Virus record (IMG/VR): IMGVR_UViG_3300030385_001449
Span: 1 to 31,352 of that record
Origin: a virus
DNA length: 31,352 nt
Reading direction: 5' to 3' (one strand)
Made by a program: the position numbers and the translations under genes. Under the pieces are notes generated by a model, which was not told where the DNA came from, made no database searches, and saw only the letters and a program-made list of their open reading frames with translations. Within the stretch, counting starts at the first letter, position 1; each line of letters opens with the position of its first letter. Shown here piece after piece: positions 1 through 31,352 of the stretch.

Positions 1-96
1 CATTTCTACTGCGATGAATGCTATCGGTTATATAGCCGCACACGAAAAGATTATTGGAGTCATCCGAATACGACGGGGCAGCTTGATAAGAAATAA
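1..96 (+). CDS. 3' end of an unidentified gene (partial)
   Basis: An open frame enters from the left edge and stops at TAA 94-96, giving 31 C-terminal residues. It contains a CxxC pair (YCDEC), an aromatic/basic stretch and ends in QLDKK. The CxxC could be half of a zinc-binding site, but the rest of the protein lies outside the window. It is followed closely by a promoter, so it probably ends an upstream transcription unit. I do not recognise the family. Confidence 0.5.
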   Translation, partial: HFYCDECYRLYSRTRKDYWSHPNTTGQLDKK

Positions 97-111
97 ATGA
101 AAATTTTTTCC

Positions 112-140
112 TTGACTTTTTATTTAACATAAGATATAAT
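112..140 (+). promoter_or_regulatory. sigma70-type promoter of the early/replication block
   Basis: The -35 box TTGACT (112-117) and -10 box TATAAT (135-140) are separated by exactly 17 nt, matching the consensus at 11 of 12 positions. It lies just after the upstream stop codon and about 30 nt before the first start codon. All genes from 172 to 6374 run in the same direction with no clear break, so this is the likely main promoter of the methyltransferase/replication block and implies use of host RNA polymerase. Confidence 0.8.
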
Positions 141-171
141 GGGATATTCATTTTTAAAAAAGGAGTGACAA

Positions 172-303
172 ATGAATAAAAATAAAAAATTTAGAGTAAA
201 AGTAAATCGTAAAAGAAAAAAAGACAAAGAGGTTAAATTAACTGATCCTCAAAAAAAATTAATGGAGTGGTACTCTAAAAACAATGTCAAAATAGGTATA
301 TGA
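172..303 (+). CDS. small basic protein, 43 aa
   Basis: ATG at 172 is preceded by a strong Shine-Dalgarno sequence (AAAGGAG, about 160-165). The 43-residue product is very Lys/Arg-rich in its first half (MNKNKKFRVKVNRKRKK) and ends in LMEWYSKNNVKIGI. Its TGA (301-303) overlaps the methyltransferase start in an ATGA junction, so the two are probably translationally coupled. It is the first gene after the promoter and is likely to be made early. The basic N-terminus suggests nucleic-acid binding, but this is inference; no family is recognised. Confidence 0.65.
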   Translation: MNKNKKFRVKVNRKRKKDKEVKLTDPQKKLMEWYSKNNVKIGI

Positions 304-1304
304 AATTAAAACACTTAGATTTATTCAGTGGTATCGGTGGCTTCAGTCTCGGGCTTGAAGCCACGGGTGGCTTTGAAACAGTGGCGTTCTGTGATATTGA
401 AGAATATCCAAGAAAGGTTCTGCAAAAACATTGGCCATATGTTAAACAATATAAAGATATAAAGGAGTTGAATTATGACAGACTTAAATCAGACGGACTT
501 GTTCCAATCGACATCATCTCAGGGGGATACCCGTGCCAACCGTTCTCGGTTGCAGGAAAACAAAAGGGCGTTGAAGATCCGAGACACCTCTGGCCAGAGT
601 ATTTTAGACTTGTCAAAGAATGTAGGCCGACTTGGGTTATTGGAGAAAACGTTAGTGGACACATTAAACTCGGTCTCGACTCCGTTATCGAGGACTTGGA
701 AAGTGAAAATTACTCCGTCCGACCGTTTAGTATTTCAGCTTCGAGCGTCGGCGCCAACCACCAAAGAGAAAGAATCTGGATTGTGGCTTACTCCGAGCGC
801 AACGACAATTTCAACGAGGAGCAAAGAGTCAATGGAGAAGAGAAAGAAATACCGGGAGAGTATAGGAAGAACGACAGTTCCCCCAGGGAATCTAGCCGAG
901 CAAGTGCAGTACGGAAAACCAACAACGGAGATGTGGCCGACACCGAGAGCATCGGCAGCGATGGCAGAGAAGACAGAGAATATTCAAAAGAGGGGAACAC
1001 AAAGAGGGAAGTTGGAGGAGTCAGTAGCCAAGTGGCCAACTCCGACAGCGAGGGATTGGAAAGACAGTGGAAAAGCCGTAATCAATTCGGATCGAAATTT
1101 ACTGCCACAGAAAGTGGCGAGGAGCGACAAGGATCAATGGATCAAGGGTGGTGGAGCGTTGAACCCGATGTGGGTCGAGTGGCTCATGGGATACCCAAGC
1201 GAGTGGACCGACTTAAATCACTTGGAAACAGTCTCGTCCCCCAAATCCCCTACTACATCGGACAATCAATCCTTAAAACGATGGCCGACACCATCATCGA
1301 CTGA
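300..1304 (+). CDS. C5 cytosine-specific DNA methyltransferase (Dcm-type)
   Basis: This 334-aa enzyme should transfer a methyl group from S-adenosylmethionine to carbon 5 of cytosine. Visible motifs: I, DLFSGIGGF (7-15); IV, GGYPCQPFS (75-83) with catalytic Cys79; VI, ENV (116-118); VIII, QRERIW (155-160); IX/X, VEPDVGRVAHGIP (287-299) then RLKSLGNSLVPQ (304-315). Residues 165-285, where the target-recognition domain should lie, are Glu/Arg/Ser/Asn-rich and look disordered. This same stretch is read in the +1 frame as another protein. The recurring VADT/VANS/MADT tetrads (212, 245, 328) coincide with WPTP motifs of that second frame. It may protect phage DNA from host restriction or mark it; no cognate nuclease is visible. 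Confidence 0.92.
   Translation: MKLKHLDLFSGIGGFSLGLEATGGFETVAFCDIEEYPRKVLQKHWPYVKQYKDIKELNYDRLKSDGLVPIDIISGGYPCQPFSVAGKQKGVEDPRHLWPEYFRLVKECRPTWVIGENVSGHIKLGLDSVIEDLESENYSVRPFSISASSVGANHQRERIWIVAYSERNDNFNEEQRVNGEEKEIPGEYRKNDSSPRESSRASAVRKTNNGDVADTESIGSDGREDREYSKEGNTKREVGGVSSQVANSDSEGLERQWKSRNQFGSKFTATESGEERQGSMDQGWWSVEPDVGRVAHGIPKRVDRLKSLGNSLVPQIPYYIGQSILKTMADTIID
462..467 (+). promoter_or_regulatory. internal Shine-Dalgarno site for the overprinted gene
   Basis: AAGGAG lies inside the methyltransferase coding sequence, 7 nt before ATG 475, which opens the +1 frame. A full-consensus ribosome binding site at the right distance is direct support for independent translation of the inner gene. 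Confidence 0.7.
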
Positions 1305-1446
1305 TGGACAAAGAGGAGATGTTAAAAATTTAGAGGGGTGGAGAAAGAGAAGAGAGAGATGGAAAAAGAAAGGTGTAAATCTTCACAAACCTTTAGATGT
1401 TGCTGTTGCTTTAGATGAGGAGGAAAAAGATGGAAAAATTGATTAA
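475..1446 (+). CDS. overprinted WPTP-repeat protein read in the +1 frame of the methyltransferase
   Basis: A 323-aa frame starts at ATG 475 with its own AAGGAG site. It overlaps the methyltransferase for 830 nt and then continues 142 nt past that gene's stop. It has four repeat units of the form (W/L)xTP...G-x-L-x(3)-V at residues about 103-144, 154-184, 187-214 and 270-311, plus ALNPMWVEWLMGYPSEW (228-244). These motifs resemble phage and bacterial proteins I recall being encoded with C5 methyltransferases; I could not check this. Unit 4 lies almost wholly outside the methyltransferase yet keeps the pattern, which argues for selection on this frame. The function is unknown. It may be a partner or regulator of the methyltransferase (inference). 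The alternative is a spurious frame, which I think less likely. Confidence 0.7.
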   Translation: MTDLNQTDLFQSTSSQGDTRANRSRLQENKRALKIRDTSGQSILDLSKNVGRLGLLEKTLVDTLNSVSTPLSRTWKVKITPSDRLVFQLRASAPTTKEKESGLWLTPSATTISTRSKESMEKRKKYRESIGRTTVPPGNLAEQVQYGKPTTEMWPTPRASAAMAEKTENIQKRGTQRGKLEESVAKWPTPTARDWKDSGKAVINSDRNLLPQKVARSDKDQWIKGGGALNPMWVEWLMGYPSEWTDLNHLETVSSPKSPTTSDNQSLKRWPTPSSTDGQRGDVKNLEGWRKRRERWKKKGVNLHKPLDVAVALDEEEKDGKID

Positions 1447-1591
1447 AGAAACTCTAACTATAGCTGCACAAGTTGTAGCTAAGACTGAAAACAAAAGAAA
1501 AAAATTAACGAGGCGAATGTTACTTAATGATCTAAAGATGATCAAGTTAAATTTAATGTTAATGCAGGATGAAAATGATTCTAAACGATAG
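1430..1591 (+). CDS. small hypothetical protein, 53 aa
   Basis: ATG 1430 follows a very strong ribosome binding site (GAGGAGG, about 1417-1423). The start overlaps the end of the overprinted gene by 17 nt. The product is Lys/Leu/Met-rich and probably helical (starts MEKLIKETLTIAAQVVAKT). Its stop at 1589-1591 lies just before the better-supported start of the helicase. No family is recognised. Its position suggests co-translation with the replication genes. Confidence 0.6.
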   Translation: MEKLIKETLTIAAQVVAKTENKRKKLTRRMLLNDLKMIKLNLMLMQDENDSKR

Positions 1592-1607
1592 ACACGGAGA
1601 AAAAGTT

Positions 1608-3134
1608 ATGACTATCTTCGGTCCTCCTGGAACAGGTAAAACAACAAGATTATTAAATATTGTCGAAGAGGAAATTAACAATGGCACAGCCGTTGATAAG
1701 ATTGGTTATTTTTCTTTTACAAAAAAAGCTGCATTAGAGGCTGTTACAAGAGCCATGGTTAAATTTAGATTAGATAAAAAAGATTTTACTTATTTTAGAA
1801 CACTCCACAGTCTTGCTTATCATCACCTTAATTTAAAAACAGGGGATGTTATGAGTGATTTAAATTACCGGGAAGTCTCTGATTGGTTGCAAATTAAAAT
1901 AGATAACCCCAATAAATCCATTAATGACCTTGGTGTCTCTACCCCTAAAGATGTGTATCTTACTTTAATAGATCAATCAAAGATCCAAGGAGTGTCATTA
2001 GAGAACCGGTTTGTGAGAAGTGGTATGCATATTGACGGAGGCTTTGATCGTTTAAATTATATTGATAAAGGAATTAAACAATACAAAAAGAAACATAAGC
2101 TCTTTGATTATACCGATATGATTTTAGAATTTATTAAAATGAATACTCCCCCCACTCTAGATGTTGTGATTGTGGATGAAGCCCAGGATTTAAGTTTGAT
2201 ACAATGGCAAATGGTGGAACAACTTATTCGTAAAGCTAACCGTGCCTATATAGCGGGGGATGATGACCAAGCTATTTTCAATTGGGCTGGTGCTGACATT
2301 GGCCGTTTAAAGAAGATAGGAAAATCAAATGCCGTTCCAAAAAGAGAGATTTTAAATCAATCTTATAGGATTCCTAAGAAGGTTCATACAATTGCACAAA
2401 AGATTATTACTCCTATAACAAGTAGAGTAGAGAAAGAATGGAAACCAAGAGAAGAAGAAGGAACTGTTGAATATCATCGGACAAGATTAAATCATCATAT
2501 GAATTTAACGGATGGAACTTGGTTAATATTAGCAAGAACAAATTATTTATTAGATCAGTTGGCCGAGGACCTTAAAACAAGAGGATTGTTTTTTGAAAGA
2601 TATAACCGTTCCAGTGTGTCAGAAAAAATGCTGAATGCCATTATTGGTTGGAAACAAATTCAAGAAGGAGGTTGTATTCCTTTTCGAATGGTAAAGGATA
2701 TGTATTATTATATGTCCGGGAACAATCATATTGCTCATGGATACAAAGAGCTGCGTGGTGCTAATGAAGAAATAGATTATGACCATGATGAATTAATACT
2801 GCATCACGGGCTCAATGTTCATAAGGAAAGACCCTGGTACGTGGCATTGGATACCATCCCGGAATCACAGCAGATATATATTAATGCTGCCCTACGGCGT
2901 CATAAAGATTTTAATGTATCGAAGAATATAAAATTATCTACGATTCATGCAGCTAAGGGTGGCGAAGCAGACAATGTTATGGTACTGACGGATTTACCAA
3001 AAAAAGTTGATGATAACTATTTTTTGCAACAGGATGACGAGAGGCGAGTGTTTTATGTGGGAGTTACTAGGGCAAAAAAATCATTACATATTATCGAATC
3101 AGAATCTACTCGTGAGTTTAGAGAGATTTTTTAA
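1608..3134 (+). CDS. UvrD/Rep-like SF1 DNA helicase
   Basis: An ATP-dependent 3'-5' DNA helicase of superfamily 1A, presumably unwinding DNA during phage replication. The SF1 motifs appear in order: I, GPPGTGKTT right at the N-terminus; Ia, SFTKKAA; II, VDEAQD; III, GDDDQAIFNWAGAD; IV, LNQSYRIP; V, STIHAAKGGEADNV; VI, RRVFYVGVTRAKK. I chose ATG 1608 because GGAGA (1596-1600) lies 7 nt upstream and Walker A then begins at about residue 5. An in-frame ATG at 1569 would give 521 aa but has a poor ribosome site and overlaps the 53-aa gene. It directly abuts the next gene (TAA then ATG). Confidence 0.92.
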   Translation: MTIFGPPGTGKTTRLLNIVEEEINNGTAVDKIGYFSFTKKAALEAVTRAMVKFRLDKKDFTYFRTLHSLAYHHLNLKTGDVMSDLNYREVSDWLQIKIDNPNKSINDLGVSTPKDVYLTLIDQSKIQGVSLENRFVRSGMHIDGGFDRLNYIDKGIKQYKKKHKLFDYTDMILEFIKMNTPPTLDVVIVDEAQDLSLIQWQMVEQLIRKANRAYIAGDDDQAIFNWAGADIGRLKKIGKSNAVPKREILNQSYRIPKKVHTIAQKIITPITSRVEKEWKPREEEGTVEYHRTRLNHHMNLTDGTWLILARTNYLLDQLAEDLKTRGLFFERYNRSSVSEKMLNAIIGWKQIQEGGCIPFRMVKDMYYYMSGNNHIAHGYKELRGANEEIDYDHDELILHHGLNVHKERPWYVALDTIPESQQIYINAALRRHKDFNVSKNIKLSTIHAAKGGEADNVMVLTDLPKKVDDNYFLQQDDERRVFYVGVTRAKKSLHIIESESTREFREIF

Positions 3135-3476
3135 ATGATCTCACAAGAAATTTTAAAAGAAGCAAACAAATTAATAGGTGGCAATCGCAATGATGACTAT
3201 GGCGATAAGCTTACCAATCATCAGAACATTGCTGCGTTGTGGTCTATTTTCCTCCGAAAAACTATAACTCCCCATGATGTGGCAATGTGTATGGCTTTAG
3301 TTAAAGTGGCGAGACTAATGCATGCACATAAAAAAGACAGCTATTTAGATTTAGCTGCTTATGCTGCTATTGCAGGCGAGATAGAAGCACGAACAAATAA
3401 AGGTAATCAATCATTTGAATCTGAAGGAGAAAAGCGGGGAAGAGAGACGGCAGAATATATAAAGAAAGGAAAATAA
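3135..3476 (+). CDS. DUF6378-like phage protein
   Basis: A 113-aa protein with the pattern I associate with the DUF6378 family: DDYGDKLTNHQNIAALWS near the N-terminus, then DVAMCMALVKVARL, then KDSYLDLAAYAA. The conserved Asp/Asn/His and the helical layout resemble small phage proteins found beside replication genes. The biochemical role is not known to me; a nucleotide-metabolism (MazG-like all-helical) role is only a guess. It starts immediately after the helicase stop and ends in a TAATG overlap with the polymerase, so it is part of the replication operon. Confidence 0.75.
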   Translation: MISQEILKEANKLIGGNRNDDYGDKLTNHQNIAALWSIFLRKTITPHDVAMCMALVKVARLMHAHKKDSYLDLAAYAAIAGEIEARTNKGNQSFESEGEKRGRETAEYIKKGK

Positions 3477-5365
3477 TGAGACAATCATCTTTGTTCCAGG
3501 CCCCTAGTGAGTGGATACCTCCAGAAAATATACCTAATCTAGAAGAAGCAACAGAGATTGCTATTGATTTAGAAACTCATGATCCTGGATTAAAAACTAC
3601 AGGACCCGGTTGGGCTGTTAAAAAAGGAAAAGTTATTGGTGTAGCGTTGGCCGTGGAGGGATGGAAAGGATACTTTCCTCTTGCTCATCCCGGCGGTGGT
3701 AACTTTGATGAGAAAGTTTTTAAACGACAATTAAAAAAGATATTAGATCTACCATGCGATAAGATATTTCATAACGCCGTCTATGATGTAGGATGGTTAA
3801 GCACCATGGGCCTGGAAGTAAAAGGCAGGATTGTTGACACCATGATTGCTGCTCCTCTCATCGATGAGAATAGAAGAAATTATTCACTAAAAGAAATAGC
3901 TAAGGAATACATAGGAGAAACAAAAGCAGAAGCTGGCTTGTATGAAGCGGCTAAAGATTTTGGTGTAGATGCTAAAGCTGAAATGCATTTACTACCGGCT
4001 ATGTATGTAGGTCCTTATGCTGAACAAGATGCTACTGTTACTTTAAAACTGTGGCAATATTTTAAACAGCAATTAATTAAACAGGAATTAACTTCTGTAT
4101 TTAATTTGGAAACAGAGTTGTTACCTATATTGTTTCAAATGAAAAAGAGAGGAGTCCGTGTTGACATCGATAAAGCCGAACGTGTTAAAGAAGATTTTAA
4201 GAATACAGAGAAGAAGATATTACATAGCTTACATAAAGAATGTGGTTTTGCAATGGAGATTCTCTCTCCATTGTCAATTCAAAAAGCTTTTGACAAGCTT
4301 AAGATAAGTTACAATAGAACATCAACAGGATTGCCTAGCTTTGATAAGAACTTTTTATCGACACATTCCCATCCTTTTGCACAGAGAATAGTTCATGCCC
4401 GGGAAATGAATAAAGCCCATACTACTTTTATTGATTCGATTTTAAAGCATGCACACAAAGGACGTATCCATGCTGATGTCAATCAATTGAGATCGGAAAC
4501 AGGTGGTACTATTTCAGGGAGATTAAGCATGCAAAATCCCAATTTGCAGCAAGTTCCTGCAAGAAATCCTAAAGTTAGTCCTAAAATAAGATCATTATTT
4601 CTTCCTGAAGAGGGGCAACAGTGGGGAATATTTGATTATTCACAACAAGAACCACGATTATTGGTCCATTATGGTGCACTGGTAAGTACTGTTTCTAATT
4701 GGGAAGTTAGTAGTGTCCATCAATTAGTAGAAGATTATACAATAAATAATATTGACTTCCATCAAGCTGTGGCGGATATGGCTAATATAGACCGTAAGCA
4801 GGCTAAAACGATTAATCTTGGTATGATGTATGGCATGGGTAAGGGAAAGCTCATGAGCGAATTAGGGCTAGATAAAGATGATATTGATAAGGTGTTCAAG
4901 CAATACCACTCTACTGTTCCATTTGTAAAAGCTTTAACAGATGGAACAATGAAAAGAGCTAGTGATAAAGGGTATATTAGGACGATTTCGGGTCGTAAGT
5001 GTCGCTTTCATTTATGGGAACCCCTTCATTTTGGAGTTCATAAGGCTTTACCAAAAGAACAAGCAGAAGTAGAATATGGGGGCATGAATAAAATCAAACG
5101 TGCATGGACATATAAAGCCTTGAATAGATTAATACAGGGATCAGCAGCCGATCAAACAAAGACGGCTATGGTCAAATTATATAGAGAAGGGATTCTTCCT
5201 ATGATCCAGGTACATGATGAGTTAGACATTTCATTTTCTTCCGAAGAAGAAAAGAAAAAGATCATTGAGGTAATGGAACATGCAATTGAACTACGAGTTC
5301 CATCGAAGGTTGATGCCGAGATCGGTCCTTCGTGGGGTGAAGCTGTTAATAATGGTAGTCTCTAA
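3476..5365 (+). CDS. family A DNA polymerase with 3'-5' exonuclease
   Basis: A 629-aa replicative polymerase of the Pol I/T7 gp5 class. Exonuclease motifs: Exo I AIDLETHD (29-36), Exo II FHNAVYDVGW (98-107), Exo III YAEQDATVT (181-189). Polymerase motifs: A, FDYSQQEPR (386-394); B, RKQAKTINLGMMYG (440-453); C, IQVHDELDISF (577-587). There is no 5'-3' exonuclease domain. The residue matching E. coli Pol I Phe762 is Leu448 (CTT at 4817-4819); this variant is known to be common in marine viral polymerases and has been linked with slower, more accurate synthesis. The start is set by a TAATG overlap with the upstream gene and a GGAAAA ribosome site. Confidence 0.96.
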   Translation: MRQSSLFQAPSEWIPPENIPNLEEATEIAIDLETHDPGLKTTGPGWAVKKGKVIGVALAVEGWKGYFPLAHPGGGNFDEKVFKRQLKKILDLPCDKIFHNAVYDVGWLSTMGLEVKGRIVDTMIAAPLIDENRRNYSLKEIAKEYIGETKAEAGLYEAAKDFGVDAKAEMHLLPAMYVGPYAEQDATVTLKLWQYFKQQLIKQELTSVFNLETELLPILFQMKKRGVRVDIDKAERVKEDFKNTEKKILHSLHKECGFAMEILSPLSIQKAFDKLKISYNRTSTGLPSFDKNFLSTHSHPFAQRIVHAREMNKAHTTFIDSILKHAHKGRIHADVNQLRSETGGTISGRLSMQNPNLQQVPARNPKVSPKIRSLFLPEEGQQWGIFDYSQQEPRLLVHYGALVSTVSNWEVSSVHQLVEDYTINNIDFHQAVADMANIDRKQAKTINLGMMYGMGKGKLMSELGLDKDDIDKVFKQYHSTVPFVKALTDGTMKRASDKGYIRTISGRKCRFHLWEPLHFGVHKALPKEQAEVEYGGMNKIKRAWTYKALNRLIQGSAADQTKTAMVKLYREGILPMIQVHDELDISFSSEEEKKKIIEVMEHAIELRVPSKVDAEIGPSWGEAVNNGSL

Positions 5366-5783
5366 TAAAAGACAAGCTCGATATATAGCGACCCCTAAAG
5401 GTAAAGCTGCTTCTCTTAAATCTAAATTAAAGTCTCAAAAAAACAAAAGAATGACAGCAAAGGGACGGTTAGAACTTCGCATTATTAGAATTAAAAGTAC
5501 ATGGGGAAGTCGAATAGCTGAATGGTTTGAAAAACAAAAATCTATATGTGTTACATGTAAAAGGAAAAAAGACAAAGCTCCTGCTCGAATAAAGGGACAG
5601 GGTAGATTGAATCAATTAGTTATTGACCATGACCATAAATATAAACAACAACAATATAAGAAAAGTAACACACTATTACCCCGGGGTTTACTGTGTCATG
5701 CTTGTAATATATCTTTTGGTTTAATTGAAGAAAGAATAGAAATCTTAAAAAATATGATTGCTTATAAAAAAAAACATGGTTAG
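5352..5783 (+). CDS. recombination endonuclease VII-like HNH nuclease
   Basis: A 143-aa protein fitting the endonuclease VII family, which resolves branched DNA before packaging (T4 endonuclease VII is 157 aa). It has two zinc-binding pairs, CVTC (66-69) and CHAC (115-118), flanking LVIDHDH (89-95), and then RGLLCHACNISFGLIEE. The His/Asp of IDHDH are the expected metal/catalytic residues. I use ATG 5352, which overlaps the polymerase end by 14 nt. A longer frame from 5280 would put 24 unconserved residues in front. The N-terminal half is strongly basic, consistent with DNA binding. Confidence 0.87.
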   Translation: MVVSNKRQARYIATPKGKAASLKSKLKSQKNKRMTAKGRLELRIIRIKSTWGSRIAEWFEKQKSICVTCKRKKDKAPARIKGQGRLNQLVIDHDHKYKQQQYKKSNTLLPRGLLCHACNISFGLIEERIEILKNMIAYKKKHG

Positions 5784-5816
5784 TTTAATAAGTCATGATT
5801 TAAAAGGTAGCGAGTA

Positions 5817-6374
5817 ATGAATATTATTTCAAGCTTTTGTGCGACACTGCTCTTGCTTTGTCAGACAGTTATTGGTAATTTTGATTTTGAATATGACAAC
5901 CGGGATGAATTTGTTGAAGGCATTGTCCAGTGTACGCAGTCATTCAACGCAGTCATTCCACCGCAACAGCGTGTGGTTATTGTCATTAGCATGGCACAGG
6001 CTGCATTGGAATCCGATTGGGGTAAGTCACGCTTTGCTCAATTGGGCAATAACTTCTATGGTATTGGTGAGTCTAATCCAACGGAACCTCACATAAAAGC
6101 CCTTAACGACCCTAATGTTCGGGTAAAGATTTACGGACGAAAATGCGAAAGCGTGGCGGATTACATCACCATGCTTAATACCAGCAGCTTCTTCAAGGAA
6201 TACCGGGAGATACGCCTCAAGCAGTTTATCGGAAGAGATGTAGACATTGATGCCTTGGTTGATACCCTTCACAGCTATGCCACTGATCCTTTTTATGTCT
6301 ACAAAGTTAAGGATACTATTAAGTATATCTATAGGGAATATCCTACCATATTTAAAGTAGGTCTAAGGGTTTAG
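5817..6374 (+). CDS. secreted glucosaminidase-type endolysin
   Basis: A 185-aa protein with an N-terminal hydrophobic segment (MNIISSFCATLLLLCQTVIG, 1-20) that could be a signal peptide or a signal-anchor-release segment. It is followed by a Bax/glucosaminidase-like domain: ISMAQAALESDWGKSRFA (57-74) with candidate catalytic Glu65, then GNNFYGIG and SVADYITML. Such enzymes cut the N-acetylglucosaminyl bond of peptidoglycan. The export signal implies delivery by the host Sec system, as in holin-independent SAR or signal-peptide endolysins. Its 3' end overlaps a convergent minus-strand gene by 12 nt. Confidence 0.85.
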   Translation: MNIISSFCATLLLLCQTVIGNFDFEYDNRDEFVEGIVQCTQSFNAVIPPQQRVVIVISMAQAALESDWGKSRFAQLGNNFYGIGESNPTEPHIKALNDPNVRVKIYGRKCESVADYITMLNTSSFFKEYREIRLKQFIGRDVDIDALVDTLHSYATDPFYVYKVKDTIKYIYREYPTIFKVGLRV

Positions 6375-6566
6375 GAGAGTATCTACTTTATTATTAAGTC
6401 GTTTAAGTTGGTCTTCAATAACCGAGAGCCGTGCGTCAAGACGAAGCATATTCAAATCTTGGATCTGTGATTCAAGGGCCGTGACCCGTGTGGAAAGCAC
6501 CCCATTTGTAAAAGCGATGCCCCCTATAATGAAGGCTACCCATATCCAATCACGAACGCTTAACAT
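6363..6566 (-). CDS. one-TM coiled-coil protein, holin or spanin candidate
   Basis: A 67-aa protein with one transmembrane helix near the N-terminus (WIWVAFIIGGIAFTNGVLS, about 8-26) followed by a heptad-like helix (VTALESQIQDL, LRLDARLSVIEDQLKRL). This N-in, coiled-coil-out design resembles small phage lysis proteins such as i-spanins or single-pass holins. The neighbouring endolysin on the other strand supports a lysis role, but the gene is the last of the internal-virion operon, so a structural membrane role is also possible. Its ATG overlaps the upstream TAA in a TAATG junction. Confidence 0.65.
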   Translation of the reverse strand: MLSVRDWIWVAFIIGGIAFTNGVLSTRVTALESQIQDLNMLRLDARLSVIEDQLKRLNNKVDTLLNP

Positions 6567-7942
6567 TAAAAAAGGCTTTGTGGGTTATTATAGTCATAAA
6601 GACTATTAATTTGATCTTCACTAAGCCAATCATATTGTTCGGCTAACTGAGCTTTACCCGCAGCTATATTATTATTTATATCTTCCGTACTTGTCTCCGT
6701 CATATCCAAACTATCCGCATAATTCTGCGCCGCATTAACCATGTTATCATAGGGAGGAAAATAATTTAAGCCTGAAAGAGAGCCTACTGTATCTAATGTA
6801 CCTGCTAGTGCATCTGAACCTACTTGTCCCCATGTTGTGTTCTCACGATCTACAACATCACTTAATGTTTGATTAGTTAAAGGTGTGTTAGGATACAAAT
6901 GATCAAAATGACGACTAACTCCTTTATCCTCTAAAGTTTTTATTTGAGCTTCAGTTAATGGTGTTTGATTTTTTATAGCTTCTGCTCTTAGTTTGTTTTT
7001 TTGTTGTTCATCATAGAAAAAGGGATTGGGTAATTTGTCTGTGTATCTTCCTTCGGAATCTAAATGGGAAGCTAAATTTTTATGCAAAGCAGCTTCTGCC
7101 TCATCATCATATGCTAATTGTAGTGCTGTATTACCTACTTCTCCACCGGGAGAAATAAAGTTTTCATCAATGCCTTGACTTTCTAATATGCCATAAGGGT
7201 CAGGACCTACTTCTCCTAAGTCCGTTATTTTTACTTCCTCATTGTATCCTGGGTAAGAAAGATAAGGCTGCTCGTAATTAGGATCTCTACTTCTTCCACC
7301 AAAAAATGGTTCTTCTTCCGTGATAGTTTCTTGTTTTATTATTTCATCCAGAGGATAACGTTGCCCCGGCATCATAGGATCGGTATAGGGAATATCTCTT
7401 TGCTTTCCCTTATCAAATAAACTTTTTAATCCCTGTGCTACCAAAGGTCCCTTTTGCAGATAATTGGAGATGGGATACATTTGACCGTAGGCCTTTCCTC
7501 CGACATTCTGAATCCGTCTGGTCGGATCAATGAAGTCCATATCCTTTGTTTGGGAAAATATATCTCTTCCAGCAGTAGTCATAACAGGTTGCCCTGTTCT
7601 AGAGGAACGAACAATTCTTCCCTCTTTGTCTCTTAATACGCCTCCACCTTCTATGGCACGTTCGAGTCCCAGTTTAGTAGTGAATTTATTCTGCCTGGAA
7701 CGGAGGTCCTTCGCTTGATCCAGATTACCGCCTTCTATGGCCTTATTGATTCTTCTGTCAAGGCTACCTACGCTCTGCTCTATATCATGGATCTTGTCTT
7801 TACGAGTTTTGGAGCCTTGCCTTGCAAGGTATGCCGAACGAGCGTCTCCACCAGTATTCTGGCGCTTTCTCTTGGCGGTAGCATGCCTCTGCTTAGTGGC
7901 TGTGGATCGTTTCTGTAATTTTCTACGTTTCTTAGGGGGCAT
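6566..7942 (-). CDS. putative virion-associated protein with basic N-terminal tail, 458 aa
   Basis: The first 30 residues are extremely basic (MPPKKRRKLQKRSTATKQRH), suggesting contact with packaged DNA. The middle is charged and helical (residues about 50-100), and the C-terminal half is acidic and Asn/Gln-rich. No enzymatic motif is visible and I do not recognise the family. It is joined by TAATG overlaps to the 1325-aa protein upstream and the TM protein downstream, which suggests fixed-ratio production with other internal virion proteins. GGAG lies 6 nt before the start. Confidence 0.75.
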   Translation of the reverse strand: MPPKKRRKLQKRSTATKQRHATAKRKRQNTGGDARSAYLARQGSKTRKDKIHDIEQSVGSLDRRINKAIEGGNLDQAKDLRSRQNKFTTKLGLERAIEGGGVLRDKEGRIVRSSRTGQPVMTTAGRDIFSQTKDMDFIDPTRRIQNVGGKAYGQMYPISNYLQKGPLVAQGLKSLFDKGKQRDIPYTDPMMPGQRYPLDEIIKQETITEEEPFFGGRSRDPNYEQPYLSYPGYNEEVKITDLGEVGPDPYGILESQGIDENFISPGGEVGNTALQLAYDDEAEAALHKNLASHLDSEGRYTDKLPNPFFYDEQQKNKLRAEAIKNQTPLTEAQIKTLEDKGVSRHFDHLYPNTPLTNQTLSDVVDRENTTWGQVGSDALAGTLDTVGSLSGLNYFPPYDNMVNAAQNYADSLDMTETSTEDINNNIAAGKAQLAEQYDWLSEDQINSLYDYNNPQSLF

Positions 7943-10900
7943 TAGGTTCTCCTTGCTGCGATAGCTTCAGTTATATCAATATCCCCACTCTTTGCAAGTT
8001 GAGATACGTCTGATGGGTTAATAAGGTTTCCTGTAGGAATTGAAGATACATCTACTTGTTCTACGGTTTCCGATACATTAGAAGGAATTTGATTAGCACT
8101 AGATTGATATGCATCTGTAAAGCTTTCCTGTGTAACATTAGGAGTTCTATCTTCTTCACGAAGATTTATAATATTTTCAAATAAGTTTTCAGGATTTTCA
8201 AATAATCTTCCTTGCCTGTAATTAACAAAAATATCTGACCATAATTTATTAAGTAATGACAATGGATTAGGTTGGTTTCTTATCGCTGCATTTTCTATAA
8301 TTGTTTTTTTAACAAAGCTAGGAACTTTAAATGGGCTACCTCGATTGTTCCAAATTCTTCCTGCCTCACTCTTCCCTAATCTTTGTCGTAATAATTTTAA
8401 AATATCAGCATCTTTCATTCCTAAATTTTTTGCCGCTTCAATTTGTTTAAACAAAGCTTTGTCCCCTTCTTTTTTAGATTCATTCGCTAGTTGATATGCT
8501 CTTACTATTTGTTCAGGTGTAGACGTGCCATCATAAGCTACTTTAGTAAATAATTTTTTTGCATTGTCAAAATTTTTTTCATTATCACTCACTTTAAAAT
8601 TAAGACCTTGTTCAACAAAAGGATTTTGAATTCTGAATCCAATTAATCCTGCTGCTTCATTAAGAAATTTATATCCCTTATTATATTGTTGAACCGAACC
8701 TACTCCAGATAAATATGTTCTGTAAAATTGATTTAAAGATCCTGGTGCTGCTACTTTTGTTGCGTTACCTATAGCTTTAGCAACTTTAGTTCCTATATTA
8801 TCATTAGGATTCCATATCCTTCTACCATTTCTGTCCATTCCACCTCTAACAAAAACATCCATATACAATTTTGTAATAATACTTTCCGAAAGGAAGGGCT
8901 GTAAAAATTCTTTTCCCGCTTGAATTGCTGCATCATCTACACTTGCTAAAACACCTTGTTCATTTTCTATTCCTTCATTCATTCCATTCATTGCAGCACG
9001 AAGAGGCCTTGTTAAAAAATCATAGGCATTAGAGTGGGAGAAATCAATAAAATAAACTTGTCCTCCTTGTTTAATTGGTACAAGAGTAGAGTTCTTTGAC
9101 CATGGAGGTAAAAATTCTTTTAGGGAATTGACTGTTTTATTTGTTACCCCCGATAAAAATTGTCCTCCCTCTTCTGCAATTTTTCCTGCGCCTAATCCAA
9201 ATATACCTACACCAGCTAATCGTTGCAGTCCAATACCCCTAGTTAAAGGATCTTGCCATTCTCTTATTCCTTGTTTAGTAGTATTAATTCCTGTTCGAAT
9301 TATTTCTGCCGGGAAAGAAACAAAGTTTCCAAAAGGTAATTTTCTTATATCTTTTATTATTTTTCCTACATAATCATAGTTGGGTATGTTATTACGAACA
9401 GTATCTGCTGCTGTTTCTTTAATAAATCTATCATAGTTTTCTCGTTTAAATAAATCAGTAATTCCATATTTTTCTCGTGCTGTATTACCATATTTTCTTA
9501 CAAACTCGTTTGGATTTGTATCATAAAGATTATCCCAAACTCTTTTGTATTTTCCTCGTTCGGAAAAATAATTTTGAATTTTATAAAAATCATCTTCAGC
9601 CGAATATAATGTTCGAGCTCCCTCCCTTAGTCTTCGTAAGCCTGGAATTTTTTTATTCCAACCTTTTAAGAGATTATAAAACCCACCTTCCTCAGTTAAA
9701 TTTTCTAACCCTCTTGACATATCATCCATAAGACCGGTTAAATCTCCAAGTCTTGCACTTGTATTTACAATTCCTAGTCGTTGCATTTCTGTATATTCTT
9801 TTAAAAATTTTTCATAATCAGTATTTGTTTTAAATAATTTTCTTCCCGCCTGAGATTCTAATTGGCTTTTTGTCATGCCTTTAGTTATGGCATAAGATCT
9901 TTGAAAATCTCTCATTACAGTGCGAGGATTAAATAAATTTCCATTTATACCTGAAAAAAATAAAGCACTCGCTATATTCCTAAAATGAGTAATAGGGGAA
10001 AGTGTAGTTTTAGATTCTTGTATTACGGCTTTAGGTGCTAGTAATAATCCTTTATATGCGGATTCAATAAAACCTGGTTTATTAGCAGTGTTAGCTACAC
10101 GATGAATAGCACTCGCAATTTCAGGTGTTGTGTATAACCCATTTAAGGGATTCCATGCATCCGTTTCTATTTTTGTAGTAAAATTTTGTCGACCTGCTGT
10201 GGCTGTAGCATTTTTAAAAAAATATCTATCCAATCCATTTTCAGCCACGTTTTCAAAATATTTAGATGAAGATAAAAAATTATTTATTTTGGCTGAGGTT
10301 TCTAAAAATTGTACACTAGGATCTTTAACTTCTCCTAATAATTTTCTAATAGGTTCGGGGACTTGCTCACGTGTTTTAAATATTGCATCATCAACTGATT
10401 TTAGTCTAGTAAGTTCATCTCCTAATTTACTCATTTTTCCTGCACTTAAAATAACATCTAATTCTTGTTCCATTGCTTCTCTTGTGTTTCCACTATAAGG
10501 AACAAACTTACCTCCTATTACATCACCGTATGCTCCTGGATTTTTTTGAGCAATAAATGCTCTTGCTTCATTTAAAATAGCTTCTCCTTTTTCTGTATTG
10601 TAAAGAAGATTTTTCCAATCTTTTTTTGTTTCGTAACCAAATGCTCTATAACTTCTTGTTAAATATTCCCCTATGTTAGAAGACACGGCTCTAATAAAAG
10701 CATCTCCTGCTCCTTGAGCTAAAGGATTTTCTGCTAATTTAGCACTTAAATTATCTACATGTGATCTTACTTTTTCAGCTTGTTCAATTAATTCTGAAGG
10801 TAGCTTAGATCGAAACATTGCTTTTTTATTTGGAGAAGCAGTTAAAAAATCATAAATTGTCTCCATTACTTCTTCTCTTCTCTGTATACCTACACTATCT

Positions 10901-11919
10901 AAAGCCCCACCTAATGGTTGAACAAATTTTTGAACATCATTTTCTAATTCTCTTACAATAGATCTTGCCGTTTCCATGGCAGCTCGTTGTTCACCAATCA
11001 TTTTTCTACTAGCTTCAAACATTTTTGGAGTTTCAAAACCTCTTGCTCGTAAAGGAGCCATAATAAATTTATCCATAAACCGAAGAATTTGATTACTATT
11101 AAATTGAAATCCTGGTTCTAATTGTAATACTTCAGGAATTTTTCTTCCCGTAGGTTGTTTTGTTTTAGGATCTATTTCATCTACTATTCTTGTAGTTCTA
11201 TTAGGTCCACTTCCTGCTTTACTAAATACTCCTTTAACAGCAGGTACAGCTTTAGTTACTGTAGCTTTTACTAAAGGAACAAGAGCTTTTTCAAATAAAC
11301 CAAAACCTAATGCTCCTTCCATTCCAAATTTAAATCTGTTTTCTAAATTTCTTATGGCTTCTAGTCTTCCTGTTTCTCCTTGGCTTTCTCTTTCTTTAGT
11401 AAGTCCTAGTCCGTAATTGTCTCCTAGGTTTCCTAATGTACCTAAGTCCTCAGTTTTTGCTGCTAACTCTGCACCACCTACTGCAGCCATTCTTGTAAGA
11501 GTAGGCATTTTCTTTGCAAATTTAGAAAGTTTACCTGCATTTTTAGCCTTAACCAACATGTTAGCTCCTTTTAAAGCTACACCACCAGGAACACCTAACT
11601 GAGTTAATACCTCAGTCATTTTTCCTGTCCATCTATCATCAGCTAGATCCTCTACTTTATTTAAAAAATCAGAATCATCGAAAGTTTTTTGTACTTTTTC
11701 TGTAAGCTCTGTACCTACACCGAGATCAATTAACGTTGTACCGAGGGTCGTGATTCCTTCTGCGGCTTTACCTAATCCTGATACAGCACCTGCTGCTATT
11801 GATTCAATGTGCCCTGCACGGTTTTGATTTACAAAAGATAATATTTTTTCTTTAGCCTCTTCTTTTGAGAGCCCATCTTTTAATTGATATTTTTGACCTT
11901 CATATTCATAGGTTGCCAT
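7942..11919 (-). CDS. giant internal virion / DNA-ejection protein, 1325 aa
   Basis: The largest gene in the window. Its size is close to T7 gp16 (1318 aa), an internal core protein ejected into the cell envelope with the DNA, and its neighbours fit the same role; the parallel is by size and context, not detected homology. The N-terminus starts MATYEYEGQKYQLKDGLSKE, with a short Y-x-G-x-x-Y motif seen in other phage internal proteins. Several hydrophobic or Gly/Ala-rich stretches (about 39-70, 150-165, 195-235, 900-930) could insert in membranes. I see no lytic transglycosylase Glu-Ser motif, so peptidoglycan cutting is not supported. Confidence 0.8.
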   Translation of the reverse strand: MATYEYEGQKYQLKDGLSKEEAKEKILSFVNQNRAGHIESIAAGAVSGLGKAAEGITTLGTTLIDLGVGTELTEKVQKTFDDSDFLNKVEDLADDRWTGKMTEVLTQLGVPGGVALKGANMLVKAKNAGKLSKFAKKMPTLTRMAAVGGAELAAKTEDLGTLGNLGDNYGLGLTKERESQGETGRLEAIRNLENRFKFGMEGALGFGLFEKALVPLVKATVTKAVPAVKGVFSKAGSGPNRTTRIVDEIDPKTKQPTGRKIPEVLQLEPGFQFNSNQILRFMDKFIMAPLRARGFETPKMFEASRKMIGEQRAAMETARSIVRELENDVQKFVQPLGGALDSVGIQRREEVMETIYDFLTASPNKKAMFRSKLPSELIEQAEKVRSHVDNLSAKLAENPLAQGAGDAFIRAVSSNIGEYLTRSYRAFGYETKKDWKNLLYNTEKGEAILNEARAFIAQKNPGAYGDVIGGKFVPYSGNTREAMEQELDVILSAGKMSKLGDELTRLKSVDDAIFKTREQVPEPIRKLLGEVKDPSVQFLETSAKINNFLSSSKYFENVAENGLDRYFFKNATATAGRQNFTTKIETDAWNPLNGLYTTPEIASAIHRVANTANKPGFIESAYKGLLLAPKAVIQESKTTLSPITHFRNIASALFFSGINGNLFNPRTVMRDFQRSYAITKGMTKSQLESQAGRKLFKTNTDYEKFLKEYTEMQRLGIVNTSARLGDLTGLMDDMSRGLENLTEEGGFYNLLKGWNKKIPGLRRLREGARTLYSAEDDFYKIQNYFSERGKYKRVWDNLYDTNPNEFVRKYGNTAREKYGITDLFKRENYDRFIKETAADTVRNNIPNYDYVGKIIKDIRKLPFGNFVSFPAEIIRTGINTTKQGIREWQDPLTRGIGLQRLAGVGIFGLGAGKIAEEGGQFLSGVTNKTVNSLKEFLPPWSKNSTLVPIKQGGQVYFIDFSHSNAYDFLTRPLRAAMNGMNEGIENEQGVLASVDDAAIQAGKEFLQPFLSESIITKLYMDVFVRGGMDRNGRRIWNPNDNIGTKVAKAIGNATKVAAPGSLNQFYRTYLSGVGSVQQYNKGYKFLNEAAGLIGFRIQNPFVEQGLNFKVSDNEKNFDNAKKLFTKVAYDGTSTPEQIVRAYQLANESKKEGDKALFKQIEAAKNLGMKDADILKLLRQRLGKSEAGRIWNNRGSPFKVPSFVKKTIIENAAIRNQPNPLSLLNKLWSDIFVNYRQGRLFENPENLFENIINLREEDRTPNVTQESFTDAYQSSANQIPSNVSETVEQVDVSSIPTGNLINPSDVSQLAKSGDIDITEAIAARRT

Positions 11920-11927
11920 ACATCACC

Positions 11928-13067
11928 CTAGTCAAGTTTAATAATTTCTTCTTCTTCTACTGTAGTTCCTCCACCACTTCCGCTAGTAACTATCTCTTCT
12001 CCTGAAACAAGAGCCCATCCTTTTTCTAATATGTCTTTTATTTCCTTATCCGTAAATATGACAGAAGTAGATGGATTTTCTTTTCCTGCAAAAGCTTTAT
12101 AATTTTCTGCCAAGAATTCTTTTTTAGTTGTAGTTTGCCCTGACTTAGCCATATTAACTAAATCTTTTGCATCAATAGTAAGTTCACCATCAACTGTAGT
12201 GAACATAGCTTTTAATGTAGCTAAGTTTTGATTAAAGGCTGATGAGGCTGTGCTATCTGCATCTCTTTCTTTTTGTGCTTCATCTGCTTTAATACCGGCT
12301 TCTACTGCCGCCATTTTTATTTTATCCGCTCTATCTTTTGCTGCCGCACCAATTGCCGTAAAAGTTTTTAATGGATCTTTAGCAGACCGAGCAATCTTAT
12401 CCATAAAGTTTCCACCTCTTGCACTAGCAAGATTTAAACCAAATTCTGTTAAAGCCGCAAAGCCCCCAGCTTTTACTTGGTCTTGTGCCGATCCTAAATG
12501 TTTTTCAAATATACCTAATCTTTCTGTAATTAAATCATCTAAGGTTCCTTTTTTAATTTCTTTATCTAATGTATCAAGCTCTCCATTTTTCTTTTTTTTA
12601 GGTTTTCCTGAAGGAGAATCTTTAGGTCTTTCTTCTGTTCCACTACCTTTATAAGGATCTTCTTTGATAGTTTCATCTCCACTTTCACTCACCCAATCAG
12701 CTATAGTATTATAGCCTAATAAACTACCACCTGTTGCTAGTATTGTTTTCCAACCTGGTCCTTTAAGAGCGGGACTTGTTCCACCACCTAAGTAAGGACC
12801 CACAGCCGTGCCTGTTCCTCCGCCTGCTTTATCAAAAGCTTTTTTGCTTATTAAATTTCTTCCTTTGGTTATTAAATTTCTTCCTCCAGATATAATAGCA
12901 GGTAAAGTATTTTTAATTGCCTGTAATCCTTTTGGTACATAAGGTGCTATTTTCGTCCCCCCTTGAATGAACAACCCTACTTGTGCATATTGAACGGGTT
13001 TAACACTGCCGTCTCTCATGCGAGCAAACATTGGTCTATCTAAAACTTTTCTATTCACTAGAACCAT
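11928..13067 (-). CDS. putative internal virion protein, 379 aa
   Basis: The N-terminus has VNRKVLDRPMFARMRDGS and QVGLFIQGGTKIAPYVPKG, then a Gly/Lys linker (about 80-170) and an Ala/Lys/Asp-rich helical C-terminal half ending in an acidic tail (VEEEEIIKLD). The composition suits an elongated core or ejection protein, but no enzyme motif is present. It overlaps the upstream 352-aa gene by 10 nt. AGGTGG sits very close to ATG 13067, so an in-frame GTG at 13058 is a possible alternative start. It lies within the five-gene structural operon running from about 14,910 to 6,363. Confidence 0.78.
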   Translation of the reverse strand: MVLVNRKVLDRPMFARMRDGSVKPVQYAQVGLFIQGGTKIAPYVPKGLQAIKNTLPAIISGGRNLITKGRNLISKKAFDKAGGGTGTAVGPYLGGGTSPALKGPGWKTILATGGSLLGYNTIADWVSESGDETIKEDPYKGSGTEERPKDSPSGKPKKKKNGELDTLDKEIKKGTLDDLITERLGIFEKHLGSAQDQVKAGGFAALTEFGLNLASARGGNFMDKIARSAKDPLKTFTAIGAAAKDRADKIKMAAVEAGIKADEAQKERDADSTASSAFNQNLATLKAMFTTVDGELTIDAKDLVNMAKSGQTTTKKEFLAENYKAFAGKENPSTSVIFTDKEIKDILEKGWALVSGEEIVTSGSGGGTTVEEEEIIKLD

Positions 13068-14116
13068 CCACCTATTTTACTATCAGGAAATGCTTGGCCA
13101 TATTGACCCATCGCTCCTAGTCCTGCAATACCAAGTCCTAGAGCTTGCGCATACGGATTAGTTTGTGGCTGTTGAGTGTATTGAATTTGTCCACTTGGTG
13201 CGCCTCTAAGGATATCACTTGCAAATCCTAGTCTAGTATAAGGTTCACGTTGAGCCATTAGTTGTTGTTGTCTGATCGCTTCCAGTTGTCCTTGACCTAG
13301 TTGTTGTTGCATTCCACCAACACCTAGTAGAGATTGAATATCTGCTTGACCCAATTGTTGGCCGAGAGCCCCGAGCCCTGCTTGAGTTTTAGCAACACTT
13401 GCTTGGCCTAATCCTAGTTGTCCAAATCCTGCACCTAATTGACCTAGTCCTTGTCCTGCTGCTAATTGACGTTTTTGTTGATCAGCAAAGGAACCCATTG
13501 ATGCGCCTTGTGCTTGTTGATAGTTCCGTGACATGTCTTCAAAGACACGTCGTGATTTAATATCCGCTAAGTTACGATCTAATTCTGCTTCTTGAACACC
13601 CATTCGAGATCCACCAAAAGCACCTGCTTTCTGTGCGGAAGTTGCAATACCAGTTTTAGCAATGTCAGCTTGTCGTTGGTATTCTTTTAATGCTTCATCT
13701 GTAACATTTTTTTGGTACGGATCCATAAAAGCTTTTGCGGATAGAGGATCATAAGCTTGTGCCCCTCCTTGAAGGTAGGGAGAAGCTTGAGCCATGGTGC
13801 CTGCACCAATAGCTTGTGTTGTAGCTCCTAGTCCCGCCTGTTGTTGTGCTTGTTGAAGATAAGGAGCATAACTTCCAATTCCACTTGAAGCTAATTGAAA
13901 AGCTTGTTGTTGTTCAGGAGTAAATCCTGCAAACTGAAATGCCGGAATGGGCTGGGAAACTCCAGCACGTCCGAATTTTCGTAATTCAAAATCCTCCTGT
14001 GATTCCCCCGCCTTTTGAACGGCTGCAGGATCACCATAAACGGAGCTTAGTAATTGCTCTGCTCTTTTTTCTATGTACTCGGGTTGCCGAGTTCTTTGTT
14101 CTAAAACTTCAACCAT
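13058..14116 (-). CDS. Gln/Ala/Gly-rich putative ejection protein, 352 aa
   Basis: Residues 60-330 are rich in Gln, Ala, Gly and Leu, with repeated LGQLGAGFGQLGLGQ-type runs. The central part contains AFMDPYQKNVTDEALKEYQR and AGAFGGSRMGVQEAELDRN. This pattern is common in proteins encoded next to internal virion genes of podoviruses and marine phages (established by recurring context; exact function unknown). The protein is probably a long helical rod or membrane-active ejection protein. Its start overlaps the preceding stop in a TAATG junction, indicating coupled translation. Confidence 0.8.
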   Translation of the reverse strand: MVEVLEQRTRQPEYIEKRAEQLLSSVYGDPAAVQKAGESQEDFELRKFGRAGVSQPIPAFQFAGFTPEQQQAFQLASSGIGSYAPYLQQAQQQAGLGATTQAIGAGTMAQASPYLQGGAQAYDPLSAKAFMDPYQKNVTDEALKEYQRQADIAKTGIATSAQKAGAFGGSRMGVQEAELDRNLADIKSRRVFEDMSRNYQQAQGASMGSFADQQKRQLAAGQGLGQLGAGFGQLGLGQASVAKTQAGLGALGQQLGQADIQSLLGVGGMQQQLGQGQLEAIRQQQLMAQREPYTRLGFASDILRGAPSGQIQYTQQPQTNPYAQALGLGIAGLGAMGQYGQAFPDSKIGGWF

Positions 14117-14910
14117 TACGCTGTCCCATATCTGTTTTGCATGTCATATAAATACTTAGATCCTCTATCTCTTTCATCTTTTCTTCCTTGTCCCCCTAGC
14201 CTTGATCCTAATCCTCTAACGGTTTTTGCATTTACAACAAACTCACCATCACTCAGCATCGCGGGTACTTCATCACTTGTCTCGGTTCCTGGTCCTGCTA
14301 TAGGTCCGGTCTTACGAGGAAAATCTCCTCCCTGTGCTAAACTAATAATTCCTCCGTGTGCTAAACCATATGGGTTACTCGAAGTACCATAAGGCACTAA
14401 TCTATTAGGTCCAATATCTGCTTGTCCTAAATCTCTAAAAGGACTTTGTGTTCCATATACTTTTTCAATATCCATTGTGCCTGACTCTTCCCCACCTTGC
14501 GCTGCGGCTCCTAGTCCTAATCCAAGCATAGCACTTTTTAAAGGGTTAGCTTTTATTAAACCCATAGTCTTACTAAATATACTAGGTTTTGCGAGAGCTT
14601 TTGCCGGCACTGCTTGAGTAGCACTACCTCCAGCTTGAGTAAGCATAGGTGCACTTTTAGCCATTCCTTTATTAAATAATCCACTTAGTCCTTGACCACC
14701 TTGCATTCCACCAAATTTACTGAGAGCTCCTCCTGTGAGTCCTGCCATTGCTGCAAATTTTAAAGCTTCTTCAGGGCTTTTCCCAGAGATCAAACTTCCA
14801 AGTCCACCACCAATAGCCGAACCTAACATAGGTCCACCATATAAAAATCCTAGCCCTGCACCAATTACAGGGGCGGCTTTTTTAGCCATTTTAAAAATCT
14901 TCTTTAGCAT
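14116..14910 (-). CDS. Gly-rich membrane-interacting virion protein, 264 aa
   Basis: The first gene of the minus-strand structural operon. The N-terminus is basic (MLKKIFKMAKKAAPVIG) and followed by glycine-zipper-like segments (GAGLGFLYGGPMLGSAIGGG), suggesting membrane insertion. The C-terminal part has GPGTETSDEVPAMLSDGEFV then VNAKTVRGLG, a motif found in many phage structural proteins. ATG 14910 is chosen because AAAGGAG lies just upstream; a TTG at 14925 falls before that site and is unlikely. A role as an internal or ejection protein is inferred from composition and operon. Confidence 0.82.
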   Translation of the reverse strand: MLKKIFKMAKKAAPVIGAGLGFLYGGPMLGSAIGGGLGSLISGKSPEEALKFAAMAGLTGGALSKFGGMQGGQGLSGLFNKGMAKSAPMLTQAGGSATQAVPAKALAKPSIFSKTMGLIKANPLKSAMLGLGLGAAAQGGEESGTMDIEKVYGTQSPFRDLGQADIGPNRLVPYGTSSNPYGLAHGGIISLAQGGDFPRKTGPIAGPGTETSDEVPAMLSDGEFVVNAKTVRGLGSRLGGQGRKDERDRGSKYLYDMQNRYGTA

Positions 14911-14990
14911 GTTCTCCTTTTGCAAGTCATGATTGTAGGTAATATAAGCAAGAAGGCTAAACTTGTAGGATACGCCAATTTAATTCTATA

Positions 14991-15019
14991 TTTATAGGCA
15001 AAATATTGCTATATGACAA
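14991..15019 (-). promoter_or_regulatory. promoter of the minus-strand structural operon
   Basis: Read on the minus strand, TTGTCA (15019-15014) and TATAAA (14996-14991) are 17 nt apart, each one base from the sigma70 consensus. The site lies about 80 nt upstream of ATG 14910, in the 143-nt gap between two divergent operons. It is the only good candidate for the operon 14910-6363. Confidence 0.6.
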
Positions 15020-15033
15020 TACATATTTATAGC
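15006..15033 (+). promoter_or_regulatory. weak candidate promoter of the plus-strand operon
   Basis: TTGCTA (15006-15011) and TATAGC (15028-15033), 16 nt apart, overlap the minus-strand promoter. A 10-bp direct repeat, ATATTTATAG (14988-14997 and 15023-15032), covers both -10 regions with copies 35 bp apart and could be an operator or simply paired -10 elements. Each hexamer differs from consensus at two positions, so this is tentative. Confidence 0.35.
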
Positions 15034-15053
15034 TAAAACCAAAACAAGGAAGA

Positions 15054-15221
15054 ATGATGGCTAAGAAAAATTCCCCAACTATAATTACGGTTCCTTCTTA
15101 TCCGAGTGCTGGTCGCCCTTTAACTGGTGAAGAGTGGAAATTTGTGCAAGAAAATATAAAAAATTTTAAAAAAACATCAATGAAGGATCGAAAAAGTAAT
15201 GGCAAAAAAGAAAAAGTCTAA
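15054..15221 (+). CDS. small hypothetical protein, 55 aa
   Basis: ATG 15054 (or the adjacent ATG 15057) follows AAGGAAG. The product starts MMAKKNSPTIITVPSYPSAG, continues RPLTGEEWKFVQENIKNF and ends Lys-rich. The first gene of the plus operon, it overlaps the next gene by 23 nt. The PSYPSAGRPLTGEEW stretch looks conserved rather than random, but I cannot name a family. Confidence 0.6.
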   Translation: MMAKKNSPTIITVPSYPSAGRPLTGEEWKFVQENIKNFKKTSMKDRKSNGKKEKV

Positions 15222-15891
15222 AGAAGAAACTATCGAGTTCCAAGCTATTCGACCTTTCGGTCCAACAATAATTAGAGGAACACTCCCTAAACATTTAATT
15301 GAATTGATGGATACTAAAGCAACAGAAATGTTAGAGGATGAAAAACTTTCAAAAGAGTTTGATCATTCAGGATCACTAGCAGGAAATGTTAAACAAGAGG
15401 TACGTTTCCCTACTGAATGGATGGATACAAATGCATTTCTTCCAATGATAGGATTTATAGGAGAGATGGTTAAATCTTATATTTCTATTCCTCCTGCTAA
15501 TGAAACTATCAAACCTGAATTTGTAGGTAAATTGGTTATGGAATCTATGTGGGTAGTTGCTCAATATGCAGGGGATTTTAATCCTTTTCATATTCATGAA
15601 GGCCAACTATCAGGTGTGTTTTATTTACGGGTTCCTCCAAGCTTACCTAAAGAGTACGCAAAAGAGGATCATTATCCTACAGTTGGTGATATATGTTGGT
15701 TCGATGGAAGAGCATCAACATTTAGTGGGCATAAATTTCAACACTCGCCTACAGTTGGTGATATATTTTTATTTCCAAATTGGTTAGCACATGGTGTCTA
15801 TCCTTTTAGAACTCCTAATGAAGAAAGACGATCCGTGTCGTTTAATCTTCACCTTATTAAAAAAGAAGAAGAAAAACAATTATCGAAATGA
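15199..15891 (+). CDS. putative 2OG-Fe(II) oxygenase (TIGR02466-like)
   Basis: A 230-aa protein with the double-stranded beta-helix signature of 2-oxoglutarate/iron oxygenases. FNPFHIHEGQLSGVFYLRVP (128-147) gives metal-ligand candidates His131/His133, TVGDIFLFPNWLAHGVYPF (185-203) gives the distal His198, and ERRSVSFN (209-216) supplies the Arg that binds 2-oxoglutarate. These enzymes hydroxylate proteins, small molecules or nucleic acids using O2; the substrate here is unknown. TVGDI occurs twice (161-165 and 185-189), an apparent internal duplication. Its TGA overlaps the next start (ATGA). Confidence 0.85.
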   Translation: MAKKKKSKEETIEFQAIRPFGPTIIRGTLPKHLIELMDTKATEMLEDEKLSKEFDHSGSLAGNVKQEVRFPTEWMDTNAFLPMIGFIGEMVKSYISIPPANETIKPEFVGKLVMESMWVVAQYAGDFNPFHIHEGQLSGVFYLRVPPSLPKEYAKEDHYPTVGDICWFDGRASTFSGHKFQHSPTVGDIFLFPNWLAHGVYPFRTPNEERRSVSFNLHLIKKEEEKQLSK

Positions 15892-16163
15892 TTGATATTG
15901 ACAAGACTCCAATGGTCCGTGTGACGTGGTTGGATGCACGTGATACGGAAACAGGGTGGCTTGAAATAAAAGATATTCTAAAAGCCCCTTTGGCGTTATG
16001 CCAGGAAGTTGGTTGGTTGGTCGTGAACAATGAGGAAAAGGTCGTGATCATGCGATCCTTTTGCTTGGACAAGGGAGACAATAACGGTGGTGGTGCTATC
16101 GCTATTCCAAAAGGATGGATAAAAAAAATAGAATATTTAAAAATAGATTATGCAACACAATAA
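15888..16163 (+). CDS. conserved small phage protein, 91 aa
   Basis: Contains VTWLDARDTETGWLEIKDI, then APLALCQEVGWLV and GGAIAIPKGWIKKIEYLK. The pattern matches a small protein that I recall recurring in marine phage genomes without known function (not checked). It is predicted to be a compact beta-rich domain with two Cys residues. Overlapping starts and stops on both sides (ATGA upstream, 14 nt downstream) tie it to the flanking oxygenase genes, so it may act with them. Confidence 0.75.
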   Translation: MIDIDKTPMVRVTWLDARDTETGWLEIKDILKAPLALCQEVGWLVVNNEEKVVIMRSFCLDKGDNNGGGAIAIPKGWIKKIEYLKIDYATQ

Positions 16164-16683
16164 GGAAACAGCATACGTTCAATACGTAGATAATTTTTTT
16201 AGTATTGAAACATTAGAATCATTACAAGAAACACTTATTAATTTAAAATATACCGAAGTAAAAAATGAAGAAGGACAACATTATGGCAAAAGACACACTT
16301 TTCCTCTCCATCAATTTAAAAATGATCCGGTCTTACAACGTATTAAAGAATTCTTTTTTCCTTATACAGATCTAGAACCAATATCTATTCATGCACATTT
16401 ACGCCACAATCAAGGAGAACCTAAAGTACATATCGATACTGATAAAGGAAACATAGCGAATTTTCTTTTCTTTGTTAAGGGAGAACCATTATTAAATAAT
16501 GGAACGGGGTTTTTTATAGGTAGTAAACTTTCCTCACATATAGGATTTGTAGAAAACCGGGCTTTATTTTTTAATGGCAGTAAAATATGGCACACGGACT
16601 TACAGGGATTAGGGGAAAGTTCCCCACGCTATACGTTAAATATTTTTTATAGGCAAAAGGTTTCTAAAGATGCCGGGTTCTAA
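16150..16683 (+). CDS. putative 2OG-Fe(II) oxygenase, 177 aa
   Basis: HxD iron motif VHIDTD with His94 and Asp96, distal His148 in FFNGSKIWHTD, and a 2-oxoglutarate Arg candidate at 160 (SPRYTLNIFYR) give a complete facial triad. The layout resembles the prolyl-hydroxylase-like branch of the superfamily and differs from the previous oxygenase, so this is not a simple recent duplicate. No clear Shine-Dalgarno is seen; translation probably depends on coupling to the upstream gene, with which it overlaps by 14 nt. Confidence 0.82.
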   Translation: MQHNKETAYVQYVDNFFSIETLESLQETLINLKYTEVKNEEGQHYGKRHTFPLHQFKNDPVLQRIKEFFFPYTDLEPISIHAHLRHNQGEPKVHIDTDKGNIANFLFFVKGEPLLNNGTGFFIGSKLSSHIGFVENRALFFNGSKIWHTDLQGLGESSPRYTLNIFYRQKVSKDAGF

Positions 16684-17461
16684 AATATTTATTGGAACTC
16701 CCTGTTATGGAGGAATGCTGACAATTAACTATTTTGAAAGTTGTATTCGATTAATAGAAGAAGCAGCCAAAAAAAAAATAGGATTACAATTTGGTACCAT
16801 TGGAAATGAGTCTTTGATAACGAGGGCTCGTAACACACTAGTTCAATTGTTCATGGATCATTCTGACTATACTCATTTACTTTTTATAGATGCTGATATT
16901 GGATTTAGTGAAAGAACTGTTATGCGAATGTTAGAACTTGATGAAGAAGTAGTGACAGGAGTATATCCACGAAAGACTATTGATTGGACAAAAGTTATAC
17001 GAAAAGTAAAAGAAAAACCTGATATTAAAGAAAATGAATTATTAGCTTCTTCATTACAATATAATCTTAATGTAAAAAATCCAGAACATGTAGAAGTAAA
17101 AAAAGGATTTATAGAAGTCTTAGACGGCGCTACAGGATTTATGTTGATAAAAAGACAGGTCTTTGAAAAAATGGCTAAAGCTTACCCTGAATTAAAATTT
17201 AAATCGGATCAACATTTAAATGATCCCCACGATAAAACATTTAATTATCATGATAATTCAAATTGGAATTATGCTTTTTTTGATACCACGGTTGAACCAG
17301 AGACTAAAAGATACTTGTCAGAGGACTATGCTTTCTGTAGACTATGGCAAAAAATTGGTGGGACCGTATATGCTGACATTACGAGTGGGCTGACGCACTA
17401 TGGGACTTATGCCTTTAAAGGCAATGTAGGTACTCAATTCTTGCCACCGAAGAAGAAATAA
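16670..17461 (+). CDS. GT-A (family 2-like) glycosyltransferase
   Basis: A 263-aa protein with KIFIGTPCYGGM at the N-terminus, ESLITRARNTLVQLFMD, and a DxD metal/nucleotide-sugar motif in HLLFIDADIGF (about 69-79), as in GT-A-fold glycosyltransferases. It lacks membrane segments, so it likely acts in the cytoplasm. Placed among oxygenases, it could add sugar to hydroxylated residues of a virion protein or to another product; this is inference. It overlaps the previous gene by 14 nt. Confidence 0.85.
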   Translation: MPGSKIFIGTPCYGGMLTINYFESCIRLIEEAAKKKIGLQFGTIGNESLITRARNTLVQLFMDHSDYTHLLFIDADIGFSERTVMRMLELDEEVVTGVYPRKTIDWTKVIRKVKEKPDIKENELLASSLQYNLNVKNPEHVEVKKGFIEVLDGATGFMLIKRQVFEKMAKAYPELKFKSDQHLNDPHDKTFNYHDNSNWNYAFFDTTVEPETKRYLSEDYAFCRLWQKIGGTVYADITSGLTHYGTYAFKGNVGTQFLPPKKK

Positions 17462-17477
17462 TTTAGTATGTTGTCTT

Positions 17478-19358
17478 ATGCAATTAACCGATTTAAAATT
17501 TCAACCAGGTGTAGATAAACAAGATTCTCCTTATGCGGCAGGAGATGATCGACGTTATATCGACTCTCAATTAGTAAGGTTTCATTACGGAAAACCTGAA
17601 CGTTGGAGAGGGTGGACATATCTTCCAAACCCTAACGAGACTGTTATTGGCGTGGTCCGTGATACGCATTCCTGGTTTAGTTTAAATGGAACCAGATATC
17701 TTGCTTTAGGAACCGATAGAAAATTATATATATTAGAGGGTAGCGGTCTTTATGATATTACACCTATTCGAGAAACAGCTAGTTTAACAAATCCTTTTAC
17801 GACAGTAAGTGGTAGTCCTATTGTGACTGTAACCGATGCATCGCATGGAGCAATATTAGGCGACTTTGTTACATTTGATGACACTACCACCAACAATGTT
17901 GTGGACGGCATAGAATTTAATAATGAATTTGAAATTACGGAAATTGTTGATGCTGGCTCTTATAAAATAACATATTCTTCTAATGCTACAGGATCAACGG
18001 CTAGTGGTGGGGGATCAGTAACGGCAACTTATCAAATTTCTATTGGACCTGCTACATCTACCTATGGATATGGTTGGGGTGTTTTAACATGGGGATTAAG
18101 TACATGGGGCACCGCTAGGTCTTCATCAAGTGTAACTCTTAATGCTCGTCAATGGTCATTAGATAATTTTGGCGAAGATCTTGTTGCTACTGCTTTAAAT
18201 GGAGGTACTTATCAATGGGATACTTCAGGAGGGGTTGCAACTAGGGCCGTGAGCCTTGGTGTAACAGCCCCGGTAGCTTCTCGTTTTTCTTTAGTATCGT
18301 CCGATACAAGACATTTATTTTTATTTGGAACATGCACTACGGTCACAGATAGCACTACTCAAGATGATTTATTTTTTAGGTTTTCCGATCGTGAAAGTTT
18401 GACGCAGTGGGCACCGAAAGCGACAAATGAAGCGGGATCATTGCGTATTGCTGATGGTTCCCGGATCATAGGAGCAGTAACATCAACAGGTCAAATCCTA
18501 GTATGGACTGATCAATCCTTGCACGGTATTCAATTTGTAGGAACGCCTTTTACATTTGGTCAACGACAACTTGGAGCTAACTGTGGATTGATAGCACAGC
18601 ATGCAGCCATTGATGTGAATGGTAAGGCTTTTTGGATGGGTGATGATGCATTCTATATGTACGATGGTGTAGTTAAAAAAATGCCATGTTCCGTTCAAGA
18701 TTATGTATATGATGATTTAAGTTTCACAAATAAAAATGATATTGCTTGTGGCATTAATCCTGAATTTAATGAAATTATGTGGTATTATCCCTCAGGCAGC
18801 GCTACACAAATTGATAGAGTTGTTGTCTATAATTATTTAGAAAATACTTGGTATACTACAACATTAGGACGTACAAGTTATCTTGGAAATTACACTTTTG
18901 AAGATCCTATAGCTACCCAATATAATGCTGCTTTAGTGGCTAATGCCACTACAAGTACAGGGGTAACAAGTACTCCTTATGGTGTAACAGTAGGAGCTTC
19001 CTATGTATATAATCAAGAGGTGGGCAATAACCAGGCAGACGGAACAGCTTTAACGGCTTCTCTCACAACCGGATCAATTGAAATTGCGGATGGAGATCAA
19101 TTTATGTCAGTGAGCAAATTTGTTCCTGACTTTACTTCCCTAACAAATAATGTAGCCATTACTTTAACATTGGAGGATTATCCTCAATCAACAACAAGTC
19201 AAACCACTACAGGAAATGTTAGTAGCACTACGACTAAACTTGATATAAGAGGAAGAGGACGATCAGTAAAACTAGCTTTTGCCAGTGATACAGTGGGAGA
19301 TACAAACTGGAGATTAGGATCTATGAAACTTCAACTTAGACCGGACGGAAGAAGATAA
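17478..19358 (+). CDS. putative tail protein, P22 gp10 / packaged-DNA stabilisation type
   Basis: A 626-aa beta-rich protein. The N-terminal QLVRFHYGKPERWRGWTYL and the following G-x-R-Y-L-A-L-G-T-D-R-K-L-Y-I pattern (about 72-87) fit the tail-hub proteins of short-tailed phages (P22 gp10, functionally like T7 gp12). The middle has propeller-like repeats (YGWGVLTWGLSTWG, DLVATALNGGTYQWD). It should sit at the portal exit and hold the DNA in. It is placed away from the other connector genes, which lie on the minus strand at 28.6-30.4 kb. Confidence 0.72.
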   Translation: MQLTDLKFQPGVDKQDSPYAAGDDRRYIDSQLVRFHYGKPERWRGWTYLPNPNETVIGVVRDTHSWFSLNGTRYLALGTDRKLYILEGSGLYDITPIRETASLTNPFTTVSGSPIVTVTDASHGAILGDFVTFDDTTTNNVVDGIEFNNEFEITEIVDAGSYKITYSSNATGSTASGGGSVTATYQISIGPATSTYGYGWGVLTWGLSTWGTARSSSSVTLNARQWSLDNFGEDLVATALNGGTYQWDTSGGVATRAVSLGVTAPVASRFSLVSSDTRHLFLFGTCTTVTDSTTQDDLFFRFSDRESLTQWAPKATNEAGSLRIADGSRIIGAVTSTGQILVWTDQSLHGIQFVGTPFTFGQRQLGANCGLIAQHAAIDVNGKAFWMGDDAFYMYDGVVKKMPCSVQDYVYDDLSFTNKNDIACGINPEFNEIMWYYPSGSATQIDRVVVYNYLENTWYTTTLGRTSYLGNYTFEDPIATQYNAALVANATTSTGVTSTPYGVTVGASYVYNQEVGNNQADGTALTASLTTGSIEIADGDQFMSVSKFVPDFTSLTNNVAITLTLEDYPQSTTSQTTTGNVSSTTTKLDIRGRGRSVKLAFASDTVGDTNWRLGSMKLQLRPDGRR

Positions 19359-19525
19359 TGGCTAAAATAACAATTACACGTTTCCCTAACGCCACACCTC
19401 AATATGAACCAAGTCAATTTGATCAAATGATTCGTTTACTCGAACAATTAATTTTAAATTTAAATACTTCTTATTCTCAAGATATAGAAGATAAATCTGC
19501 GGGAAGGAGCTGGTACCTTGGCTGA
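19358..19525 (+). CDS. small virion-associated or hypothetical protein, 55 aa
   Basis: ATG 19358 shares its A with the upstream TAA (TAATG). The product, starting MAKITITRFPNATPQYEPSQ, has a helical FDQMIRLLEQLILNLN segment and ends SAGRSWYLG. It overlaps the next gene by 8 nt. Sitting between two structural genes, it may be a small tail or head accessory protein; no family is recognised. Confidence 0.6.
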   Translation: MAKITITRFPNATPQYEPSQFDQMIRLLEQLILNLNTSYSQDIEDKSAGRSWYLG

Positions 19526-19892
19526 TACCTTTAAAAACACTGGTGTAGATATGACCACTACCGGTCCAACAACCATTTACACGGTTCCGACAGCAGCTCC
19601 TGGTATTACAGGAACTCCTCCTATTTTTCCAACCACGGGGGTAGTCAAGTCCATTATTGTGTGCAATGATTCAGCAAACACCACCGAGTATACCATAGAA
19701 TGGACGGACAGCAGTGCTTCGGCAACCTATAAAATTACTAATGATAAGACTATTGCTACCGATACGACCTATGAAGTTTTATTACAGCCTCTGGTTCTGG
19801 AGGAATCAGACCTCATTAAAATTACAGCAAATGCAGCCAATCAAATTCATATTACTTTAAGCGTGCTGGAAATAACAAAAGGGGATTTGTAA
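19518..19892 (+). CDS. small beta-sandwich virion protein, 124 aa, TTG start
   Basis: Thr/Ile/Val-rich, with alternating strands throughout (TTIYTVPTAAP, VVKSIIVCNDSA, TYEVLLQPLVLEESD, IKITANAANQIHITLSVLEI). The pattern resembles small decoration or fibre proteins of marine phages. The start is TTG 19518, supported by AAGGAG (19503-19508) at 9 nt; the next ATG (19548) would cut off the first ten residues. Its TAA ends at 19892, which is also the first base of the next, unusual gene. Confidence 0.7.
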   Translation: MADTFKNTGVDMTTTGPTTIYTVPTAAPGITGTPPIFPTTGVVKSIIVCNDSANTTEYTIEWTDSSASATYKITNDKTIATDTTYEVLLQPLVLEESDLIKITANAANQIHITLSVLEITKGDL

Positions 19893-20485
19893 TCGACCTT
19901 CATTCTTTATTTATTACTCCTATCTTTTCTATAAATTTAGCAGGCTATGAAAATCTTACTGAAGTTATAAAAAATATTCAAGAGAAAGACCCTACAAGTA
20001 TTAAAGGAAAAAGTACGGATGGTGGTTGGCATAGCCATGATTTTTTACATGAAGATAAGAAATTTGCTAAAATAAAAACAGAGATAATTGAAATGACGAA
20101 AGAGACAATGAGTCACTTATTCATCATAGATCAAATAGTCCCTGTAATTACGGGTATGTGGGCCGTGGTCAATGGTCCAGGAAGCAGTAATCGTTTACAT
20201 AGTCACCCCTATAATAATATGTCTGGGGTCTTTTATCTACAAGTGCCTAAAGATAGTGGGGCTCTTGTTTTTCATGATCCTCGTCCTCAAAGCGAAGTTC
20301 TAGCTCCTCCTAAAAAACCAGGGGAAAGCATCCACACCTCTTCTCGAGTTTCTTGGAAACCTAAGCAAAATGATATATTGTTTTTCCCCTCATGGCTTAC
20401 TCATGAAGTAGAGAAAAATAATTCACAAGAAGAAAGAATTGTGATAAGTTTTAATATTGAATTAAAAAGGAGAAACAATGGCTAA
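19892..20485 (+). CDS. putative 2OG-Fe(II) oxygenase with apparent AUC start
   Basis: Residues encoded from ATG 20093 (130 aa) hold the catalytic core: RLHSHPYNNMSGVFYLQVP (His103/His105), ILFFPSWLTHEV (His171) and EERIVISFN (Arg182), as in TIGR02466-type oxygenases. The same frame runs on upstream with family-like N-terminal sequence (LHSLFITPIFSINL, DGGWHSHDFL) to 19892 but has no ATG, GTG or TTG. The upstream stop reads TAATC where sister junctions read TAATG, and AAAGGGGA lies 6-7 nt before ATC. Either AUC is used as a start or the start has been lost and a truncated protein is made from 20093. Numbering here assumes AUC as residue 1 (197 aa). Confidence 0.7.
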   Translation: MDLHSLFITPIFSINLAGYENLTEVIKNIQEKDPTSIKGKSTDGGWHSHDFLHEDKKFAKIKTEIIEMTKETMSHLFIIDQIVPVITGMWAVVNGPGSSNRLHSHPYNNMSGVFYLQVPKDSGALVFHDPRPQSEVLAPPKKPGESIHTSSRVSWKPKQNDILFFPSWLTHEVEKNNSQEERIVISFNIELKRRNNG

Positions 20486-20735
20486 AATCATAGAAGAAGC
20501 AAAAGTCTTGGGGGAAATTGATGCTGGTGATGGTCGTATGGTTCCTCATATAAGATGTCGTTCAGAGACTACAATTACTAATACAGAAACAAATCAAGAA
20601 TATGATTCAGAGGAACACGCTACTAATGATGTAGCTGATCCTGGAACAGAAACGAAAGAAGAACACATTAGACGTGATGTAGAAATATTTGCTCCATCAC
20701 TGGCGGATATGGTAGGGGAAGTTCCTAAAGATTAA
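20478..20735 (+). CDS. small conserved phage protein, 85 aa
   Basis: An acidic protein with LGEIDAGDGRMVPHIRCRSE, TITNTETNQEYDSEEHA and a C-terminal RRDVEIFAPSLADM. I recall the arrangement from marine phage structural regions, where the function is unknown (not verified). A strong ribosome site (AAGGAG, 20467-20472) lies 5 nt before the ATG. The start overlaps the oxygenase gene by 8 nt; the stop overlaps a convergent gene by 4 nt. Confidence 0.7.
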   Translation: MAKIIEEAKVLGEIDAGDGRMVPHIRCRSETTITNTETNQEYDSEEHATNDVADPGTETKEEHIRRDVEIFAPSLADMVGEVPKD

Positions 20736-20971
20736 GCACTACAGCATTCAGATTCAGCCTCATTACCATCTACGTTTAAACTTATATTTTTTTCTTCGTC
20801 AGTTAAGGATCGTATGACAGAAGAATTCTCACACCCGCACCCATTCTTATGATCTTTTAATTCTTTCTCTAGTCTTAAATTATCTCTCTCCGTAGCTAAT
20901 AAACGTTCGTGATAGCGGCTCACCTTGTCAGCGAGGACAGCTATAGCCTTCAATACTTCCTGATTTTCCAT
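20732..20971 (-). CDS. isolated coiled-coil Cys-rich protein, 79 aa
   Basis: The N-terminal two thirds form a strong helical/coiled-coil segment (LADKVSRYHERLLATERDNL). The C-terminal part carries cysteines as GCGC and ECCSA, suggesting metal binding or disulfides. The start at 20971 is supported by AGGAG six nt upstream; a longer frame to 21034 has no such site. It is the only minus-strand gene between two plus-strand blocks and overlaps the neighbouring convergent gene by 4 nt. It may be a moron-like insertion or a regulator; no family is recognised. Confidence 0.65.
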   Translation of the reverse strand: MENQEVLKAIAVLADKVSRYHERLLATERDNLRLEKELKDHKNGCGCENSSVIRSLTDEEKNISLNVDGNEAESECCSA

Positions 20972-21076
20972 TTTTTTCTCCTGATTTAAATTTTTGGGTG
21001 AGAACCAATTTAACCATATTTCGTTCCAAAGCAATAGAACTTTTTAAAATTGTTTTCTTGACAAGGAAATTGTGAT

Positions 21077-21721
21077 ATGGAAGGAACAGAAAAAAGAATG
21101 ACACACATAGACAAAACAACCATTTTTACAGAGGAGGTATATTCTTTTACGATGCCCAATCACGAAAAATGGAGTAAAAAAATTAAGGATATAATACTCG
21201 TAGAAAACAATAAAGAACTACATGGGCACACAACAATTCCCGAAGAGGCCTGTAACGTTAAAGCTAGAAGAACAGCATGGGACTCCCATTTTCGGTATCC
21301 TTCCATAGGATCCTTAACTCACGAATTAGCAGGGATTTTAGGGGGTTTGATTGAAAGAGAAAATTTTGATGCGCCTAATCTAAGAGTACAGGACTCCTGG
21401 ATTAATTGGTATGAAAAAAATAACCACACAGTTCCCCACCATCATGGAAATCACTTATCTGTAGTCTATTTTGTAGACGTGGAAGATTCAAAGGCAGATT
21501 TTTTATTTTTAAGGCAGGATAGGTTTCAACTAGTAAAAAAAGAAGGGAATAAGACACTTCATAACAATATTAAATCCGTGGAAGTGAAAAACGGAAGTGT
21601 ACTGGTATTTAATGGAAGTTTAACGCATGCCGTCACTGCTAACTTATCAGACAGTACTCGCATAACTTTCGCTGTAAATTATGCAGTAGAGTACTATGAT
21701 GAAAAAAGAAACGATTATTAA
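21077..21721 (+). CDS. putative 2OG-Fe(II) oxygenase, 214 aa
   Basis: DSWINWYEKNNHTVPHHHGN (106-125) gives the His cluster 121-123, VLVFNGSLTHAV gives distal His184, and STRITFAVNY gives Arg195. This is the arrangement seen in putative 2OG oxygenases of the TIGR02466/PF13759 kind. It shares the DSWIN motif with the 22549 gene and the WIN motif with the 23088 gene, so these three look like paralogues. It is the first gene of the second modification block. ATG 21077 is preceded by AAGGA; ATG 21098 is an alternative start. Confidence 0.82.
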   Translation: MEGTEKRMTHIDKTTIFTEEVYSFTMPNHEKWSKKIKDIILVENNKELHGHTTIPEEACNVKARRTAWDSHFRYPSIGSLTHELAGILGGLIERENFDAPNLRVQDSWINWYEKNNHTVPHHHGNHLSVVYFVDVEDSKADFLFLRQDRFQLVKKEGNKTLHNNIKSVEVKNGSVLVFNGSLTHAVTANLSDSTRITFAVNYAVEYYDEKRNDY

Positions 21722-22562
21722 AATGAAACCAAACCTTCATTGTATAGAGGGAGGGGTGGGAAAACATCTACAGTTCACGGCTCTCTTTGAAGAACTTGTA
21801 AATAAATATAATCACCAGTTAGTAATCAGTTCGGGTTATCCTGAACTGTTTAATTTTTGTCCTCAAGTAGCAGATTCTAGATTCAGGAATGATAGCTTTC
21901 TTGATAGTTGCCACCCCTTTTATAGTAAATACGATAATATTTTTTTCCACGATCCTTATAGAAGTTCCTTTTTAAAAGGTGAAACTCATGTTGTGGAAGA
22001 ATGGGCCAATCAATATGAAATAAGTGTTAATGATTTAAGACCCTCATTCGACATCAATAAAAGAAAAGAGAAAATGCTGTTGCCTCATATAAAGGGATTA
22101 AATGACTTTATTCTATTACAATTTACGGGAGGCCAGGGGATAGAAGGAAATACATATGATTTTTCTAATGCCGGCAGAAACTATAATCATGGTCAGGAAC
22201 TTATTTATCTCTTAAAGGAAAAATTTCCCGCGCATATTATTATTGTTTTCAGTCATTCTAATGAAAGGGAAGAATTTGTGGGGGAAACTAAATTTAATGA
22301 TCAAGAAGGAGTTCCTCTCTTTAAAACCAGAGAAGATTTTATGATTCTAGCCAAACACTGTAGTTTTTTTATTGCCATAGACAGTGCCTTGCACCATATG
22401 GGATCTAATAGACAATTTGGCAAGAGGGGGATTGTTCTGTGGGGAGCAACTTCTCCAGATAGATTTGGATACAAAGAAAATATAAACATGAAGTCTGAGT
22501 ATCCTTACTGTGTACAAATATCCCCTGAAAAAATAATGGATAAAACAGATGACATTAAATAA
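21696..22562 (+). CDS. GT-B, family 9-like glycosyltransferase
   Basis: IEGGVGKHLQFTALFEEL near the N-terminus resembles the acceptor-side loop of heptosyltransferase-like enzymes. FFIAIDSALHHMGSNRQFG then IVLWGATSPDRFGY (residues about 225-258) matches the GT9 nucleotide-sugar site (D-S/T-x-x-H-x-x-x with a following G-x-T-x-P). GT9 enzymes transfer heptose or related sugars, typically to lipopolysaccharide core. Here it is embedded among oxygenases. The start is uncertain: ATG 21696 or 21699 overlaps the previous gene, while ATG 21723 would follow its stop by one base and better match the family's N-terminus. Confidence 0.75.
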   Translation: MMKKETIIKMKPNLHCIEGGVGKHLQFTALFEELVNKYNHQLVISSGYPELFNFCPQVADSRFRNDSFLDSCHPFYSKYDNIFFHDPYRSSFLKGETHVVEEWANQYEISVNDLRPSFDINKRKEKMLLPHIKGLNDFILLQFTGGQGIEGNTYDFSNAGRNYNHGQELIYLLKEKFPAHIIIVFSHSNEREEFVGETKFNDQEGVPLFKTREDFMILAKHCSFFIAIDSALHHMGSNRQFGKRGIVLWGATSPDRFGYKENINMKSEYPYCVQISPEKIMDKTDDIK

Positions 22563-23091
22563 CGAAATAGAGGAAATAGTTTTAAAAAAAATAAGTGTAT
22601 ATTCTACATCCATAGAGAATATCCACCTTTTAGAGACAGTAGCTTCTTTCATTGAAACCAATAAACATAAATTTACTGAAAGAACCTGGAACTGCAATAG
22701 TCAAACTTCTGTAAAAATATCTAAGAATATTTTATACGATATAGAAGAATTTAATTATTTAACTGCCGAGTTAGAAAAAATTATAAAAAGGTTTTTATAT
22801 AAAGTTTTTAATAAAAATATTCCTTTTATGATTGTTGATTCTTGGATTAATGTTTTAGGAGAAAACGGTTATCAAGAACCACATATACACGGGGATGTTA
22901 TATCAGGGGTTTTATATTTAACTGAAGATAATTCAGAGATTGAATTTATTGTTTATCCCGAAGACCAAAGAAAAAAAGTAATTCCCAAAAAAGGTGATGT
23001 TTTATTGTTTGACGGAACCACCTATCATAGGGTGGTAGAATCAAAACACGAAAGAATGTCACTGGCTTTTAACTTTAGGACATTAAAATGA
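22549..23091 (+). CDS. putative 2OG-Fe(II) oxygenase, 180 aa
   Basis: Carries DSWINVLGENGYQEPHIHGD (97-116) with His112/His114 (Asp116 nearby), VISGVLYL, GDVLLFDGTTYHRV with distal His160, and HERMSLAFNF with Arg169. The core is typical of the putative oxygenases described for the neighbouring genes and shares DSWIN with the 21077 protein. It overlaps the glycosyltransferase by 14 nt and joins the next gene through an ATGA overlap. Confidence 0.83.
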   Translation: MTLNNEIEEIVLKKISVYSTSIENIHLLETVASFIETNKHKFTERTWNCNSQTSVKISKNILYDIEEFNYLTAELEKIIKRFLYKVFNKNIPFMIVDSWINVLGENGYQEPHIHGDVISGVLYLTEDNSEIEFIVYPEDQRKKVIPKKGDVLLFDGTTYHRVVESKHERMSLAFNFRTLK

Positions 23092-23702
23092 AAAAATTGC
23101 AAATTATATCTGGGAGATTTGTAAATAAGTATTTTATATCCAAGAAATGCGTAAATGATTTAAATAAAAAATATGAAAAAATAAAAATTAATTTAGGTTC
23201 TTTCGGTCCTAAATTGGCAGGACGATTAGAGTCCGAACTGCAATTTACAGCTTCTCTTCAATCCACAGCTGCGTATAAACAAATTGTCAAGTGTATTGAA
23301 GATTATATGAAGGATCAATCACGATTCTTTATTATTTCAGATGGGCCTAGAAATATTGAAATAATTAGTTGCTGGATCAATGATATGGTTATGGGGGAAT
23401 ATAATCCTCCCCATATACACCATGACGGAAATGGGTGGTCTACAGTTTTGTTTCTTAAAATCCCTGAATTTATAAATGACGCCAAAGATCCCCATAAATT
23501 TAAAGATGGTCAATTGGGATTTATTGGTGTTAATGGATCAACATCGTACTATCATACCCCTAAAGTTGGTGATTTTTACATCTTTGAAGCAAGACACCAA
23601 CATTTTGTATTGCCTTTTAAAACAAAAACTCAAGGTGAAATTAGAAGGTCCATGTCTTTTAACTTTATACTTGTCGATCCCAAAGAGAAAAAAAATGTTT
23701 AA
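23088..23702 (+). CDS. putative 2OG-Fe(II) oxygenase, 204 aa
   Basis: CWINDMVMGEYNPPHIHHDG (95-114) gives His109/His111 plus a possible HxD (His111/Asp113), KVGDFYIFEARHQHFVLPF gives distal His170 or His172, and IRRSMSFNFIL gives Arg186/187. An insertion (about 125-158) separates the two halves of the core compared with the 22549 protein, so substrate specificity probably differs. Its start is coupled by ATGA to the upstream gene and its 3' end overlaps the next gene by 8 nt. Confidence 0.82.
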   Translation: MKKLQIISGRFVNKYFISKKCVNDLNKKYEKIKINLGSFGPKLAGRLESELQFTASLQSTAAYKQIVKCIEDYMKDQSRFFIISDGPRNIEIISCWINDMVMGEYNPPHIHHDGNGWSTVLFLKIPEFINDAKDPHKFKDGQLGFIGVNGSTSYYHTPKVGDFYIFEARHQHFVLPFKTKTQGEIRRSMSFNFILVDPKEKKNV

Positions 23703-24381
23703 TAAAAAAATAACATTTTGTGCAATCAATAAAGAGATGTTGGATGTTTGGCCACATCCTCTTCCCGCTTCCCGATTCATTCCCGAAGAATATAAAAAAT
23801 TACCTAGATTCACCGATGACAATCAACACAGGCCAACTTTAAAAACTTGCATGCCTTTTTTAGATTCAATGACAGCGGGCTACATTATTCCTTTTGATCA
23901 AGATTATCTAGTAGATCCCGTGGAAAAGGATTTTAGCGTTGTTCCCGCTAATAAAGAACAAAGTGACTTTGGATTTCATAATAAGACACAATTACCAAAA
24001 GAATGGCACAAGAAAACAGGAGAGAATGCAGGTAAATTTCACAACAAATGGTTAATAAAAACTCCCCCAGGATACAGTTGCTTATTTATAAAACCTCTAA
24101 ATAGACTAGAGGAACGATTTGAAATTATAGCGGGTATTGTGGATACCGATACATACATAAATACTATTAATTTTCCTTTTATTTTAAGAAAAAGAGAGAA
24201 ACAGTTTCTAATAAAAAAAGGGGAAGCCATGGTTCAGGTCATTCCTTTTAAAAGAGAATCATGGACAATGTGGAGTGGTTTTTATTTAGAAAAACTTCAT
24301 TCCAAAACCATTAGTTTATTACAAAGTGAATGGGTAGATAAGTATAAAAAAATGTTTTGGCATAAAAAAAGTTTTAAATGA
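23695..24381 (+). CDS. DUF6065-like protein, 228 aa
   Basis: Contains TPPGYSCLFIKPLNRLEERF, IVDTDTYINTINFPFILRK and GEAMVQVIPFKRESW, which match the pattern I associate with DUF6065, a family of unknown activity. The N-terminus has WPHPLPASRFIPEEYKKLP. ATG 23695 lies after AAAGAGAA and overlaps the previous stop; the longer open frame back to 23476 only shadows the upstream oxygenase. It lacks an obvious HxD triad. Its place between two oxygenases suggests a substrate-binding or partner role in the same pathway (inference). Confidence 0.75.
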   Translation: MFNKKITFCAINKEMLDVWPHPLPASRFIPEEYKKLPRFTDDNQHRPTLKTCMPFLDSMTAGYIIPFDQDYLVDPVEKDFSVVPANKEQSDFGFHNKTQLPKEWHKKTGENAGKFHNKWLIKTPPGYSCLFIKPLNRLEERFEIIAGIVDTDTYINTINFPFILRKREKQFLIKKGEAMVQVIPFKRESWTMWSGFYLEKLHSKTISLLQSEWVDKYKKMFWHKKSFK

Positions 24382-24905
24382 TAAAAATACAAGATTATAT
24401 AAAATGTTATGAAAACATGATAAGCAAAGAATTGCGTGAAAAAATTATAAAAGACCCCGGTGATTTTAAAAGGGCTATGATACGTGATGGGGACATATCC
24501 CAAGACAGAAACTGCTACGAGTCAATTTTAAATAAAAAATTTGAGAATTCCATCTATGAAATTGTGGGGAAAATACTGCAAAAATACGGAGATGATTTTA
24601 CTCACTTTTCCACTGGTTTAAATACAGAAGACACTGGTTATCAACATTTACTTTATAAAGGGAGTGAAAAAGGGGAATATAGATTACACGTAGATCATAG
24701 TGATTTAAATCCTAGGGTTTTGAGCTGTTCAATAATATTGAATGATGATTATACGGGAGGGGATTTTTCTTTTTTTAAGGGGGAACATATAATTAATAAA
24801 AAAGCTGGTAGCGCAGTTGTATTTCCCAGCAACTTCTGTTTTCCTCATGCCGTAACTCCTATTACAAACGGGGATCGACATGCGATCATTACATGGATTC
24901 ATTAA
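24378..24905 (+). CDS. prolyl-4-hydroxylase-like 2OG-Fe(II) oxygenase, 175 aa
   Basis: A clear P4H-type core: EYRLHVDHSD (100-109) with His104/Asp106, SIILNDDYTGGDFSFF (118-133), FPHAVTPITNGDRHAIITWI with distal His157 and Arg167. YTGGDFSFF matches the GGxL/F motif after the second core strand. Members of this branch hydroxylate prolyl or other residues of proteins, but the substrate cannot be told here. It starts in an ATGA overlap and its stop lies inside a 12-bp tandem repeat that also forms the next start. Confidence 0.87.
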   Translation: MIKIQDYIKCYENMISKELREKIIKDPGDFKRAMIRDGDISQDRNCYESILNKKFENSIYEIVGKILQKYGDDFTHFSTGLNTEDTGYQHLLYKGSEKGEYRLHVDHSDLNPRVLSCSIILNDDYTGGDFSFFKGEHIINKKAGSAVVFPSNFCFPHAVTPITNGDRHAIITWIH

Positions 24906-24916
24906 TGGATTCATTA
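24893..24916 (+). repeat. 12-bp tandem duplication at a gene junction
   Basis: ATGGATTCATTA occurs twice in tandem (24893-24904 and 24905-24916). It spans the TAA of one oxygenase gene and supplies two in-frame ATGs for the next, creating the TAATG overlap. It probably arose by replication slippage. Confidence 0.85.
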
Positions 24917-25420
24917 ATAGTTAAAAAACATTTTCTTAGTAAAGAATTAATTGATGAGACTATGAAAATAGTTAATGATAATTTGTCAAATAATGTATGG
25001 AAAACAAATTCAAGTTGGGATGAGGATCTGGTGGGAAAAGGAAGCAAAGTTTTTATTTTAAATCTAGTTAATTATGATAAAATTCGTGAAAAATTAGACA
25101 GTGCTTTTAAGCAATCAAATATTTTGCCCAAAGACTACATTTTCATTTCTAATCTTTACCTTTGGCAAACAGGAAGTCACATAACCTTTCACAGTGATTC
25201 GGTTTACGATGCTTCTTGTACAATATATTTAAATGAATTTTGGGACCGCAACTGGGGAGGTCTTTTTTTATGGGAAGATGAAAATAAGAAAATTCACGCT
25301 GAAGCTCCTGAGTTTAATAAAATGGTTTTTAACCCTAAAAATATCTTACACGCTGTGTCGATGATTGCCCCAACAGCGGAAGCCCCAAGAATATCAATTC
25401 AATGTTTTTTTAAATTCTAA
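24905..25420 (+). CDS. prolyl-4-hydroxylase-like 2OG-Fe(II) oxygenase, 171 aa
   Basis: HITFHSD gives His96/Asp98 (numbered from ATG 24905), WGGLFLWEDE the conserved GGxL strand, KMVFNPKNILHAVSMIAP the distal His149, and EAPRISIQCFF the 2-oxoglutarate Arg162, so the active site is complete. I choose ATG 24905 because it forms a TAATG overlap with the upstream stop; ATG 24893 is in frame and would add MDSL. No clear ribosome site is present, so coupling is likely. It is the last gene of the block and overlaps a convergent gene by 4 nt. Confidence 0.86.
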   Translation: MDSLIVKKHFLSKELIDETMKIVNDNLSNNVWKTNSSWDEDLVGKGSKVFILNLVNYDKIREKLDSAFKQSNILPKDYIFISNLYLWQTGSHITFHSDSVYDASCTIYLNEFWDRNWGGLFLWEDENKKIHAEAPEFNKMVFNPKNILHAVSMIAPTAEAPRISIQCFFKF

Positions 25421-25854
25421 GAATAATCGTCATCGAAGTCAATCCACATTTTAGACCAATCTATATAACTTGATGTAGCCGAATTTCCTTCCCAAAAATT
25501 ATCTTCGTCATTGCCGTCCTTTACCCACTCAATTGATGCATTTTCTTTGTAATTAGCGTTATCTAGTTGCGCAGACTTAATTTGTGACATTCTTGTGTCT
25601 GCCCACGCGAGTAATTCCGCTACAGTGGAAGCTGCCACCGCATCCGATGTAGAATTTAAAGCCATATTTCCCGTCATATTTCCGCTGGCGTCCTTGTTTT
25701 GAATTTCATTCTGTCCGAGTAGATCATTCCAAATTACATAATGAATCGTATCAGGAAGAACTGGCATTGCATTTCCTCTATCCACCCAATACATATGATA
25801 GTTATCATCCACTTTTATATAGTCTTTGTTTGCTATTACTATTTGGGTTGCCAT
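25417..25854 (-). CDS. putative tail-fibre accessory protein, 145 aa
   Basis: An acidic protein with MATQIVIANKDYIKVDDNYH at the N-terminus, a central HYVIWNDLLGQNEIQNK and a Trp-rich acidic C-terminus (IDWSKMWIDFDDDYS). It is the last gene after two tail-fibre genes, where fibre chaperones or tip proteins are usually encoded. I do not recognise a family, so this role is by position only. A short gap separates it from the collar-domain gene. Confidence 0.65.
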   Translation of the reverse strand: MATQIVIANKDYIKVDDNYHMYWVDRGNAMPVLPDTIHYVIWNDLLGQNEIQNKDASGNMTGNMALNSTSDAVAASTVAELLAWADTRMSQIKSAQLDNANYKENASIEWVKDGNDEDNFWEGNSATSSYIDWSKMWIDFDDDYS

Positions 25855-25863
25855 TTATTTTTC

Positions 25864-26556
25864 CTAATGTTTTATAATGTAGTTTACCACCACATACGGT
25901 GAAAAAGTGTTGTTTCCCGCTGCCGTTACCGTTCCCGTAATTGTAGAAGTTACTGCCACAGTTCCCGTCATTGTTCCCGCCAAGGTGTGCGAATGAGTGT
26001 GCCCTGTTCCTGATCCTTTAGTAACTATATTCCAGTTCTCTGTTATTCCAACAGGGAGACAGGTGAGAGGGGTACCGCTTTCCAAGCTTCTTTGTAGAAG
26101 CATTCCAGCCTGACCGTCTCTGACCATTGTCGGTTCCCCTGATCCAAGTTGTGTACAAAAATTATGGCAATGGGCAGGCATTTGAGCCTCTGTGAGCGCT
26201 GTATTGTCAATAGATCCCGTTACTGTCACCGCCTGGTTGTTGGTGACAGAATTAGTCGCAGCCTGATTGTTCGTCACCGCCACGGTTACCGTATTGGCAC
26301 CGCCCGTTCCCGCCAAGTTGTAGGTATTGCCGTCATATCCCTGAGGGGTCTTGCCCTGCAATTGCGGAACGTTGAATGTTGTTGAACCGTTGCCCACTCC
26401 GTAAGTGGTGGAAAGAACGACAAATAATTCTGCGTAGGTTGTTCGTGATACAGCAGTTCCGTCACACAAGAGATAGCCGCTAGGGGCTGTAGTTTTTCCC
26501 CAAGGCTTGATTGTGCCCACTTCGCTTCTGTTTGTAAAATCCTGTAGATTAGTCAT
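25864..26556 (-). CDS. tail collar-domain fibre protein, 230 aa
   Basis: IKPWGKTTAPSGYLLCDGTA then SRTTYAELFVVLSTTYGVGN and STTFNVPQLQGKTPQGYD (about 16-75) are the classic Phage_Collar domain. The middle has Thr/Asn/Val repeats (VTNNQAATNSVTNNQAVTV) and the C-terminus FSPYVVVNYIIKH is the usual end of this family. It is a short fibre or fibre-tip protein likely to touch the host surface. It overlaps the preceding fibre gene by 8 nt. Confidence 0.88.
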   Translation of the reverse strand: MTNLQDFTNRSEVGTIKPWGKTTAPSGYLLCDGTAVSRTTYAELFVVLSTTYGVGNGSTTFNVPQLQGKTPQGYDGNTYNLAGTGGANTVTVAVTNNQAATNSVTNNQAVTVTGSIDNTALTEAQMPAHCHNFCTQLGSGEPTMVRDGQAGMLLQRSLESGTPLTCLPVGITENWNIVTKGSGTGHTHSHTLAGTMTGTVAVTSTITGTVTAAGNNTFSPYVVVNYIIKH

Positions 26557-27286
26557 TGTACTTTAACCTCCAACCATTTCCTGAATCATAATATATCAGA
26601 GAAACTGCTGCACTGTTAGTAGAAATTATCATGTCGGCTGCATCTCCTTGAACTTTTTCAGATCCTCCATCAACGGTAATGTTATTGGTTCCCGCATTGC
26701 CATCACCGTCAATTATCTTTACCTGCATTCCAATTGTGGGAGAGGCGGGTAATGTTATGGTAATTGCTCCGCTTGAACAATCACAGATAATATTATCGCC
26801 GTCTGAGGCTGTGTAAGGGGAGTCGCCAGTTGCTTTTTCCACCCATGTTTCGCCTAATCCAGCTAAAGAAAAAATATCGTACCAGTTAGTACCATCAGTA
26901 GCAACTAAACGGTACTTACCATTTACAATACTCATAGTATTGCCTGTGGCTCCTAATCGTGCTGTTATGGCCGCACCACCACTAATATTATTGTAAATTC
27001 CATAAGTTTTTTGTGTAGCGGGAAATTGAATTGTCTGAGCTGCAGAAACAGTCCCTGAAAAAATTAATTGACTTTGTCTAGCTTGGTTGTTGGCCGCGGT
27101 ATCGGGTCCGTCGGCATTGGTTAATGTTATCCCTGTTCCTGTTGTAAGAGCAGGTACTGCATATACACCAGCGATAGCGAATTCAAAAACCTGGGAAAAG
27201 TTATTGTTGGTAATGGTCCCCCAAGTGCCAGAATTTTCTCCCGTTACTTGTAGCTCCGTTCTAAGACCAGTTGAATAAGTTACCAT
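26549..27286 (-). CDS. tail-fibre protein, 245 aa
   Basis: The N-terminus, STGLRTELQVTGENSGTWG, followed by VFEFAIAGVYAV and TGITLTNADGPDTAA, is typical of marine phage fibre proteins that begin with a repeated Thr/Gly-rich shaft. The C-terminal half (GDSPYTASDGDNIICDCSSG, ITITLPASPTIGMQVKIID) looks like a beta-prism or triple-beta segment. It probably forms the shaft to which the collar-domain protein attaches. Preceded by GGAGA and a candidate promoter. Confidence 0.8.
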   Translation of the reverse strand: MVTYSTGLRTELQVTGENSGTWGTITNNNFSQVFEFAIAGVYAVPALTTGTGITLTNADGPDTAANNQARQSQLIFSGTVSAAQTIQFPATQKTYGIYNNISGGAAITARLGATGNTMSIVNGKYRLVATDGTNWYDIFSLAGLGETWVEKATGDSPYTASDGDNIICDCSSGAITITLPASPTIGMQVKIIDGDGNAGTNNITVDGGSEKVQGDAADMIISTNSAAVSLIYYDSGNGWRLKYND

Positions 27287-27302
27287 TTAATCTCCTAAAT
27301 AA

Positions 27303-27331
27303 GTTTTATTGATTATTACTAAGTTTGTCAA
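27303..27331 (-). promoter_or_regulatory. candidate promoter for the tail-fibre genes
   Basis: On the minus strand a perfect -35 box TTGACA (27331-27326) is followed after 17 nt by TAAAAC (27308-27303), a 4/6 match to the -10 box. It falls in the only non-coding gap (27287-27336) of this stretch, just upstream of the fibre gene. The weak -10 lowers confidence. Confidence 0.4.
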
Positions 27332-27336
27332 AACTT

Positions 27337-28134
27337 TTACGCAGCCTTAGTTACTTCTACCCAACTAATAGAACTGTTTGAATCATCAACAACATTCCAA
27401 CTAATAATGTCAAGATCTCCAGTAGAGACTGTACCTCCAACGCCTGTTAAAGTCAAGGTGGAGCTTGCTTCAGTACTTGGATTACCAGGAGAGGCTGTTG
27501 CACTTACCCCTGTTAAAGCATAGGAAGATGTTTGCGTTGCGTCTCCTACTGCTGATGTTGCAGCTTGTCCTGTAGGAGTAGCAATAGCTCCTGCTGCTGG
27601 GGTTACATCGCCTTCGGATGAAGTGAGAGTCGTCCCTGTAACACTAATATTTTGATCCGTGGTGATAGTTTCTTCCCCTAAAGAGGAAGTCAGTCCCGCC
27701 GCTGTCAACGTAACAATACTACCGGCACTCGCAACAGCATCACCAGCAGTAGATGTTAATAAAGTTCCCGTAGGAGCTACTGTCGGACTAGTTGTTACTA
27801 CTACATCCCCCGTACTTGCATCTAATTCTGGTTCTGAAGCCGCAACAATGGTTATTGTTGCATCAGCCGTAATTGAGTATGTTCCAATGGAACTTGTTGC
27901 ACTTACGCCAGTTACAAAAATAGAAGTAAGAACGTCACCTACACTAGATGTAGAGCCTTGTCCCGTTACTGTAATATTAATATCGGCACTCGCAACAGCA
28001 TCACCAGCAGTAGCTGTAGCGCTATCCCCTGTTAAAGCGTAGGAACTTGTTAAGGTTCCCCAAAGATTATCCCCCCAGCCAATCTCTGTTCCTGTGGCTT
28101 GATTATACTCTCGCCCCCAGCCTGAGACAGCCAT
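27337..28134 (-). CDS. repetitive Ser/Thr/Ala-rich virion protein, 265 aa
   Basis: After a short WGREYN/GWGDNLWG N-terminus, residues about 31-245 consist of roughly ten imperfect repeats of about 21 aa with the pattern (V/L)TG-x-(S/T)-(A/T)-(T)-S-x-x-GD-x(4)-A, each probably a pair of beta strands. The C-terminus is WVEVTKAA. This design suits an elongated fibre or Ig-like decoration protein. Its high Ser/Thr content makes it a plausible glycosylation or hydroxylation target, though that is speculation. Some repeats are identical at DNA level. Confidence 0.72.
   Translation of the reverse strand: MAVSGWGREYNQATGTEIGWGDNLWGTLTSSYALTGDSATATAGDAVASADINITVTGQGSTSSVGDVLTSIFVTGVSATSSIGTYSITADATITIVAASEPELDASTGDVVVTTSPTVAPTGTLLTSTAGDAVASAGSIVTLTAAGLTSSLGEETITTDQNISVTGTTLTSSEGDVTPAAGAIATPTGQAATSAVGDATQTSSYALTGVSATASPGNPSTEASSTLTLTGVGGTVSTGDLDIISWNVVDDSNSSISWVEVTKAA
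27723..28013 (-). repeat. two exact 30-bp direct repeats inside the repetitive virion gene
   Basis: The same 30 nt (plus strand begins CGGCACTCGCAACAGCATC and ends AGCAGTAG) occurs at 27723-27752 and 27984-28013. Both copies encode the same GDAVASA-containing part of the repeat unit. Identity at silent positions points to recent duplication or gene conversion. Confidence 0.85.
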
Positions 28135-28145
28135 GATTTATTCTC

Positions 28146-28595
28146 CTATGCGATTCTTAGAATTGCAGCAGTTGCTTCGGCAGCAGGGAACGTAATTGTA
28201 AATGTTCCTGCGGTTGAAGTTTTTACACCACCAAAATCTAAAACACAGACAGATGCATTGGTTGTTAAACCTGTAACAGTTGAACTATTGTAAATTACAG
28301 CAGCTTGTGCTGAAATAGTTGCAGTTGTAAATGATAAGTCTGGTGAAAAATCACACACAGCCGTATCAGTTGATAATACAGGTGTTACTGATGTTAATGC
28401 TCCGCCGCCTTCTGCATAAGTGCCTGAGGCTCCGACTTCATCGGTTTGTTGAAAAACAGTTGTTGCTTTTCCTAATGTCGCTTCACTATCATATAGTGCT
28501 AGTTTAAAAGCGTTCCCTGTCGTGCCCGTAAAATCGTGTAGGGCTTTCAGGATCTCCACTTTAAAACTGTTGCATACAGCTTGAACTATTGCCAT
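28146..28595 (-). CDS. small phage virion protein, 149 aa
   Basis: Begins MAIVQAVCNSFKVEILKALH, with FKLALYDSEATLG and a C-terminal VCVLDFGGVKTSTAGTFTI ending in FPAAEATAAILRIA. I recall this all-beta protein as widespread in marine phage structural modules, commonly called a hypothetical tail or decoration protein. It lies between the repetitive protein and the connector genes, and each gene in this stretch has its own GGAGA-type ribosome site. Confidence 0.78.
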   Translation of the reverse strand: MAIVQAVCNSFKVEILKALHDFTGTTGNAFKLALYDSEATLGKATTVFQQTDEVGASGTYAEGGGALTSVTPVLSTDTAVCDFSPDLSFTTATISAQAAVIYNSSTVTGLTTNASVCVLDFGGVKTSTAGTFTITFPAAEATAAILRIA

Positions 28596-28604
28596 AATAA
28601 TCTC

Positions 28605-29270
28605 CTATGGGTTCCTTGATTCGAGAGGGATACGAATAACGCCGTCCCGAAATTCGTCTCTACGGTCACGCCCCATCTCATATGTGGCAAGAGCCTGTAC
28701 AGACTGATTAAACATTTTATCATAGTATTGTATCATATCTGCTGGACCTTTCAAGTATCCAAGAGCTTGTAAAATACAACCATATAAAAGCACGTTAGGA
28801 GCATTCTGACTTAACCAAGTAGATGTAAAACTACTTGTTAAGCCATCGGGCTTATACGTGAAAGCGAGCTCTACATTAAGAGCAACGTTTGGTGTTGGCG
28901 CGATATAATGAGTGTCTTGATCCCACATAGCATAAAACTTAGGGGTACCTGTTGCCGTTCTATCGGGCCAGTATTCATTCATAAACGAAATATCTTTTTG
29001 AAGCAAGTATGTTCTGTCTGGTTCCGCCGCACTAGCGTCATAAAGTTGCATGTACCTAGTGGCTTGCCAGTCGGAAGGCAATGGTAAAAAAGCGTTTCCT
29101 ATGGTCAATGTAGAATAATCGTATTTACGATAATAATTAAGATCCACGGTACGCATAATTTGATCTTCAATAGAAAGAATAAAAGGCTGAATAATTGCGT
29201 TAGACAAAACATTGGTGTCTGTTTCTGTGTAGTTTCTTACGTTATCTGTTAAATCTGAATATTCGGTCAT
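28605..29270 (-). CDS. head-tail adaptor protein (SU10-adaptor-like), 221 aa
   Basis: YSDLTDNVRNYTETD and IIQPFILSIEDQIMRTVDL at the N-terminus, LPLPSDWQATRYM, and the C-terminal LYGCILQALGYLKGPADMI match the adaptor family that attaches below the portal in podoviruses and related phages. The product would join the portal to the tail nozzle. Its start overlaps the preceding gene by ATGA. Confidence 0.75.
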   Translation of the reverse strand: MTEYSDLTDNVRNYTETDTNVLSNAIIQPFILSIEDQIMRTVDLNYYRKYDYSTLTIGNAFLPLPSDWQATRYMQLYDASAAEPDRTYLLQKDISFMNEYWPDRTATGTPKFYAMWDQDTHYIAPTPNVALNVELAFTYKPDGLTSSFTSTWLSQNAPNVLLYGCILQALGYLKGPADMIQYYDKMFNQSVQALATYEMGRDRRDEFRDGVIRIPLESRNP

Positions 29271-29731
29271 GACGTGGTCACTGTAACATTTCCAGTTCGG
29301 GAGATCAATTGTGTTTTCTTATTGGGTTGTTGCATACTTAATGGCATCATACTTTTTCTGGTACCAACATAACTAGTTCCATTAGCATGATAAGCAGTGA
29401 AAGTTTCATCTAATGTTTGAAAACTATTGACGGCCAATCCATCTCCACCACTGTTATATTGTCCAAGTGGTATTTCATCAGCATTAGTTATAGCAGGTCC
29501 TTGTGGTCCTCCTAAAAAAACTCTTGCAGAAACAACTTGTGGTTTTGCATGTGCTAAAGATTGAGCATCAGTAGGATGATTAGTAGGATTTAATAAAGGG
29601 GATTTAGGCTCGTATTCTGAAGTATGAACCCAGGCCCCTGTCCATTCCTGGACCATTTCATTATAGGGATAAGCTTGTCCATCTCGATCAGAAATACGTA
29701 AAGCAAATCTTCCTGATGAATATCTAGCCAT
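29267..29731 (-). CDS. structural connector-region protein, 154 aa
   Basis: Begins MARYSSGRFALRISDRDGQAY; PYNEMVQEWTGAWVHTSEYEPKSP is a pattern I recall from small proteins encoded between adaptor genes in marine phages. The function is unknown. It lies between two adaptor-type genes, with a TAATG junction upstream and ATGA downstream, so it is probably part of the neck or a minor capsid component. Confidence 0.72.
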   Translation of the reverse strand: MARYSSGRFALRISDRDGQAYPYNEMVQEWTGAWVHTSEYEPKSPLLNPTNHPTDAQSLAHAKPQVVSARVFLGGPQGPAITNADEIPLGQYNSGGDGLAVNSFQTLDETFTAYHANGTSYVGTRKSMMPLSMQQPNKKTQLISRTGNVTVTTS

Positions 29732-30435
29732 TAATATGTTCCTGCCGTTAGGCCTATTTTTGGTACAAAGTGTGAACTTACATTTCCTCTATTAGTATCA
29801 GCGGCTCTTCTAAATTCTTCTTCATATACTATCTTTAAAATTTGCGTTCTTTCAGGCGCATATTTTAAAGCAATATAATAAGCAAGCCCTGCTGTAAGAC
29901 AAGGTAAAAAGGAAAAAGGAATTTCACTGTTATTAGTATAAGCCCCTGAATCTTTCATTCGAAGCATTGCATAAAAAACTACAGTGTAAGCTACATCGGC
30001 CGCAGGATATAAATACAAAGTAGGATTAATAGTTTTTTCAAAATAATATTGTGACGGTCTCCCACCAGAAGTTTTAACTGTATAGTTTAAATAAGTTGAA
30101 CGACCAATAGGAGAACACGAATATTCATTATTATTAGAATCACGAATAACCAAATCTGTAATTTCTACAATTTCAGATGCGGCATTAGCATTTGATCCAT
30201 ATAGAGCTGTTCCCGCTAAACTAGTAACATCCGCCGCAAGTGCAGCAGTTTGCTGTTGTATAGTCCAAAGATTAAGTCCTCTATTAGACCATTCAGCTAA
30301 AAGAAGATTAAGAGAACGACGAGCGGTTTTAAGTTGGTATCCACTACGATCTTGTAAACCGCATCGTTCGAACGCCTCTTCAACTATTTCATCAATAGAT
30401 AAATCAAATGTTGCTGTGCTAGCATAAGTTGGCAT
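29731..30435 (-). CDS. P22 gp4-like tail accessory / adaptor protein, 234 aa
   Basis: SIDEIVEEAFERCGLQDRSG, LKTARRSLNLLLAEWSNRGLNLWT and RPSQYYFEKTINPTLYLYPA fit the P22 gp4 (tail accessory factor) family, which binds the portal and starts tail assembly. The family's helical N-terminus and the Y-P-A-A-D turn are present. It has a clean AGGAGA site before ATG 30435 and heads the connector gene set on the minus strand. Confidence 0.82.
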   Translation of the reverse strand: MPTYASTATFDLSIDEIVEEAFERCGLQDRSGYQLKTARRSLNLLLAEWSNRGLNLWTIQQQTAALAADVTSLAGTALYGSNANAASEIVEITDLVIRDSNNNEYSCSPIGRSTYLNYTVKTSGGRPSQYYFEKTINPTLYLYPAADVAYTVVFYAMLRMKDSGAYTNNSEIPFSFLPCLTAGLAYYIALKYAPERTQILKIVYEEEFRRAADTNRGNVSSHFVPKIGLTAGTY

Positions 30436-30443
30436 ATAATCTC

Positions 30444-30836
30444 CTATTTACCAACTTTTCCACCTTTAGATTTTTTAGTTATTCCACCTTTTTTGTAGCC
30501 TCTGTTGAGTTCGCCTATGACTCTTGACTTCTCGGCTCTTCGATTAGGGTTCATGCGCTCTGCATCAATTCGACCTACTTCTTCTAGTAAATTTCTTCTA
30601 GCTGGACCACCTGTTTGACGTTTGATTACGCCACCTTTTTTCATTCCAACCTTACCGCCTTTTTTCATTCCAGCTTTTCCACCTTTTTTCATTCCTGGTG
30701 CAGTCATTAATTCTGTTGGAACACGTTTAGATCTTTCGCCTACGCCATAGCCTCGTGAATACATCATATCACCTGTACGACCACCCATATTCATTTTTGG
30801 CACTTTAATTTTTTTGTAGTTTTTTTTACCTATCAT
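30444..30836 (-). CDS. Lys/Gly-rich repeat protein, 130 aa
   Basis: A strongly basic protein with three tandem 8-residue units of GMKKGGK(A/V) type (48-71) and more KKGG and KGGK motifs at the C-terminus (115-130). A short charged helix lies between (RRNLLEEVGRIDAERM). Similar MKKGGK proteins are common in marine phages and probably bind nucleic acid, but no function is established to my knowledge. A strong AAAGGAG site precedes ATG 30836. Confidence 0.72.
   Translation of the reverse strand: MIGKKNYKKIKVPKMNMGGRTGDMMYSRGYGVGERSKRVPTELMTAPGMKKGGKAGMKKGGKVGMKKGGVIKRQTGGPARRNLLEEVGRIDAERMNPNRRAEKSRVIGELNRGYKKGGITKKSKGGKVGK
30624..30695 (-). repeat. three tandem 24-bp units encoding GMKKGGK(A/V)
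   Basis: Three 24-nt units lie in tandem within the Lys/Gly-rich gene. They share CCNCCTTTTTTCATTCC on the plus strand and differ mainly in the last codons. They could expand or contract by slippage. Confidence 0.8.
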
Positions 30837-30979
30837 AGTAGATCTCCTTTAATAGATTTGTTTTTCATAATTTATCAGAAGCTTACTATAATTGCCATAC
30901 CTTTTTAAGAGAGCATTCCTACTACCCATAAAACTGTATAACAGGTTAAAAAAAAAGTTACCGGTTCCATTATTGTTAT

Positions 30980-31180
30980 TTAAGAAACTTTCTTAACATT
31001 AATTGCGTTTTCTTTTCCCTTGTTCTCTCCTATCTCGAATTCTATCTCTTCTCCTTCTTGTAATGTACTAATACCTGCTTTTTCTAAAGCCGATACGTGC
31101 AAAAAGACATCCTTGCCTTCCTGTTCAATAAATCCATATCCTTTGGCAGGATTAAACCACTTAATTTTTCCTATAGTCAT
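30980..31180 (-). CDS. cold-shock-domain protein (CspA-like)
   Basis: A 66-aa protein with the complete cold-shock fold: [19 protein letters not shown] holds RNP1 (KGYGFI), [12 protein letters not shown] holds RNP2 (VFLHVS), and the C-terminus is [12 protein letters not shown]. It should bind single-stranded RNA or DNA and could act as an RNA chaperone during infection. It is preceded on the minus strand by a short gap after the partial gene, and a 143-nt gap (30837-30979) separates it from the next gene; I see no convincing promoter or terminator stem in that gap. Confidence 0.93.
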
Positions 31181-31203
31181 TAGTTTCCTTATAGTTAGTT
31201 ATA

Positions 31204-31352
31204 TTAATCCTCAATTATTTTGAGGATGTGTTTTTTTCCGTCTTCTTTCCATATTTCTATTTTAGCCTTGACGGGTCGGCATTCCATTCGTGGGCCATCT
31301 GGCCCTGAACTTCTTTCACTTAGTCTCTTTGCCTTCAGGCAATCACCAATAG
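31204..31352 (-). CDS. C-terminal part of a small basic protein (partial)
   Basis: A minus-strand frame enters from the right edge and ends at TAA (31206-31204). The visible 48 residues read IGDCLKAKRLSERSSGPDGP onward, with CRPVKAKIEIWKEDGKKH and end IIED. It is basic, with two Cys residues. The start lies outside the window and no family is recognised. A hairpin followed by T7 on the opposite strand overlaps its last codons. Confidence 0.55.
   Translation of the reverse strand, partial: IGDCLKAKRLSERSSGPDGPRMECRPVKAKIEIWKEDGKKHILKIIED
31207..31227 (+). terminator. terminator-like hairpin on the plus strand
   Basis: An 8-bp perfect stem (ATCCTCAA at 31207-31214 with TTGAGGAT at 31220-31227), a 5-nt loop, and then GTG and seven T (31231-31237). 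In orientation it would stop plus-strand transcription, although all surrounding genes are on the minus strand. It overlaps the end of the partial minus-strand gene. Confidence 0.35.

Follow-up and report, generated by a model that had tools for sequence, protein, structure and literature searches.

A phage cytosine-5 DNA methyltransferase predicted to be split between two overlapping genes

M.EcoHK31I is an alpha/beta heterodimer of specificity YGGCCR, and the gene for its small subunit lies in the +1 frame inside the gene for its large subunit. Both it and M.AquI are two-polypeptide cytosine-5 DNA methyltransferases (C5-MTases) (PMC3404938, PMC3439449). The large subunit of M.EcoHK31I carries motifs I to VIII and X and was assigned the predicted target recognition domain (TRD), with motif IX found on the small subunit, and in M.AquI, a natural C5-MTase split, motifs IX and X are both located in the small subunit (PMC3404938). 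In the multispecific C5-MTases of Bacillus phages, tandem TRDs are housed within one enzyme (PMC8936443). The viral locus described here very probably encodes a split phage C5-MTase from two overlapping genes, with one product, alpha, as the predicted catalytic subunit and the other, beta, as the predicted contributor of motif IX and of target recognition. The two-polypeptide C5-MTase as such is already known from M.EcoHK31I, and the beta family is already known as phrog_1008.

The window, i.e., the whole stretch of 31,352 nucleotides that was analyzed (positions 1 to 31,352 of IMG/VR record IMGVR_UViG_3300030385_001449), is part of a 33.6-kb virus record. The alpha open reading frame (ORF) spans 300 to 1304 (334 amino acids) and the beta ORF spans 475 to 1446 (323 amino acids, +1 relative to alpha); both, and all of the features located below within them, are on the plus strand, and inspection of the ORFs placed the shared span at 475 to 1304. 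The beta ribosome-binding site, AAGGAG, is at 462 to 467, 7 nt 5′ of the ATG at 475, and the beta frame is closed upstream by an in-frame TGA at 469 to 471. A first-pass annotation, made from the sequence of the window, had described just such a long open +1 frame with its own AAGGAG at 7 nt and had paired the motifs of the two frames base for base; both descriptions held, with alpha VAxS/VADT lying under beta WxTP and alpha EPDVGRVAHGIP under beta LNPMWVEWLMGYP. The alpha VAxS/VADT series is what WPTP codons yield in the other frame. Elsewhere in the window, at least seven genes resembling 2OG-Fe(II) oxygenases were found within about 10 kb (15199 to 25420), at 15199, 20093, 21077, 22549, 23088, 24378, and 24893, interspersed with genes for a DUF6065 protein and, possibly, a glycosyltransferase.

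Alpha matched PF00145 with an E value of 2.6e-43, over profile positions 2 to 233 of 324 only, the match stopping in the linker 3′ of motif VIII, and it matched M.HhaI only as far as M.HhaI residue 174. Alignment of alphas located motif I (DLFSGIGG) at 318 to 341, motif IV with the catalytic Cys (GGYPCQPFSVAG) at 522 to 557, motif VI (GENV) at 642 to 653, motif VIII (HQRERIW) at 759 to 779, and motif X (RLKSLGNSLVPQIPYYIGQSI) at 1209 to 1271, with PCQPFS invariant in 24 aligned alphas. The alpha chain is a member of the C5-MTases by its motifs I, IV (PCQ), VI (ENV), VIII, and X. The annotation had credited this frame with every C5-MTase motif, and in this it was mistaken: the TRD and motif IX between motifs VIII and X are absent from the alpha chain, and it is the +1 frame that holds motif IX. 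The linker between motifs VIII and X (792 to 1157) is unconserved and reads as a shadow of the beta modules; its identity in the alpha frame was 0.23 versus 0.17 for shuffled codons, yet it contained 0 stops where 127 were expected. In those viral loci that yielded both elements, the GN of alpha motif X was 65 nt past the start of beta motif IX. Alpha belongs to phrog_363 and beta to phrog_1008, both of which are labelled DNA methyltransferase.

The expected number of stops in the +1 frame was obtained by shuffling synonymous codons within each alpha gene of 31 non-redundant viral loci. Across the overlap, a mean of 8.4 stops was expected and none was observed in 31/31 loci; the +1 frame is open far beyond chance. 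Its amino acid identity over alpha motifs IV to VIII was 0.65, compared to 0.32 under codon shuffling. In the reverse test with beta kept constant, 119 and 127 alpha-frame stops were expected for the two main regions and 0 were observed. Alpha synonymous divergence was 0.80 of expectation in codons 1 to 58, i.e., 5′ of beta, fell mostly to 0.27 to 0.7 inside the overlap (with single sparse linker windows up to 0.85), was lowest over motif IX at 0.17 to 0.19, and was back to 0.93 past the usual end of beta. The single-coding tails of beta past the alpha stop were under purifying selection, as in the 120 codons compared between L009 and L019 (dN/dS of 0.23). At the Shine-Dalgarno, the alpha Lys (K codon 55) was AAG in 20/24 cases versus 35/122 for the Lys residues upstream. 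The 475 to 1304 span is therefore dual coding with selection on both frames, as the first-pass annotation had proposed. Its suggestions to look for stops in the +1 frame of relatives, for synonymous-site constraint, and for stand-alone homologues of the +1 protein led, respectively, to no stops in 31/31 loci, to a strong reduction of synonymous change across the overlap, and to the copies in L100 and L121 described below.

Beta matched phrog_1008 with an E value of 2.9e-27. Its N-terminal domain (TSGQ...LGLLEK...TWKxK...FQL; 523 to 783) lies over alpha motifs IV to VIII and is conserved far beyond the alpha shadow; no counterpart of it was recognized within single-chain enzymes. Comparison of beta modules delimited WxTP modules 1 (784 to 933), 2 (934 to 1032), and 3 (1033 to 1158), followed by motif IX (1159 to 1197), an extra WxTP module after motif IX that is mostly past the alpha stop (1282 to 1443), and the tail. 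In L004, a segment of the beta tail past alpha (about 1740 to 2211), TPKELSEKSGIEYTTVEHWFRRGDYF, resembles a DNA-binding helix-turn-helix.

The beta segment was assigned as motif IX because its in-frame homologue in L118, located in the alpha frame just 5′ of motif X, was aligned by phmmer to motif IX of M.HhaI (KLHPRECARVMGYP). That alignment covers M.HhaI KLHPRECARVMGYPDSY...GNSVV, and in both proteins 16 residues separate the final P of motif IX from GN. The beta profile also matched, with a probability of 97.2 and an E value of 3.9e-11, the single-chain enzyme gp71 of Mycobacterium phage WillSterrel across the WxTP modules and motif IX; phrog_1008 matched the C-terminal half of gp71 (E value of 1.3e-57), and phrog_363, the alpha family, matched it over its whole length. 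On these comparisons with L118, the single-chain phage enzymes, and gp71, the identity of beta motif IX is established at the sequence level, and beta is homologous to the segment of a normal C5-MTase running from the TRD to motif IX. Most of beta was therefore most likely not overprinted de novo. Of the deeply conserved overprinted gene that had been suggested, the widespread and conserved dual coding stands. AlphaFold2 gave no usable fold for beta alone (pLDDT of 60 for the window beta and 51 for a one-module beta), a Foldseek search of the window beta model against the PDB returned nothing at an E value below 0.001, and the beta profile had no sequence match among solved structures. The proposed TRD role therefore derives from position and homology rather than fold. 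The window beta also gave weak phmmer matches to designed helical-repeat proteins, which were judged to be due to chance.

Among about 200 betas, the number of WxTP modules ranged from one to six with a median length of 41 amino acids, and the modules sorted into discrete families in 106 arrangements. Modules are shuffled between related phages: loci 98 to 100% identical in upstream DNA differed by the gain, loss, or reordering of whole modules. L037 has one module more than L023, L054 is without two modules found in L002, and L029 and L074 differ in the order of two modules. The alpha linker changes along with the modules and remains open. Against a TRD role, some betas carry modules past motif IX, where a canonical TRD would not lie. 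The modules behave as exchangeable cassettes, presumably of specificity, and a cassette reading is the natural one given the tandem TRDs known in C5-MTases of Bacillus phages. At somewhat less than an even chance, beta may be a combinatorial specificity subunit in which each WxTP module of ∼41 amino acids reads one target, so that phages would alter the methylated sequences by module gain, loss, and reordering. Because the modules are open in two frames at once, the alpha linker would then be rewritten with each exchange.

In the mechanism proposed for the split enzyme, alpha (300 to 1304) would fold into the SAM-binding and catalytic domain with motifs I to VIII and X, while beta (475 to 1446), translated in the +1 frame presumably from its own ribosome-binding site, would bring the part of the small domain made up of motif IX and the WxTP array in the place of the TRD. 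The two would assemble as a heterodimer, for which M.EcoHK31I and M.AquI are precedents, and the assembled enzyme would methylate phage DNA, with the WxTP modules likely setting the target specificity. Since no restriction gene was recognized by eye among the ORFs neighboring alpha and beta, the methylation would probably serve to protect phage DNA from host restriction.

Other explanations of the +1 frame were weighed against this split enzyme. Where one frame holds conserved motifs, the other is bound to show some similarity, and the +1 frame could on that ground be a passive shadow of conserved methyltransferase sequence. This is refuted by the selection tests, as the +1 identity (0.65 versus 0.32 when shuffled) and the lack of stops (0 versus 8.4) far exceed what shuffled codons give, synonymous change is reduced exactly across beta, and the beta tail is under purifying selection where it does not overlap; the chance that a shadow accounts for the frame is negligible. 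It is also very unlikely that ribosomes enter the +1 frame past motif VIII and leave it again ahead of motif X, producing one full-length enzyme, with beta not being a separate protein. The parts are indeed collinear with those of a single-chain enzyme and the frame boundaries vary between phages, but beta has its own selected Shine-Dalgarno, its N-terminal domain is conserved 5′ of any shift point, its own stop comes shortly past motif IX in most loci, and stand-alone copies of it exist in L100 and L121.

The first-pass annotation had seen in the +1 product a possible methyltransferase partner or regulator. A beta acting as a regulator or structural partner, and not as the recognition subunit, would accord with its N-terminal domain, which has no recognized counterpart in single-chain enzymes, and with the modules that can come after motif IX. 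Against it, the conserved C5-MTase motif IX is missing in alpha and present in beta, and the modules sit at the TRD position in single-chain relatives, making such a role very unlikely. By these sequence features, the best explanation of beta is as the half of the enzyme that alpha lacks, not as a regulator; the partner part of the earlier suggestion is thus retained, most likely as the TRD and motif IX subunit of a split enzyme, and the regulator part is not.

Of the 211 matches to the beta profile in the loci searched with it, 206 overlapped an alpha in the +1 frame. The pair was found in marine viral contigs, in Paenibacillus, Lacticaseibacillus, Burkholderia, and enterobacterial phages, and in plasmid records, and further in contigs that are attributed to numerous bacterial phyla and that may represent prophages or contamination. 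Paenibacillus phage Redbud has the inner gene annotated as "g50 internal gene", whereas BcepC6B and ESSI2 have no annotation for it. Five layouts (A to E) were told apart by the frame holding the modules, motif IX, and motif X. Layout A, that of the window, has motif IX in beta and motif X in alpha. In layout B, seen in L118, L119, L288 to L290, and actinophage contigs, motifs IX and X are in alpha and the modules in +1. Layout C has a stand-alone beta downstream (L100, 3116 to 3910; L121, 3043 to 3444). In layout D the modules and motifs IX and X are all in the alpha frame (WillSterrel and L215); the cultured Mycobacterium phages WillSterrel and Martik and the prophage prophiGD91-2 have motifs I to VIII, LPTP modules, and motifs IX and X in a single frame. 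In layout E, found in Vash (gp32/gp33) and phiBT1, alpha has motifs I to VIII only, and the +1 ORF has the modules and motifs IX and X. Layouts A, B, D, and E could be interconverted by a few frameshifts. L104 was considered as a fused enzyme and rejected; its alpha frame has motif IX but no motif X and its modules are still in +1, and a frame error is therefore likelier than fusion.

Several individual loci were also of note. In the phiBT1 locus (L370, 786 to 1833; record positions 27120 to 28167), gene 9.1 is annotated as a DNA methylase, perhaps inactive, and an unannotated +1 ORF (904 to 1833 in L370) harbors the modules together with motifs IX and X; the enzyme is therefore probably split, not dead. 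L121, a plasmid record of Paenibacillus bovis, has a short stand-alone beta that consists of one WPTP module and motif IX, has its own GGAGG-like ribosome-binding site, and sits after a complete alpha/beta pair; no relatives of this beta were found in the viral-contig search. In L100 (2254 to 3910), a complete beta lies 3′ of alpha, modules and motif IX are gone from the overlapping +1 frame, and ARTAPEAP has replaced GRVAHGVP in alpha, a hint that it is mainly the overlap that preserves this segment of alpha. L098 (1237 to 3141) holds a tandem of two different alpha/beta pairs, with PCQPFS in one and PCQDIS in the other. In L085 (1276 to 2219), from marine phage KM23-C739, beta is intact, while a frame change near 1398 to 1533, either real or a sequencing error, interrupts alpha.

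Long same-strand overlaps with identifiable domains in both frames are rare, and here both products appear to belong to a single enzyme. A natural series, made up of the single chain, motif IX located in alpha or in beta, motif X located in beta, and the stand-alone beta, makes the origin of the overlapping pair directly testable. The split would also explain phage "DNA methyltransferase" genes that seem truncated or inactive, such as gene 9.1 of phiBT1. If the modules are specificity cassettes, they would constitute a short-module system for the study of DNA reading by C5-methyltransferases and of the ways in which phages hold their own against host restriction.

Paper searches for this overlap returned split-enzyme literature only, without a description of it, and no description was found in the literature searched of its breadth, the movable frame boundary, the WxTP array, or the exchange of modules in two frames. 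The first-pass annotation knew of no description of the pair; the gene itself had been called by phage annotators before ("g50 internal gene" and phrog_1008), and the phrog_363 and phrog_1008 label does not record overlap, split, or subunit role. Among single-chain enzymes, WillSterrel gp71 and Martik gp71 share with this locus the catalytic motifs, the WxTP/LPTP modules, motif IX, and the order of these parts, but in a single reading frame throughout. The multispecific C5-MTases of Bacillus phages are likewise single chains in a single frame and are likened to the WxTP array by their tandem arrangement. The locus resembles M.EcoHK31I in having motifs I to VIII and X in the large subunit and motif IX in the second polypeptide, and in the nesting of the beta gene in the +1 frame of alpha; it differs in that the TRD of M.EcoHK31I is predicted in the large subunit, whereas alpha here is without a conserved TRD and beta has the module array, a point against the present reading, and the likeness drawn is one of layout. 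With M.AquI it shares a motif IX in the smaller polypeptide, as in beta, although motif X is in the small subunit of M.AquI and in alpha here. The M.AquI layout is matched instead by the Streptomyces phages Vash and phiBT1, in which alpha has motifs I to VIII and the +1 ORF has the modules along with motifs IX and X.
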